Made by a program: the position numbers and the translations under genes. A stretch of 64,000 bases of DNA from Chloroflexota bacterium (GTDB taxonomy: Bacteria; Chloroflexota; Anaerolineae; B4-G1; SLSP01): NCBI GenBank assembly GCA_029555965.1, contig JAKQHY010000015.1:1-64000 (forward strand). Direction: 5' to 3'. Under the pieces are notes generated by a model, which was given only the letters and a program-made list of their open reading frames with translations, was not told the DNA's origin and did not search any database. Numbering within the stretch: the first letter of the stretch is position 1; each line of letters begins with the position of its first letter. This document shows positions 1-64,000 of the stretch, piece by piece.

Positions 1-1
1 G

Positions 2-208
2 GCGCAGCCTACCGCCATCGGCGGCTTCCCGGTCTCGCGCATTGACCGCACCGACGGGTACAAGTACGAACTCGGCGACCTGGGCTGGGTGCTCATCCGC
101 TTCTCCGGCACCGAGCCGATTGCCCGCGTCTACTGCGAAGTAACGGATCCCGATGTGATCCCCGCCGTGTTGGATGGGGGATTGGAGCTGGCGGGGTTGA
201 AAGAATAG
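2..208 (+). CDS. Phosphomannomutase/phosphoglucomutase, C-terminal part (5' truncated by window)
   Basis: Frame 2 reads ...DGYKYELGDLGWVLIRFSGTEPIARVYCEVTDPDVIPAVLDGGLELAGLKE*; the RFSGTEP motif is typical of the hexose-phosphate mutase C-terminal domain. Confidence 0.85.
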   Translation, partial: AQPTAIGGFPVSRIDRTDGYKYELGDLGWVLIRFSGTEPIARVYCEVTDPDVIPAVLDGGLELAGLKE

Positions 209-236
209 CGAATGACGAATAGCGAATAGCGAAAAA
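203..236. repeat. Heptanucleotide GCGAATR tandem repeat
   Basis: gaatagcgaatgacgaatagcgaatagcga directly after the mutase stop; same unit as the array inside leuS. Confidence 0.8.
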
Positions 237-238
237 AC

Positions 239-265
239 GCGGGCGCGACCAAATGTCGCGCCCGC
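239..265. terminator. Bidirectional intrinsic terminator between convergent genes
   Basis: GCGGGCGCGAC-caaat-GTCGCGCCCGC perfect 11-bp stem, A-run 5' and T-rich 3'. Confidence 0.75.
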
Positions 266-283
266 CTGCTTTTACACAACGGT

Positions 284-1753
284 TCAGTTGTGCCACAATC
301 TACCGGAACCAGGTCGCATATATAAGAGGGGAACATGCTGGTCAGCGGCCCGCTCCACATATAACATAGCTCGCGCCTCATTCAGGGCCAGGTCCACCAC
401 GCCATGCGCGGCCAGGCGCTTGTAAAATACTTCCGACAAACGCTGTGCTGTATACATAGATACCTGATCTTGCATTGCAATCACCATTGGGACCCCACCC
501 CGTCCCAGACGCGAGCCAACACCGGCAAATGCAACGGTTGAGGTATGCGCAGCGCTTTCACACGCAGCCAGAAACACAAGGCGCGGACGTTGCTGCACAT
601 CCAGATGGTTAAACATATTTACCATATCTGCATCACTAATAACACAGGCATTACCCGCAATATCCTGCAACAACAAAGCCCCTTCACCGCTTCGCTGGCT
701 AAACTTACCATGCGCCATAATATGTAGAGCCTGATATTCCCCCTCGTGCAAGGCCTCGCCAATACACGCTAATGTAACCGGCGCAGGCAATACCTCAAAA
801 TGAATGTGCGTTAAGGATACTTGTGTCAAAGCCGTAACTTGAGTATCAGGCAACGGGGCCAGGTTGTAATCCTGCAAATTCCGTGGGTTTGCCACGGCCA
901 CTAACACGCGCACCGGCGGCTGTGGCAACACGTCTGGCCATTCGCCCGACGCAGGCATAAGGCGCGAAAACGGCGTATTGTTGTTTGCCGCGAGAAATCC
1001 CCGATCATAGAGCAATTCCCATGGCAACAACTGCAACTCGCAGGCCGCTTCATCTATATTCAAACAAATACGCCGTTGTGCGGCGTCCCCTTCAACGTTG
1101 GCCCAGGCCCGCAACACGTGGGGATCGGTTACCAGGGCCGTAAACAGACGGCGACCATCCGCCTCCCAATCACCCGTGCTTACCCACGGAATTAGATCCG
1201 CCGACAAATACCCTCGCCCAAAAACCTGAACTTCAGGACTGTTGGGATCATCCCAGATCAAATCTACCGGATAGCCGGCTTCTTGCCTGGGTAAAATACA
1301 GATCTCCAGGGTGGGGAAAACTCGGAGAGGCGTCACCGCTAATGGATAAGATTCTTCTGAAGAGGGTGCGCCCGCCCGGGTCGGCGACAAAGGATCAGGT
1401 CGCGGCGCTGTCGCTGGTGGGAGGGTGTCTTTCGACGCGGTTGCCGGCGACAATTTTGGCAACGCGAGCGCAGCGGTGGACGGCGCGGACTTCCCCGGCT
1501 GCACCACGGGACAGCCCATACATAGTTCGTTAAAACTCACGCCTAACACCTGCAAGGCCAGATCATTCAGTTCATATATAATTGCCGCCCGCTCGGCGCG
1601 ACGTGTTTCCGTGCTGCCATAAAGCCGCTCCGTGCGGAGATTATCCGCTAACCGGTCGGCCAATGTCATCAACACCGCCTGATGTTGCGCCGGTAACGCC
1701 GCCTTCATTGCGGCCAATCCCTGCGCATAATCTATGCCGATCACGTCACGCAT
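284..1753 (-). CDS. CHAT-domain (caspase-like) protein with N-terminal effector-associated-like domain
   Basis: HIMAHG...GALLLQD...LVFLAACESA His/Cys dyad context; N-term RLADNLRTERLYGSTETRRAERAAIIYELNDLALQVLGVSFNELC resembles a small adaptor domain. Confidence 0.8.
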   Translation of the reverse strand: MRDVIGIDYAQGLAAMKAALPAQHQAVLMTLADRLADNLRTERLYGSTETRRAERAAIIYELNDLALQVLGVSFNELCMGCPVVQPGKSAPSTAALALPKLSPATASKDTLPPATAPRPDPLSPTRAGAPSSEESYPLAVTPLRVFPTLEICILPRQEAGYPVDLIWDDPNSPEVQVFGRGYLSADLIPWVSTGDWEADGRRLFTALVTDPHVLRAWANVEGDAAQRRICLNIDEAACELQLLPWELLYDRGFLAANNNTPFSRLMPASGEWPDVLPQPPVRVLVAVANPRNLQDYNLAPLPDTQVTALTQVSLTHIHFEVLPAPVTLACIGEALHEGEYQALHIMAHGKFSQRSGEGALLLQDIAGNACVISDADMVNMFNHLDVQQRPRLVFLAACESAAHTSTVAFAGVGSRLGRGGVPMVIAMQDQVSMYTAQRLSEVFYKRLAAHGVVDLALNEARAMLYVERAADQHVPLLYMRPGSGRLWHN

Positions 1754-3383
1754 CCTCCAGCACGCGGTTGATCAAGTATACTGTCACCGGCTGGCCGATG
1801 CCTTTGAATTGCATCCCCGGCACGGGCGTGGCGTCCACCTTATCTTTGACTAACTCATACGTCGCCTCGCTGACCAGCACCTGGCCGGTCTTGGCAACCG
1901 CACAGATGCGCGCCCCCAGGTTGGCGGGACGCCCGATGACAGTGTAGTCGGTGCGCTTCTCACAACCGATCTCACCCACGATGGCCTCCCCTGTCGCCAT
2001 GCCCACGCCGATGCCCTCGGCGCCCACGCCGCGCTCCGCCTGCCAGCGCGCCAGCAATTGCGCGTAGCGCTCCTGCATCGCCAGCCCCACCCGCACGGCC
2101 CGCAGCGCGTGATCGGGCTGCGGCAGCGGCGCATTGAACAACGCCATCACCTCGTCGCCCACGAATTTATCCAGCGTGCCCTCAAATGAGAGGACAACAT
2201 CCGTCATTTCACTCAAATACGCATTGATAAACTCCACCAGCGTTTCCGGGTCGGTACGCTCAGCCAGCGCCGTCGAGCCGCGCAGGTCAGCGTAGAGCAC
2301 CGTCAGGGTTTCGCGCTCGCCCTTCAGGATGGCCTCTTCAGGATGCGCTAACAAGGCTTCCATGATGTGCGGGTCCAACGAGCGTCCCAACACGCGGCGC
2401 AAATTGCGCTTCTCCATGCTCTCCAGAATGGCCGTATCCATCTGGCTGACGATGGCCCGCAACAAGCGGCGATCATCTGACGTAAACGCGCGCTGCGGGT
2501 CGCGGTGCAGCGCGCCAAACACCCCGATAATCTCATCTTGCAAAATCAGCGGGATGCACATCACCGCGCAGCGCGCTCTGGTCTCATTTTGATTACACAC
2601 CAGTTCGCCGCTTTCCATCGCTTCGTTTGCCAACTGGTTGATCAGGCGATAATAGCGGGTATCCCGCAGCAAATCTTCGTGGGTGATGGCGCGCATTTCC
2701 AGCCGTTCACCTTTGGGATTGTAAAGCATCACAAAGCCCATTTCTGCCTGGATCACCTTGCACAGCTCTTGCAACACCACATCCAACATCTCATCAAAAG
2801 GCAAATGCTGGTCGCGGATGCGGTCAAATTGATAAATCGTCTCCAACTCTTTATTGCGCTGCTCCAACTCGTGGTAGGTATACGCCTGGATTACCGCAGA
2901 ATCAATCTGGCTTTCCGCGATCTCTAACAACGCCATATCATCGTCACTAAAAGGCGCCGAGGCGCGCGTCAGCAGTAATAGCCCCAGCGGCAAATTCTGA
3001 CACTCCATAAAAATCGGGATCAACGCCAACTGCAAAGTCGCCGGAACATGGGACAACACTTCCGGCGGCAACACTTCCTGAGCCGGCCAAATGGTTAACG
3101 CATCCAACGTCAGGGCTTTTTCCGCCACGTCCTCTAACAACGCCGAATGAAGTTGCAACCACCCCTTATTGTGCTCATTGACAACCTTTAACTCCAGTAA
3201 CTTAGTTTCGGGGTCAATCAAATACAAAAGGCACAGATCGGACTTGAATTGCTCCGCCACAATGTTCACGATTCCTGACAACATCGCCATCGGCCCCTGC
3301 GCGCTATCCCGCACACCGTCAATGGCTAACACGATTTCCAATTCTCTTTGCTTGAGTTGTAATTGCTGTTTCAGGTCACCCAT
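1746..3383 (-). CDS. GAF-domain (two copies) class III adenylate/guanylate cyclase
   Basis: LTVLYADLRGSTALAERTD...DKFVGDEVMALFNAP...GVGMATGEAIVGEIGCEKRTDYTVIGRPANLGARI; overlaps the CHAT gene by 8 bp. Confidence 0.9.
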   Translation of the reverse strand: MGDLKQQLQLKQRELEIVLAIDGVRDSAQGPMAMLSGIVNIVAEQFKSDLCLLYLIDPETKLLELKVVNEHNKGWLQLHSALLEDVAEKALTLDALTIWPAQEVLPPEVLSHVPATLQLALIPIFMECQNLPLGLLLLTRASAPFSDDDMALLEIAESQIDSAVIQAYTYHELEQRNKELETIYQFDRIRDQHLPFDEMLDVVLQELCKVIQAEMGFVMLYNPKGERLEMRAITHEDLLRDTRYYRLINQLANEAMESGELVCNQNETRARCAVMCIPLILQDEIIGVFGALHRDPQRAFTSDDRRLLRAIVSQMDTAILESMEKRNLRRVLGRSLDPHIMEALLAHPEEAILKGERETLTVLYADLRGSTALAERTDPETLVEFINAYLSEMTDVVLSFEGTLDKFVGDEVMALFNAPLPQPDHALRAVRVGLAMQERYAQLLARWQAERGVGAEGIGVGMATGEAIVGEIGCEKRTDYTVIGRPANLGARICAVAKTGQVLVSEATYELVKDKVDATPVPGMQFKGIGQPVTVYLINRVLEDA

Positions 3384-3433
3384 TCCATCCCTCCTGGTAA
3401 CACAAACCTTCCTTTGAAAATTCGCAGATACTT

Positions 3434-3518
3434 GTATTCAAGGAACCGTTTCCCGGTTACGATAGGGCCATCAGCCCTCATCTTAGACGTGGGGAGCTAT
3501 GTTTACAGCCTTGAATAC
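3434..3518 (-). ncRNA. Candidate structured 5' UTR element (class unknown)
   Basis: 10-bp closing stem GTATTCAAGG/CCTTGAATAC enclosing hairpins AGGGC-TGATG-GCCCT and AACCG-GGAAA-CGGTT; lies 5' of the cyclase-CHAT pair. Confidence 0.5.
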
Positions 3519-3526
3519 GCCTGTCT

Positions 3527-3554
3527 AGTGTAACACAGGTTATGAAACGAACAA
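3527..3554 (-). promoter_or_regulatory. Putative sigma70-type promoter for cyclase-CHAT operon
   Basis: On minus strand TTGTTC-N16-TACACT; predicted start falls just before the structured element. Confidence 0.4.
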
Positions 3555-3577
3555 GAGAAACGCCACAAATGAAGTGG

Positions 3578-3605
3578 TTGCCCAAACCCATATCCGTGCT
3601 ATACT
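3578..3605 (+). promoter_or_regulatory. Putative promoter of leuS leader
   Basis: TTGCCC-N16-TATACT. Confidence 0.45.
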
Positions 3606-3633
3606 AAAGGCAGTTCAGGTCATGAGGAATAAG

Positions 3634-3714
3634 ATGGCAACCGTTCAAAGTCAGGCCCTCCTTAACGTTCAACTCCTTGGCAACCAGGAGTTATACCCGT
3701 TTGGGAGCAATTGA
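3634..3714 (+). CDS. Candidate leuS leader peptide MATVQSQALLNVQLLGNQELYPFGSN
   Basis: 26-codon ORF with GAGG ribosome-binding site, two Leu-Leu pairs plus one Leu, immediately 5' of terminator/antiterminator. Confidence 0.55.
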   Translation: MATVQSQALLNVQLLGNQELYPFGSN

Positions 3715-3780
3715 CCCCGAAACATTGAGCAGACAACAGCAGATGACGCGCCTCCCAAACGGAGGCGCGTTTTCTTTTTG
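3697..3780 (+). promoter_or_regulatory. Candidate transcription attenuator (antiterminator/terminator switch)
   Basis: CCGTTTGGGAG (3697-3707) is exactly complementary to CTCCCAAACGG (3752-3762), which overlaps terminator stem ACGCGCCTCC/GGAGGCGCGT (3746-3770) followed by TTTCTTTTT. Confidence 0.6.
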
Positions 3781-3800
3781 GTCAACGGATAGAACGGATT

Positions 3801-3980
3801 AAGAACCTATCCGAAAATTATAGCGGCGTTGTGCCGCTGCGCCGGGTCTTGCGGCTAAAGCCGCTTTCAGGAAGGTATTTTTTCGTGGGCGGGCGTAGCC
3901 CGCCCACGAAAAAAATACCCTTCAAACCGCGCCTTTAGGCGCAAATCGTGGGCCAAAACGAATTTTCGGATAGATTCTAA
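3801..3980 (+). mobile_element. 180-bp MITE-like multi-hairpin element, copy 1
   Basis: Ends AAGAACCTATCCGAAAATT / AATTTTCGGATAGATTCTAA; internal hairpins; inverted copy at 10082-10261. Confidence 0.75.
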
Positions 3981-4030
3981 ACGGAAGGAGTATAGAATGT
4001 GTACAGTCACAATGATACCGGAGGTGATTT

Positions 4031-4114
4031 CCCGGACGCCCCAGTTCCCGGCGTCCGGGGCGCTCGTGTTGTGAAATTTTCAGGTTATTGTTTTCTATTC
4101 ACAAAATTTCACAA
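4031..4114 (+). promoter_or_regulatory. Two stem-loops in the leuS 5' region
   Basis: CCCGGACGCC(4031-4040)/GGCGTCCGGG(4050-4059); TTGTGAAATTTT(4069-4080)/AAAATTTCACAA(4103-4114), both perfect. Confidence 0.5.
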
Positions 4115-4134
4115 CATAATAAGGAGATCGAGCC

Positions 4135-6723
4135 ATGAACACCGAATACAATCCCTGGGAAATGGAGGCCCGTTGGCGCGCGCGCTGGGCCGAAGAACAA
4201 GTGTATCGCACCCCTGCCCTGTCGGGTGAGGGTGAAACTGCCCGCCGGACGTTCTATTGCCTGGACTTCTTCCCCTACCCTTCCGGCGCGGGATTGAGCG
4301 TGGGCCACGGGCGCAACTACGTCCCCAGCGACGTAATCGCCCGCTATCACCGGATGCGCGGCGACGCCGTCCTGCACCCGATGGGCTGGGACGCCTTCGG
4401 GCTGCCCGCCGAAAATGAGGCCATCAAAACCGGCGCGCATCCCGCCGACAGTACCCGCCGCTACGCAGTTAACTACAAACGACAACTGGACTTACTGGGC
4501 TGTTCCTACGATTGGGAGCGCGAGATCAACTCTGCCGACCACGCCTACTACCGATGGAACCAGCACTTCTTCCTGATGCTATACCGGCGTGGCCTGGCCT
4601 ACCGTGCCGAAGCCCCTGTCAACTGGTGCGAAAGCTGCCAGACGGTGCTGGCTGCTGAAGAAATCGAGCAAGGCAACTGCTGGCGCTGCCACAATCCCGT
4701 CGCTCAACGCACCCGCAAGCAGTGGTACATCCGCGTGACCGCCTACACCGACGAACTGCACGCCGACCTGGATCGCCTGGACTGGCCGGAACACATCCTG
4801 GCGATGCAGCGGCATTGGATTGGACGCAGTGAAGGCGTGGAAATTGAGCTGAAAGTAATGAGTAATGAGAAAGAGGTAATGAGTAATGAGATGTCCTCAC
4901 TCATTGCTCATTACTCATTACCCATTACTTCCCCCGCCATCACCGTCTTCACCACCCGCCCCGACACCTGGTTCGGCGTGACCTTCGTGGCACTGTCGCC
5001 GGAGCACCCGCTGGCCGAGGCCATTGCCGCGCCGGAACAGCGCGACGCCGTGCGCGCCTACATCGCCGCTGCCAGACTGCGCACTTCGGATGATCGCCAC
5101 ACCCGCGAGCCGGACGGCGTCTTCACCGGCGCTTACGCGGCGATCCCCGGCGGCGCTCCCGTCCCCATCTACGTGGCCGACTACGTGCTGGGTGAATACG
5201 GCGCGGGCGCGGTGATGGGTGTTCCGGCCCACGATACCCGCGACTACGCCTTCGCGCAGAAGTACGCGCTGCCCATCAAGACGGTCATCGTCCCGCCCGG
5301 CGACGACTCTGCGCCCCTGCCCACCACCGATCCCGGCGTCCTGATCCACTCCGGGCCATTCGACGGCATGAACTCCGAAGATGCCATTGCCGCCATCACC
5401 GCGTGGATGGAGGCGGAAGGCTTCGGGCGACGCGCCACCCACTTCCGCCTGCGCGACTGGCTGATCTCGCGGCAGCGCTACTGGGGGACGCCCATCCCCA
5501 TCATCCACTGCCCGGCGTGCGGCGAAGTCCCCGCGCCCGAGGCCGATCTGCCCGTAATGCTGCCCCCGCTGCCCGACTTCCGCCCGCGCGGCGATGGGCG
5601 CGCGCCGCTGGCGAACGCGCCGGACTTCGTCGCCACGGTCTGTCCCCGCTGCGGCAGCCCTGCCGAGCGCGAGACGGACACGATGACCGGCTTCGTCTGC
5701 TCGTCGTGGTACTACATGCGCTTCACCGACCCGCACAATCCCACGCAGTCCTTCGACCCGGCGCTGGCCGCGCGCTGGCTGCCGGTGGACGTCTACGTAG
5801 GCGGCGCGGAGCACGCCGTCGGCCACCTGCTGTACTCCCGCTTCTGGACGAAGACGCTGGCCGACGCCGGACTGGTGGATTTCCGCGAGCCGTTCCCCGT
5901 GCTGCGCAGCCAGGGCGTGCTGCACGCCCGCGATCCGCGCACCGGCAAGGTGGAGCGCATGTCCAAGTCGAAGGGCAACGTCGTCACGCCGGAGAGCGTC
6001 ATCGAGCGGTACGGCGCGGATGTGACGCGGCTACATCTGCTGTTTATAGGGCCGTTCGAGGCCAACGTGATCTGGGAAACGGAGGAGGACGGCGTCACGC
6101 CGCAGCACATTGAGGGCGTGCGGCGCTTCCTACAGCGGGTGTGGCGGATAGCGAATAGCGAATGGCGAATGGCGAATGGCGAATCGCAAATAGCAAATGG
6201 CGAATGGCGAATGGCGAATGGCGAATGGGAGAGGCTCGAAAATGTTGCGCTATGCCGCGCTATGCATCGCACGATACGCGAGGTGACGGAACAGACTGAA
6301 GCGCTGCATTTCAACAAGGCGATCAGCGCGCTGATGACGTTCAGCGGGGAAGTGGAAAGCTATCAACGGCAATTTGGGATGACGGCAGAAGGCTTCGCTG
6401 CCTGCGCGACGCTAGTGAAGCTGCTGGCGCCCTTCGCGCCCTTCATCGCGGAGGAAATCTGGCGCGGCTGGGGCAACGCCGAGAGCGTCCACATCCAGCC
6501 GTGGCCGGCGTGGGATCCGGCGCTGGCGCAAGTCGAAGAGGTGGAGATGGCCGTGCAGGTCAACGGCAAGGTGCGCGACCGCATCTGCATCGCCGCCGGA
6601 ACAGCCGAGGAGGTCATCCGGCAAAGTGCGCTGGCTGCGCCCGGCGTCCGGCGCGCGCTGGAAGGGCGCACCGTGCGCCACATCGTCATCGTGCCGGGGC
6701 GCGTCGTCAACATCGTCGCCTGA
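4135..6723 (+). CDS. leuS: Leucyl-tRNA synthetase with two in-frame repeat insertions
   Basis: YPSGAGLSVGHGRNYVPSDVIARYHRMRG, RMSKSKGNVVTPESVIERYGAD, C-terminal VQVNGKVRDRI. Confidence 0.97.
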   Translation: MNTEYNPWEMEARWRARWAEEQVYRTPALSGEGETARRTFYCLDFFPYPSGAGLSVGHGRNYVPSDVIARYHRMRGDAVLHPMGWDAFGLPAENEAIKTGAHPADSTRRYAVNYKRQLDLLGCSYDWEREINSADHAYYRWNQHFFLMLYRRGLAYRAEAPVNWCESCQTVLAAEEIEQGNCWRCHNPVAQRTRKQWYIRVTAYTDELHADLDRLDWPEHILAMQRHWIGRSEGVEIELKVMSNEKEVMSNEMSSLIAHYSLPITSPAITVFTTRPDTWFGVTFVALSPEHPLAEAIAAPEQRDAVRAYIAAARLRTSDDRHTREPDGVFTGAYAAIPGGAPVPIYVADYVLGEYGAGAVMGVPAHDTRDYAFAQKYALPIKTVIVPPGDDSAPLPTTDPGVLIHSGPFDGMNSEDAIAAITAWMEAEGFGRRATHFRLRDWLISRQRYWGTPIPIIHCPACGEVPAPEADLPVMLPPLPDFRPRGDGRAPLANAPDFVATVCPRCGSPAERETDTMTGFVCSSWYYMRFTDPHNPTQSFDPALAARWLPVDVYVGGAEHAVGHLLYSRFWTKTLADAGLVDFREPFPVLRSQGVLHARDPRTGKVERMSKSKGNVVTPESVIERYGADVTRLHLLFIGPFEANVIWETEEDGVTPQHIEGVRRFLQRVWRIANSEWRMANGESQIANGEWRMANGEWERLENVALCRAMHRTIREVTEQTEALHFNKAISALMTFSGEVESYQRQFGMTAEGFAACATLVKLLAPFAPFIAEEIWRGWGNAESVHIQPWPAWDPALAQVEEVEMAVQVNGKVRDRICIAAGTAEEVIRQSALAAPGVRRALEGRTVRHIVIVPGRVVNIVA
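4855..4928. repeat. TAATGAG heptamer hairpin inside leuS
   Basis: gtaatgagtaatgagaaagaggtaatgagtaatgag...ctcattgctcattactcattacccattac. Confidence 0.85.
6147..6229. repeat. GCGAATG heptamer array inside leuS
   Basis: gcgaatagcgaatggcgaatggcgaatggcgaatcgcaaatagcaaatggcgaatgg...; encodes IANSEWRMANGESQIANGEWRMANGEW. Confidence 0.9.
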
Positions 6724-6725
6724 AA

Positions 6726-6792
6726 TCTCAACGGATTCAACGGATTTGAACGGATTTCTTTTCCGTTCAATCCGTTCAATCCGTTGAGAATT
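6726..6792. repeat. ACGGATT/AATCCGT palindromic repeat
   Basis: ctcaacggattcaacggatttgaacgg...ccgttcaatccgttcaatccgttgag. Confidence 0.85.
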
Positions 6793-7369
6793 TTTGCTTC
6801 AAGACCCGTTCAAGCTCGAACGGCGCCACTCCACTGATGACGACGTCGCCGGTTTCGGTAATGACAACTTCGGCGGGGGGAACGGCCTGGATGTCCGCGA
6901 GGGTGTAGCGGTCGGTCAGCAGGTGGATGGTTTGGTTGGCCGATCCCAGCATCCCGTGGCCGAGCGGCTGCGTCGCGTCGTAGCGCCCGGCGATGAATAC
7001 GTCCGCGCAGGCCAGCAGCTCGGCGGCGGCGGGGAAAACTTGCACTTCGTCCCAGGTGTAGCCGGTGAAGATCAGCGTCGAGAGCGCCGTTTCGCGCCGA
7101 ATACGCTCCAACAACGCCAGCAGTGGGTCAAATTGCTGCAACGGCTCCCCGCCGCTGAACGAGACGCCCTCAATCGCGTCGCCCAGCGCGACGATCTGGG
7201 CGAACAGGGCGTCTACCGGTGTCAGCGTCCCGCCCTCCGGGGGTTGCATCTCCGGGTTGAAGCAGCCGGGGCAGCCGAGCGTACACCCTTGCATCCACAC
7301 CACCGCCCGCGCGCCCGGCCCGTTGGCGCGACTGCCCGGCAAAAACCGCGCGACCCGCAACGTTTGCAT
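6776..7369 (-). CDS. Radical SAM / 4Fe-4S single-cluster (NrdG-like activating enzyme) protein
   Basis: VVWMQGCTLGCPGCFNPEMQ CxxxCxxC-type motif, GVSFSGGEPLQQ. Confidence 0.85.
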   Translation of the reverse strand: MQTLRVARFLPGSRANGPGARAVVWMQGCTLGCPGCFNPEMQPPEGGTLTPVDALFAQIVALGDAIEGVSFSGGEPLQQFDPLLALLERIRRETALSTLIFTGYTWDEVQVFPAAAELLACADVFIAGRYDATQPLGHGMLGSANQTIHLLTDRYTLADIQAVPPAEVVITETGDVVISGVAPFELERVLKQKFSTD

Positions 7370-7394
7370 TCAACCCGATCCCATGAAAGTACAA

Positions 7395-7475
7395 GGCTGT
7401 TTCACGCAAAGGCGCAAAGACGCAAAGTAAAAAACAAAAAAACTTGGCGAGCTTTGCGTCTTGGCGTGAAATTGC
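7395..7475. repeat. GCAAAGRC palindromic repeat (AQRRK type)
   Basis: gtttcacgcaaaggcgcaaagacgcaaag...ctttgcgtcttggcgtgaaat. Confidence 0.85.
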
Positions 7476-7684
7476 TACCCGGCCTTCACCTGCTCCCAGT
7501 CCTGCGCGGCATCCGCCACGCCGGCGCTCGCTTCCGGCGTCATCTCGCGGGATTCGATCTGACCGCCGAGGGCCGCTTCCAACGCCTTCGTCACTTCCAG
7601 GCAGCGCCCCCCCTGGATGCCCCGCACTTCAATCCGCACCCGGCCATCTTTTTCAATGAAGACTTCGATTTCTTGGAGTTCCAT
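7475..7684 (-). CDS. DUF2997-like small protein
   Basis: MELQEIEVFIEKDGRVRIEVRGIQGGRCLEVTKALEAALGG; adjacent to DUF1257. Confidence 0.75.
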   Translation of the reverse strand: MELQEIEVFIEKDGRVRIEVRGIQGGRCLEVTKALEAALGGQIESREMTPEASAGVADAAQDWEQVKAG

Positions 7685-7705
7685 GTTCACGCTCCCTGCA
7701 AACAG

Positions 7706-7766
7706 GCTCAACGGATTAAACGGATTGAACGGAAAAATCCGTTGGATTCCGTTTCATCCGTTGAGA
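7706..7766. repeat. ACGGATT palindromic repeat
   Basis: ctcaacggattaaacggattgaacggaaaaatccgttggattccgtttcatccgttgag. Confidence 0.8.
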
Positions 7767-7772
7767 AATTCT

Positions 7773-8147
7773 TTATGCCATCTGGCGCAACACCAGGTGA
7801 ACTTGCCCGCCGCGCTCGACTTGCTCCGAGACCATCTCAAAGCCCTGGGCCTGGAGCTTGTCGCACACGGCGTGGTAGGCGTAGCGCTGCGTCACTTCCT
7901 GCACAAATGTCTTCTGGTTGACGCCGCGCACGCCCCACCAGTCGGCCACCACCTCGTAGGCCTCGCCGCGTTTTTTGAAGCCGATGGGATACCCCTTGGT
8001 CTTGACTACCAGATCGGCCTCAGTACGCTGTCCGCCAAAACCCCGCACCTTGTTGCCTTCCTCATATTCGTATTTCAGGTCAGCCAGCGCCCGTTTGAGA
8101 TACTCCAATTCCACAATCTGCGTCTTGATGCGTGTAAAATGCGACAT
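7773..8147 (-). CDS. DUF1257 (Ycf35-like) protein
   Basis: MSHFTRIKTQIVELEYLKRALADLKYEYEEG...WWGVRGVNQKTFVQEVTQRYAYHAV. Confidence 0.8.
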   Translation of the reverse strand: MSHFTRIKTQIVELEYLKRALADLKYEYEEGNKVRGFGGQRTEADLVVKTKGYPIGFKKRGEAYEVVADWWGVRGVNQKTFVQEVTQRYAYHAVCDKLQAQGFEMVSEQVERGGQVHLVLRQMA

Positions 8148-8171
8148 AGTGACTCCTCCGAGAATACAAGA

Positions 8172-8245
8172 CTGTTTCACGCTAAGGCGCAAAGACGCAA
8201 AGTAAAAAAAACTTGGCGGGCTTGACGCCTTGGCGTGAGATTTTC
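8172..8245. repeat. GCAAAGRC palindromic repeat
   Basis: gtttcacgctaaggcgcaaagacgcaaag...ttgacgccttggcgtgagat. Confidence 0.85.
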
Positions 8246-8246
8246 A

Positions 8247-9260
8247 TCAGCGCGGCGACGCCGCCGTCAAGCGCGCGCCGTAGTTGAACGAGGTCGTCTC
8301 TTCGTTGCGGTCGGTGGCGGGCGGCGGCTCCGGCGAGAGGGCGGAGATTTCCGCGCGCATTTCGGGCGTCAGCAAGAGATCCAACGCGCCCAGCGAACCC
8401 TCCAACTGCGCCACATTGCGCGCGCCAATGATGGGCGCGGTGATCGCCGGGTGGCTCCCCACCCACGCAACGGCCAGACTGACCGGGTTGTACCCGTGCT
8501 CTTTTGCAAACTGCGTGAAATCTTCGGCGACCTGATACACCCACTCGGCGCCATAGCGTGTCTGGTACATCGCGTTACTCACCAACCGCCCGCCCTCCGG
8601 CTTCCGCGCGACGCCATACTTGCCGGTGAGCAATCCGCCGCCCAACGGGCTATACGGGATCACACCGAGGCCTTCGGACTGCGCCAGGGGCAGGATTTCC
8701 ACCTCCGCCTGCCGCTTGACGAGATTGTACATCGGTTGCAGGCAGGCAAACCTGGCCCACCCGTGCAACGCGGAGATACCCAACGCCTTGGCGATCTGCC
8801 ACGCGGCAAAGTTGCTGACCGCCGGGTAGAGTACCTTGCCCTGGCGGACCAGATCGTCCAGCGCCCAAAGCGTCTCCTCGAGGGGCGTGACTTCGTCAAA
8901 GCGGTGCAGAAAATAGAGATCAACGTAATCAGTGTTGAGCCGCTTCAGGCTTTGCGCGATGGAGTGCATGATGTGCTTGCGACTCGAACCGCGCGCGTTG
9001 ACGTCGTCGCCCATCGGGAAATGCACCTTGGTGGTGATGACCAGCTCGGCGCGCTGCCCCTGGATGAGTTTGCCCAGGATTTCCTCGGCGCGGCCATGCT
9101 GATAAACGTTGGCGCAGTCGAAGAAATTGATGCCCACATCGCGGCAGCGGTGGAACATAGCGGCGGACGTTTCCTCGTCCGCGTCGCCCCCAAAAGACAT
9201 CGTGCCAAAGCACAAAGGCGAGACCTTGACGCCTGTGTTGCCTAACAGCTTGTATTCCAT
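8247..9260 (-). CDS. Aldo/keto reductase
   Basis: MEYKLLGNTGVKVSPLCFGTMSFGG...INFFDCANVY...LNTDYVDLYFLHRFD. Confidence 0.93.
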   Translation of the reverse strand: MEYKLLGNTGVKVSPLCFGTMSFGGDADEETSAAMFHRCRDVGINFFDCANVYQHGRAEEILGKLIQGQRAELVITTKVHFPMGDDVNARGSSRKHIMHSIAQSLKRLNTDYVDLYFLHRFDEVTPLEETLWALDDLVRQGKVLYPAVSNFAAWQIAKALGISALHGWARFACLQPMYNLVKRQAEVEILPLAQSEGLGVIPYSPLGGGLLTGKYGVARKPEGGRLVSNAMYQTRYGAEWVYQVAEDFTQFAKEHGYNPVSLAVAWVGSHPAITAPIIGARNVAQLEGSLGALDLLLTPEMRAEISALSPEPPPATDRNEETTSFNYGARLTAASPR

Positions 9261-9345
9261 AGCTACCTCCTAAAAACAGGGATTGGGAATTAGGGGTTGA
9301 GGATTAGGGCGCGCCCCAGTCCATAAGCCCCGATCTCCCCAATGT

Positions 9346-9996
9346 TTACCACTGAATGGGGACGCCCCCGTGTTCAGCCAGATAAGCGTTAGTCTTTGAA
9401 AAGTGCTTGCAGCCGAAGAATCCCTGATGGGCCGACAGCGGCGAGGGGTGGACGGATTCCAGGATCAGGTGACGGGCGGCGTCAATGAGGGCGCGCTTGG
9501 ACTGCGCGTGGCGGCCCCACAAAATGAAGACCAGGTGCTCGCGCTTGCAACTCAACTCGGCGATGATCTGATCGGTCAGGACGTGCCAGCCCAAATCCTT
9601 GTGCGAGGCGGCCCGGCCCGCCTCGACGGTAAGCGCGGCATTGAGCAGCAGCACTCCCTGCTCCGCCCAGCGCGTTAGATCGGGGGAGAAGGTTTGCGGT
9701 TGACCGCCATACACATCCATTTCGATTTCCTTAAAAATATTCAGCAGGGAGGGCGGCGCCTTCACTCCCTGGGGCACAGAAAACGCCAGTCCGTTCGCTT
9801 GACCCGGTCCGTGATACGGGTCCTGGCCGACAATGACCACCTGCACGCGCTCAAATGGCAGTGTTTCCAGCGCGTAGAAAGTGCGCTCGCGGGGCGGATA
9901 CACCGTCGTCTGCACGCGGCGCGCGTCCGCCTTTGCCAGCATCTCCAAATGATAGCCGGTCTGCATCAAAGGAATCGTCTCCTGCCAGGTCTGCAT
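9346..9996 (-). CDS. ung: Uracil-DNA glycosylase
   Basis: VVIVGQDPYHGPGQANGLAFSV, ILWGRHAQSK, HPSPLSAHQGFFGCKHF; start set at MQTW after an AGGT-type RBS. Confidence 0.95.
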   Translation of the reverse strand: MQTWQETIPLMQTGYHLEMLAKADARRVQTTVYPPRERTFYALETLPFERVQVVIVGQDPYHGPGQANGLAFSVPQGVKAPPSLLNIFKEIEMDVYGGQPQTFSPDLTRWAEQGVLLLNAALTVEAGRAASHKDLGWHVLTDQIIAELSCKREHLVFILWGRHAQSKRALIDAARHLILESVHPSPLSAHQGFFGCKHFSKTNAYLAEHGGVPIQW

Positions 9997-10081
9997 AGAT
10001 ACCTCCGTGGGTTGAGTTTGGCCTAAGTTTAGTGCAGATCGGGGTTTGGGCAAGTGCAAAGTCCGTCGCCGCAAAACACCT

Positions 10082-10261
10082 TTAGAATCTATCCGAAAAT
10101 TCGTTTTGGCCCGCGATTTGCGCCTAAAGGCGCGGTTTGAAGGGTATTTTTTCGTTGGCGGGCTGCGCCCGCCAACGAAAAAATACCTTCCTGAAAGCGG
10201 CTTTAGCCGCAAGGCCTGACGTAGTGGTACAACATCGCCATAATTTTCGGATAGGTTCTTA
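10082..10261 (-). mobile_element. 180-bp MITE-like multi-hairpin element, copy 2
   Basis: Reverse complement closely matches 3801-3980. Confidence 0.75.
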
Positions 10262-10382
10262 GGACTTACGCACGGATGGCGCTTTTGCAGCGCAGAACAC
10301 GCTGAGGCCGCTGAGATCCTATAAAAATCTCTGCGCGCTTTGTGTATTCTGCAGTAATACTCACTGGATTGCGTCAGTTCTA
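10261..10382. repeat. AGGACTTACG / CTCTGCG palindromic repeat
   Basis: aggacttacgca...cagaacacgctgaggccgctgag...aaaaatctctgcg...tgcgtcagttct; related to 43908-44014. Confidence 0.65.
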
Positions 10383-10514
10383 GCCTTTAAAAATCCGGGC
10401 TTTGGCCGTCTTCTGCGCCGCAATCATATATTCCGCATCGCTTAATACGACAAATTTTCCTCTCAACTGGTATGCAACATATAGGGGTAATATCAAATCT
10501 TCTCGTAAAACGGC

Positions 10515-10543
10515 TTGTAAAATTTTCAAATACCTGATATAAT
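10515..10543 (+). promoter_or_regulatory. Putative sigma70-type promoter
   Basis: TTGTAA-N17-TATAAT upstream of 10600 ORF. Confidence 0.55.
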
Positions 10544-10599
10544 ACAACTGGTCTGTTATACCCCCAACCTAAGCCAGGGATTGACTACACAGGAGGAGC

Positions 10600-11181
10600 A
10601 TGATGAAAATACTGCATCGGGGAATATTGGGCGCCGCCATGGTGTTATTGGTATTGTTGGCCGCGATTCCTGTAGTCTGGGCTACACCGGAACAAAGTCT
10701 GCACAATCAATCTATTCCAACCCGCACATCTGCGCCGCCGCAGACCGAGCCGGCCCCCACGCCAGTGATGGCAGCCTCTGGCCCACAACGAAATTTGGAT
10801 GCCGCGTTCTCGCAGACGGCCGACGCGACCCCCACGCCAGAACCACCCAAGTCCCATTCCGGCGCGCTGCCGGCCCTGCCCGATCTGCCGGACATCGCCG
10901 CGCTGCCGGGACGGCAAACGGGAGCATCGGACGGCTCCGGCGCAGGCGATCAAGCCGGCGACATCGCCGGCATTCCCGAGCACCCCGCAAACGGGCCAAA
11001 CGCGCTTCCCTTTGAAGATTCCTCGTCTGAAAATATTCAGGCCGACCACAGCCCTTTACGGTGGCTATTCCCCGGACACTCGGCTTCACAGCCACTTGCA
11101 TTGCCCGCACTTTTGGGCATGAGTCTGCTGATATTGGGCATTGGACTGTTAGTCTTTGCTGGACGCCACTCTGCGAAGTAA
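10600..11181 (+). CDS. Secreted/membrane-anchored hypothetical protein
   Basis: N-terminal signal, Pro/Thr-rich middle, C-terminal TM LPALLGMSLLILGIGLLVFAGRHSAK; ggaggag RBS. Confidence 0.7.
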   Translation: MMKILHRGILGAAMVLLVLLAAIPVVWATPEQSLHNQSIPTRTSAPPQTEPAPTPVMAASGPQRNLDAAFSQTADATPTPEPPKSHSGALPALPDLPDIAALPGRQTGASDGSGAGDQAGDIAGIPEHPANGPNALPFEDSSSENIQADHSPLRWLFPGHSASQPLALPALLGMSLLILGIGLLVFAGRHSAK

Positions 11182-11236
11182 TCGGACGCTGGCATCGCCC
11201 GGCTCATCATGCAGCCATAGGGTAAAGGGGAACGCG

Positions 11237-13915
11237 ATGAAAATGTATATAGACAAGAAGACTCTCTGTGTGTTTCTGTCATTGACGCTGGTGTTGACGC
11301 TGGCGCTAGGCTTGAGCCACAGCAAGCCGGTGCGGGCGGCCACCCTGACCGTGGATGGAACATGTACCGATTCCAACGGGGATGGGCTGTGCGACGACGG
11401 CGTGACCTACAAAACGATCCAGGCAGCCGTCAACGCCGCCGTAGCCGGGGACACGGTGCAAGTGCTGCCGGCCACGTATCCCGAACGGGTGCTGATTGAC
11501 AAGCCACTCATCGTCAACGGCGATCCCGGCGACCTGGCGACGGCCGGGCCGGGCGGCAATGCGCCCATTGTGGACGGCGGCGGCGCGGCCGGCTACGGCT
11601 TCCGCATCGCGGCGGGCGTGGATAACGTCAGCGTCAGCGGGTTCATCATCCAGAATTATGGCGCCGGCCCGGAATCCGCCGGCGGTCAATCGGCGGGCGT
11701 GGGCGCCGTCAACCCCACACTGGATCCGACCACGGCGATCACGGTGAGCGACAATCGCTTTGAAGACATCAACTGGGCTTCGGTCTTCTTCTTCAACGGC
11801 GGGCAAAGCACCTTCCAAAACATCGCCATTCAGTACAACGTAGTCAACGTTGGTCCCTGGGCTTTGGACACCAACGTCTACGGTATCGAGTGTACGAACT
11901 GCGCCAACGCGACCATCGCCCACAACGTGGTCTCCGGCGGCGCCAACGGCATCGTGCTTTCGGCGCAGGGGTCGCCCGCGTATCCGGTGACAGCCGCCGA
12001 CAATGCCATCCTCAACAATGAGGTGCGCAACGCCGACGAAGGCGACATCCTGCTGATGAGCTACGACCCCACCTGGACGACCGGCGCGCCGCGCTTGCAG
12101 GGGACGCGCATTGAGGGCAATACCCTGACCAACGATGGGACGCTGGGCGTCCAGGGCAACAGCGCCATCCTGGTCTATTCCTACGAAAACGGCGTGCTGG
12201 ACGGGTTGAGCGTGCTCAACAACACCATCACCGTGGCCCATTGCGACAACATCCCCCTGGATTTGGCGACGGCGTCCAATATCACGCTGGACGGCAACGC
12301 CATCACCGTGGCGAATCCGGTCGTGGCCGGGCGCGTGCTGTATCTGAACACGGTGGGTGGAAGCCACATCAATGTGCTCAACAATCAGATTGCCATTCAG
12401 GGCGTGACGACGGCGGAACACTTCCACGCAGTAGATTTGAACGGCGGCGAGGCGCCGGGCGCGCGCAGCCGTAGCGGGGCGGGCGTGTGGAGCATCCAAC
12501 ACGCGTTCCCGCTGCCCACCGCAAAGCGTACCCACGCCGTGACCAGCCGCCCCGGGTTTGAGGGCGCGCGCATCTCCGGCAACACCTTCACCAGCGAGCG
12601 CGTGGGCGCGCACAGCGCGGGCGTCCGCCTGCGCGAAACCCTGCCGGCCACCGCCACGGTGAGCGTGCTGAACAACACCATCCGCGGCTTCTACAGCGGC
12701 ATCTGGCCCAACGCCCCGCTGAACTTCTACGTCCGCGACAATCAACTGCTGCAAAACGACTACGGCCTCCTCACCTCCGGCAGCGGGTACAAACTCAACC
12801 TGATCGCCACCGGGAACGTCATCAGCGGCAACGGCGTCGCCGGCATCGCGCTGGCGGCCGGCGGCCCGATCTCGGCCACGTTGGGCGGGAGCCTGGCTGC
12901 CGCGAACACCTTCCGCAACAACGGGCCGGGCGGCGCGCTCAACCTCCGGGTCGAGCTGCCCGCCAGCAATCCCATCGTGGAAGCGACCTTCAACGACTGG
13001 GGGCCTACGGATGTCTGCGACATCGCCGCCACTTTCGACGAGCGCAGCGGCGTCCGATTGGTCCATTATTATGATATGCTGGCGGCAGCGGCCCCCACCA
13101 TCATCCCGGCGGATAACGCGACCCCGTCGCACATCACGGGAACGCTGACGGGTCTCTACGCCCCGGCGGGCAACGTGGTCAGCTTTACCACCAACCTGGG
13201 CGTCCTGACCCCGGAAACGGACCTCGCCGACGTTGCCGGCGAAGCGCACAGCGCGCTGCGCTCGGACACGGAGGGCACGGCCACCGTCGTCGCTACGGCG
13301 GGGATGGCCTGCGCCTATACCGAAGCGGATCAGGTGGCGGTGGTCGTCCGCAACGCCGGACCTGGCCCCCATCTCGTCTATCTGCCGCTGGTCATGCGCA
13401 ACTACACCCCGCTGCCCGATCTGGTCGTCACGGCGCTTGAGGCCAGCAGCTATGGCGTCACTGTCACCATCGAGAACTGGGGCAACGCGGCAGTGGATGA
13501 CGCCTTCTGGGTAGATGTCTACATCAACCCGGACACCGTCCCCCAGAGCGTCAACGAAATCTGGATGTACGTGGGGGATTACGGGCTGGCCTGGGGCGTC
13601 CCGACCAACCTCACGCCCATGAGACCGCGCGACGTGCTGACCCTGACCATCGGCGACGCCTACTACTACCCCGAATACAGCAACGTGACCTGGCCGTTGA
13701 CCGCCAGCACCGTGCTCTATGCGCAGGTGGACTCCAACAACCCCGGCATTGTCTTTGGCGCAGTGTTGGAAAATCACGAGGCCGAGGAACGCCCCTACAA
13801 CAACATCTTTGGCCCGGTGCAGCCGTCCGTCATCCAACGTCAAGGGACGCCGCCCTCCACGGGAGGAGCGCGCCCGCGACCGGACGCCCTGCCGCCGCGA
13901 CCCTCGCATCCATAA
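11237..13915 (+). CDS. Secreted right-handed beta-helix repeat protein with Ig-like domain
   Basis: Signal peptide; TIQAAVNAAVAGDTVQVLPATYPERV; repeated NNT/GN..I; PHLVYLPLVMRNYTP. Confidence 0.85.
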   Translation: MKMYIDKKTLCVFLSLTLVLTLALGLSHSKPVRAATLTVDGTCTDSNGDGLCDDGVTYKTIQAAVNAAVAGDTVQVLPATYPERVLIDKPLIVNGDPGDLATAGPGGNAPIVDGGGAAGYGFRIAAGVDNVSVSGFIIQNYGAGPESAGGQSAGVGAVNPTLDPTTAITVSDNRFEDINWASVFFFNGGQSTFQNIAIQYNVVNVGPWALDTNVYGIECTNCANATIAHNVVSGGANGIVLSAQGSPAYPVTAADNAILNNEVRNADEGDILLMSYDPTWTTGAPRLQGTRIEGNTLTNDGTLGVQGNSAILVYSYENGVLDGLSVLNNTITVAHCDNIPLDLATASNITLDGNAITVANPVVAGRVLYLNTVGGSHINVLNNQIAIQGVTTAEHFHAVDLNGGEAPGARSRSGAGVWSIQHAFPLPTAKRTHAVTSRPGFEGARISGNTFTSERVGAHSAGVRLRETLPATATVSVLNNTIRGFYSGIWPNAPLNFYVRDNQLLQNDYGLLTSGSGYKLNLIATGNVISGNGVAGIALAAGGPISATLGGSLAAANTFRNNGPGGALNLRVELPASNPIVEATFNDWGPTDVCDIAATFDERSGVRLVHYYDMLAAAAPTIIPADNATPSHITGTLTGLYAPAGNVVSFTTNLGVLTPETDLADVAGEAHSALRSDTEGTATVVATAGMACAYTEADQVAVVVRNAGPGPHLVYLPLVMRNYTPLPDLVVTALEASSYGVTVTIENWGNAAVDDAFWVDVYINPDTVPQSVNEIWMYVGDYGLAWGVPTNLTPMRPRDVLTLTIGDAYYYPEYSNVTWPLTASTVLYAQVDSNNPGIVFGAVLENHEAEERPYNNIFGPVQPSVIQRQGTPPSTGGARPRPDALPPRPSHP

Positions 13916-13941
13916 AGCGCTCAGGAAAGGAGAGGAGACTC

Positions 13942-14334
13942 ATGCCCACAAAAAATACCCACCATCTGCACGCCTGGAAACTTTTCGCCGGCGGCCTGGC
14001 CGTTGTGCTGGCCCTGCTCATTGGCCCCTTGTGGCTGCAATCCGTCACGCTGGCGGCGCCACAGGCGCAGGGAACCCTGCCGCCGCGCTACACGCCCACG
14101 CCCGAAGCCACCGCGGTCACGCCCACCACCCCACCGCCCACCACCCCACCCACCACCCCGCAGGCCACCGAGTCCCCTGGCCCGCAGACCCCCGCCACCA
14201 TCCTGCTGCCGGACACAGGCAGCGCCTTGACCGCGCCGGGGTTTGTTATTGCCGGCCTATCTCTGACCATCCTGGGCGTCACCCGCCTGGCATCGCATAA
14301 AAACCGGCGCGAGCAGCGCAAGGAAACCCAATAA
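13942..14334 (+). CDS. LPXTG-type cell-surface protein
   Basis: Signal, Pro/Thr linker, C-terminal LPDTGSALTAPGFVIAGLSLTILGVTRLASHKNRREQRK. Confidence 0.75.
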   Translation: MPTKNTHHLHAWKLFAGGLAVVLALLIGPLWLQSVTLAAPQAQGTLPPRYTPTPEATAVTPTTPPPTTPPTTPQATESPGPQTPATILLPDTGSALTAPGFVIAGLSLTILGVTRLASHKNRREQRKETQ

Positions 14335-14340
14335 AAAGCC

Positions 14341-14456
14341 CAACGTTCCAACGTTCCAACGTCCCAACGTCCCAACGTTCCAACGTTCCAACGTTCCAAC
14401 GTCCCAACGTCCCAACGTCCCAACGTTCCAACGTTCCAACGTCCCAACGTTTAAAC
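14341..14456. repeat. Octanucleotide AACGTTCC/AACGTCCC array
   Basis: Tandem 8-bp units, each centred on AACGTY. Confidence 0.95.
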
Positions 14457-14474
14457 GCCTCAAGGAGGATTGCT

Positions 14475-16493
14475 ATGCAGCGCGAAATACACTGGTCGCC
14501 GCCTTTCAAGCAACTGGGGGTACGCACCCTGCGGGTGCGCAACCGCTACTTGCTGCTGGTGGATATGATCACGCTCCCGCTGGCGGCCTACTTCGCCTTT
14601 ATCCTGCGCCTGGACCTGCGCAGCCTGGACGTGGGCAGCTACCGGAACACCGCGCTGGTGTTTGCCGCCGTCGCGCTCGCGGTCAAGGTGAGCGTCCTGT
14701 TGCACCTGGACGGGTACAGCCGGTACTGGCCCTTCGCCAGTATGCCGGAACTCGACCTGGTAATTCAAGCCATCCTTGTGGGGGAGGCGCTCACGGTGGC
14801 CCTGGGGACGATCATTCTGCGGCTGACCGGCCTCCCGCTGTTCCCCCTCTCCATTCCATTCCTGGATTTCCTGCTGGCGGCGTTTGCCGTTGCCGGGCCG
14901 CGCTTGCTGCTGCGGTGGCTGTACTATCAAGCGCAGCGCCGGAAATGCGTGGCAGCCGCGTGCGTTCACAAGCGCGTCCTCATTGTGGGCGCGGGCAAGG
15001 GCGGCTATCTGACGTTGCAGGAGATCACCCGCAACCCCGCCCTGGGCCTGCTGCCGGTGGGCTTCGTGGACGACGACGTGGATAAGCAGGGCGTGGCGCT
15101 CGGCGGCGCGGTGCGGGTGCTGGGAACCACGGCGGACATCCCCGCTTTGGTGAAAGCGAAGCGCATTGACCAAATCCTCATCGCCATCCCCACCGCCTCC
15201 TCCGCCCAGATGCGGCGCATCGTCGAGATCTGCGGCCGCACCGACGCCACGGTGCTGACCCTGCCCGGCGTCTTCGAGCTGATCTCCGAGCACGTGCAGG
15301 TACAGCGCTTCCGCCCGGTGGAGGTGGCCGACCTGTTGGCCCGTGACCCGGTGCAGACCGACACCACCGAAGTCGCCCGATTGCTGGCCGGGCGCTGCGT
15401 GTTGGTGACGGGCGCGGGCGGCTCTATCGGCTCGGAGCTGTGCCGCCAGATCGCGCGCGGCAATCCGGTCCGCCTAGTGCTGCTGGGCCACGGCGAGAAT
15501 TCCATCTACCGCATCCACGGCGAACTGCGCAAAGATTTCCCCGACCTGGACGTCCAGCCCGTCATCGCCGACATCCGCGACGCGGAGCGCATAGACGCCG
15601 TCTTCGCCCAGCACCGACCCGACGTGGTTTTCCACGCGGCGGCGCACAAGCATGTGCCAATGATGGAGGCCAATCCCTTCGAGGCGGTGAGTAACAACGT
15701 GGGCGGCACGCGGACGCTGGTTCACGCGGCGGAGACGTGGGGCGTGGCGCACTTCGTGATGATCTCGACCGACAAGGCTGTGAATCCGACCAGCATCATG
15801 GGCGCGACCAAGCGCGTGGGCGAATATCTGGTGCGCGCCGCCGCGCAGCGCAGCGGGCGGGCCTTTGTCGCCGTGCGCTTCGGTAACGTCCTGGGCAGCC
15901 GGGGCAGCGTGATCCCGCTGTTCCAACAGCAAATCGCGGCCGGCGGCCCGATCACCGTGACCCACCCGGACGTCGAGCGTTACTTTATGACCATTCCGGA
16001 GGCCGTGCAGTTGGTGCTGCAAGCGGCCACGATGGGCCAGGGCGGCGAGGTTTTCGTGCTGGACATGGGCAAGCAGATCAAGATCGTGGCCCTGGCCCGC
16101 GACCTGATTCGCCTTTCCGGCCTGGAAGAAGGCAAGGACATTGACATCGTCTTCACCGGCCTGCGCCCCGGTGAGAAGCTCTACGAGGAGCTGTTTACCG
16201 CCGAGGAAACGCACGCGCGCAGCCGCCACCACAAGATTTTCTTCGCGCAGAACGGGCATATTTCGGCGGAGGGGATTGAACGGGACGTGGTGCGGCTCTT
16301 GGATGCGGCGGCGAATGGGAGCTATGAAGCGCTGTTGGCCTGTGTGAAAGCGCTGGCCCCGGCTTATGTGCCGGAACGTGAGCGGTTGGCGATGCACCAT
16401 GAAGCAGCGGTTGCCCCCCTCCGTGAACGCGCTGAGGCGCAGCCTACGGCGGAGTCATTGTTCCGGCGGGTTGAAGCGCCAGCGTTGAATTGA
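14475..16493 (+). CDS. CapD/FlaA1-like nucleoside-diphosphate-sugar epimerase/dehydratase, membrane form
   Basis: N-terminal TM segments, VLVTGAGGSIGSELCRQIAR, STDKAVNPTSIMGATKRVGE. Confidence 0.93.
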   Translation: MQREIHWSPPFKQLGVRTLRVRNRYLLLVDMITLPLAAYFAFILRLDLRSLDVGSYRNTALVFAAVALAVKVSVLLHLDGYSRYWPFASMPELDLVIQAILVGEALTVALGTIILRLTGLPLFPLSIPFLDFLLAAFAVAGPRLLLRWLYYQAQRRKCVAAACVHKRVLIVGAGKGGYLTLQEITRNPALGLLPVGFVDDDVDKQGVALGGAVRVLGTTADIPALVKAKRIDQILIAIPTASSAQMRRIVEICGRTDATVLTLPGVFELISEHVQVQRFRPVEVADLLARDPVQTDTTEVARLLAGRCVLVTGAGGSIGSELCRQIARGNPVRLVLLGHGENSIYRIHGELRKDFPDLDVQPVIADIRDAERIDAVFAQHRPDVVFHAAAHKHVPMMEANPFEAVSNNVGGTRTLVHAAETWGVAHFVMISTDKAVNPTSIMGATKRVGEYLVRAAAQRSGRAFVAVRFGNVLGSRGSVIPLFQQQIAAGGPITVTHPDVERYFMTIPEAVQLVLQAATMGQGGEVFVLDMGKQIKIVALARDLIRLSGLEEGKDIDIVFTGLRPGEKLYEELFTAEETHARSRHHKIFFAQNGHISAEGIERDVVRLLDAAANGSYEALLACVKALAPAYVPERERLAMHHEAAVAPLRERAEAQPTAESLFRRVEAPALN

Positions 16494-16496
16494 GGC

Positions 16497-16555
16497 TGAA
16501 ACGTTGGAACGTTGGAACGTTGGAACGTTGGAACGTTGAAACGTTGGAACGTTGG
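16497..16555. repeat. Octanucleotide GGAACGTT array (opposite orientation to 14341-14456)
   Basis: aacgttggaacgttggaacgttggaacgttgg. Confidence 0.9.
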
Positions 16556-16576
16556 GGAAAAGACGCATTCATAGAC

Positions 16577-16585
16577 TGGTATAAT
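16577..16585 (+). promoter_or_regulatory. Extended -10 promoter TGGTATAAT
   Basis: Same motif at 32946 and 37911. Confidence 0.4.
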
Positions 16586-16656
16586 GTAAAACGAGGATTG
16601 AGGAACGTGCTAACGTTCCAACGTACGTTGGGGTGAGAAACGAAAAGGAAACGCAA

Positions 16657-17037
16657 ATGGCGAAAACTGCACTAACACTGAATCGTGAAGCGTGGTGCGC
16701 TTATCATCCTGGGGCATGGAGAGATGCAGCGGACACATCCTACACAGCCTCCCGTTGGGATCTCGCATGGCAGGTTGCATGCGAGATTGCCTATCAATTG
16801 CACAAAGAATTTGCCCCAACACGCGTGGTGGTATTTGGATCTCTGGCGCATCGCGCGTGGTTCACACCGTGGTCGGATATTGACCTGGCCACCTGGGATA
16901 TACCACCCGAAGCCTTTTATCGCGCAGTTGCCCTGGTCATAGGTCTGAGTTCAGAATTTGAAGTTGACTTAGTTGCGCCAGAAGCCTGTAGTCCTGCGTT
17001 ACGACATGTCATTGAGCAAGAAGGAATTGAGTTATGA
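16657..17037 (+). CDS. MNT-type nucleotidyltransferase-domain protein
   Basis: VVVFGSLAHRAWFTPWSDIDLATW. Confidence 0.75.
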   Translation: MAKTALTLNREAWCAYHPGAWRDAADTSYTASRWDLAWQVACEIAYQLHKEFAPTRVVVFGSLAHRAWFTPWSDIDLATWDIPPEAFYRAVALVIGLSSEFEVDLVAPEACSPALRHVIEQEGIEL

Positions 17038-17168
17038 GTAAGCAATTACTCCGCATTGTGCATCGCATTCGCGAGGTTGCAAGCGTTAGTGACACAAACA
17101 CCGGATGTTTTCGCACAAACGAGTGCCTGAAAGCGCATTTGTTGAAGCAATCAACCCTTGATATGTGA
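17034..17168 (+). pseudogene. Possible truncated partner ORF of MNT protein
   Basis: ATGA overlap; MSKQLLRIVHRIREVASVSDTNTGCFRTNECLKAHLLKQSTLDM*. Confidence 0.35.
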
Positions 17169-17183
17169 AGCGGATATGATCTA

Positions 17184-17363
17184 ATGTCGGATATCGTCAT
17201 CCGAGCCAAAAACCTGGAAAAGCACTACACCATCGTCCGCCAAACGGAGCGCGGCCGCTACTTGGCCCTGCGACGCGCTGGCGCACAACGCAGGCCCGCG
17301 TCGTGCGCAAAAACCCGTCGCCTTCCAAATCAGGTGCTTTTCATCAATATGGTGCTCAAATAG
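17184..17363 (+). pseudogene. Remnant of polysaccharide ABC transporter ATPase N-terminus
   Basis: MSDIVIRAKNLEKHYTIVRQTERGRYLALRR then unrelated sequence and stop, no Walker A. Confidence 0.5.
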
Positions 17364-17494
17364 TTCATTGCGAATGAGCTTACCCAGAGAATGGCAAAAC
17401 AACAGGCCCATAACTTACTAATTAACCATTACCGAATTCAGTCTGAATCATCTTTTGCACTTAAATTACCAGAAAGCTATTAGGAATTCTATTT

Positions 17495-19039
17495 ATGCTG
17501 ATTGATTCACAAGCTAAACCAGAACCGTCACGAACGCAACGAGCATATTTAAACATGATTTCATCTTTTCTTGATTATGGGGCGCGAATTGGAGTCTCTT
17601 TTATTATCACACCCCTTCTCGTTTCTGGTTTGGGCAGTACACTCTTTGGTATTTGGCAAGTTCTAAATAGAATGGTCAGTTATATGTCGGTTGCTGATGG
17701 TCGTCCAACGCAAGCTCTCAAGTGGGTCATTGCTAACCATCAGGAAGCCGATGATGTGAACATCCAACGTCGGGCCATCGGTAGTGCTTTGCGGGCCTGG
17801 TGGCTAATGCTTCCTTTTATGACCTTAATTGGGGCAATTCTCGTATGGATATCTCCGTTAGTGGTAAAAACGCCGCCAGAATTCATCACTGTGGTTCGAG
17901 TAGCATGTTCCTTGCTAGTTTTCAACTTGATGCTATTGGGAATAACCTCTCTGCCCACATCTGTTCTAAGAGGCATGAATTTAGAGTACAAATGTATGGG
18001 CGTCGTAGCAGGTATGAACGTCCTGGATGGTCTGCTGGTTGCAGGCGCACTATATTTAGACTGGGGCTTGATTGGTGTTGCGGGGGCACACCTTATCCAG
18101 AATTTGCTAACGGGGCTTCTTTTCTGGTATCTGGTTAAAACTAGTCTGCCCTGGTTTGGGGTGGCAAAAACCTCGCGGCAAGAAGCTCGTAATTTCCTCA
18201 GCCTAAGCATCTGGTATGCTGGATGGAACTTGGTCCATAACTTATTGCTTTTTAGCGATGTGATGCTTCTTGGTTTGATTCTGTCGGCCACTGCCGTCAC
18301 ACAATACACCCTGACCGGCTATGTTGCACAGGTGCTCATTGAGGTCACAACTATGATAATTGGTGCCGCCGCCCCAGGTCTGGGGGGGCTGATCGGACAA
18401 CGTCAGTATGAAAGAGTTGTTGCTTTGCGCAAGGAAATGCTGTGGATAAGCAGCTTTGTCGCAGGGGTGTTGGGGTCTATGATTTTGCTTTGGAATAAAT
18501 CATTCATCACATTATGGGTGGGTGAGGAACACTATACGGGGCCTGTAATTAATCTGTTACTGGTTTTGATGGCAATACAATTGTTATTCCTACGTAACGA
18601 GAGTTACCTTATTGATCTCACTCTAGATTTACGGCGCAAGGTAATCCTCGGTATAATGTCGGTATTGCTTTCGATTGGACTAGCAGCAGTGTTGACCCAC
18701 TGGATGGGGATCCTGGGTCTCTGTTTAGGAATCTTGGGTGGCCGTATGTTGTTAACCATAGCGTATCCGGCAATTACCACTGAGTTTTTGGGGGTCTCTT
18801 GGCTGTCCCAGTTTAAACCCATGCTTCGCTCAACTTTTGTAATGATCGGATTGTTTATATTAGCAACCTATTTGGGGCAGATCATCAAAGTGGATCGCTG
18901 GATCATGTTGATAGGCTATACAAGCCTCAGTATACCAATAGTTGCAGTGATATTTTGGGGTATAGGATTTTCATCTCAGGAAAGAAAGCAATTGGTGAAG
19001 CGGATAAGTAACCTCAAATTCCTGGCGAAGATTGTCTAG
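17495..19039 (+). CDS. Wzx-like oligosaccharide flippase
   Basis: Multi-TM, FLDYGARIGVSFIITPLLVSGLGSTLFGIWQVLNRM. Confidence 0.8.
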   Translation: MLIDSQAKPEPSRTQRAYLNMISSFLDYGARIGVSFIITPLLVSGLGSTLFGIWQVLNRMVSYMSVADGRPTQALKWVIANHQEADDVNIQRRAIGSALRAWWLMLPFMTLIGAILVWISPLVVKTPPEFITVVRVACSLLVFNLMLLGITSLPTSVLRGMNLEYKCMGVVAGMNVLDGLLVAGALYLDWGLIGVAGAHLIQNLLTGLLFWYLVKTSLPWFGVAKTSRQEARNFLSLSIWYAGWNLVHNLLLFSDVMLLGLILSATAVTQYTLTGYVAQVLIEVTTMIIGAAAPGLGGLIGQRQYERVVALRKEMLWISSFVAGVLGSMILLWNKSFITLWVGEEHYTGPVINLLLVLMAIQLLFLRNESYLIDLTLDLRRKVILGIMSVLLSIGLAAVLTHWMGILGLCLGILGGRMLLTIAYPAITTEFLGVSWLSQFKPMLRSTFVMIGLFILATYLGQIIKVDRWIMLIGYTSLSIPIVAVIFWGIGFSSQERKQLVKRISNLKFLAKIV

Positions 19040-19307
19040 ATGAATCATCAAAATGGAGGTTATGACCGCGATTTAGTTTATCACGGTCAGTCGATAAGCC
19101 CACAGTGGTTTATGATTCAGGATTTTATTGAAGTGCTCGAAAAACTAACTTGAATTTCCAGACAGCTATTTTTTCAGAAAGGTTTTGGCACGGTGATATC
19201 TCGATATTTTGATGCTGATGGAGTATCACGAGCTACTCATCCGGGCTCATTGTTTTGTGACCTATCGATGTTTGTCTTAAAAGTTCGATCCAAGTAGGTA
19301 GTCTATA

Positions 19308-20582
19308 ATGAGGCAATGCTCTCGCGTTGATCAGATTTGTCTGAATTATGGTTATCCAGAAGAGTTTCGCACCCTGCTGGAACGTATCGTCAAAGCTATC
19401 ACTGTTCCCGAAACCTTATCTATAGTGCTTCTAGGTAGCGCTAGTCGCGGAGAAATCGTCGGCCAACTGGGGCCTCGTGGCCTGATGTTGTTTAGCGATC
19501 TAGAGATAATGGTGATTACACGACATCAGAGTGAAGCTCGGACCAGGCAAAAAGCACTATCAGATATCGAGAGTTTGGAGGTTGAACAGAGAGCTATAGG
19601 TGCATGCACTTTCCATATTGATGTAGGCTATGACACGCAGCGATCGTGGAAGCGACCTCATAGTGAGTTCCATGCTTGGGAAATAAAGCAGACAGGATAT
19701 GTTGTGTTTGGCGAAGATGTGCTTGATTTGATTCAAGTCCAAGTCCAACCCCAATCTGCTATCCAATCATCTCTAAATAGGCTGTGGCACTTGTTGCTCT
19801 ATTTCCCCGCATCTCTATTGCGCAGGCAATCTACACAGCATGATGAGCAAGTCTTTAGCTATATATTGAGCCGGGCCATCTTGGATTTTCCGTTATGGTT
19901 GCTTGTCAGCAATAAGGTGTTGGTACCTGGTTTTACAAAACGCTATGATTTCCTTCAAGCAGAGCGTGAATTCTTCAGACAACAGGACTTTCCTGTAGAT
20001 GAATTGATTGACTGGGTTAAATTGGCTCTGGAGATCAGAAACGCCCCAACATCTGAATTGTTAAAAGAGAGAATTACGCCAGTTTATGAGGCTGTATTAG
20101 GTTGGTACTCCAAAATGGTTTTGTGGACAACAAAAAGTAGGATGATTTCAGACGATTTGCCGATATTGTTACAACAGTACAGAAAACAATTGTATTCACC
20201 GTTGGGTTGGAAGAGGCGTCTTTGGGAGGCACGTTTAGCAGTGGAGTTTGCCAAAACACGGCGCTTGCGACAGGGCGCCCATTGGTTGTTTGAAAACAAG
20301 CAATTACTGATTACATCTTTCCTTTGGCATATGCATCAAGCTGCCATTAGTTATCTTAACGACGATGCCCCAGCGGCAACAAAGTGGTTAGCACTAGCCG
20401 CATCCAATATGGAGGAACTTTGGCCGCGAGACTATAAACGTAGAAATGCTGACTCCTTTGTCGATTCGTGGCTTGCCTTACGGAATCGTTTTTTCGATTT
20501 CATTCCACAATTCTATAGAGGGTTGGAGTCCAAACAAAGTTATTACAGATGGATTCTCAGCGATGGTTACAACAGTATTTAG
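19308..20582 (+). CDS. Uncharacterised nucleotidyltransferase-like protein in polysaccharide cluster
   Basis: IVLLGSASRGEIVG...MLFSDLEIMVI resembles GSxxRGE/SDxE of Pol-beta NTases. Confidence 0.55.
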   Translation: MRQCSRVDQICLNYGYPEEFRTLLERIVKAITVPETLSIVLLGSASRGEIVGQLGPRGLMLFSDLEIMVITRHQSEARTRQKALSDIESLEVEQRAIGACTFHIDVGYDTQRSWKRPHSEFHAWEIKQTGYVVFGEDVLDLIQVQVQPQSAIQSSLNRLWHLLLYFPASLLRRQSTQHDEQVFSYILSRAILDFPLWLLVSNKVLVPGFTKRYDFLQAEREFFRQQDFPVDELIDWVKLALEIRNAPTSELLKERITPVYEAVLGWYSKMVLWTTKSRMISDDLPILLQQYRKQLYSPLGWKRRLWEARLAVEFAKTRRLRQGAHWLFENKQLLITSFLWHMHQAAISYLNDDAPAATKWLALAASNMEELWPRDYKRRNADSFVDSWLALRNRFFDFIPQFYRGLESKQSYYRWILSDGYNSI

Positions 20583-20696
20583 GCGACTGGTCAAGAAATG
20601 CACTCCAGCGCTTTTGAGAATCAGCCGGCATACTTCCAAATAATTGAGATCACTAGATGCTATGCGACAAGTGTGAATATACTACTGGAGACTATA

Positions 20697-21827
20697 ATGT
20701 CACCCATTCTTCTTGTTTTCATTGATAGCTTTCCTTTTGATTATCTAAATCACGCTCCGTTTTTGAGTTCTCTCGCAAACTCGTGGCGTGTTATTCCTGG
20801 CTTTGGGTATAGCTCCACCTGTCAAGTTGAGTTATTATCCGGTTTAACGCCGGACAGTCTCGGATATTTCGGCGAGTGGGTCTACAATCCTGCCGATGCA
20901 CCGTTTCGCAAGTGGCATTCGCCCTTGCAGACGCTTTCTGTCACCAGACATATCTACTACCTCGATCGGGTGCTGCACAAAATTTTACAGCGCATATCAG
21001 GAATTGGTATAAAAAACATACCTTTGTCCTATCTGAGTTATTTTAGTTCCCCGTATGTGAGCGTATTTGACAAGAGATTTCCACACAGTTCTATTCCGAA
21101 CCTGCCCAGGGTAAAGGGCGTGTGTTCTTATGATTATAGCAGCTTGCCGGTGGAAAAAGTAGATACCGCGGTCTATGAGCGGGCAAAACAGTGTATAGCG
21201 AATATCCCCGAAAATCATCATCTTTTTGTATCAATGACCAAGCTGGATCATGTAGGACATTGGAACGGCGTGGATTCCCCCGAATATCGTCAAAAAGTTG
21301 CCGAGTTAGATCAATGGGTCGAGGACTTATACGTGCGCTTTTTAAAGCGTTTTCCAGAGGGGGAGCTAGTCGTGATATCTGACCATGGAATGGTTAACGT
21401 GAAACAGCTAGTGACATTGGAATTGGAAAAGGTTTTTGGTAAAGTAAGACCCGACACTTACACCTATTTTCTGGATGGCACTTTACTCAGAATCTGGTCG
21501 GATCAGCCGCATCTGATCAACAATATGGTAGACTATTTAAGCAACCTGCAAATCGGCGTGTCCCTGACAACAAACGAACGTAATGCCTTTGGTCTTACTC
21601 GGCCTAGCTGCGGGAACATAATCTTCGTGTTAAATGAATCTGTTATGTTCGTGCCGAGTTTTTGGGGCGGGCGCAGCTCTAAAGGGATGCATGGATATCA
21701 TCCTCTGATTTCATCTCAGCATGGAATACTTTTAAGTTCAACGGCTCTTTTTCCTGATTTCACATCTATAGAGGAATTGCGCGCCCCCCAAATATTCCAA
21801 GGATTGCACTCGATAATGACAGTGTAA
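20697..21827 (+). CDS. Alkaline-phosphatase-superfamily phosphodiesterase
   Basis: MSPILLVFIDSFPFDYL...STCQVELLSGLTPDSLG...KLDHVGHWNG...VVISDHGMVNV. Confidence 0.75.
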   Translation: MSPILLVFIDSFPFDYLNHAPFLSSLANSWRVIPGFGYSSTCQVELLSGLTPDSLGYFGEWVYNPADAPFRKWHSPLQTLSVTRHIYYLDRVLHKILQRISGIGIKNIPLSYLSYFSSPYVSVFDKRFPHSSIPNLPRVKGVCSYDYSSLPVEKVDTAVYERAKQCIANIPENHHLFVSMTKLDHVGHWNGVDSPEYRQKVAELDQWVEDLYVRFLKRFPEGELVVISDHGMVNVKQLVTLELEKVFGKVRPDTYTYFLDGTLLRIWSDQPHLINNMVDYLSNLQIGVSLTTNERNAFGLTRPSCGNIIFVLNESVMFVPSFWGGRSSKGMHGYHPLISSQHGILLSSTALFPDFTSIEELRAPQIFQGLHSIMTV

Positions 21828-21846
21828 TGTTTGGAGGAACTCTGTT

Positions 21847-23316
21847 ATGAGCTTGTCAAATGTCCACCCGCACAGGAGATCGTTGCCTGCTACTGTTGGT
21901 TGGCACAAGTCTGTGATAACTTCCATAGGCCTTGTACTAGCTGTTCTGGCAGGCATCATGATATCAACGCTATCTATGGGGGTTCTTGCAGACAGACAAT
22001 TTGGAATATTCCTAATATTCTCGTTGCTCTTAGCTTTAACAGGAATTGCGCTAGCGCAGAGCGTCGATCGGGATAATGCTTCACATCTGACACAACTATT
22101 CTTGATGGCATTTGTCATTCGAATTGTTATGACTCTTATTCTGTATCAGCATTTCATGCATATAAACGGATACCCTTTTGTAGGTTCCTGGGGTGCCGAC
22201 GACCAGGGATACCATTATCGGGCAACTAGACTTGCTGAGCAATGGGCTGCGGGGAATTGGTATTTCCCATCTCACGATTCGGCCGCGTATGATTCGTTAA
22301 CGGCACTGTTCTATTTTACATTTGGATCTGTACCCTTGGTTGTACGCGCCCTTAACTGCTTTGCCGGTGCCGTGTCCACAGTTTTCACCGCCTCACTTGC
22401 CCACTACATATTTGGCGCAAGAATTGGACAAAAGGCTGGACGGTTAGTTGCCTTTATGCCTGACCTTTTGCTCTTTTCTGCTATTCAGTATCGAGACTCT
22501 CTGCTCACAGCGATGATTTTATATCTCATTTGGGCCTTCCGCTGGAACGGACCTGCGTTGCGGTCGTATTGGCATTTATTGATATCGCTAGTTGTTTTCT
22601 TTGGATTTTTATTCATGTATCGTAACGCTGCCCCTATTATGCTAGGGGTTCTTGGTACTACCGTGGTCTTCCAGATGTGGAGTCCAGATGTAAAACAGAG
22701 TTCCTCACGCGTAAAGTATTCCGTACTTCTCCTATCTTGTGTTCTATTGGGGATAGTTTTAGTACAGATTGTAGACACCCTATATGCTCAATCTATTTGG
22801 GATGTTGCCTGGCGAATAGAATCTAGTCAACAACATGCCTCTCGAATCCTCGCCGAATCACCCACTGATTCACTTAGTGCTCTGTTGTATACTGATCAGG
22901 GTGGGGTGCAAGGAATCTTGACAGCGCCAGTGCGATTTTTGTTCCCCCTAATATTACCTATACCGACTCCATCATTCTGGGGATCTCTTGAACTAGATGC
23001 CGTTCTGTTGTCTATGGGTTCATTGGTCTGGTATATAATGTTACCATGCGCCGGCTATGGCCTAATTTGGGCTCTGAAACATGACTTCAAAAAGGCATTC
23101 CCAATCTATGCTTTTCCTTTCTTTAGTTTAGTTGGCCTCTTTCTTATGTACTACTCAGGATCAATAAGGTATCGAACTCAGTTTATGCCGTTGCTTTGGA
23201 TATTGGTAGCCCTGGGTTTAGACCGGCTTTCACATTGGCACATGGAATATATGTTGATGTTAATATCATTGGGGATTGTTTTCGCAGGATATATAGCTTT
23301 CAAGGGGAGCCTTTAA
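21847..23316 (+). CDS. Polytopic membrane glycosyltransferase/Wzy-like protein
   Basis: Many TM segments; GSWGADDQGYHYRATRLAEQW...FAGAVSTVFTASLAHYIFG. Confidence 0.6.
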   Translation: MSLSNVHPHRRSLPATVGWHKSVITSIGLVLAVLAGIMISTLSMGVLADRQFGIFLIFSLLLALTGIALAQSVDRDNASHLTQLFLMAFVIRIVMTLILYQHFMHINGYPFVGSWGADDQGYHYRATRLAEQWAAGNWYFPSHDSAAYDSLTALFYFTFGSVPLVVRALNCFAGAVSTVFTASLAHYIFGARIGQKAGRLVAFMPDLLLFSAIQYRDSLLTAMILYLIWAFRWNGPALRSYWHLLISLVVFFGFLFMYRNAAPIMLGVLGTTVVFQMWSPDVKQSSSRVKYSVLLLSCVLLGIVLVQIVDTLYAQSIWDVAWRIESSQQHASRILAESPTDSLSALLYTDQGGVQGILTAPVRFLFPLILPIPTPSFWGSLELDAVLLSMGSLVWYIMLPCAGYGLIWALKHDFKKAFPIYAFPFFSLVGLFLMYYSGSIRYRTQFMPLLWILVALGLDRLSHWHMEYMLMLISLGIVFAGYIAFKGSL

Positions 23317-23317
23317 T

Positions 23318-24511
23318 ATGAGTAACTCTGTCCGGCTTGGAATAGTTCAAGATGGGCCCGTAGCTTTTGATGGTGAGAACTACTGGAATAGCCATCCTAT
23401 GGGGCACTATCTAGAGCGTATATGTGCAGAATTTGGTCGGATTAACCTATATGCCCCAGTAGTAACTAAAGATAGTGCTTTTTATGAAACATTCCATGAG
23501 GTGCAACTTGATAGCGATTTGATTCATGTGAATCCATTACGAGTCGGTGGCGGGAATATTTTCTCGGCACTCTGGCGACAGATAAAACAAATTCCCCTCT
23601 ATTGGCGCAACTTGGCAAAAAACGATTGGGTGCTGTTTTTTTTGCCCGCCACATTTGCATTCCCAGGAATTCTGGTGCGGCAGCTACAGAAACTTCCTTA
23701 CGCACTCTATTTTGGAAGCGATTGGGAGGAAATAGCCCCTTTTGAGTTCCGCTGGAAGAGATGGCGTTTTTTGCTACCCACATATTTGAATATCGGCAAA
23801 CAATTGCAGAATCGAGCAATTAGAGAGGCTTCTTTCTGTCTGACTGCAGGATTTGCTCTCAAGAATAAGATTGCGCGTCAGGGAAAACCGTGTTTTGCGA
23901 CTGTCCCACGCATCAACTTGAGCCTAAAGGAGTTATTCTTTAGACCGGATACTTGTTTACATCAGGAGGTAGTATGCTTATTTGTCGGCAGTTTGATACC
24001 ACGCAAAGGTTTGGACTGTCTCTTGGCGTCCATCGGATTATTACGTGAATGGGGCTTGCCTGCTAGACTGTGCATTGTTGGTGACGGACCACTAAGGTCA
24101 ACATTGGAGACACAGGTAAAGGAGCAAAACCTTGCCGGTATCGTTGATCTTGTAGGACATATCCCTAACGGACCCCAACTATGGCAACAGTACCGGGAAT
24201 CTGATATCTTTGTCCTACCCACAAGGTCTGAGGGTTTTCCACGCGTTCTGTATGAGGCGATGAGTCAAAGCCTTCCAATCGTAACGACTAACGTAAGCGG
24301 TATTCCGTATGTAATGGAGCATCGGCGTAATGCGCTTCTCGTCGCCCCAGATGAGACTAAGTCCATTGCTAATGCTATTACCGAACTAATGCAGACCCCT
24401 GCCCTGCGACAGAAACTGATTATAGAAGGTATCAAAACAGTCAGTGAGATACTGCGAGCAGATCCGGGAGAGCAACTAAAAAGTCTGGTATGCGCGCAAT
24501 CACACAAATGA
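23318..24511 (+). CDS. Glycosyltransferase family 4/1
   Basis: VCLFVGSLIPRKGLDCLL...IFVLPTRSEGFPRVLYEAMSQSLPIVTTNVSGIP. Confidence 0.9.
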   Translation: MSNSVRLGIVQDGPVAFDGENYWNSHPMGHYLERICAEFGRINLYAPVVTKDSAFYETFHEVQLDSDLIHVNPLRVGGGNIFSALWRQIKQIPLYWRNLAKNDWVLFFLPATFAFPGILVRQLQKLPYALYFGSDWEEIAPFEFRWKRWRFLLPTYLNIGKQLQNRAIREASFCLTAGFALKNKIARQGKPCFATVPRINLSLKELFFRPDTCLHQEVVCLFVGSLIPRKGLDCLLASIGLLREWGLPARLCIVGDGPLRSTLETQVKEQNLAGIVDLVGHIPNGPQLWQQYRESDIFVLPTRSEGFPRVLYEAMSQSLPIVTTNVSGIPYVMEHRRNALLVAPDETKSIANAITELMQTPALRQKLIIEGIKTVSEILRADPGEQLKSLVCAQSHK

Positions 24512-24727
24512 ATGGCTGTATTTACCTACCAAATGCAGACGACCTAAAGTCGGACAGGTCAGGGAATGATACCTGTACGAAATGTGTACTAACATTACCA
24601 TTTTCAAGATAGAAGCTGTCTGTTTAGGTATACTACACATTGTGGTTCGACAAGCAAGCGACGCCCCGGAAAACTATGGTATTATGTATGAATGTCAAGT
24701 GCTGGTAGAGCAAAAGGAGTTGTGGTT

Positions 24728-25876
24728 ATGAGCAACAGCACATGTGTTGGTATTGATGCGTCTCGCTGTCGCTCCGGGGGTGCTCGAGCCCATTTGCTCG
24801 GAATCCTCAACAATGTGACTCCGAGAACTTATGGCATTGAGCGCGTCCACATCTGGTCATTTCAAAGTCTCTTGGACACGATTCCCGATTATCCTTGGTT
24901 AGTGAAGCACTCTCCCCCTGCATTGAGAAAAAGCCTGTGGTGCCAACTTCATTGGCAGGCTTGTCGCTTAACAGACGAAGTGAAACGGGCAGGGTGCCAT
25001 ATTCTCTTTACTGCAGATGCTTCTACCCTATGCCGCTTCAAACCACAAGTAGTATTGAGTCAGGATCTGCTCTCCTACGAACCTGATGTGCTGCGCCTGT
25101 TTGGTTGGGGGAAAGCACGTTTGCGGCTGTTAGCTATTCTGTGGTTACAGAATATAGCTTTTCGTCGTGCCGATGGTGTCATATTTCTGACCCGTTATGC
25201 TGGCAATGTAATTCAACAGTCATGTGGACGACTGCCCCGAGTGGCATATATTCCACACGGCGTTGACTGTAGTTTTGGACAGATCAAAAGGCAAGCAATG
25301 TGGCCACGGTCAAGTGAGCGTCCCATTCGTTGCTTATATGTTTCCAACGCAACTTTGTACAAGCACCAGTGGGTAGTGATTCGCGCCATTGAAATGCTGC
25401 GTAATCAAGGTATAGATATCACCCTGACACTTGTCGGGGGTGGGTCAGGTGAAGCACAAAGGAAATTGGTCAAACAAATGACAAAGTCGGATCCGGATAA
25501 CCTATTCGTTGCGCAGAAAGAGTTTTTACCCTATGCTAAGTTGGCGAATTTCCTTGCACAGTCGGATATTTTTGTCTTTGCGTCAAGCTGCGAAGCTTTT
25601 GGGATCACGCTTCTTGAGGCTATGGCGGCAGGTCTTCCGATTGCCTGCTCGAATAGAAGCTGTCTGCCAGAGCTATTGGAAGACGCGGGCGTTTACTTCG
25701 ACCCAGAAGACCATACTTCAATTGCCACGGCAATACGAAAGCTGATTGATGACTCGTTACTCAGGGAAGGCGTGGCAAGCAAGGCCAAACACCTTTCATT
25801 ACAGTACTCGTGGCCACGTTGCGCTAATGAAACTTGGACATTTATTGCCGAGACTACTAAAAGGATAACCAAATGA
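24728..25876 (+). CDS. Glycosyltransferase family 4/1
   Basis: SDIFVFASSCEAFGITLLEAMAAGLPIACSNRSCLPE. Confidence 0.9.
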   Translation: MSNSTCVGIDASRCRSGGARAHLLGILNNVTPRTYGIERVHIWSFQSLLDTIPDYPWLVKHSPPALRKSLWCQLHWQACRLTDEVKRAGCHILFTADASTLCRFKPQVVLSQDLLSYEPDVLRLFGWGKARLRLLAILWLQNIAFRRADGVIFLTRYAGNVIQQSCGRLPRVAYIPHGVDCSFGQIKRQAMWPRSSERPIRCLYVSNATLYKHQWVVIRAIEMLRNQGIDITLTLVGGGSGEAQRKLVKQMTKSDPDNLFVAQKEFLPYAKLANFLAQSDIFVFASSCEAFGITLLEAMAAGLPIACSNRSCLPELLEDAGVYFDPEDHTSIATAIRKLIDDSLLREGVASKAKHLSLQYSWPRCANETWTFIAETTKRITK

Positions 25877-27015
25877 CAGAAAAAAAACCGTATCAGGTTT
25901 GCACCAACTGTGTGATGGACACAAGCGATCCCCGTATCGTCTTCGACGAAAATGGGATCTGCGATCATTGCATTGACTTCCAAACCAACGTTCAGCCACG
26001 GTGGAATACAGGCGAGCAGGGGCAGCGGCGGCTCGAAGTGATCGTACAATCCATCAAACGTGCAGGCAAAGGCAAGGATTTCGACTGCCTGCTCGGTATC
26101 AGCGGGGGGATGGATAGCTCTTACATGCTCCATGTGATGGTAACGAAGTTCGGTTTGCGCCCACTCGTGTTCCATATAGACGGGGGATGGAATACCGAGT
26201 TATCCGTACATAACATCAATGTGCTGATCGACAAGCTAAACCTGGACCTTTACACAGAGGTAATTGACTGGGAGGAAATGCGTGATTTTCAGCTCGCGTG
26301 GTTCAAATCCGGTGTGCCGCATATTGACATACCCCAGGATCATGCATTCATTGCGACTCTCTATAATTTTGCTGACAAATACCGTATCAAGTACATACTT
26401 AATGGAGGCAATATCTCGACCGAAGTTGTACGCCATCCTATCGAATATTGTTACTTTGGTACAGACATGATCCATATCCGTGACATCATTCAAAGATATT
26501 GCACAAAACCGATGAAAACATACCCGTTCAGTTCGATCTACAGGCACAAAATTTATCTTCGATATGTCCAGAGAATAAAAGTCATTAAACCCTTGAACTA
26601 TCTACCTTACACGAAAGCGGCTGCCCTCAAGTTACTGGAAGCAGAATATGGCTGGAAACCGTATCCACAAAAGCACTTCGAATCGCGATTTACTCAGTTC
26701 TTCGAGGGATACTGGCTACCGACACGGTTCGGCTACGATGTCCGCCGCAGTCAGTTCTCAAGCCTCATCTTGACGGGACAGATGACTCGGGAAGCAGCCC
26801 TACAAGAATTAGAAAAACCATCCTACGATCCAGAGACCATTGGCCACGATTTTGATTACATCGCAACAAAACTCGGGATTTCAGGGGATGAACTTCGCAG
26901 TTACCTGACAATGCCAAAGAAATTTTACTGGGATTACCGCAATCAAAAAAGCATGTTAGGTATCGCCACCAGAATTGTGACGGCTTTAGGGCTAGATCGG
27001 AGTGGTATACGATGA
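25873..27015 (+). CDS. N-acetyl sugar amidotransferase (WbpG-like)
   Basis: YQVCTNCVMDTSDPRIVFDENGICDHC...LLGISGGMDSSYMLHV. Confidence 0.92.
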   Translation: MTEKKPYQVCTNCVMDTSDPRIVFDENGICDHCIDFQTNVQPRWNTGEQGQRRLEVIVQSIKRAGKGKDFDCLLGISGGMDSSYMLHVMVTKFGLRPLVFHIDGGWNTELSVHNINVLIDKLNLDLYTEVIDWEEMRDFQLAWFKSGVPHIDIPQDHAFIATLYNFADKYRIKYILNGGNISTEVVRHPIEYCYFGTDMIHIRDIIQRYCTKPMKTYPFSSIYRHKIYLRYVQRIKVIKPLNYLPYTKAAALKLLEAEYGWKPYPQKHFESRFTQFFEGYWLPTRFGYDVRRSQFSSLILTGQMTREAALQELEKPSYDPETIGHDFDYIATKLGISGDELRSYLTMPKKFYWDYRNQKSMLGIATRIVTALGLDRSGIR

Positions 27016-27623
27016 TTGGTGTTATTGATTATGGACTTGGCAACATCCTGGCATTCCTTAACATCTTCAAGAGTCTGAACATCCCTGCAATGGCAGTCCA
27101 TACTGCTGGCGAGATTACTGCGGCAGAACGCATTATTCTACCCGGTGTTGGTTCTTTTGACTGGGCAATGGAACGACTTAATGCATCAGGGATGAGAAAA
27201 GCGCTTGATGAGTTGGTGCTGGTCAAAAAACTTCCCGTGCTGGGAGTATGCGTGGGTATGCAAATGCTGGCGCGCTTCAGCGAGGAAGGACAGCTGCCAG
27301 GACTCGGCTGGATACCCGCGGAAGTGCAACGATTCGACGAAACCTGGCTCACCCAGAAACCCCACTTACCACATATGGGTTGGAATGATGTTGAGCCACG
27401 CTCAACAAACGATCTGTTTCACAATTTAGCAGTTCCTAGATTCTATTTTTTGCACTCCTACTATCTCCGACCAGATAACGACGAACATGTTTTAGCAACA
27501 ACTATCTACGGTAAGCCCTTTGCTTCTGCCGTACGTGTTGATTATGTGTTTGGTACTCAGTTTCACCCCGAGAAAAGCCATCATTGGGGTATCCAGCTTC
27601 TGAAAAACTTTGCAAAGGTTTGA
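27012..27623 (+). CDS. hisH: HisH-type glutamine amidotransferase subunit
   Basis: IGVIDYGLGNILAF...LPVLGVCVGMQMLARFSEEG...FGTQFHPEKSHHWGIQLLKNF. Confidence 0.93.
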   Translation: MIGVIDYGLGNILAFLNIFKSLNIPAMAVHTAGEITAAERIILPGVGSFDWAMERLNASGMRKALDELVLVKKLPVLGVCVGMQMLARFSEEGQLPGLGWIPAEVQRFDETWLTQKPHLPHMGWNDVEPRSTNDLFHNLAVPRFYFLHSYYLRPDNDEHVLATTIYGKPFASAVRVDYVFGTQFHPEKSHHWGIQLLKNFAKV

Positions 27624-27627
27624 GACA

Positions 27628-28410
27628 TTGTTACGTCCCAGAATTATTCCTTGTTTACTGATCAAGAATGGTGGCCTTGTCAAGACGGTGCAGTTTGATA
27701 ATCCGAAATACGTTGGAGACCCAATCAACGCTGTTCGAATCTTCAACGAAAAAGAGGTTGATGAGTTGATCATTGCCGATATTGACGCAACAGTTCATAA
27801 CTGTGAGCCAGATTACAATATGATCCGCAATATTGCTATGGAGTGCCGTATGCCGCTCTGTTATACTGGAGGAGTGAAGACATTGGAGCAGGTCGAGCAG
27901 ATCATTAGTCTAGGTGTCGAGAAAATAGGAATCAGCAGTGCGTCCGTTGATACTCCTGAGTTGATTACTGAGTCAACCAGACGAGTTGGTAGCCAGAGCG
28001 TTGTCGTTGTTATAGACGTCAGAAAAGTTGGGCTTCCTTATCACTATGAGATTTTCACTCATAATGGTACACAGAAAACAGGTCTCGATCCAGTTCAGTT
28101 TGTCAAAAGCGCTGAAGCTTTGGGGGCAGGAGAGATTCTTATTAACTCCATAGATCATGATGGCAAGATGCAGGGATACGATCTGGACCTTGTGGATCAA
28201 GTTCGTAACGTTGTCAACCTCCCGCTTTCTTTACTTGGGGGCGCAGGATCGCTGGGAGATATTGAGGATCTGATCCGTCGCTATGGGATTATTGGGGCTG
28301 CCGCGGGCAGTCTTTTCGTTTTTAAGGGCAAGTATCACGCTGTGCTAATCAATTATCCGAGTCGCAACGAGAAAGAAAACCTTTGTTACCGTGGAATGTA
28401 CACAAAGTAG
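27628..28410 (+). CDS. hisF: HisF-type cyclase subunit (probable TTG start)
   Basis: LLRPRIIPCLLIKNGGLVKTVQFDNPKYVGDPINAVRIFNEKEVDELIIADIDAT. Confidence 0.93.
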   Translation: MLRPRIIPCLLIKNGGLVKTVQFDNPKYVGDPINAVRIFNEKEVDELIIADIDATVHNCEPDYNMIRNIAMECRMPLCYTGGVKTLEQVEQIISLGVEKIGISSASVDTPELITESTRRVGSQSVVVVIDVRKVGLPYHYEIFTHNGTQKTGLDPVQFVKSAEALGAGEILINSIDHDGKMQGYDLDLVDQVRNVVNLPLSLLGGAGSLGDIEDLIRRYGIIGAAAGSLFVFKGKYHAVLINYPSRNEKENLCYRGMYTK

Positions 28411-28426
28411 AACGGGGTGTTGCGCC

Positions 28427-29455
28427 ATGTTTTTAGGCAAAACTATTCTCATCACCGGCGGCACCGGCACCTTTGGCAACGCCGTCCTGAATCGCTTTCT
28501 CAACACCGGCATCCGCGAAATCCGCATCTTCTCCCGCGACGAGAAGAAGCAGCACGATATGCGGCTGGAGTATCACAATCCCAAACTCAAGTTCTACATC
28601 GGCGATGTGCGCCGGCCTGAGAGTTTGCTGGACGCGATGGCCGGAGTGGATTTCGTCTTCCACGCGGCGGCGCTCAAGCAGGTGCCGTCGTGCGAGTTCT
28701 ACCCGATGGAAGCGCTTTTGACCAACGCCGTCGGCGCGGAGAACGTGATGAACGCGGCGATGGCGGCGGGGGTCAAAAACGTGGTGATCCTGAGCACCGA
28801 CAAGGCCGCCTATCCGATCAACGCGATGGGCATTTCCAAAGCGATGATGGAGAAGCTGGCTGTGGCAAAGTCGCGGGTGGCGGTGGAACGTGGCTGCACC
28901 ATCTGCGCCACGCGCTACGGTAACGTGATGGCCTCACGCGGGTCGGTCATCCCGCTTTTCATCGAACAGATCAAGGCCGGCCAGCCGTTGACCGTCACCG
29001 ACCCGACGATGACCCGCTTTATGATGAGCATCGAGGGCGCGGTGGATCTGGTGCTCTACGCTTTCGAACACGGGCAACCGGGCGATCTTTTCGTCCAGAA
29101 AGCACCCGCGGCTACCATCGAGACGCTGGTCAACGCGATGAAACGGGTTTTCGAGGTCGAGAACCCGGTCAAGATCATCGGCGTGCGTCACGGCGAAAAG
29201 AAGTACGAGACGTTGCTCACCACCGAAGAAATGCTGCGCGCGACCGATCTCGGCGGTTACTATCGCGTCCCGGCCGATAACCGGGATTTGAATTACAACC
29301 TTTACTTCACGGAAGGGCAGAAACCGCTTTTGGACGGGGATTACAACTCACACAATACGCGCAGGCTCAATGAAGATGAGATGGTCGAGCTATTATTGCA
29401 GCTGGACTACATCCAGCAGGCGCTATCAGCCTGGAAAAACGAGGCTCCACGATGA
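28427..29455 (+). CDS. UDP-GlcNAc 4,6-dehydratase/5-epimerase (WbjB/CapE/FnlA family)
   Basis: MFLGKTILITGGTGTFGNAVLNRFL...STDKAAYPINAMGISKAMMEKL. Confidence 0.92.
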   Translation: MFLGKTILITGGTGTFGNAVLNRFLNTGIREIRIFSRDEKKQHDMRLEYHNPKLKFYIGDVRRPESLLDAMAGVDFVFHAAALKQVPSCEFYPMEALLTNAVGAENVMNAAMAAGVKNVVILSTDKAAYPINAMGISKAMMEKLAVAKSRVAVERGCTICATRYGNVMASRGSVIPLFIEQIKAGQPLTVTDPTMTRFMMSIEGAVDLVLYAFEHGQPGDLFVQKAPAATIETLVNAMKRVFEVENPVKIIGVRHGEKKYETLLTTEEMLRATDLGGYYRVPADNRDLNYNLYFTEGQKPLLDGDYNSHNTRRLNEDEMVELLLQLDYIQQALSAWKNEAPR

Positions 29456-30582
29456 AAATCCTGGTGACGGGGGCGCAGGGCTTTATCGGCAGGAATCTGG
29501 CGACGCGCCTGGCGCGCGAAGAAAAGCTGGAGGTCATTGGCTTTGACCTGCAAAACACAGAGGCGGAGTTGCAGGCCGGATTAGCGCAGGCCGATCTCGT
29601 CTTCCATCTGGCGGGGGTCAACCGGCCTGAATCTGTGGATGAATTCACGCAGGGGAACGTGAACTTCACAGAGCACGTGTGCGAGACGTTGGCGCAGGCG
29701 GGGCGCCCGGTTCCCGTCGTTCTGGCATCCTCCATTCAAGTGGAACGCGATAACCCATACGGGCGCAGCAAACTTCAGGCCGAAGAAGTGGTCAAACGCT
29801 ATGCGCAAGACAACCGCGCGCCGGGCATCATCTATCGTCTGAAAAATGCCTTTGGAAAGTGGTGCCGTCCCAACTACAATTCCGTTGTGGCGACGTTCTG
29901 CCACAATATCGCCCACGATCTGCCCATCAGCATCTCTGACCCCAACAACGCATTAGAGTTGGTGCACATTGATGACATCGTCGAACATTTTTTCAGAGAA
30001 ACGCAAACACAAGAATCTGCCGGCATCTATTATCGTGAAGTGACTCCGACGTTCAAGATCACGTTAGGGAGGTTGGCCGAACTCCTGCATTCTTTCCGCG
30101 AAATGCGCCAATCTCTATATCTGCCCAATCTTGATGACCTTTTCACCCGCAAGCTCTACGGAACTTATCTGAGCTATCTGGATACTGATGACTTCGCCTA
30201 CGATTTGCAACAACGATGCGATCCACGGGGGTGCCTGGCAGAATTCGTGAAATCGCCGGGAGCCGGCCAGATCTTCGTCTCCACGACCAAACCCGGGATC
30301 ACCCGAGGCAATCATTACCACCACACCAAAGCCGAGAAATTCCTGGTGTTGCAGGGAGAAGCCATCGTGCGTTTCCGGCACATAGAAAATGACCAAATTC
30401 TGGAATATCCGGTCAGGGGCGAGGAGTTTCGCGTCATTGACATTCCCACCGGCTATACGCACTCCATTGAAAATGTCGGGAGCATAGATCTGGTGACTCT
30501 CTTCTGGTCGAGCGAAATCTTTGACCCGGATAGCCCCGACACACGCTGGTTGCCGGTCTTGCCTGAAAAGGATCCGGCATGA
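29452..30582 (+). CDS. WbjC/CapF/FnlB-like reductase with C-terminal cupin
   Basis: [16 protein letters not shown]...[25 protein letters not shown]. Confidence 0.92.
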
Positions 30583-31703
30583 AAGTCGCCACGATCATCG
30601 GCACCCGCCCGGAAATCATCCGCCTCTCTCGCGTGATGGCTGCGCTGGATCGCTACCTGGAGCAGACCATTATCCACACCGGGCAAAACTACGATTACGA
30701 ACTCAATCAAATCTTCTTCGATGACCTCGAAATCCGCAAACCTAATCTTTTTCTGGAAGCCGCCGGAAGCACTGCCGCCGAAACAATTGGGAATGTGATT
30801 GCACGCTCGGACAAAGTTTTGCAGGAAACCCGGCCCGATGCTGTGTTGGTGTTGGGCGACACCAACAGCTGCCTGGCAGCAATCGCCGCCAAACGCCTCA
30901 AAATCCCTGTCTTTCACATGGAAGCCGGCAATCGTTGCTTCGACCAGCGCGTGCCCGAAGAAATCAATCGCCGCATCATTGACCACATCAGCGACATCAA
31001 CATGCCCTACTCCACCATCGCGCGCGAGTACCTGCTGCGAGAAGGGCTGCCGCCGGACCGGATCATCAAAACCGGCAGCCCGATGTATGAAGTCCTGCAC
31101 TACTATCTACCCAAAATTGACCGCTCCACCGTGCTCAAGCGCATGGGGCTTGAATCGGGAACATACTACGTCGTCAGCGCCCATCGCGAAGAAAACGTGG
31201 ATTCACCAGAACAATTTTCCGGGCTGACTGACGTACTCACCCACCTGGCCGAGACGGGGCGTCGCGTGATCGTTTCCACCCATCCACGCACACGCAAACG
31301 GATCGAGGCAGAAGCCGTCATCTTGCCCGCCAACGTGGAATTGATGAAACCCTTTGGCTTTTGCGATTATGTCGCGTTGCAGAAGAATGCGCGCGCGGTC
31401 CTGTCGGACAGCGGCACCATCACGGAGGAATCGTCCATCCTCAACTTCCCCGCCCTCAACATCCGCCAGGCCCACGAGCGCCCCGAAGGGATGGAAGAGG
31501 CAACGGTGATGCTAGTCGGCTTGACCTGGGAACGGGTACAAGCAGGGCTGGCCATCCTGGACTCACAACCCCGAGGCGAAGAACGCCTGCTGCGACTTGT
31601 AGAAGACTACGCCATGCCCAATGTATCGGAAAAGGTGGCGCGGATCATTGTGAGCTACACGGATTATGTGAACCGTGTGGTGTGGCAGAAACATACCGGT
31701 TAA
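30579..31703 (+). CDS. UDP-HexNAc 2-epimerase (WbjD/CapG/FnlC family)
   Basis: [20 protein letters not shown]...[18 protein letters not shown]...[14 protein letters not shown]. Confidence 0.93.
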
Positions 31704-31716
31704 ATTCTGAGATTTC

Positions 31717-32937
31717 ATGAAGGTATTGATAGTCTCGCAATGGTTTCAACCGGAACCGACGTTCAAAGGACTGCCTTTTGCGCAAGCGTTAGTTGCACGT
31801 AAGCATACCGTGGAGGTGCTTACCGGCTTCCCCAATTATCCGGGGGGTAAACTCTATCCAGGGTATCGCGTTCGCCTCTGGCAGCGCGAAACCATGGATG
31901 GCGTACGGGTAAACCGGGTGGCCTTATACCCCAACCACGATCAATCTGGTCTGCGGCGGATGTTCAATTACTTGAGTTTTGCGCTCTCTAGCATGCTCAT
32001 TGGCCCCTGGTTGGTGAGTAAGCCCGACGTGATTTATGTTTACAACCTCGTTACATTGGGGCCCGCCGCCTTTTTATTGCGCCGCTTATTTGGCGCGAAG
32101 GTCATCCTCGATGTGCAGGACTTGTGGCCGGAGTCGGTCATTAATTCCGGCATGTTGAATAATCACACGTTGCTTCGATGGTTGTCCGCCATTTGTATAG
32201 GGGTTTATCGCCGGGCAGACTGGCTCACCGTACTATCACCTGGATTCAAACAAGCATTGGTGGAACGCGGTGTAGATGAAGACAAGATTGAGGTGATCCA
32301 CAATTGGTGCGATGAAACTGCCCAAAAGCCGGCTCCGCGTGATGAAGCCCTGGCGCAGGAACTTGGGTTTAAGGATCATTTCAATATACTCTTTGCCGGC
32401 ACGATAGGTGTAGTACAAGGAATGGACACCGTGCTAGATGCCGCGCAAATTTGCCATGATCGGGTCCCCGATGCGCAATTTGTGTTCATAGGTGGTGGAG
32501 TAGAGCGTTCCCGATTAGAGACTCGCGCTGCTGAGATGGGGCTGATCAATGTCTTGTTCTTGCCGCAACAAACGCCTGAAGCAATGGGGCGTTTCTACGC
32601 TCTGGCGGACGCGCTGTTAGTACACCTCAAAGATGATCCCTTGTTTCGTATCACCATCCCATCCAAAACCCAAACGTATCTCTATATGGGCAAGCCCATT
32701 ATTATGGCGCTGGAAGGTGACGCGGCCGATTTGGTACGACAGGCTGGCGCAGGGTTGCTTTGTCCTTCACAAGACCCGGTTGCGCTGGCGGAAACTGTGG
32801 CGAAATTAGCGGCCCTGACGACAGAACAACGTGAATGGATGGGTCAATCCGGGGCGGAATACTACGCTCAGAATTTGTCTATGGCTGCGGGCGTTGCTCG
32901 CTTTGAGCGCCGTATGCAAAGACTGACCGGGTTATAA
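31717..32937 (+). CDS. Glycosyltransferase family 4 (WbuB-like)
   Basis: MKVLIVSQWFQPEPTFKGLPFAQALVARKHTVEVLTGFPNYPGGKLYPGYR. Confidence 0.92.
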   Translation: MKVLIVSQWFQPEPTFKGLPFAQALVARKHTVEVLTGFPNYPGGKLYPGYRVRLWQRETMDGVRVNRVALYPNHDQSGLRRMFNYLSFALSSMLIGPWLVSKPDVIYVYNLVTLGPAAFLLRRLFGAKVILDVQDLWPESVINSGMLNNHTLLRWLSAICIGVYRRADWLTVLSPGFKQALVERGVDEDKIEVIHNWCDETAQKPAPRDEALAQELGFKDHFNILFAGTIGVVQGMDTVLDAAQICHDRVPDAQFVFIGGGVERSRLETRAAEMGLINVLFLPQQTPEAMGRFYALADALLVHLKDDPLFRITIPSKTQTYLYMGKPIIMALEGDAADLVRQAGAGLLCPSQDPVALAETVAKLAALTTEQREWMGQSGAEYYAQNLSMAAGVARFERRMQRLTGL

Positions 32938-32945
32938 GGTCGTCA

Positions 32946-32954
32946 TGGTATAAT
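32946..32954 (+). promoter_or_regulatory. Extended -10 promoter TGGTATAAT
   Basis: catggtataatgggaac. Confidence 0.4.
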
Positions 32955-33000
32955 GGGAACAACCAAACTTGATGCAATCTTGAATATAGAGGGAATACTA

Positions 33001-33197
33001 TGAGCCTATTAACCGTATCCCTGGAATTGCCTCGGGATTTGCTATCTGCGCTCGAAGGGCCACAAGTCCAGATAGAGGCGCGCTTGCGCGAGTTGATCGC
33101 TCTGGAGTTATTTCGCGAGGGCCGCATCTCGTCGGGCAAAGGCGCAGAACTGTTGGATATCTCCAAATTGGCGTTCGTCCAACTGCTGGCCCCTTGA
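33001..33197 (+). CDS. UPF0175-like small protein, possibly 3' frameshifted
   Basis: LELPRDLLSALEGPQVQIEARLRELIALELFREGRISSGKGAELLDISKLAFVQLLAP*. Confidence 0.65.
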
Positions 33198-33251
33198 TCG
33201 CTTTGTCGCAAATTTGGCAATGGAGAACCCTCTTAAAATTGGAGCGCTGAA

Positions 33252-33590
33252 ATGATCCACTTACTTAACAGCCAGGCAACGCCTGCGCAGGTGCAGGAAA
33301 TGTTGGAGATGTACCCGCTCTTGATCAAAATCGTGGTAGACATTCGCCGGCGCATTCTGGCCGGCGGCGGCGAAATGCACGCGGACTGTGAAGCAATGTT
33401 GCTCGAACAGGGCAGCGCGCAGGATGATTTATGGGGCGCGAACTGGTATCCAGAAGAACAACTCATCGAGTTTGAATCGCTCATCAATATCCGCCCCCGG
33501 CTAGGAAACCGGAGCATCATCATCCAGAGCGAGGAGCTTCGGCAGCAAGTTGCCGACGTCACCCTCGAACTATTGGGAGGCGTCCAATGA
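33252..33590 (+). CDS. DUF5674-like protein
   Basis: VQEMLEMYPLLIKIVVDIRRRILAGGGEMHADCEAMLLEQGSAQDDLWGANWYPE. Confidence 0.75.
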   Translation: MIHLLNSQATPAQVQEMLEMYPLLIKIVVDIRRRILAGGGEMHADCEAMLLEQGSAQDDLWGANWYPEEQLIEFESLINIRPRLGNRSIIIQSEELRQQVADVTLELLGGVQ

Positions 33591-33937
33591 AAAATCGTGA
33601 ACGTCTGCGCGAACGGTACCTCCGCGACGCCTGGCCGACGCGCCTGGCAGGATTGGCAGCGAGTTTAGGGCGCGTCGCCTCTGGGGCGCGCCGCGCAACC
33701 GGCAGCGCGGCAACGGCGGCGATGCTGGAAGAATGCCAGTATTTCATCGAGTGGACGGCCGCCGAAATGCCGCCTGAGACGGCAGAAGAGTTGGGCGATT
33801 TGCAAGTGTTGCTGGCGCTCTGGCGCCGCGCCTGGCCCGAAGCGCAACATAGCGCGGCGCAGCGCAGCCTTCTGGCAGTGCAAGCCGCGCAATGGACGGC
33901 GCGAATTCTACGGTATGTGCCTGAGTTGGCGCAATAA
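33587..33937 (+). CDS. Hypothetical protein
   Basis: ATGA-overlap with preceding ORF; KNRERLRERYLRDAWPTRLAGLAASLGRVAS. Confidence 0.65.
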   Translation: MKNRERLRERYLRDAWPTRLAGLAASLGRVASGARRATGSAATAAMLEECQYFIEWTAAEMPPETAEELGDLQVLLALWRRAWPEAQHSAAQRSLLAVQAAQWTARILRYVPELAQ

Positions 33938-33955
33938 CCTCTGGAGACTCCGCGC

Positions 33956-34582
33956 GTGAAACGCTTCTTCGATTTAACGGTAACGGCGCTGGCGCTGCTG
34001 TTCCTCACGCCGGTATTGGCAATTGTGATCGTGCTCGTTCGACTCAAACTCGGCGCCCCCATCCTCTTCCGCCAACAACGCCCCGGCCTGCACGCCAAAC
34101 CCTTCACCCTTTACAAATTCCGCACCATGACGGACGCCCGCGACGCCCAGGGCAACCTGCTCCCCGACGCCCAACGGCTCACGCCCTTTGGCCGCTTCCT
34201 GCGCAGCGCCAGCCTGGACGAACTGCCGAGTCTTTTCAACGTGCTCAAAGGCAACATGAGCCTGGTCGGCCCGCGCCCGCTGCTGATGCAGTACCTCGAC
34301 CGCTACACGCCGGAACAGGCCCGCCGCCACGAGGTCAGACCGGGCATCACCGGTTGGGCGCAGGTCAACGGGCGCAATGCGCTCTCATGGGAAGAAAAGT
34401 TCGCGCTGGATGTGTGGTATGTGGACAATCAATCGTTGTGGCTGGATCTGAAAATCCTGGCACTGACGGTGTGGCACGTGCTCAAACGCGAAGGGATCAG
34501 CCATCCGGGAGAAGCGACGATGGCGGAGTTTATGGGAGAGGAGACCCCGAACGTTCCAACGTTGGAACGTTCGAACGTCTGA
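33956..34582 (+). CDS. WcaJ-like sugar-1-phosphate transferase
   Basis: KRFFDLTVTALALLFLTPVLAIVIVLVRLKLGAPILFRQQRPGLHAKPFTLYKFRTM; C-terminal PNVPTLERSNV encoded by octamer repeat. Confidence 0.93.
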   Translation: MKRFFDLTVTALALLFLTPVLAIVIVLVRLKLGAPILFRQQRPGLHAKPFTLYKFRTMTDARDAQGNLLPDAQRLTPFGRFLRSASLDELPSLFNVLKGNMSLVGPRPLLMQYLDRYTPEQARRHEVRPGITGWAQVNGRNALSWEEKFALDVWYVDNQSLWLDLKILALTVWHVLKREGISHPGEATMAEFMGEETPNVPTLERSNV

Positions 34583-34584
34583 AC
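34549..34584. repeat. Octamer repeat at WcaJ 3' end
   Basis: aacgttccaacgttggaacgttcgaacgtctgaacg. Confidence 0.8.
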
Positions 34585-34590
34585 GCGGCT

Positions 34591-35244
34591 ATGAATACAG
34601 ATGCAGAATCAGTGTACGTCCTGGGCGCAGGCGGTCACGCGAAAGTCGTCGTCAGTGCCTTGCAAGCTGCCGGCTATCAAGTCACAGCGATCTACGATGA
34701 TGACGCCCAAAAATGGGGGCAGCGTTTGCTGGATGTCCCCATCATCGGCGCCATCGAACGAGCCAATGAACTTGACGGAAAACGGGCAGTGCTCGCAATT
34801 GGCCACAACGCTACCCGCAAGGCGCTGGCAACGCGGTTCCCCACTTTGTCGTGGGCGTGTGTGCAACATCCCAACGCGGATGTACACGCTTCTGTACAGC
34901 TTGGTGCAGGGACGGTGGTCTTTTCCGGGGCCGTGATACAGCCGGGGGCCGTGATAGGCCAACATTGTATCATCAATACAGGAGCAACGGTGGATCACGA
35001 TTGTGTGATTGGAGATTACGTACATATTGCCCCCGGCGTTCATTTAGCCGGCGGCGTCAAAATTGACGAAGGCGCATTCTTGGGCATTGGCAGCGTAGCT
35101 ATGGTTGGCATTACCATTGGCGCGTGGGCTACAATTGGTGCTGGGGGCGTGGTCATTCAGGATATTCCGCCTTATGTCACGGCGGTCGGTGTACCTGCCA
35201 AAGTTATCAAAACACAGCCTAATATTTCAACGTTTCAACGTTAA
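34591..35244 (+). CDS. PglD/NeuD-like sugar O/N-acetyltransferase
   Basis: VYVLGAGGHAKVVVSALQAAGYQVTAIYDDD; hexapeptide repeats; C-terminal ISTFQR* from octamer repeat. Confidence 0.9.
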   Translation: MNTDAESVYVLGAGGHAKVVVSALQAAGYQVTAIYDDDAQKWGQRLLDVPIIGAIERANELDGKRAVLAIGHNATRKALATRFPTLSWACVQHPNADVHASVQLGAGTVVFSGAVIQPGAVIGQHCIINTGATVDHDCVIGDYVHIAPGVHLAGGVKIDEGAFLGIGSVAMVGITIGAWATIGAGGVVIQDIPPYVTAVGVPAKVIKTQPNISTFQR

Positions 35245-35369
35245 AACGGCTGCACTTGCTGGTGTTCGGTGGATTCTGAGCGCCATTTCTGGACAATCTA
35301 TAGCGGGGTGTTATAGTGGCGTTATGGGAAAATGTGGGACTCTAGTGAAAAAGAGCAAGGAGCTGTGTC

Positions 35370-35768
35370 ATGAGCGCAATCAGTTTGCCTGAAACCGTTA
35401 TTCAAGCCTGGGGAAAACAAGCCAGCCAGGATTTTATAGACTGGTTGGAGAAGCATGTGTCTGTCATTCAGACTGCCACCCAGGTTCAAATCTCGGCCTT
35501 TGTGGCCCGGCAGAAGGTCAATGTGCTGATGCTGGAACGGGTGAGCAACCTCTTGCTTGCCGATGAGCCAGCGCTGGAGCAACCCCCCGAAGGACAGTGG
35601 CAATGGCGCGTGCCTGTAGACCTGACCTTTCCATCTCATGGTCGGGTTGGACGAGTGGGTGAAGTTGTCGTAGATGCGCGCTATGGCAGAGTGTATTACG
35701 ACGATGCCTTGTTAACGCAGATCTCCGCGGAAGCGGAGCACTTAGCAAACCAAACCCCTGCACAATGA
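35370..35768 (+). CDS. Hypothetical protein
   Basis: Clean ORF with RBS aaggagc; overlaps next ORF by ATGA. Confidence 0.6.
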   Translation: MSAISLPETVIQAWGKQASQDFIDWLEKHVSVIQTATQVQISAFVARQKVNVLMLERVSNLLLADEPALEQPPEGQWQWRVPVDLTFPSHGRVGRVGEVVVDARYGRVYYDDALLTQISAEAEHLANQTPAQ

Positions 35769-36013
35769 AAAGTGCGATACAGCTTTCCCACGCTCAGCAA
35801 TCTACCGAAGGCTATTGTTTGCCGGCTTGCGTGCAGATGGTACTGGCTTATTGGGGTTTGCAGCGATCGGAGGCGGCAATCCGGCGCGTATTGGGCACCC
35901 GTGCTTTTGGGACGCCGAGTTTTGCCGGCGCTGACTGCCGGGCCGGTTGCCGCCTCGTGGAACGGCGTGTTAGCAGCCTGGGCCGAGTTCGGATATCGCG
36001 GCGCCGCAATTAG
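35765..36013 (+). pseudogene. C39-peptidase-like fragment, frameshifted
   Basis: EGYCLPACVQMVLAYWGLQRSEAAIRRVLGTRAFGTPSF then continuity in frame 35772 (TAGPVAASWNGVLAAWAEFGYRGAAISYGEG). Confidence 0.55.
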
Positions 36014-36015
36014 TT

Positions 36016-37164
36016 ATGGTGAAGGAAAAAACCTTAATGAACACTGATGTAAATAAGAATCCTCTGTCAATTCCGATGTCTTCCGCCGATCTTAACGAAG
36101 CCGACATTCAAGCTGTCGTCGCCGTCGTTCGTTCCGGCCGTCTGGCCCTCGGCCCGCAAGCCGTCGAATTCGAGCGGCTAGTCGCCGAGTACGTCGGCGT
36201 CAAACACGCCCTGACGGTCAGCTCCGGCACATCCGCGCTGCACCTGCTGGTGCGCGCCTGTGGCTTAGGGCCGGGCGACGAAGTGCTCGTCCCTTCATTC
36301 ACCTTCGCGTCCAGCGTCAACGCGATCCTCTTCGAGGGCGCGACGCCGGTCTTTGTGGATGTGGAGCCGGACACCTACAATCTCGATCCCGATGACGTAG
36401 CGCAGAAAGTCACCTCGCGCACAAAGGCGATGATGGCGGTGGATATCTTCGGCCACCCGGCGGAGTGGGACGCGCTCACGCGCGTCGCGCAACAACACGG
36501 ACTGCGCGTGATTGACGACTCCTGCGAAGCATTAGGCGCCGTGTACAAAGGGCGCAAAATCGGGACATTCGGCGATGCGGCGGCCTTTGCCTTCTATCCC
36601 AACAAACAGATGACGGTGGGCGAGGGCGGGATGATCGTCACGGACGATGACGAGATCGCCCGCGTGTGCCGCAGCATGCGCAACCAGGGCCGCCCGGAGA
36701 TGGGCGCGTGGCTCGAACACGAGCGGTTGGGGTACAACTACCGTCTCGACGAGATGTCGGCGGCGCTGGGCGTGAGCCAGTTTAAGCGGCTAGAGTCCTT
36801 CCTGGCAAAGCGAGAGAAAGTCGCGCGGATGTACACCGCGCGGCTGCAAGCCCTGGACTGGGTGCGCCCGCCCGTGGTCAAGCCCCACGTGCGCATGAGC
36901 TGGTTCGTTTACGTCATCACCCTGGCCGAGGGCCTGGCCCGCGACACCATCATCCAAAAATTGGAGGCGCAGGGCATCCCCGCCCGGGGCTACTTCGCCC
37001 CCATCCACACCCAACCCTACATCCGCGAGCGTTTTGGCGATTTGAAGGGAACCTTACCCATTACCGAAGCCATAGCGACGCGCACCTTAGCTCTGCCCTT
37101 CCACAATAGTTTGAGTGAGGAGGAAGTTGGTGTAGTTGTGGGGGCGTTGAAACGTTCGGTTTGA
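36016..37164 (+). CDS. DegT/DnrJ/EryC1 aminotransferase
   Basis: LGPQAVEFERLVAEYVGVKHALTVSSGTSALHLLVRACGLGPGDEVLVPSFTF...FAFYPNKQMTVGEGG. Confidence 0.95.
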   Translation: MVKEKTLMNTDVNKNPLSIPMSSADLNEADIQAVVAVVRSGRLALGPQAVEFERLVAEYVGVKHALTVSSGTSALHLLVRACGLGPGDEVLVPSFTFASSVNAILFEGATPVFVDVEPDTYNLDPDDVAQKVTSRTKAMMAVDIFGHPAEWDALTRVAQQHGLRVIDDSCEALGAVYKGRKIGTFGDAAAFAFYPNKQMTVGEGGMIVTDDDEIARVCRSMRNQGRPEMGAWLEHERLGYNYRLDEMSAALGVSQFKRLESFLAKREKVARMYTARLQALDWVRPPVVKPHVRMSWFVYVITLAEGLARDTIIQKLEAQGIPARGYFAPIHTQPYIRERFGDLKGTLPITEAIATRTLALPFHNSLSEEEVGVVVGALKRSV

Positions 37165-37820
37165 ATACAATACACCTGTGCCGCAAACGCGAAACGGGCA
37201 AGCTTGTTTTCGTGCTTCACGTTCAGCGCCGAAGTTGCTTTATTCTTGCGGCTTTATTAGGCTTGATTGTGGCTGTCGGCATCACCTTTACACTTCGAAT
37301 AGACCATTTCCTCATCCTAGATGAAGCCCCCGTCTCTGCGGATGCCATTGTCGTTTTGGCTTCTGCGCCCAGCCGCATCCGGCACGCGGTGTCACTTTTT
37401 AAGCAAGGCTATGCGCCCGTGGTTGTATTTACGGATGCGACGTATCACAATACGCAACTTGCCTGCTCCTCCGCGCCCTTGGATACGGAAGCGGCGCAAG
37501 ACTTGGGATTGCCCAGTCATGCGATGGTGATTACCCAAAAACAAGTGACCAGCACGTATGACGAAGCGGTTGCGGTACGAGATTTGGTGCAGGAACGCCA
37601 CTGGCAATCGCTGCTTGTTGTGACCGATCCCTTTCACACCCGGCGCGCAAATCACACCTTTCGCGAGCTACTGCCCGATGTGTCCATCACCACCAGCGCC
37701 GCGCCCGACGCGGAGTACGAACCGCAGCATTGGTGGCAAAGCGAAGAAGGCGTGACGGCCGTTTTTTCGGAGATCATCAAGATGATATTTTATTGGAGCG
37801 TCTATGGCATCGCGCCCTGA
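37161..37820 (+). CDS. YdcF/DUF218-family protein
   Basis: ADAIVVLASAPSRIRHAVSLFKQGYAPVVVFTD...TYDEAVAVRDLV...LLVVTDPFHTRRA. Confidence 0.85.
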   Translation: MNTIHLCRKRETGKLVFVLHVQRRSCFILAALLGLIVAVGITFTLRIDHFLILDEAPVSADAIVVLASAPSRIRHAVSLFKQGYAPVVVFTDATYHNTQLACSSAPLDTEAAQDLGLPSHAMVITQKQVTSTYDEAVAVRDLVQERHWQSLLVVTDPFHTRRANHTFRELLPDVSITTSAAPDAEYEPQHWWQSEEGVTAVFSEIIKMIFYWSVYGIAP

Positions 37821-37850
37821 CCCACCACGCCCTCAGCGGAGAAAATTTAT

Positions 37851-37893
37851 CAGCAAATTTCCCTCTTAATCTGCTGAATCTGCTGAATCTGCT
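37851..37893. repeat. AGCAGATT/AATCTGCT repeat
   Basis: cagcaaatttccctcttaatctgctgaatctgctgaatctgctga. Confidence 0.7.
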
Positions 37894-37910
37894 GATAGAA
37901 AAAGAGTAAA

Positions 37911-37919
37911 TGGTATAAT
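37911..37919 (+). promoter_or_regulatory. Extended -10 promoter TGGTATAAT
   Basis: aatggtataatgggtaa upstream of Wzz/kinase. Confidence 0.4.
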
Positions 37920-37981
37920 GGGTAAAACAGACGCGAAAAAAACTTGTCAAGCAAAAATCATACAAATCTGGGGGATCTAAA

Positions 37982-38013
37982 AACGTTCCAACGTTCCAAC
38001 GTTCAAACGTTCA
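37982..38013. repeat. Octamer repeat in Wzz/kinase 5' region
   Basis: aacgttccaacgttccaacgttcaaacgttcaaac just before the start codon. Confidence 0.85.
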
Positions 38014-38022
38014 AACAATATT

Positions 38023-39654
38023 ATGGAACTACGACAATACCTTAGCATCGTCTTAAAATGGTGGTGGTTGATTCTCTTGACGACGGTTCTGGGCGCCGGG
38101 GCCGCCTACTACGTCAGCAGCATCTCGCTGCCGATCTATAAGGCAACCACGACGCTCACGATTGACCGCGGCGGCGATCCCCGCGACGACCCCTCGCGCC
38201 AAATTCAGACCAGCGAAGCCATCGCCAGCACCTACGTGGTGCAAATTCAGGCGCCCGTCATCCTGCAAGCGGTGCGGTCGCGCCTGGGCCTGGCGATGGA
38301 CGTGGACGACCTCAAGGAGATGCTCACCGTCTCGCAGATGGTGGACACGCAGCTCATTGACATCGCCGCCCAGGGCCACGACCCGGCGCTGCTCAAGGCG
38401 CTGGTGGAAACGGTCGCGCAGGTGTTCATCGAACAGGAGACCGGCCAGCAGGAAGCGCGCTATCAGGCGCAGCTCACGGCGCTGGAAACGCAGGTGGCCG
38501 GGCTGGAGACCTCCCTTGAGGAGACGCAAAAGGCGATTGCCGCCCTCGGCGATCCCAATGACCTGCCCGAATTCGCCCGGCTGGATCTGGCGCAACTGGA
38601 AACGCGCCGCGCCAACCAACAGACGCGCCTGACCATTTTGCTGCAAAGCGCGCAGGAGTTCCGGCTGGCAATGGCGCGCTACACCACCCGCATCTCCGTC
38701 TTCGCCCCCGCCGAGCTGCCGGTCAAGCCGATTGGCCCGCAGACATTGCGCAACACCGCGCTCGCCGCCGCCACTGGCCTGATGATCGGCGTCGGCGTGG
38801 CCTTCCTGATCGAATATCTTGACGATACCGTGCGCACGCCGGAAGACATCAAACAAGTGCTGCCGCTGGCGGTCTTGGGCGTGCTGCCGCGCATGGCAAA
38901 GCGGAACACCGCGCAGACGGGGATTGTGGTCACCGAGCACCCCTTGCAGCCCATCGCGGAAGCGTTCCGCAGCCTGCGCACCAGCATCCAGTTCACCAAC
39001 CTGGATGAGCCGCCGCGCACGCTCCTGGTGACCAGCCCGCAGCCCACCGACGGCAAATCCTTCACGGCGGCCAATCTCGCCGCGGCCATCGCCCAGGGCG
39101 GGAAATCGGTGATCCTGGTGGACGCCGACCTGCGCCACCCCACCATGCACAAGACCTTCAACCTGCCCATAGCCCCCGGGCTGACCGAGTCGCTGCTCTC
39201 TGTGGAGGAGCGCCCGCGCGCGCTGCAAGCTACGAACGTGGAGCGCCTGCGCGTCGTCCCCGTTGGTTCGCGCGTGCCGGATTCGACGGAACTCCTGGCC
39301 TCGCAGACCTTCAAGCGCCTCATCGCCGAGCTGCAAGAGCAGGCAGACGTAGTCATCCTCGATAGCCCCCCCGTGCTGGCCGTCTCCGACGCGGCAGTGC
39401 TCTCCACCCTGGTGGATGGGGTGGTGCTGGTGATGGACTGCGGCAAGACCCGCATCCCGGCGGCGGTGCAGGCCGCCGAACGACTCGCCGGCGTGGGGGG
39501 CACGATCCTGGGCGTGGTCCTCAACCGCGTCACGGCGCGCTCCGGCGGCTATTACTACTACTATTATTATCACACAGACGGGTTGGACGGTGAACGCAAG
39601 GGCCTCGCCCGCTGGTTCCAAAGGAAGAAAACGTCAAAACGTTCCAACGTTTAA
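38023..39654 (+). CDS. Wzz-type polysaccharide co-polymerase fused to BY-kinase
   Basis: Wzz N-term; LLVTSPQPTDGKSFTAANLAAAIAQGGKSVILVDADLRHPTMH; tail GGYYYYYYYHTDG; ends SKRSNV* in octamer repeat. Confidence 0.95.
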   Translation: MELRQYLSIVLKWWWLILLTTVLGAGAAYYVSSISLPIYKATTTLTIDRGGDPRDDPSRQIQTSEAIASTYVVQIQAPVILQAVRSRLGLAMDVDDLKEMLTVSQMVDTQLIDIAAQGHDPALLKALVETVAQVFIEQETGQQEARYQAQLTALETQVAGLETSLEETQKAIAALGDPNDLPEFARLDLAQLETRRANQQTRLTILLQSAQEFRLAMARYTTRISVFAPAELPVKPIGPQTLRNTALAAATGLMIGVGVAFLIEYLDDTVRTPEDIKQVLPLAVLGVLPRMAKRNTAQTGIVVTEHPLQPIAEAFRSLRTSIQFTNLDEPPRTLLVTSPQPTDGKSFTAANLAAAIAQGGKSVILVDADLRHPTMHKTFNLPIAPGLTESLLSVEERPRALQATNVERLRVVPVGSRVPDSTELLASQTFKRLIAELQEQADVVILDSPPVLAVSDAAVLSTLVDGVVLVMDCGKTRIPAAVQAAERLAGVGGTILGVVLNRVTARSGGYYYYYYYHTDGLDGERKGLARWFQRKKTSKRSNV

Positions 39655-39738
39655 ACGTTCCAACGTTCCAACGTCCCGACGTTCCAACGTTCCAACGTTC
39701 CAACGTTCCAACGTCTCAACGTTCCAACGTTCCAACGC
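39629..39738. repeat. Octanucleotide AACGTTCC array
   Basis: Runs from within the kinase 3' end to before the adaptor gene. Confidence 0.95.
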
Positions 39739-39750
39739 ATAGGAGAAGCC

Positions 39751-41034
39751 TTGAAAACACGTTACCTATCCATTATTGTGGGACTTTTTGTTCTGGTCTT
39801 GGTCGGCTGCCAGCAGCCGGCGGGGGATTTTGCCCCCACCTTCACACCGCCGACGTTCGTTGCAACCGCCGTTCCGGCAGTCACAACCTATACGGTAGCA
39901 TACGGCGCCGTGGTGGATGTCATCGAAACGCGCGGACAGGTGAAGTCGCAGCAAGAGACACGCCTGACCTTCCCCTTGGACGGCGCGCTAAAGGCGGTTC
40001 ACATCGCCCCTGGCGATCAGGTTGAGGCGGGCGCCCTGCTGGCCGAACTCAATGCGCCGGCCAACCAACAAGCCTTAGTCGCCCGGCAACATGCCCTCAA
40101 CCTGGCAGAGCTAAATCTCGCAAGAATTCAGACCGAAGGCCAGACTGCGCAGCAAGCAGACATCAAAGAGGCGCAGGCCAACCTCGCCGTCGTGCAAGCG
40201 CAATACGATCAGACCGTGTTAAGCAATAAACTAACGGTGGAATATGCCGAAAAAGCCATGGCGCCCTGCGTGACGACGGCAAAAAACGACCTTGAAAAAA
40301 TGCTGTGCGAAACATCCTGGTACCACGCCCGCCTGCGCGCCGAAGCCGCCAACAACGTCGCGCTGGAACAACTCCGCGCCGCACGGGTGCGCTTAGAACT
40401 GGCCCGCGCGGATTCCTATGCCGCCAATGAAGCCATCGCCGCCGAGCAGGTGAGACAGGCGCAAGAATTGTATCTCATGGCCGAGGGTCAGATGAGCAGC
40501 ACATTACTGACGGCGCCCTTCTCCGGAGTGATCCTCTCCATCGAAAAGAGGCCCGGCGACAATGTGTCAGCCTATGAACCCATCGGCGTTCTGGCCGATC
40601 CGTCGCAGCTTTGGGCCATTGCCACAGTCTTCGAGCAAGACATCCACCGGGTAGCGGTCGGCCAGCGCGTGTCGCTGGTGCTGGACGCCTTCCTGGATCA
40701 GACCTACCACGGCTCCGTCCTGCAAATTGCCAGCCAGGCCGTGCTCTGGCAGGGGAAGTGGGCCTACGCAGTCACCCTTGTGTTTGACGACGACCAGACC
40801 ATTCCCGCCACCATGAGCATGGGCGCCGACATCCGCTTTGTGGTGCGCGCCAGGGAAAATGTCCTGGTCATCCCCACGCAAGCGATCCTGGTCAGCGGCG
40901 GGCGGGAGTACGTGGAACTGTGGAAGGACAACGGCGCGTTGCAGCCGGTGGAAATCCAGACCGGCATCTCCAACGGCATCGAAACCGAAGTCATCGCCGG
41001 CCTTGAGGCCGGACAAGTCGTGCGGATTCCTTGA
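39751..41034 (+). CDS. HlyD/RND-type efflux adaptor lipoprotein (TTG start)
   Basis: LFVLVLVGCQQ lipobox; VHIAPGDQVEAGALLAELNAPANQQALV; long coiled coil. Confidence 0.88.
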   Translation: MKTRYLSIIVGLFVLVLVGCQQPAGDFAPTFTPPTFVATAVPAVTTYTVAYGAVVDVIETRGQVKSQQETRLTFPLDGALKAVHIAPGDQVEAGALLAELNAPANQQALVARQHALNLAELNLARIQTEGQTAQQADIKEAQANLAVVQAQYDQTVLSNKLTVEYAEKAMAPCVTTAKNDLEKMLCETSWYHARLRAEAANNVALEQLRAARVRLELARADSYAANEAIAAEQVRQAQELYLMAEGQMSSTLLTAPFSGVILSIEKRPGDNVSAYEPIGVLADPSQLWAIATVFEQDIHRVAVGQRVSLVLDAFLDQTYHGSVLQIASQAVLWQGKWAYAVTLVFDDDQTIPATMSMGADIRFVVRARENVLVIPTQAILVSGGREYVELWKDNGALQPVEIQTGISNGIETEVIAGLEAGQVVRIP

Positions 41035-41067
41035 GAATCCCTGACTCTCCCGAAAAAAGGGGAGGAG

Positions 41068-41333
41068 TTTCACGCAAAGGCGCAAAGGCGCAAAGATTTC
41101 AACCTGTGCAATAGCCCTTCTGACTAACCTATTTTTCGTCAGCAGATTAAGCGGATTAAGCAGATTTTCCGTTCTTAATCTGCTCAATCTGCTGACCAAA
41201 TTCTCCCCTATTGCACAGGTCGAAAGATTTTTAAGATCAGGCTAAATTCTATAACATAAATCACGCTCTTCAATGAAGACTATGAAGGCTGACATCCATT
41301 TTCCTTAGCGTCTTTGCGCCTTTGCGTGAGATC
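41068..41333. repeat. Nested composite of three palindromic repeats
   Basis: GCAAAGGC half-sites outside; ACCTGTGCAATAG/CTATTGCACAGGT at 41102-41114/41208-41220; AGCAGATT hairpin inside. Confidence 0.8.
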
Positions 41334-41364
41334 TTTAATTGTTTCAGTGGAGTCATACCCTTAG

Positions 41365-41850
41365 ATGAAACCTGTGAGATTGCAGTGGTTGGCACATAGT
41401 CTGATTCTGGGCGGCATCTTTCTGATGGCGATCTGGCCGCTGCATCCGTTGGTGCTCGCCCGCTGGTATGTGGCCGACGGGACGCGCCGCATGAACCAGA
41501 TACAGCGCGATGCCGGGGCCTCGTCTGAGGCGCAGTATGCGCAGGCGCTCCAGGCCGGGCAAGCCTTCCAGACCGCGCTGCGTTGGGATCCCCTCAACGC
41601 GCGCGCCTACGCTGGCTTGGCCGAGATCTATCGGATGTGGGGCGATGCAAACTCGGCGGCGCGCGCGCTGTCGCGGGCCTGCGCCCTGGCCCCGCGCGAC
41701 GTGGCGCTGCTGGTGCGCCTCGGCGACGCCTTCCGCGACGCCGGGCAAACGGAGCTGGCGACAGCGACCTACACGCGCGTCCTGGCGGTGCAGCCCAACA
41801 ACGCCGCCGCCGCCCAAGCCCTTGAGGCGTTAAAGGCCACAACCCCATGA
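41365..41850 (+). CDS. TPR-repeat protein
   Basis: ALQAGQAFQTALRWDPLNARAYAGLAEIYRMWGDANSAARALSRACALAPRDVALLVRLGDAF. Confidence 0.85.
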   Translation: MKPVRLQWLAHSLILGGIFLMAIWPLHPLVLARWYVADGTRRMNQIQRDAGASSEAQYAQALQAGQAFQTALRWDPLNARAYAGLAEIYRMWGDANSAARALSRACALAPRDVALLVRLGDAFRDAGQTELATATYTRVLAVQPNNAAAAQALEALKATTP

Positions 41851-41858
41851 ACCAACCG

Positions 41859-41955
41859 CCCAACGTTCCAACGTCTCAACATTCCAACGTCCCAACGCCC
41901 CAACGTTCCAACGTCCCAACGTCCCAACGTTCCAACGTTCCAACGTTCCAACGTT
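41859..41955. repeat. Octanucleotide array at 5' end of DUF4012 gene
   Basis: 12 units of AACGTYCC type. Confidence 0.95.
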
Positions 41956-42020
41956 CTTTCTGACGCTGGTTCCTCCTCTGCGATCTGCTACTGCTGCTCA
42001 TCGGCGAGGACGCCACGGTA

Positions 42021-43889
42021 TTGCGCGCGCGCGCCTGGTGGAACGTGCTGCAAAGCGACCTCACGGCGCTGCGGGGGTTACTGCGCGATCCCCAGGCAAC
42101 GGCCCCCTGGCCCCCAGACGAGTTGTTCCGCATGACCTACGCCGACTTGCGCGGCTTTCAGAGGGAGTTCGCGCTGGCCCTGGAACTGGCGCCCTATGTC
42201 CGCTGGCTACCGCGCTACGGGCATGACCTGGCCGCCTTCCCCACCCTGCTGGAGATGGCTCTCGATCTGAGCGAGAGCGGCGCGCTGCTGTCACAGTCGT
42301 TATCCCCCCTGCTCTCCCCACAACGCCAGGGCGCCGGCTACACCCTGGAAACGACGCTGGCGCTGCTGGACGAGGCGCAGCCCCAACTGGCGTATACGGC
42401 GGACGCGCTGGCGCGGGTGCGGCAGGCGCGCGCCACGCTGGACGTAACGCGCCTCTCCCCGCGCCTGGCCGGTTGGCTGAAGGAACTGGACGCGCTCCTG
42501 CCGCGCGTGGAACAGGGGGTGCAGGGCGCGTTGCTGCTGCCCCGGCTGTTGGGCGCGGCCCAAACGCGCACCTACCTGTTGCTGGTTCACAACGAGGACG
42601 AGCTGCGCCCGGCGGGGGGCTTCCTCACCGGCGTGGCCCGCATCACCCTGCGCGAGGGACGCATCGAGCAGCTCTATTTCGAGAACAGCGCCGAGGTGAC
42701 GGACTTCAAGCGCCCCTATCCCGACCCGCCCGACCCACTGCGCGAGATTATGGGGCTGGACCTGTGGGTCTTTCACGACAGCAACTGGAGTCCCGATTTC
42801 CCCACCTCGGCGCGGGTGGCGGTGGCGTTTTATCAGCATCGCTACGCGACGCCCATTGATGGCGTGCTGGCGCTGGATCAAGAGGGGTTCCGGCAGTGGA
42901 TGGAGGTGCTTCAACCGCTTAACGTGGACAGCTATCCCGAACCGCTCACCGCCGAAAACATCCTCCCGGCCCTGCGCCAATCCCGCGACACGCTCCTGGA
43001 ACCCGATCCGTTAGCAAGCTGGGAACACCTGCACAAAGCATTTCTTGAGGATGTACTCAACGCCGCCGTCCAAAAGCTCCAGGAACAGCCGGAGAGCGTT
43101 GACTTCGCCCGGTTGGGCCTGGCCGTCATCACCGCGTTTGAGGAACGTCACCTGTTTGCAGTGGCCTTTGAGGATGCAGAGGCGGCGGCGCTGTTACAGC
43201 AAGCGCGCTGGGATGGCGCGCTCTACCGTGGCGCGGGCGATTTTGTGATGGCCGTGGACGCCAACCTGGGCTACAACAAAGTGAATCCTTACATCGCCGA
43301 AAGCCTGGCGTACAGCGTAGACCTGCGCGACCTCGCTCAGCCGCAGGCGACGTTGACCCTGCGCTACCAACATCGCGGCCCGCAGAGCGACGCTTATTGC
43401 TACCATTTCCAGAAGGCGGACAGCCTCACCTACGAGCAACTGATGCAGCACTGCTATTGGGATTACGCGCGCATCTTTGTCCCGGCGGGCAGCCGACTGA
43501 TCAGCGCCACGCCCAACCCCGTGCCTGGGCGGATGTTAGTCACCGGCAAAGGGCGCTCCGGCGAGCCGGACCTGCTGCCGGACGAGGCCGGGAAAAGCGT
43601 CTTCGGCACCTTCTTTGTGCTTCCCCCCGGGCAAAGCGCCGAGACGCGCTTTGCCTACGCCCTGCCCGCGAAAATCATCGAGCCGACCGAGAACGGGATA
43701 CGCTATCATCTCTACATCCAAAAACAGGGCGGTCAGGGTGAAATTCCGGTGCAAATCACAGTAGCCATTCCTCCCGCTGCCCGCGTATTGCACAGTTCCC
43801 TGCCCGTGGACGACCGCGCAGAAGGGCAACTGGTCTTCACGCAATCCCTCAAGGGCGATTTGGACTTGACCCTTGATATTGCACCGTAG
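42021..43889 (+). CDS. DUF4012-domain protein
   Basis: YLLLVHNEDELRPAGGFLTGVARITLREGRIEQLYFENSAEV; true N-terminus lies upstream (see finding). Confidence 0.85.
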   Translation: MRARAWWNVLQSDLTALRGLLRDPQATAPWPPDELFRMTYADLRGFQREFALALELAPYVRWLPRYGHDLAAFPTLLEMALDLSESGALLSQSLSPLLSPQRQGAGYTLETTLALLDEAQPQLAYTADALARVRQARATLDVTRLSPRLAGWLKELDALLPRVEQGVQGALLLPRLLGAAQTRTYLLLVHNEDELRPAGGFLTGVARITLREGRIEQLYFENSAEVTDFKRPYPDPPDPLREIMGLDLWVFHDSNWSPDFPTSARVAVAFYQHRYATPIDGVLALDQEGFRQWMEVLQPLNVDSYPEPLTAENILPALRQSRDTLLEPDPLASWEHLHKAFLEDVLNAAVQKLQEQPESVDFARLGLAVITAFEERHLFAVAFEDAEAAALLQQARWDGALYRGAGDFVMAVDANLGYNKVNPYIAESLAYSVDLRDLAQPQATLTLRYQHRGPQSDAYCYHFQKADSLTYEQLMQHCYWDYARIFVPAGSRLISATPNPVPGRMLVTGKGRSGEPDLLPDEAGKSVFGTFFVLPPGQSAETRFAYALPAKIIEPTENGIRYHLYIQKQGGQGEIPVQITVAIPPAARVLHSSLPVDDRAEGQLVFTQSLKGDLDLTLDIAP

Positions 43890-43907
43890 GGAGTCGGGAG
43901 CTTTCAG

Positions 43908-44014
43908 ATAGCTCTTTCGCACCGCAGAGCACGCTGAGGCCGCTGAGACCCCATAAAAATCTCTGCGATCTCTGCGCACTCTGCGGTAAATTTTCACTGG
44001 TTTTCGTAAGTCCT
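43908..44014. repeat. CGCAGAG/CTCTGCG palindromic repeat with CGTAAGTCCT end
   Basis: caccgcagagcacgctgaggccgctgag...atctctgcgatctctgcgcactctgcggt...cgtaagtcct. Confidence 0.75.
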
Positions 44015-44024
44015 GTGCTGATAG

Positions 44025-45923
44025 CTAGGGCGTTCCCTCTACCAAGAGGGCAAAGTGGGGGTAGCGTCCCACCGTGGGGATTTCGTGAACGACGGCAAGT
44101 GTGGCGGGATCAATGACGGCAATGCGATTTTCGTTGGGCAACGTCACGAAGACCCTACTCGCGTTGGCGGCAATGCCTTTGGGATGGCCGTTGACGGGGA
44201 TGGCGGGCAGAGCGAGCGCCGCTGTCGCGCGGCTGACAAGCGGGGCCGGCCCGTTCGCGCAAACAACAAGAGGTAAACGAATCGTCCAGAGAGCATCGCC
44301 CTTTGCGCCGGGGTCGGACAACAAACGCCCGCTTTCGTCCAGAACCGAGACGGAGCGCCCCAGATAATTGGACACGTAGATACGCATCCCCACGGCGGCC
44401 AAGCCGTGCCCACCGTGACCGGGCATGGCCGGGTCCTGGATCTCAGTTGCATACCGGCCTAGCAACGCAAACGTATCAGGATCATAGACGTGCAATTCGC
44501 TATCCATACCAAACGCAACGTAGATGCGATCCGTATCAGGGTGATAAAGCAGGCTGTGGGGCGCCAAAGGCTTCGTTTTCAAACGAAACTCCCATTGAAA
44601 TCCCCCACCCGTCGGTGTGATCGTCCACAGCCCCTCGCCGCCCATATACAACTTGGCGACGTATACCCGCCTACGGCCCGGATCGCTATCAATACCGAAA
44701 AAACCAAACTGGAGGAAGCGATCTTTGATGTTCCCACGTTTATCCAGTATCGTGATGCCGTCGCCGTTGTTATTGTTGGTGACATAAAGATGATCCTCCA
44801 ACACGGCGACGTGAATGGCGCCAAAGCCCACGACAACTTCCGTTAGAATTTGGCGCGTAGACAGATCCACCATCAACAACTTGCTCGCCGTTGCATCCGG
44901 GGCAGTGTTCGCCAAAACATACAACAACCCGCCGTCTGCCGCCATACCAAAGGGATGATACCCGGCCGCAAAGCTGCCCATATAGGCATAGGTCTGTGCA
45001 TCGTAAATATCAATGGTGTTGGAATCCAGGTTGGACACATATAACTGCGTCCCCGTGACGTAGTGGATAGGGGTTCTTTCAATCGCGCGATTATGGGTGA
45101 GGTCACATTCCAGCCCCGCGCCGCCAATGTCAACCTGGTTGACGATCTCGGTGAGCGCCGGGGGCAACGAGGCGGCAAGCCGCACCACAACTTGCACATT
45201 TCCAGTGTATCCTGCCGGCACATCCCCCAGAGCGAGCGTATAAACCTGTCCCCCCACAGCCTGCCACCCTGCACTGACCAGAACCGTGTATGCTGGAAGC
45301 GTCTCGGTCAAAACCACATCTTCTGCCAGGGCAGTTCCCACATTGCTGTATGTGATCGTATACGTGACCAGATCTCCCGCTGCCAGCCGCCCCGCGCCAT
45401 GACTTCGCATCTCTACCGCAAGGTCAAAGCCGGCGCCCACCGTCGTCAGAAGACTAAAAAAGCTGTACCGGGTTCTCACCACGTTGCGAAGGCTTGTCTG
45501 GGCGGGATAGGGAAAGGTGGCGGACAAGGATACCGGTAAATCTACGGCGCCGCCGGCCCCCGGGGGGATTTCGGCAATCTGATACGTGCAAACCTGCGCG
45601 GCGCACACCCATCCTGCACCCCCGGTATAACTGACATAAGCGGGCAGCGTATCGGTCACCACAACGTTGTAGAAAGTTTGATCGGTCAGATTGTTCTGAT
45701 ATTGGATCTGGTAGGTGAATGGCCTGCCGGGCATTACACAGAGGGGCGCGGTTTTCCTCACCTCGAGGACGTAACGGGGAGGCAGGTCTGCGGCTGGGTC
45801 GCTTTCAAAATGCAGAGGAACATTGGCGTTTGCCGCTACGGAGGGCGGCGTCCCTTGAGAAAAAACCATTGCCCCCAGAACTCCTACGACTATTCCTATG
45901 CCAAGCACGATAGACTTGTTCAT
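44025..45923 (-). CDS. Secreted DUF11 + YncE/YVTN-like beta-propeller protein
   Basis: RPFTYQIQYQNNLTDQTFYNVVVTDTLPAYVSY; TQLYVSNLDSNTIDIYDAQTYAYMGSFAAGYHPFGMA. Confidence 0.87.
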   Translation of the reverse strand: MNKSIVLGIGIVVGVLGAMVFSQGTPPSVAANANVPLHFESDPAADLPPRYVLEVRKTAPLCVMPGRPFTYQIQYQNNLTDQTFYNVVVTDTLPAYVSYTGGAGWVCAAQVCTYQIAEIPPGAGGAVDLPVSLSATFPYPAQTSLRNVVRTRYSFFSLLTTVGAGFDLAVEMRSHGAGRLAAGDLVTYTITYSNVGTALAEDVVLTETLPAYTVLVSAGWQAVGGQVYTLALGDVPAGYTGNVQVVVRLAASLPPALTEIVNQVDIGGAGLECDLTHNRAIERTPIHYVTGTQLYVSNLDSNTIDIYDAQTYAYMGSFAAGYHPFGMAADGGLLYVLANTAPDATASKLLMVDLSTRQILTEVVVGFGAIHVAVLEDHLYVTNNNNGDGITILDKRGNIKDRFLQFGFFGIDSDPGRRRVYVAKLYMGGEGLWTITPTGGGFQWEFRLKTKPLAPHSLLYHPDTDRIYVAFGMDSELHVYDPDTFALLGRYATEIQDPAMPGHGGHGLAAVGMRIYVSNYLGRSVSVLDESGRLLSDPGAKGDALWTIRLPLVVCANGPAPLVSRATAALALPAIPVNGHPKGIAANASRVFVTLPNENRIAVIDPATLAVVHEIPTVGRYPHFALLVEGTP

Positions 45924-46025
45924 CGCTCCACCCCCACTTCGCGCTGAAACGAATCATTGTAACTATGGTAACATGGCTTTAGGTCTGGGAAGTTTCAGTT
46001 TGGTTAAGGTTGCAAAGTGAGCTGT

Positions 46026-47045
46026 ATGATGAACCGACAGACGATAACCGAGGGCCAATCCCTGCCCGCCGTCCCCGACGCCCCGCCCATCCCCGGCCTG
46101 ACCTTTCGCCGGTTTCGCGGCGAGCCTGACTACCCGGTGATGGTGGCGATTCTCGATGCCTGCAACGACGCGGACGGGCTGGAATACATCAACACGGTCG
46201 CGGATATGGCGTCGCTCTTCGCGCACCTGAAGAACTGCGACCCGTACCGGGATATGCTGTTCGCCGAGGTGTATGGCGAGACGGTCGCCTTCAGCCGGGT
46301 GTGGTGGGAGGAAGCGTCCCCTGCGTGGTACTACATCCCGCTCGGCTTTGTCCATCCCGCGTGGCGGCGCAAGGGACTGGGCATGGCGATGTTGCGCTAC
46401 GGCGAAACGCGCCTGCGGGAAGCGGCCCGCGAGCATCCGGCGGGGGAGAAGCGCTTCCGCGTGTGGACGACCGATAAGGAGTATGGCGCGTGGGCTTTGT
46501 TTACCCAGGCCGGCTACGAGCCGGTGCGCCATTACATTGAGATGACCCGCCCCATTGACGCCCCGCTGCCGAACGCGCCACTGCCCGCCGGACTGGACGT
46601 GCGCCCGGTCGCGCCGGAGCAGTACCGCGCCGTGTGGGACGCGAAAGAGGAAGCGCGCCAGGATCATTGGGGCTACGCGCCCACGACCGACGCGGACTTT
46701 GAGCGGTGGACGGAGACGCGCACGTTCGCGCCGCACCTGTGGAAGGTGGCCTGGGACGGGGAGCAGGTCGCCGGGATGGCGCTGAATCACCTGGATGAAG
46801 AACAGAACGCACGCTACCACCGCCGACGCGGCCGCACCCAGTACGTGTTTGTGCGGCGTCCGTGGCGGCGGCGCGGGCTGGCGCGGGCGCTGCTCGTGCA
46901 GAGCATCGAGATGTTTAAAGCCATGGGGATGGCAGAAACGGCCCTGGGTGTGGATACCCAGAATCCAAGCGGCGCGCTCAAATTGTACGAAAGCCTGGGC
47001 TATCAGGAAGGCCGGCGGCACACGTTTTTCGACAAGAAACTGTAG
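46026..47045 (+). CDS. Double-GNAT acetyltransferase
   Basis: VHPAWRRKGLGMAMLRYGETRLREAA and VRRPWRRRGLARALLVQSIEMFKAMGMAETALGVDTQNPSGALKLYESLGY. Confidence 0.88.
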   Translation: MMNRQTITEGQSLPAVPDAPPIPGLTFRRFRGEPDYPVMVAILDACNDADGLEYINTVADMASLFAHLKNCDPYRDMLFAEVYGETVAFSRVWWEEASPAWYYIPLGFVHPAWRRKGLGMAMLRYGETRLREAAREHPAGEKRFRVWTTDKEYGAWALFTQAGYEPVRHYIEMTRPIDAPLPNAPLPAGLDVRPVAPEQYRAVWDAKEEARQDHWGYAPTTDADFERWTETRTFAPHLWKVAWDGEQVAGMALNHLDEEQNARYHRRRGRTQYVFVRRPWRRRGLARALLVQSIEMFKAMGMAETALGVDTQNPSGALKLYESLGYQEGRRHTFFDKKL

Positions 47046-47127
47046 CACTCAAGCGGATCTTACCCTTGCGACGCAAAGAATGGGCCACGGATTTTACGGA
47101 TTTTTCTCTTGAAAAGCCCATGCTTTG

Positions 47128-47168
47128 ATCTTAAAAATCTTTGCGCCTTTGCGTCTTTGCGTGAAACT
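47128..47168. repeat. GCAAAGRC half-site repeat
   Basis: tcttaaaaatctttgcgcctttgcgtctttgcgtgaaact. Confidence 0.7.
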
Positions 47169-47190
47169 TCCCCCTTTTTCAGGAGAATCA

Positions 47191-47658
47191 ATGATGGCAT
47201 TGACGCGACGTTTGTATCAAGGCGAAGACGACTACTGGCGGATTCGCACCTTTCTGCGCGAGGTACTCCTGCGCAACGATCTGCGCGAGTTAAGCTGGCA
47301 CGTCGCCGAGTTCGACTATTGGCGCTGGCATCTGGTCGCCAATCTCAGCGGCGGGGACCTCGCCGATGGGGTCTTTCTGTGGGAAACGGCGGAGGGACGG
47401 CTGGCGGCGGTGCTGAATCCTATTATGGGCGGCGAAGCCATCTTGCACGTTCACCCCGACTTCCGCACACCTGCCCTTGAGGATGAAATGCTGACCGTGG
47501 CCGCCGAGCATCTGGCCGTGACGGGCGACGACGGCCGCCGGACGCTCTGGGTATCGGCCGGCGTTGCGGACGAACTGCGCCGCGCGGCCCTGACCCGGAA
47601 CGGCTTCGAGTGCCTCTCCGCGCCCGAACGGCAGGCCTATTGGCGGCGCCGCCAATAG
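47191..47658 (+). CDS. GNAT-like protein truncated at the fold point
   Basis: N-terminal GNAT half only; last three codons plus stop (CGC CAA TAG region) are antisense sequence from the opposite arm. Confidence 0.75.
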   Translation: MMALTRRLYQGEDDYWRIRTFLREVLLRNDLRELSWHVAEFDYWRWHLVANLSGGDLADGVFLWETAEGRLAAVLNPIMGGEAILHVHPDFRTPALEDEMLTVAAEHLAVTGDDGRRTLWVSAGVADELRRAALTRNGFECLSAPERQAYWRRRQ

Positions 47659-48104
47659 GCCTGCCGTTCGGGCGCGGAGAGGCACTCGAAGCCGTTCCGG
47701 GTCAGGGCCGCGCGGCGCAGTTCGTCCGCAACGCCGGCCGATACCCAGAGCGTCCGGCGGCCGTCGTCGCCCGTCACGGCCAGATGCTCGGCGGCCACGG
47801 TCAGCATTTCATCCTCAAGGGCAGGTGTGCGGAAGTCGGGGTGAACGTGCAAGATGGCTTCGCCGCCCATAATAGGATTCAGCACCGCCGCCAGCCGTCC
47901 CTCCGCCGTTTCCCACAGAAAGACCCCATCGGCGAGGTCCCCGCCGCTGAGATTGGCGACCAGATGCCAGCGCCAATAGTCGAACTCGGCGACGTGCCAG
48001 CTTAACTCGCGCAGATCGTTGCGCAGGAGTACCTCGCGCAGAAAGGTGCGAATCCGCCAGTAGTCGTCTTCGCCTTGATACAAACGTCGCGTCAATGCCA
48101 TCAT
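47637..48104 (-). CDS. Mirror copy: truncated GNAT-like protein
   Basis: Reverse complement of 47191-47658. Confidence 0.6.
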   Translation of the reverse strand: MMALTRRLYQGEDDYWRIRTFLREVLLRNDLRELSWHVAEFDYWRWHLVANLSGGDLADGVFLWETAEGRLAAVLNPIMGGEAILHVHPDFRTPALEDEMLTVAAEHLAVTGDDGRRTLWVSAGVADELRRAALTRNGFECLSAPERQAYWRRRQ

Positions 48105-48249
48105 TGATTCTCCTGAAAAAGGGGGAAGTTTCACGCAAAGACGCAAAGGCGCAAAGATTTTTAAGATCAAAGCATGGGCTTTTCAAGAGAAAAATCCGTA
48201 AAATCCGTGGCCCATTCTTTGCGTCGCAAGGGTAAGATCCGCTTGAGTG

Positions 48250-49269
48250 CTACAGTTTCTTGTCGAAAAACGTGTGCCGCCGGCCTTCCTGATAGCCCAG
48301 GCTTTCGTACAATTTGAGCGCGCCGCTTGGATTCTGGGTATCCACACCCAGGGCCGTTTCTGCCATCCCCATGGCTTTAAACATCTCGATGCTCTGCACG
48401 AGCAGCGCCCGCGCCAGCCCGCGCCGCCGCCACGGACGCCGCACAAACACGTACTGGGTGCGGCCGCGTCGGCGGTGGTAGCGTGCGTTCTGTTCTTCAT
48501 CCAGGTGATTCAGCGCCATCCCGGCGACCTGCTCCCCGTCCCAGGCCACCTTCCACAGGTGCGGCGCGAACGTGCGCGTCTCCGTCCACCGCTCAAAGTC
48601 CGCGTCGGTCGTGGGCGCGTAGCCCCAATGATCCTGGCGCGCTTCCTCTTTCGCGTCCCACACGGCGCGGTACTGCTCCGGCGCGACCGGGCGCACGTCC
48701 AGTCCGGCGGGCAGTGGCGCGTTCGGCAGCGGGGCGTCAATGGGGCGGGTCATCTCAATGTAATGGCGCACCGGCTCGTAGCCGGCCTGGGTAAACAAAG
48801 CCCACGCGCCATACTCCTTATCGGTCGTCCACACGCGGAAGCGCTTCTCCCCCGCCGGATGCTCGCGGGCCGCTTCCCGCAGGCGCGTTTCGCCGTAGCG
48901 CAACATCGCCATGCCCAGTCCCTTGCGCCGCCACGCGGGATGGACAAAGCCGAGCGGGATGTAGTACCACGCAGGGGACGCTTCCTCCCACCACACCCGG
49001 CTGAAGGCGACCGTCTCGCCATACACCTCGGCGAACAGCATATCCCGGTACGGGTCGCAGTTCTTCAGGTGCGCGAAGAGCGACGCCATATCCGCGACCG
49101 TGTTGATGTATTCCAGCCCGTCCGCGTCGTTGCAGGCATCGAGAATCGCCACCATCACCGGGTAGTCAGGCTCGCCGCGAAACCGGCGAAAGGTCAGGCC
49201 GGGGATGGGCGGGGCGTCGGGGACGGCGGGCAGGGATTGGCCCTCGGTTATCGTCTGTCGGTTCATCAT
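48250..49269 (-). CDS. Mirror copy: double-GNAT acetyltransferase
   Basis: Reverse complement of 46026-47045. Confidence 0.7.
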   Translation of the reverse strand: MMNRQTITEGQSLPAVPDAPPIPGLTFRRFRGEPDYPVMVAILDACNDADGLEYINTVADMASLFAHLKNCDPYRDMLFAEVYGETVAFSRVWWEEASPAWYYIPLGFVHPAWRRKGLGMAMLRYGETRLREAAREHPAGEKRFRVWTTDKEYGAWALFTQAGYEPVRHYIEMTRPIDAPLPNAPLPAGLDVRPVAPEQYRAVWDAKEEARQDHWGYAPTTDADFERWTETRTFAPHLWKVAWDGEQVAGMALNHLDEEQNARYHRRRGRTQYVFVRRPWRRRGLARALLVQSIEMFKAMGMAETALGVDTQNPSGALKLYESLGYQEGRRHTFFDKKL

Positions 49270-49371
49270 ACAGCTCACTTTGCAACCTTAACCAAACTGA
49301 AACTTCCCAGACCTAAAGCCATGTTACCATAGTTACAATGATTCGTTTCAGCGCGAAGTGGGGGTGGAGCG

Positions 49372-51270
49372 ATGAACAAGTCTATCGTGCTTGGCATAGG
49401 AATAGTCGTAGGAGTTCTGGGGGCAATGGTTTTTTCTCAAGGGACGCCGCCCTCCGTAGCGGCAAACGCCAATGTTCCTCTGCATTTTGAAAGCGACCCA
49501 GCCGCAGACCTGCCTCCCCGTTACGTCCTCGAGGTGAGGAAAACCGCGCCCCTCTGTGTAATGCCCGGCAGGCCATTCACCTACCAGATCCAATATCAGA
49601 ACAATCTGACCGATCAAACTTTCTACAACGTTGTGGTGACCGATACGCTGCCCGCTTATGTCAGTTATACCGGGGGTGCAGGATGGGTGTGCGCCGCGCA
49701 GGTTTGCACGTATCAGATTGCCGAAATCCCCCCGGGGGCCGGCGGCGCCGTAGATTTACCGGTATCCTTGTCCGCCACCTTTCCCTATCCCGCCCAGACA
49801 AGCCTTCGCAACGTGGTGAGAACCCGGTACAGCTTTTTTAGTCTTCTGACGACGGTGGGCGCCGGCTTTGACCTTGCGGTAGAGATGCGAAGTCATGGCG
49901 CGGGGCGGCTGGCAGCGGGAGATCTGGTCACGTATACGATCACATACAGCAATGTGGGAACTGCCCTGGCAGAAGATGTGGTTTTGACCGAGACGCTTCC
50001 AGCATACACGGTTCTGGTCAGTGCAGGGTGGCAGGCTGTGGGGGGACAGGTTTATACGCTCGCTCTGGGGGATGTGCCGGCAGGATACACTGGAAATGTG
50101 CAAGTTGTGGTGCGGCTTGCCGCCTCGTTGCCCCCGGCGCTCACCGAGATCGTCAACCAGGTTGACATTGGCGGCGCGGGGCTGGAATGTGACCTCACCC
50201 ATAATCGCGCGATTGAAAGAACCCCTATCCACTACGTCACGGGGACGCAGTTATATGTGTCCAACCTGGATTCCAACACCATTGATATTTACGATGCACA
50301 GACCTATGCCTATATGGGCAGCTTTGCGGCCGGGTATCATCCCTTTGGTATGGCGGCAGACGGCGGGTTGTTGTATGTTTTGGCGAACACTGCCCCGGAT
50401 GCAACGGCGAGCAAGTTGTTGATGGTGGATCTGTCTACGCGCCAAATTCTAACGGAAGTTGTCGTGGGCTTTGGCGCCATTCACGTCGCCGTGTTGGAGG
50501 ATCATCTTTATGTCACCAACAATAACAACGGCGACGGCATCACGATACTGGATAAACGTGGGAACATCAAAGATCGCTTCCTCCAGTTTGGTTTTTTCGG
50601 TATTGATAGCGATCCGGGCCGTAGGCGGGTATACGTCGCCAAGTTGTATATGGGCGGCGAGGGGCTGTGGACGATCACACCGACGGGTGGGGGATTTCAA
50701 TGGGAGTTTCGTTTGAAAACGAAGCCTTTGGCGCCCCACAGCCTGCTTTATCACCCTGATACGGATCGCATCTACGTTGCGTTTGGTATGGATAGCGAAT
50801 TGCACGTCTATGATCCTGATACGTTTGCGTTGCTAGGCCGGTATGCAACTGAGATCCAGGACCCGGCCATGCCCGGTCACGGTGGGCACGGCTTGGCCGC
50901 CGTGGGGATGCGTATCTACGTGTCCAATTATCTGGGGCGCTCCGTCTCGGTTCTGGACGAAAGCGGGCGTTTGTTGTCCGACCCCGGCGCAAAGGGCGAT
51001 GCTCTCTGGACGATTCGTTTACCTCTTGTTGTTTGCGCGAACGGGCCGGCCCCGCTTGTCAGCCGCGCGACAGCGGCGCTCGCTCTGCCCGCCATCCCCG
51101 TCAACGGCCATCCCAAAGGCATTGCCGCCAACGCGAGTAGGGTCTTCGTGACGTTGCCCAACGAAAATCGCATTGCCGTCATTGATCCCGCCACACTTGC
51201 CGTCGTTCACGAAATCCCCACGGTGGGACGCTACCCCCACTTTGCCCTCTTGGTAGAGGGAACGCCCTAG
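49372..51270 (+). CDS. Mirror copy: DUF11/beta-propeller protein
   Basis: Reverse complement of 44025-45923. Confidence 0.7.
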   Translation: MNKSIVLGIGIVVGVLGAMVFSQGTPPSVAANANVPLHFESDPAADLPPRYVLEVRKTAPLCVMPGRPFTYQIQYQNNLTDQTFYNVVVTDTLPAYVSYTGGAGWVCAAQVCTYQIAEIPPGAGGAVDLPVSLSATFPYPAQTSLRNVVRTRYSFFSLLTTVGAGFDLAVEMRSHGAGRLAAGDLVTYTITYSNVGTALAEDVVLTETLPAYTVLVSAGWQAVGGQVYTLALGDVPAGYTGNVQVVVRLAASLPPALTEIVNQVDIGGAGLECDLTHNRAIERTPIHYVTGTQLYVSNLDSNTIDIYDAQTYAYMGSFAAGYHPFGMAADGGLLYVLANTAPDATASKLLMVDLSTRQILTEVVVGFGAIHVAVLEDHLYVTNNNNGDGITILDKRGNIKDRFLQFGFFGIDSDPGRRRVYVAKLYMGGEGLWTITPTGGGFQWEFRLKTKPLAPHSLLYHPDTDRIYVAFGMDSELHVYDPDTFALLGRYATEIQDPAMPGHGGHGLAAVGMRIYVSNYLGRSVSVLDESGRLLSDPGAKGDALWTIRLPLVVCANGPAPLVSRATAALALPAIPVNGHPKGIAANASRVFVTLPNENRIAVIDPATLAVVHEIPTVGRYPHFALLVEGTP

Positions 51271-51405
51271 CTATCAGCACAGGACTTACGAAAACCAGTG
51301 AAAATTTACCGCAGAGTGCGCAGAGATCGCAGAGATTTTTATGGGGTCTCAGCGGCCTCAGCGTGCTCTGCGGTGCGAAAGAGCTATCTGAAAGCTCCCG
51401 ACTCC

Positions 51406-53274
51406 CTACGGTGCAATATCAAGGGTCAAGTCCAAATCGCCCTTGAGGGATTGCGTGAAGACCAGTTGCCCTTCTGCGCGGTCGTCCACGGGCAGGGAAC
51501 TGTGCAATACGCGGGCAGCGGGAGGAATGGCTACTGTGATTTGCACCGGAATTTCACCCTGACCGCCCTGTTTTTGGATGTAGAGATGATAGCGTATCCC
51601 GTTCTCGGTCGGCTCGATGATTTTCGCGGGCAGGGCGTAGGCAAAGCGCGTCTCGGCGCTTTGCCCGGGGGGAAGCACAAAGAAGGTGCCGAAGACGCTT
51701 TTCCCGGCCTCGTCCGGCAGCAGGTCCGGCTCGCCGGAGCGCCCTTTGCCGGTGACTAACATCCGCCCAGGCACGGGGTTGGGCGTGGCGCTGATCAGTC
51801 GGCTGCCCGCCGGGACAAAGATGCGCGCGTAATCCCAATAGCAGTGCTGCATCAGTTGCTCGTAGGTGAGGCTGTCCGCCTTCTGGAAATGGTAGCAATA
51901 AGCGTCGCTCTGCGGGCCGCGATGTTGGTAGCGCAGGGTCAACGTCGCCTGCGGCTGAGCGAGGTCGCGCAGGTCTACGCTGTACGCCAGGCTTTCGGCG
52001 ATGTAAGGATTCACTTTGTTGTAGCCCAGGTTGGCGTCCACGGCCATCACAAAATCGCCCGCGCCACGGTAGAGCGCGCCATCCCAGCGCGCTTGCTGTA
52101 ACAGCGCCGCCGCCTCTGCATCCTCAAAGGCCACTGCAAACAGGTGACGTTCCTCAAACGCGGTGATGACGGCCAGGCCCAACCGGGCGAAGTCAACGCT
52201 CTCCGGCTGTTCCTGGAGCTTTTGGACGGCGGCGTTGAGTACATCCTCAAGAAATGCTTTGTGCAGGTGTTCCCAGCTTGCTAACGGATCGGGTTCCAGG
52301 AGCGTGTCGCGGGATTGGCGCAGGGCCGGGAGGATGTTTTCGGCGGTGAGCGGTTCGGGATAGCTGTCCACGTTAAGCGGTTGAAGCACCTCCATCCACT
52401 GCCGGAACCCCTCTTGATCCAGCGCCAGCACGCCATCAATGGGCGTCGCGTAGCGATGCTGATAAAACGCCACCGCCACCCGCGCCGAGGTGGGGAAATC
52501 GGGACTCCAGTTGCTGTCGTGAAAGACCCACAGGTCCAGCCCCATAATCTCGCGCAGTGGGTCGGGCGGGTCGGGATAGGGGCGCTTGAAGTCCGTCACC
52601 TCGGCGCTGTTCTCGAAATAGAGCTGCTCGATGCGTCCCTCGCGCAGGGTGATGCGGGCCACGCCGGTGAGGAAGCCCCCCGCCGGGCGCAGCTCGTCCT
52701 CGTTGTGAACCAGCAACAGGTAGGTGCGCGTTTGGGCCGCGCCCAACAGCCGGGGCAGCAGCAACGCGCCCTGCACCCCCTGTTCCACGCGCGGCAGGAG
52801 CGCGTCCAGTTCCTTCAGCCAACCGGCCAGGCGCGGGGAGAGGCGCGTTACGTCCAGCGTGGCGCGCGCCTGCCGCACCCGCGCCAGCGCGTCCGCCGTA
52901 TACGCCAGTTGGGGCTGCGCCTCGTCCAGCAGCGCCAGCGTCGTTTCCAGGGTGTAGCCGGCGCCCTGGCGTTGTGGGGAGAGCAGGGGGGATAACGACT
53001 GTGACAGCAGCGCGCCGCTCTCGCTCAGATCGAGAGCCATCTCCAGCAGGGTGGGGAAGGCGGCCAGGTCATGCCCGTAGCGCGGTAGCCAGCGGACATA
53101 GGGCGCCAGTTCCAGGGCCAGCGCGAACTCCCTCTGAAAGCCGCGCAAGTCGGCGTAGGTCATGCGGAACAACTCGTCTGGGGGCCAGGGGGCCGTTGCC
53201 TGGGGATCGCGCAGTAACCCCCGCAGCGCCGTGAGGTCGCTTTGCAGCACGTTCCACCAGGCGCGCGCGCGCAA
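51406..53274 (-). CDS. Mirror copy: DUF4012 protein
   Basis: Reverse complement of 42021-43889. Confidence 0.7.
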   Translation of the reverse strand: MRARAWWNVLQSDLTALRGLLRDPQATAPWPPDELFRMTYADLRGFQREFALALELAPYVRWLPRYGHDLAAFPTLLEMALDLSESGALLSQSLSPLLSPQRQGAGYTLETTLALLDEAQPQLAYTADALARVRQARATLDVTRLSPRLAGWLKELDALLPRVEQGVQGALLLPRLLGAAQTRTYLLLVHNEDELRPAGGFLTGVARITLREGRIEQLYFENSAEVTDFKRPYPDPPDPLREIMGLDLWVFHDSNWSPDFPTSARVAVAFYQHRYATPIDGVLALDQEGFRQWMEVLQPLNVDSYPEPLTAENILPALRQSRDTLLEPDPLASWEHLHKAFLEDVLNAAVQKLQEQPESVDFARLGLAVITAFEERHLFAVAFEDAEAAALLQQARWDGALYRGAGDFVMAVDANLGYNKVNPYIAESLAYSVDLRDLAQPQATLTLRYQHRGPQSDAYCYHFQKADSLTYEQLMQHCYWDYARIFVPAGSRLISATPNPVPGRMLVTGKGRSGEPDLLPDEAGKSVFGTFFVLPPGQSAETRFAYALPAKIIEPTENGIRYHLYIQKQGGQGEIPVQITVAIPPAARVLHSSLPVDDRAEGQLVFTQSLKGDLDLTLDIAP

Positions 53275-53339
53275 TACCGTGGCGTCCTCGCCGATGAGCA
53301 GCAGTAGCAGATCGCAGAGGAGGAACCAGCGTCAGAAAG

Positions 53340-53436
53340 AACGTTGGAACGTTGGAACGTTGGAACGTTGGGACGTTGGGACGTTGGAACGTTGGGGCGT
53401 TGGGACGTTGGAATGTTGAGACGTTGGAACGTTGGG
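53340..53436. repeat. Mirror copy: octamer array
   Basis: Reverse complement of 41859-41955. Confidence 0.9.
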
Positions 53437-53444
53437 CGGTTGGT

Positions 53445-53930
53445 TCATGGGGTTGTGGCCTTTAACGCCTCAAGGGCTTGGGCGGCGGCGGCGTTGTTGG
53501 GCTGCACCGCCAGGACGCGCGTGTAGGTCGCTGTCGCCAGCTCCGTTTGCCCGGCGTCGCGGAAGGCGTCGCCGAGGCGCACCAGCAGCGCCACGTCGCG
53601 CGGGGCCAGGGCGCAGGCCCGCGACAGCGCGCGCGCCGCCGAGTTTGCATCGCCCCACATCCGATAGATCTCGGCCAAGCCAGCGTAGGCGCGCGCGTTG
53701 AGGGGATCCCAACGCAGCGCGGTCTGGAAGGCTTGCCCGGCCTGGAGCGCCTGCGCATACTGCGCCTCAGACGAGGCCCCGGCATCGCGCTGTATCTGGT
53801 TCATGCGGCGCGTCCCGTCGGCCACATACCAGCGGGCGAGCACCAACGGATGCAGCGGCCAGATCGCCATCAGAAAGATGCCGCCCAGAATCAGACTATG
53901 TGCCAACCACTGCAATCTCACAGGTTTCAT
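53445..53930 (-). CDS. Mirror copy: TPR protein
   Basis: Reverse complement of 41365-41850. Confidence 0.7.
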   Translation of the reverse strand: MKPVRLQWLAHSLILGGIFLMAIWPLHPLVLARWYVADGTRRMNQIQRDAGASSEAQYAQALQAGQAFQTALRWDPLNARAYAGLAEIYRMWGDANSAARALSRACALAPRDVALLVRLGDAFRDAGQTELATATYTRVLAVQPNNAAAAQALEALKATTP

Positions 53931-54260
53931 CTAAGGGTATGACTCCACTGAAACAATTAAAGATCTCACGCAAAGGCGCAAAGACGCTAAGGAAAATGGA
54001 TGTCAGCCTTCATAGTCTTCATTGAAGAGCGTGATTTATGTTATAGAATTTAGCCTGATCTTAAAAATCTTTCGACCTGTGCAATAGGGGAGAATTTGGT
54101 CAGCAGATTGAGCAGATTAAGAACGGAAAATCTGCTTAATCCGCTTAATCTGCTGACGAAAAATAGGTTAGTCAGAAGGGCTATTGCACAGGTTGAAATC
54201 TTTGCGCCTTTGCGCCTTTGCGTGAAACTCCTCCCCTTTTTTCGGGAGAGTCAGGGATTC

Positions 54261-55544
54261 TCAAGGAATCCGCACGACTTGTCCGGCCTCAAGGCCGGCG
54301 ATGACTTCGGTTTCGATGCCGTTGGAGATGCCGGTCTGGATTTCCACCGGCTGCAACGCGCCGTTGTCCTTCCACAGTTCCACGTACTCCCGCCCGCCGC
54401 TGACCAGGATCGCTTGCGTGGGGATGACCAGGACATTTTCCCTGGCGCGCACCACAAAGCGGATGTCGGCGCCCATGCTCATGGTGGCGGGAATGGTCTG
54501 GTCGTCGTCAAACACAAGGGTGACTGCGTAGGCCCACTTCCCCTGCCAGAGCACGGCCTGGCTGGCAATTTGCAGGACGGAGCCGTGGTAGGTCTGATCC
54601 AGGAAGGCGTCCAGCACCAGCGACACGCGCTGGCCGACCGCTACCCGGTGGATGTCTTGCTCGAAGACTGTGGCAATGGCCCAAAGCTGCGACGGATCGG
54701 CCAGAACGCCGATGGGTTCATAGGCTGACACATTGTCGCCGGGCCTCTTTTCGATGGAGAGGATCACTCCGGAGAAGGGCGCCGTCAGTAATGTGCTGCT
54801 CATCTGACCCTCGGCCATGAGATACAATTCTTGCGCCTGTCTCACCTGCTCGGCGGCGATGGCTTCATTGGCGGCATAGGAATCCGCGCGGGCCAGTTCT
54901 AAGCGCACCCGTGCGGCGCGGAGTTGTTCCAGCGCGACGTTGTTGGCGGCTTCGGCGCGCAGGCGGGCGTGGTACCAGGATGTTTCGCACAGCATTTTTT
55001 CAAGGTCGTTTTTTGCCGTCGTCACGCAGGGCGCCATGGCTTTTTCGGCATATTCCACCGTTAGTTTATTGCTTAACACGGTCTGATCGTATTGCGCTTG
55101 CACGACGGCGAGGTTGGCCTGCGCCTCTTTGATGTCTGCTTGCTGCGCAGTCTGGCCTTCGGTCTGAATTCTTGCGAGATTTAGCTCTGCCAGGTTGAGG
55201 GCATGTTGCCGGGCGACTAAGGCTTGTTGGTTGGCCGGCGCATTGAGTTCGGCCAGCAGGGCGCCCGCCTCAACCTGATCGCCAGGGGCGATGTGAACCG
55301 CCTTTAGCGCGCCGTCCAAGGGGAAGGTCAGGCGTGTCTCTTGCTGCGACTTCACCTGTCCGCGCGTTTCGATGACATCCACCACGGCGCCGTATGCTAC
55401 CGTATAGGTTGTGACTGCCGGAACGGCGGTTGCAACGAACGTCGGCGGTGTGAAGGTGGGGGCAAAATCCCCCGCCGGCTGCTGGCAGCCGACCAAGACC
55501 AGAACAAAAAGTCCCACAATAATGGATAGGTAACGTGTTTTCAA
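54261..55544 (-). CDS. Mirror copy: HlyD-like adaptor
   Basis: Reverse complement of 39751-41034. Confidence 0.7.
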   Translation of the reverse strand: MKTRYLSIIVGLFVLVLVGCQQPAGDFAPTFTPPTFVATAVPAVTTYTVAYGAVVDVIETRGQVKSQQETRLTFPLDGALKAVHIAPGDQVEAGALLAELNAPANQQALVARQHALNLAELNLARIQTEGQTAQQADIKEAQANLAVVQAQYDQTVLSNKLTVEYAEKAMAPCVTTAKNDLEKMLCETSWYHARLRAEAANNVALEQLRAARVRLELARADSYAANEAIAAEQVRQAQELYLMAEGQMSSTLLTAPFSGVILSIEKRPGDNVSAYEPIGVLADPSQLWAIATVFEQDIHRVAVGQRVSLVLDAFLDQTYHGSVLQIASQAVLWQGKWAYAVTLVFDDDQTIPATMSMGADIRFVVRARENVLVIPTQAILVSGGREYVELWKDNGALQPVEIQTGISNGIETEVIAGLEAGQVVRIP

Positions 55545-55556
55545 GGCTTCTCCTAT

Positions 55557-55666
55557 GCGTTGGAACGTTGGAACGTTGAGACGTTGGAACGTTGGAACGT
55601 TGGAACGTTGGAACGTCGGGACGTTGGAACGTTGGAACGTTTAAACGTTGGAACGTTTTGACGTTT
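55557..55666. repeat. Mirror copy: octamer array
   Basis: Reverse complement of 39629-39738. Confidence 0.9.
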
Positions 55667-57272
55667 TCTTCCTTTGGAACCAGCGGGCGAGGCCCTTGCG
55701 TTCACCGTCCAACCCGTCTGTGTGATAATAATAGTAGTAGTAATAGCCGCCGGAGCGCGCCGTGACGCGGTTGAGGACCACGCCCAGGATCGTGCCCCCC
55801 ACGCCGGCGAGTCGTTCGGCGGCCTGCACCGCCGCCGGGATGCGGGTCTTGCCGCAGTCCATCACCAGCACCACCCCATCCACCAGGGTGGAGAGCACTG
55901 CCGCGTCGGAGACGGCCAGCACGGGGGGGCTATCGAGGATGACTACGTCTGCCTGCTCTTGCAGCTCGGCGATGAGGCGCTTGAAGGTCTGCGAGGCCAG
56001 GAGTTCCGTCGAATCCGGCACGCGCGAACCAACGGGGACGACGCGCAGGCGCTCCACGTTCGTAGCTTGCAGCGCGCGCGGGCGCTCCTCCACAGAGAGC
56101 AGCGACTCGGTCAGCCCGGGGGCTATGGGCAGGTTGAAGGTCTTGTGCATGGTGGGGTGGCGCAGGTCGGCGTCCACCAGGATCACCGATTTCCCGCCCT
56201 GGGCGATGGCCGCGGCGAGATTGGCCGCCGTGAAGGATTTGCCGTCGGTGGGCTGCGGGCTGGTCACCAGGAGCGTGCGCGGCGGCTCATCCAGGTTGGT
56301 GAACTGGATGCTGGTGCGCAGGCTGCGGAACGCTTCCGCGATGGGCTGCAAGGGGTGCTCGGTGACCACAATCCCCGTCTGCGCGGTGTTCCGCTTTGCC
56401 ATGCGCGGCAGCACGCCCAAGACCGCCAGCGGCAGCACTTGTTTGATGTCTTCCGGCGTGCGCACGGTATCGTCAAGATATTCGATCAGGAAGGCCACGC
56501 CGACGCCGATCATCAGGCCAGTGGCGGCGGCGAGCGCGGTGTTGCGCAATGTCTGCGGGCCAATCGGCTTGACCGGCAGCTCGGCGGGGGCGAAGACGGA
56601 GATGCGGGTGGTGTAGCGCGCCATTGCCAGCCGGAACTCCTGCGCGCTTTGCAGCAAAATGGTCAGGCGCGTCTGTTGGTTGGCGCGGCGCGTTTCCAGT
56701 TGCGCCAGATCCAGCCGGGCGAATTCGGGCAGGTCATTGGGATCGCCGAGGGCGGCAATCGCCTTTTGCGTCTCCTCAAGGGAGGTCTCCAGCCCGGCCA
56801 CCTGCGTTTCCAGCGCCGTGAGCTGCGCCTGATAGCGCGCTTCCTGCTGGCCGGTCTCCTGTTCGATGAACACCTGCGCGACCGTTTCCACCAGCGCCTT
56901 GAGCAGCGCCGGGTCGTGGCCCTGGGCGGCGATGTCAATGAGCTGCGTGTCCACCATCTGCGAGACGGTGAGCATCTCCTTGAGGTCGTCCACGTCCATC
57001 GCCAGGCCCAGGCGCGACCGCACCGCTTGCAGGATGACGGGCGCCTGAATTTGCACCACGTAGGTGCTGGCGATGGCTTCGCTGGTCTGAATTTGGCGCG
57101 AGGGGTCGTCGCGGGGATCGCCGCCGCGGTCAATCGTGAGCGTCGTGGTTGCCTTATAGATCGGCAGCGAGATGCTGCTGACGTAGTAGGCGGCCCCGGC
57201 GCCCAGAACCGTCGTCAAGAGAATCAACCACCACCATTTTAAGACGATGCTAAGGTATTGTCGTAGTTCCAT
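55641..57272 (-). CDS. Mirror copy: Wzz/BY-kinase
   Basis: Reverse complement of 38023-39654. Confidence 0.7.
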   Translation of the reverse strand: MELRQYLSIVLKWWWLILLTTVLGAGAAYYVSSISLPIYKATTTLTIDRGGDPRDDPSRQIQTSEAIASTYVVQIQAPVILQAVRSRLGLAMDVDDLKEMLTVSQMVDTQLIDIAAQGHDPALLKALVETVAQVFIEQETGQQEARYQAQLTALETQVAGLETSLEETQKAIAALGDPNDLPEFARLDLAQLETRRANQQTRLTILLQSAQEFRLAMARYTTRISVFAPAELPVKPIGPQTLRNTALAAATGLMIGVGVAFLIEYLDDTVRTPEDIKQVLPLAVLGVLPRMAKRNTAQTGIVVTEHPLQPIAEAFRSLRTSIQFTNLDEPPRTLLVTSPQPTDGKSFTAANLAAAIAQGGKSVILVDADLRHPTMHKTFNLPIAPGLTESLLSVEERPRALQATNVERLRVVPVGSRVPDSTELLASQTFKRLIAELQEQADVVILDSPPVLAVSDAAVLSTLVDGVVLVMDCGKTRIPAAVQAAERLAGVGGTILGVVLNRVTARSGGYYYYYYYHTDGLDGERKGLARWFQRKKTSKRSNV

Positions 57273-57474
57273 AATATTGTTTGAACGTTTGAACGTTGGA
57301 ACGTTGGAACGTTTTTAGATCCCCCAGATTTGTATGATTTTTGCTTGACAAGTTTTTTTCGCGTCTGTTTTACCCATTATACCATTTACTCTTTTTCTAT
57401 CAGCAGATTCAGCAGATTCAGCAGATTAAGAGGGAAATTTGCTGATAAATTTTCTCCGCTGAGGGCGTGGTGGG

Positions 57475-58134
57475 TCAGGGCGCGATGCCATAGACGCTCC
57501 AATAAAATATCATCTTGATGATCTCCGAAAAAACGGCCGTCACGCCTTCTTCGCTTTGCCACCAATGCTGCGGTTCGTACTCCGCGTCGGGCGCGGCGCT
57601 GGTGGTGATGGACACATCGGGCAGTAGCTCGCGAAAGGTGTGATTTGCGCGCCGGGTGTGAAAGGGATCGGTCACAACAAGCAGCGATTGCCAGTGGCGT
57701 TCCTGCACCAAATCTCGTACCGCAACCGCTTCGTCATACGTGCTGGTCACTTGTTTTTGGGTAATCACCATCGCATGACTGGGCAATCCCAAGTCTTGCG
57801 CCGCTTCCGTATCCAAGGGCGCGGAGGAGCAGGCAAGTTGCGTATTGTGATACGTCGCATCCGTAAATACAACCACGGGCGCATAGCCTTGCTTAAAAAG
57901 TGACACCGCGTGCCGGATGCGGCTGGGCGCAGAAGCCAAAACGACAATGGCATCCGCAGAGACGGGGGCTTCATCTAGGATGAGGAAATGGTCTATTCGA
58001 AGTGTAAAGGTGATGCCGACAGCCACAATCAAGCCTAATAAAGCCGCAAGAATAAAGCAACTTCGGCGCTGAACGTGAAGCACGAAAACAAGCTTGCCCG
58101 TTTCGCGTTTGCGGCACAGGTGTATTGTATTCAA
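57475..58134 (-). CDS. Mirror copy: YdcF-family protein
   Basis: Reverse complement of 37161-37820. Confidence 0.7.
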   Translation of the reverse strand: MNTIHLCRKRETGKLVFVLHVQRRSCFILAALLGLIVAVGITFTLRIDHFLILDEAPVSADAIVVLASAPSRIRHAVSLFKQGYAPVVVFTDATYHNTQLACSSAPLDTEAAQDLGLPSHAMVITQKQVTSTYDEAVAVRDLVQERHWQSLLVVTDPFHTRRANHTFRELLPDVSITTSAAPDAEYEPQHWWQSEEGVTAVFSEIIKMIFYWSVYGIAP

Positions 58135-59279
58135 ACCGAACGTTTCAACGCCCCCACAACTACACCAACTTCCTCCTCACTCAAACTATTGTGGAAGGGC
58201 AGAGCTAAGGTGCGCGTCGCTATGGCTTCGGTAATGGGTAAGGTTCCCTTCAAATCGCCAAAACGCTCGCGGATGTAGGGTTGGGTGTGGATGGGGGCGA
58301 AGTAGCCCCGGGCGGGGATGCCCTGCGCCTCCAATTTTTGGATGATGGTGTCGCGGGCCAGGCCCTCGGCCAGGGTGATGACGTAAACGAACCAGCTCAT
58401 GCGCACGTGGGGCTTGACCACGGGCGGGCGCACCCAGTCCAGGGCTTGCAGCCGCGCGGTGTACATCCGCGCGACTTTCTCTCGCTTTGCCAGGAAGGAC
58501 TCTAGCCGCTTAAACTGGCTCACGCCCAGCGCCGCCGACATCTCGTCGAGACGGTAGTTGTACCCCAACCGCTCGTGTTCGAGCCACGCGCCCATCTCCG
58601 GGCGGCCCTGGTTGCGCATGCTGCGGCACACGCGGGCGATCTCGTCATCGTCCGTGACGATCATCCCGCCCTCGCCCACCGTCATCTGTTTGTTGGGATA
58701 GAAGGCAAAGGCCGCCGCATCGCCGAATGTCCCGATTTTGCGCCCTTTGTACACGGCGCCTAATGCTTCGCAGGAGTCGTCAATCACGCGCAGTCCGTGT
58801 TGTTGCGCGACGCGCGTGAGCGCGTCCCACTCCGCCGGGTGGCCGAAGATATCCACCGCCATCATCGCCTTTGTGCGCGAGGTGACTTTCTGCGCTACGT
58901 CATCGGGATCGAGATTGTAGGTGTCCGGCTCCACATCCACAAAGACCGGCGTCGCGCCCTCGAAGAGGATCGCGTTGACGCTGGACGCGAAGGTGAATGA
59001 AGGGACGAGCACTTCGTCGCCCGGCCCTAAGCCACAGGCGCGCACCAGCAGGTGCAGCGCGGATGTGCCGGAGCTGACCGTCAGGGCGTGTTTGACGCCG
59101 ACGTACTCGGCGACTAGCCGCTCGAATTCGACGGCTTGCGGGCCGAGGGCCAGACGGCCGGAACGAACGACGGCGACGACAGCTTGAATGTCGGCTTCGT
59201 TAAGATCGGCGGAAGACATCGGAATTGACAGAGGATTCTTATTTACATCAGTGTTCATTAAGGTTTTTTCCTTCACCAT
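58131..59279 (-). CDS. Mirror copy: DegT aminotransferase
   Basis: Reverse complement of 36016-37164. Confidence 0.7.
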   Translation of the reverse strand: MVKEKTLMNTDVNKNPLSIPMSSADLNEADIQAVVAVVRSGRLALGPQAVEFERLVAEYVGVKHALTVSSGTSALHLLVRACGLGPGDEVLVPSFTFASSVNAILFEGATPVFVDVEPDTYNLDPDDVAQKVTSRTKAMMAVDIFGHPAEWDALTRVAQQHGLRVIDDSCEALGAVYKGRKIGTFGDAAAFAFYPNKQMTVGEGGMIVTDDDEIARVCRSMRNQGRPEMGAWLEHERLGYNYRLDEMSAALGVSQFKRLESFLAKREKVARMYTARLQALDWVRPPVVKPHVRMSWFVYVITLAEGLARDTIIQKLEAQGIPARGYFAPIHTQPYIRERFGDLKGTLPITEAIATRTLALPFHNSLSEEEVGVVVGALKRSV

Positions 59280-59281
59280 AA

Positions 59282-59530
59282 CTAATTGCGGCGCCGCGAT
59301 ATCCGAACTCGGCCCAGGCTGCTAACACGCCGTTCCACGAGGCGGCAACCGGCCCGGCAGTCAGCGCCGGCAAAACTCGGCGTCCCAAAAGCACGGGTGC
59401 CCAATACGCGCCGGATTGCCGCCTCCGATCGCTGCAAACCCCAATAAGCCAGTACCATCTGCACGCAAGCCGGCAAACAATAGCCTTCGGTAGATTGCTG
59501 AGCGTGGGAAAGCTGTATCGCACTTTTCAT
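59282..59530 (-). pseudogene. Mirror copy: C39-peptidase-like fragment
   Basis: Reverse complement of 35765-36013. Confidence 0.45.
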
Positions 59531-59925
59531 TGTGCAGGGGTTTGGTTTGCTAAGTGCTCCGCTTCCGCGGAGATCTGCGTTAACAAGGCATCGTCGTAAT
59601 ACACTCTGCCATAGCGCGCATCTACGACAACTTCACCCACTCGTCCAACCCGACCATGAGATGGAAAGGTCAGGTCTACAGGCACGCGCCATTGCCACTG
59701 TCCTTCGGGGGGTTGCTCCAGCGCTGGCTCATCGGCAAGCAAGAGGTTGCTCACCCGTTCCAGCATCAGCACATTGACCTTCTGCCGGGCCACAAAGGCC
59801 GAGATTTGAACCTGGGTGGCAGTCTGAATGACAGACACATGCTTCTCCAACCAGTCTATAAAATCCTGGCTGGCTTGTTTTCCCCAGGCTTGAATAACGG
59901 TTTCAGGCAAACTGATTGCGCTCAT
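59527..59925 (-). CDS. Mirror copy: hypothetical protein
   Basis: Reverse complement of 35370-35768. Confidence 0.5.
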   Translation of the reverse strand: MSAISLPETVIQAWGKQASQDFIDWLEKHVSVIQTATQVQISAFVARQKVNVLMLERVSNLLLADEPALEQPPEGQWQWRVPVDLTFPSHGRVGRVGEVVVDARYGRVYYDDALLTQISAEAEHLANQTPAQ

Positions 59926-60050
59926 GACACAGCTCCTTGCTCTTTTTCACTAGAGTCCCACATTTTCCCATAACGCCACTATAACACCCCGCTATAGATT
60001 GTCCAGAAATGGCGCTCAGAATCCACCGAACACCAGCAAGTGCAGCCGTT

Positions 60051-60704
60051 TTAACGTTGAAACGTTGAAATATTAGGCTGTGTTTTGATAACTTTGGCAG
60101 GTACACCGACCGCCGTGACATAAGGCGGAATATCCTGAATGACCACGCCCCCAGCACCAATTGTAGCCCACGCGCCAATGGTAATGCCAACCATAGCTAC
60201 GCTGCCAATGCCCAAGAATGCGCCTTCGTCAATTTTGACGCCGCCGGCTAAATGAACGCCGGGGGCAATATGTACGTAATCTCCAATCACACAATCGTGA
60301 TCCACCGTTGCTCCTGTATTGATGATACAATGTTGGCCTATCACGGCCCCCGGCTGTATCACGGCCCCGGAAAAGACCACCGTCCCTGCACCAAGCTGTA
60401 CAGAAGCGTGTACATCCGCGTTGGGATGTTGCACACACGCCCACGACAAAGTGGGGAACCGCGTTGCCAGCGCCTTGCGGGTAGCGTTGTGGCCAATTGC
60501 GAGCACTGCCCGTTTTCCGTCAAGTTCATTGGCTCGTTCGATGGCGCCGATGATGGGGACATCCAGCAAACGCTGCCCCCATTTTTGGGCGTCATCATCG
60601 TAGATCGCTGTGACTTGATAGCCGGCAGCTTGCAAGGCACTGACGACGACTTTCGCGTGACCGCCTGCGCCCAGGACGTACACTGATTCTGCATCTGTAT
60701 TCAT
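60051..60704 (-). CDS. Mirror copy: PglD-like acetyltransferase
   Basis: Reverse complement of 34591-35244. Confidence 0.7.
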   Translation of the reverse strand: MNTDAESVYVLGAGGHAKVVVSALQAAGYQVTAIYDDDAQKWGQRLLDVPIIGAIERANELDGKRAVLAIGHNATRKALATRFPTLSWACVQHPNADVHASVQLGAGTVVFSGAVIQPGAVIGQHCIINTGATVDHDCVIGDYVHIAPGVHLAGGVKIDEGAFLGIGSVAMVGITIGAWATIGAGGVVIQDIPPYVTAVGVPAKVIKTQPNISTFQR

Positions 60705-60712
60705 AGCCGCGT

Positions 60713-61339
60713 TCAGACGTTCGAACGTTCCAACGTTGGAACGTTCGGGGTCTCCTCTCCCATAAACTCCGCCATCGTCGCTTCTCCCGGATGGCTGATC
60801 CCTTCGCGTTTGAGCACGTGCCACACCGTCAGTGCCAGGATTTTCAGATCCAGCCACAACGATTGATTGTCCACATACCACACATCCAGCGCGAACTTTT
60901 CTTCCCATGAGAGCGCATTGCGCCCGTTGACCTGCGCCCAACCGGTGATGCCCGGTCTGACCTCGTGGCGGCGGGCCTGTTCCGGCGTGTAGCGGTCGAG
61001 GTACTGCATCAGCAGCGGGCGCGGGCCGACCAGGCTCATGTTGCCTTTGAGCACGTTGAAAAGACTCGGCAGTTCGTCCAGGCTGGCGCTGCGCAGGAAG
61101 CGGCCAAAGGGCGTGAGCCGTTGGGCGTCGGGGAGCAGGTTGCCCTGGGCGTCGCGGGCGTCCGTCATGGTGCGGAATTTGTAAAGGGTGAAGGGTTTGG
61201 CGTGCAGGCCGGGGCGTTGTTGGCGGAAGAGGATGGGGGCGCCGAGTTTGAGTCGAACGAGCACGATCACAATTGCCAATACCGGCGTGAGGAACAGCAG
61301 CGCCAGCGCCGTTACCGTTAAATCGAAGAAGCGTTTCAC
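60713..61339 (-). CDS. Mirror copy: WcaJ-like transferase
   Basis: Reverse complement of 33956-34582. Confidence 0.7.
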   Translation of the reverse strand: MKRFFDLTVTALALLFLTPVLAIVIVLVRLKLGAPILFRQQRPGLHAKPFTLYKFRTMTDARDAQGNLLPDAQRLTPFGRFLRSASLDELPSLFNVLKGNMSLVGPRPLLMQYLDRYTPEQARRHEVRPGITGWAQVNGRNALSWEEKFALDVWYVDNQSLWLDLKILALTVWHVLKREGISHPGEATMAEFMGEETPNVPTLERSNV

Positions 61340-61357
61340 GCGCGGAGTCTCCAGAGG

Positions 61358-61708
61358 TTATTGCGCCAACTCAGGCACATACCGTAGAATTCGCGCCGTC
61401 CATTGCGCGGCTTGCACTGCCAGAAGGCTGCGCTGCGCCGCGCTATGTTGCGCTTCGGGCCAGGCGCGGCGCCAGAGCGCCAGCAACACTTGCAAATCGC
61501 CCAACTCTTCTGCCGTCTCAGGCGGCATTTCGGCGGCCGTCCACTCGATGAAATACTGGCATTCTTCCAGCATCGCCGCCGTTGCCGCGCTGCCGGTTGC
61601 GCGGCGCGCCCCAGAGGCGACGCGCCCTAAACTCGCTGCCAATCCTGCCAGGCGCGTCGGCCAGGCGTCGCGGAGGTACCGTTCGCGCAGACGTTCACGA
61701 TTTTTCAT
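61358..61708 (-). CDS. Mirror copy: hypothetical protein
   Basis: Reverse complement of 33587-33937. Confidence 0.5.
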   Translation of the reverse strand: MKNRERLRERYLRDAWPTRLAGLAASLGRVASGARRATGSAATAAMLEECQYFIEWTAAEMPPETAEELGDLQVLLALWRRAWPEAQHSAAQRSLLAVQAAQWTARILRYVPELAQ

Positions 61709-62043
61709 TGGACGCCTCCCAATAGTTCGAGGGTGACGTCGGCAACTTGCTGCCGAAGCTCCTCGCTCTGGATGATGATGCTCCGGTTTCCTAGCCGGGG
61801 GCGGATATTGATGAGCGATTCAAACTCGATGAGTTGTTCTTCTGGATACCAGTTCGCGCCCCATAAATCATCCTGCGCGCTGCCCTGTTCGAGCAACATT
61901 GCTTCACAGTCCGCGTGCATTTCGCCGCCGCCGGCCAGAATGCGCCGGCGAATGTCTACCACGATTTTGATCAAGAGCGGGTACATCTCCAACATTTCCT
62001 GCACCTGCGCAGGCGTTGCCTGGCTGTTAAGTAAGTGGATCAT
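61705..62043 (-). CDS. Mirror copy: DUF5674-like protein
   Basis: Reverse complement of 33252-33590. Confidence 0.6.
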   Translation of the reverse strand: MIHLLNSQATPAQVQEMLEMYPLLIKIVVDIRRRILAGGGEMHADCEAMLLEQGSAQDDLWGANWYPEEQLIEFESLINIRPRLGNRSIIIQSEELRQQVADVTLELLGGVQ

Positions 62044-62097
62044 TTCAGCGCTCCAATTTTAAGAGGGTTCTCCATTGCCAAATTTGCGACAAAGCGA

Positions 62098-62295
62098 TCA
62101 AGGGGCCAGCAGTTGGACGAACGCCAATTTGGAGATATCCAACAGTTCTGCGCCTTTGCCCGACGAGATGCGGCCCTCGCGAAATAACTCCAGAGCGATC
62201 AACTCGCGCAAGCGCGCCTCTATCTGGACTTGTGGCCCTTCGAGCGCAGATAGCAAATCCCGAGGCAATTCCAGGGATACGGTTAATAGGCTCAT
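62098..62295 (-). CDS. Mirror copy: UPF0175-like protein
   Basis: Reverse complement of 33001-33197 region. Confidence 0.5.
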   Translation of the reverse strand: MSLLTVSLELPRDLLSALEGPQVQIEARLRELIALELFREGRISSGKGAELLDISKLAFVQLLAP

Positions 62296-62357
62296 AGTAT
62301 TCCCTCTATATTCAAGATTGCATCAAGTTTGGTTGTTCCCATTATACCATGACGACC

Positions 62358-63578
62358 TTATAACCCGGTCAGTCTTTGCATACGGCGCTCAAAGCGAGCA
62401 ACGCCCGCAGCCATAGACAAATTCTGAGCGTAGTATTCCGCCCCGGATTGACCCATCCATTCACGTTGTTCTGTCGTCAGGGCCGCTAATTTCGCCACAG
62501 TTTCCGCCAGCGCAACCGGGTCTTGTGAAGGACAAAGCAACCCTGCGCCAGCCTGTCGTACCAAATCGGCCGCGTCACCTTCCAGCGCCATAATAATGGG
62601 CTTGCCCATATAGAGATACGTTTGGGTTTTGGATGGGATGGTGATACGAAACAAGGGATCATCTTTGAGGTGTACTAACAGCGCGTCCGCCAGAGCGTAG
62701 AAACGCCCCATTGCTTCAGGCGTTTGTTGCGGCAAGAACAAGACATTGATCAGCCCCATCTCAGCAGCGCGAGTCTCTAATCGGGAACGCTCTACTCCAC
62801 CACCTATGAACACAAATTGCGCATCGGGGACCCGATCATGGCAAATTTGCGCGGCATCTAGCACGGTGTCCATTCCTTGTACTACACCTATCGTGCCGGC
62901 AAAGAGTATATTGAAATGATCCTTAAACCCAAGTTCCTGCGCCAGGGCTTCATCACGCGGAGCCGGCTTTTGGGCAGTTTCATCGCACCAATTGTGGATC
63001 ACCTCAATCTTGTCTTCATCTACACCGCGTTCCACCAATGCTTGTTTGAATCCAGGTGATAGTACGGTGAGCCAGTCTGCCCGGCGATAAACCCCTATAC
63101 AAATGGCGGACAACCATCGAAGCAACGTGTGATTATTCAACATGCCGGAATTAATGACCGACTCCGGCCACAAGTCCTGCACATCGAGGATGACCTTCGC
63201 GCCAAATAAGCGGCGCAATAAAAAGGCGGCGGGCCCCAATGTAACGAGGTTGTAAACATAAATCACGTCGGGCTTACTCACCAACCAGGGGCCAATGAGC
63301 ATGCTAGAGAGCGCAAAACTCAAGTAATTGAACATCCGCCGCAGACCAGATTGATCGTGGTTGGGGTATAAGGCCACCCGGTTTACCCGTACGCCATCCA
63401 TGGTTTCGCGCTGCCAGAGGCGAACGCGATACCCTGGATAGAGTTTACCCCCCGGATAATTGGGGAAGCCGGTAAGCACCTCCACGGTATGCTTACGTGC
63501 AACTAACGCTTGCGCAAAAGGCAGTCCTTTGAACGTCGGTTCCGGTTGAAACCATTGCGAGACTATCAATACCTTCAT
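62358..63578 (-). CDS. Mirror copy: WbuB-like glycosyltransferase
   Basis: Reverse complement of 31717-32937. Confidence 0.7.
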   Translation of the reverse strand: MKVLIVSQWFQPEPTFKGLPFAQALVARKHTVEVLTGFPNYPGGKLYPGYRVRLWQRETMDGVRVNRVALYPNHDQSGLRRMFNYLSFALSSMLIGPWLVSKPDVIYVYNLVTLGPAAFLLRRLFGAKVILDVQDLWPESVINSGMLNNHTLLRWLSAICIGVYRRADWLTVLSPGFKQALVERGVDEDKIEVIHNWCDETAQKPAPRDEALAQELGFKDHFNILFAGTIGVVQGMDTVLDAAQICHDRVPDAQFVFIGGGVERSRLETRAAEMGLINVLFLPQQTPEAMGRFYALADALLVHLKDDPLFRITIPSKTQTYLYMGKPIIMALEGDAADLVRQAGAGLLCPSQDPVALAETVAKLAALTTEQREWMGQSGAEYYAQNLSMAAGVARFERRMQRLTGL

Positions 63579-63591
63579 GAAATCTCAGAAT

Positions 63592-64000
63592 TTAACCGGT
63601 ATGTTTCTGCCACACCACACGGTTCACATAATCCGTGTAGCTCACAATGATCCGCGCCACCTTTTCCGATACATTGGGCATGGCGTAGTCTTCTACAAGT
63701 CGCAGCAGGCGTTCTTCGCCTCGGGGTTGTGAGTCCAGGATGGCCAGCCCTGCTTGTACCCGTTCCCAGGTCAAGCCGACTAGCATCACCGTTGCCTCTT
63801 CCATCCCTTCGGGGCGCTCGTGGGCCTGGCGGATGTTGAGGGCGGGGAAGTTGAGGATGGACGATTCCTCCGTGATGGTGCCGCTGTCCGACAGGACCGC
63901 GCGCGCATTCTTCTGCAACGCGACATAATCGCAAAAGCCAAAGGGTTTCATCAATTCCACGTTGGCGGGCAAGATGACGGCTTCTGCCTCGATCCGTTTG
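63592..64000 (-). CDS. Mirror copy: UDP-HexNAc 2-epimerase, truncated by window end
   Basis: Reverse complement of 31295-31703. Confidence 0.7.

Follow-up and report, generated by a model that had tools for sequence, protein, structure and literature searches.

Our data indicated that leuS2, a leucyl-tRNA synthetase (LeuRS) paralog of a Chloroflexota bacterium, is in all probability controlled by a ribosome-mediated (leader-peptide) transcription attenuator located upstream of the gene. The window (the 64,000-nt stretch analyzed, positions 1 to 64,000 of contig JAKQHY010000015.1) carries a leuS gene, named leuS2 in this report, that encodes a full-length bacterial LeuRS of 862 aa matching TIGR00396. 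Comparison with related loci supported four parts of the proposed attenuator, namely the upstream open reading frame (uORF), the terminator, the alternative pairing, and the match between the leader codons and the gene that follows. The original prediction, made from the window alone, was right in placing an attenuator before leuS, but it overlooked four points: leuS2 is one of two leuS paralogs, its leader is part of a class-wide family whose members also lie before ilvB, ilvD, and leuA, another, possibly translational, leucine-leader element follows, and there is a precedent in Streptomyces.

Leader elements and proposed switch

Every predicted element was present where it had been placed (Table 1): a 26-codon ORF ending in TGA and encoding MATVQSQALLNVQLLGNQELYPFGSN, five leucine codons (two CTC CTT pairs and a TTA at 3691-3693), an exact inverted repeat in which the 11 nt of CCGTTTGGGAG are the perfect complement of CTCCCAAACGG, and an intrinsic terminator with an 11-pair stem followed by a T-rich tract. 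Pairing of the pre-terminator region with the 5' arm of the terminator (-21.4 kcal/mol) was stronger than in dinucleotide shuffles (-11.5 +/- 2.6; z = -3.8, p = 0.004), and the whole leader was also more stable than shuffles (fold z = -4.1). Pairing energies in the window were -11.1, -21.6, and -23.2 kcal/mol for 1:2, 2:3, and 3:4, respectively. That the antiterminator and terminator exclude each other, as had been claimed, was borne out by their shared strand 3, by the duplex and covariation tests, and by folding.

Table 1. Features of the leuS2 upstream region and their positions in the window
Feature	Position	Strand	Basis
Sigma-70-like promoter TTGCCC-16-TATACT, TG before the -10 box	3578-3605	+	Promoter scan; ends 28 nt before ATG
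uORF1, 26-codon leader peptide and stop (ATG 3634, TGA 3712-3714)	3634-3714	+	28 relatives have a Leu-rich uORF there
Strand 1, CTCCTTAACG, shares positions with the first Leu pair; possible partner of strand 2 (-11.1 kcal/mol)	3656-3667	+	Fold, window alone
Proposed control codons, two CTC-CTT Leu pairs (3658-3663, 3673-3678)	3658-3678	+	Sequence
Pause-type hairpin AACTCCTTGG/CCAGGAGTT, holds second Leu pair	3671-3692	+	Folding; CTCCTT...AGGAG kept in relatives
Strand 2, antiterminator 5' arm	3697-3707	+	Inverted repeat, duplex tests, arm covariation, fold
Intrinsic terminator, stem 3745-3771, T tract 3770-3779	3745-3779	+	Terminator call, fold
Strand 3, antiterminator 3' arm, in terminator 5' arm and loop	3752-3762	+	Same tests as strand 2
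MITE-like repeat between attenuator and leuS2	3800-3981		Repeat copies in genome
uORF2, 25 codons, MCTVTMIPEVISRTPQFPASGALVL, SD AAGGAG, proposed second leader	3997-4074	+	EVxxRxP in L011, L012, L032; ASGxL in L011, L032
GC-rich hairpin inside uORF2	4031-4059	+	Fold
Helix of uORF2 end (4062-4080) with 4103-4116 (and 4129-4133), flanks leuS2 SD (4121-4126)	4062-4133	+	Fold
leuS2, leucyl-tRNA synthetase paralog	4135-6723	+	TIGR00396, LeuRS tree

In the proposed mechanism, RNA polymerase would start near 3612, and a ribosome would translate uORF1. With ample Leu-tRNA, this ribosome would reach the stop codon and cover strand 2, so that the terminator forms and transcription ends before leuS2. With Leu-tRNA in short supply, stalling on the CTC-CTT pairs would leave strand 2 free to capture strand 3 before the 3' arm of the terminator is made, and leuS2 would be transcribed. 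In the absence of translation, strand 1 may tie up strand 2, resulting in termination by default; this anti-antiterminator pairing was examined in the window alone. We infer the transcription start, the stalling, and the direction of the response.

Folds of partially masked RNA were consistent with this scheme. With the RNA masked to 3690, as by a ribosome at the second Leu pair, 2:3 could form with polymerase at 3762, and with masking to 3726 (a ribosome at the stop codon), the terminator alone remained. This fold, together with the position of strand 2, which in most leaders coincides with the stop codon or immediately precedes it, upheld the proposal that the stop codon is placed for a terminating ribosome to mask strand 2. 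Counting against the model, the terminator was favored in the full-length fold even when the 5' part was masked, and antitermination would therefore have to be kinetic, as in classical systems.

The terminator and leuS2 are separated in the window by approximately 355-363 nt, within which lie the MITE-like repeat and a second element. This raises the possibility that the attenuator is ancestral but has decayed here, having been uncoupled from leuS2 by the repeat and a downstream promoter, and the terminator-to-leuS distance in the window (363 nt) is indeed the largest among the members of families f1, f3, and f5. We regard such decay as improbable because all attenuator elements are intact (the exact complement of 11 nt among them), a search of 3780-4134 gave no promoter-like site on the plus strand, and several members of family f37 have gaps that are similar or longer.

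Conservation among leuS2 relatives

The upstream DNA of leuS2-clade relatives was examined in genomes of the order (48), the class (396), a second order (56), and the phylum (400), most of which are fragmented MAGs. Whereas the original prediction had named a lack of the uORF or helices in related genomes as evidence against it, the opposite was found: a Leu-rich uORF, a terminator, and an alternative pairing occurred at 29 leuS2-clade loci (the window and 28 others) in seven Chloroflexota families. The uORFs comprise 20-37 codons, with the stop located 21-51 nt before the intrinsic terminator, and most contain two to three consecutive Leu codons. Apart from the Leu runs, the leader peptides share little (e.g., MTDQSFSNGLQELDVLLLGRSYTRLGRR, MVAIHVQCQVLAAQLLLAGKEPLMRG, and MKQLLADHKSLVLSGLLLPGTDNGCWRSCWSNPPRSA), and the retention of the ORF at 29 loci despite this variation argues for uORF1 as a short, presumably translated leader ORF. 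A DNA-level search of 60 relatives was nearly empty, the sole match outside the bacterium's own genome being a 22-nt, terminator-like stretch; conservation thus lies at the level of arrangement and not of plain sequence. No such leader was found upstream of leuS in two relatives at 47-49% identity (L015, L016) or upstream of the paralogous leuS of the same genome, and the near relative L154 had no uORF1 within 800 nt upstream. L151, L153, and L160 were cut by contig ends or incomplete.

Strand 2 is positioned around the uORF stop, mostly from -27 to +3, and its partner is the 5' arm and loop of the terminator. In 28 of the 29 leaders, the antiterminator duplex surpassed the mean of its shuffles (mean z -2.0), with no excess complementarity over shuffles in L010, L161, and L156. 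Paired changes in the two arms were evident in the group nearest the window (CCGTTTGGG/CCCAAACGG, CCGCTTGGG/CCCAAGCGG, CGTCTGGG/CCCAGACG, and CGTGGG/CCCACG). When strand 2 was combined with its own or with swapped terminators, its own was favored overall (p ~5e-5) and inside two sequence groups (p = 0.003 and 0.001), these values being optimistic since the leaders are related. Registration of the arms and terminators was in part manual; in group A, MAFFT misregistered the 3' arm of the antiterminator because the length of the C run varies, and the arms were accordingly hand-registered. RNAalifold returned just two hairpins from the group A alignment because the switching helix and the terminator are mutually exclusive.

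Promoter-like sites were also located no more than 75 nt upstream of most uORFs of the relatives, scoring 9.0 on average compared with 7.6 in shuffles. At four loci (L044, L050, L156, and L159), just 7-15 nt separate the -10 box from the leader ATG. As a clear Shine-Dalgarno (SD) sequence is also lacking at these loci, their leader ORFs may be translated from a nearly leaderless mRNA.

A class-wide family of predicted attenuators

A covariance model (R1) built from 11 leaders matched 114 of 298 genomes of the class (Anaerolineae) at a cut-off of E <= 0.01. Among 90 matches whose downstream genes were examined, 78 preceded ilvB (38), ilvD (26), leuS (10, including a dubious one at L275), or leuA (4); none of these genes was assigned to the remaining 12. 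Leader peptides contain mainly Leu before leuS and leuA, and Ile, Val, and Leu before ilvB and ilvD: the share of Ile and Val among Ile, Leu, and Val was 25% in leaders of leu genes versus 56% in those of ilv genes (Mann-Whitney p = 1.4e-8). This codon-to-gene match is the strongest evidence that the leaders sense the charged tRNA named by their codons. The predicted frame of hairpin, antiterminator, and terminator is common to the members, and the sensing peptide differs.

The same match bears on whether the leader might respond to any slowing or stalling of translation, such as that caused by an antibiotic, rather than to leucyl-tRNA. Ribosomes stalled for any cause would free strand 2, and duplicated synthetases are sometimes resistance genes, as with trpRS1 of Streptomyces. 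A general sensor is nevertheless quite unlikely, given that the codon content follows the pathway, with Leu alone characteristic of leuS and leuA. Another reading is that the uORF and terminator constitute a short transcript of their own, perhaps an sRNA or a micropeptide gene, whose position upstream of leuS2 is incidental. The 355 nt between terminator and leuS2 in the window, including a mobile repeat, and the promoter-like site just 5' of uORF1 would suit such a transcript. We consider it very unlikely, as the uORF-terminator unit precedes leuS2 at 28 other loci, with the terminator only 25-48 nt from leuS in L161, L013, and L010; moreover, the peptide is not conserved beyond its Leu runs, and the frame recurs before ilvB, ilvD, and leuA, where the amino acids of the peptide fit the gene. 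Although T-boxes precede other Chloroflexota leuS genes (L145, L053, L058, and L060), control of the window leuS by a T-box or ligand-binding riboswitch is scarcely credible, since no family of Rfam 15, known amino-acid leaders included, matched the window or related leaders at gathering score, the T-box model (RF00230) gave no match in the window even at a permissive threshold, no T-box bulge sequence is present, and T-boxes are not characterized by a conserved, translated ORF rich in Leu.

Leader-peptide attenuation of leuS2 thus remains our preferred reading, and its place in a wider family has several implications. By comparative genomics, leader-peptide attenuation emerges as a widespread means of control for branched-chain amino-acid genes in Anaerolineae. 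A single RNA frame whose sensing peptide is exchanged among leuS, leuA, ilvB, and ilvD would amount to a natural codon-swap experiment. The family, which no Rfam entry matches, could also be used for gene annotation.

Single R1 matches were located before an MFS transporter gene and rplI, as well as before thrA-like (L279), serA-like (L267), and cystathionine/methionine-lyase-like (L258) genes, these names being our reading of the sequence. The short ORF at L279 contains Thr, and at these last three loci the frame may have been put to use for additional amino acids. In genus g11, in which leuS2 was not found, the other leuS type (leuS1) is preceded by a Leu leader and terminator (L020, L021, L025, and L038; e.g., MKSLFALLALTLLALTNRYWRAASAH), apparently independent of the leuS2 leader. 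The T-box leaders before leuS at L053, L056, L057, L058, and L060 enclose a tRNA-Ala(GGC) gene between the specifier part and the antiterminator, and in L053, L058, and L060 the T-box model match encloses the tRNA match. A tRNA-Ala(CGC) gene lies just upstream of the tRNA-Ala(GGC)/T-box leaders, an arrangement seen in three families (e.g., L058, 4009-4371, minus strand).

A proposed second leader element

Between the repeat and leuS2 lies uORF2. Among members of the window's family, this ORF is equipped with a good SD and an EVxxRxP motif, with ASGxL after it in three of four, and the end of uORF2 pairs next to the leuS SD or across it (L032, L012, and the window). In the window, the SD lies in a helix bulge, and this part is weaker than in several relatives. 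In family f37, uORF2 carries LLLL or LVL (MKTDFVITQNWSLLLLFSPAAASALAE, MIQNGNLLLLSRPAAARPLAV, and MIRFTKQLLLLYCPTAGPADAG), and its Leu codons complement the leuS SD region (CAGTTACTCCT/AGGAGTAACTG, CCTCTTATT/AATAAGAGG, and CTCGTCTT/AAGACGAG). Predicted SD sequestration was clear in L043, L150-L153, L155, L158, L032, and L012. Its mean z over the whole intergenic region was -0.6, a diluted value, sequestration being seen just in lineages with a recognizable uORF2, and this ORF could not fit in members with only 25-80 nt between terminator and leuS. Pairing of uORF2 with its own rather than swapped SD regions was favored at p = 5e-5 across 10 lineages, with pairing windows hand-chosen after the complements had been seen.

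These patterns suggest a possibility that we stop just short of favoring, in which leuS2 is doubly leucine-gated: uORF1 would act first, as a transcription attenuator, and uORF2 next, as a translational one, with its own Leu codons forming the strand that covers the SD. A shortage of Leu-tRNA would then raise both transcript number and translation through two leader peptides on each mRNA. To our knowledge, no such tandem is known for any amino-acid gene, and none was found in the literature searched; if confirmed, it would represent a new way to stack leader peptides. In erm-type translational attenuators, stalling of the leader ribosome frees a sequestered SD. The same release is proposed for uORF2, which differs in relying on Leu codons and not on drug-dependent stalling, and in lying behind a transcription attenuator.

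Relation to known attenuators

The ilv and leu operons of E. coli and Salmonella are controlled by leader-peptide attenuators, in which, as proposed here, branched-chain codons in a short leader choose between antiterminator and terminator. The window leader differs in controlling a tRNA synthetase, and class-wide, one RNA frame serves leuS, leuA, ilvB, and ilvD. The auxiliary tryptophanyl-tRNA synthetase gene of Streptomyces coelicolor, trpRS1, is under ribosome-mediated attenuation and is likewise a second synthetase gene behind a leader-peptide attenuator, although for tryptophan. Classical candidate attenuators have been predicted before leuS itself in Streptomyces avermitilis and S. coelicolor (Seliverstov et al. 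2005, PMC1262725), with a Leu-codon leader ORF, antiterminator, and terminator as in the window. They belong to another phylum and to two genomes, compared with 29 loci here, and the leuS portion of that account mentions no second leader element. Since both mechanism and gene are thus precedented, the contribution of our analysis lies in the phylum, in how widely the family extends, and in a possible tandem.

A Leu-rich attenuator has also been described for ilvD of S. aureus (PMC5794164), in which the proposed antiterminator pairs with the U tail of the terminator, unlike here. In bacilli, a His leader peptide precedes duplicated hisS and hisZ (Naville and Gautheret 2010, PMC2965389); this is again a leader peptide and not a T-box for a synthetase paralog for which other taxa use T-boxes, but in Firmicutes and for histidine. 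According to the same survey, which also mentions the ermC leader, leader-peptide systems were then known just from Proteobacteria and Actinobacteria, to which it added Firmicutes. No earlier report of a leuS attenuator in Chloroflexota was found in the literature searched, and Lopatovskaya et al. 2010 may extend the taxon range of that year.

Paralogs and genome context

The genome, which was assembled from a metagenome, encodes two leuS paralogs. The second LeuRS (L176, on contig C142) is longer and approximately 51% identical to that of the window over the matched part. In a tree of 70 LeuRS sequences, from which the C142 copy was left out, a fully supported split parted the window LeuRS from the long type of its relatives. 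The MITE-like repeat upstream of leuS2 recurs in the window at 10081-10261; it spans approximately 182 bp, has 21-nt terminal inverted repeats, and is present in about 40 genome copies with 83-99% identity.

In all parts that were compared, the window's contig, C175 (95,294 bp), is exactly palindromic (2 x 47,647 bp, with position x the complement of 95295-x), and window positions 31295-64000 are accordingly a mirror image of themselves. The palindrome is very likely a fold-back assembly artifact, so that inverted repeats and duplicate gene calls on this contig are spurious and copy numbers are to be halved. An exact second genomic copy of the leader is produced by this palindrome and was rejected as biology. 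The LeuRS encoded at 4135-6723 contains in-frame simple-repeat insertions (VMSNEKEVMSNEMSS... and RMANGESQIANGEWRMANGEW), the encoded repeat of which matches many phyla, and a protein search of genome contigs returned mostly short matches bearing a translated repeat.
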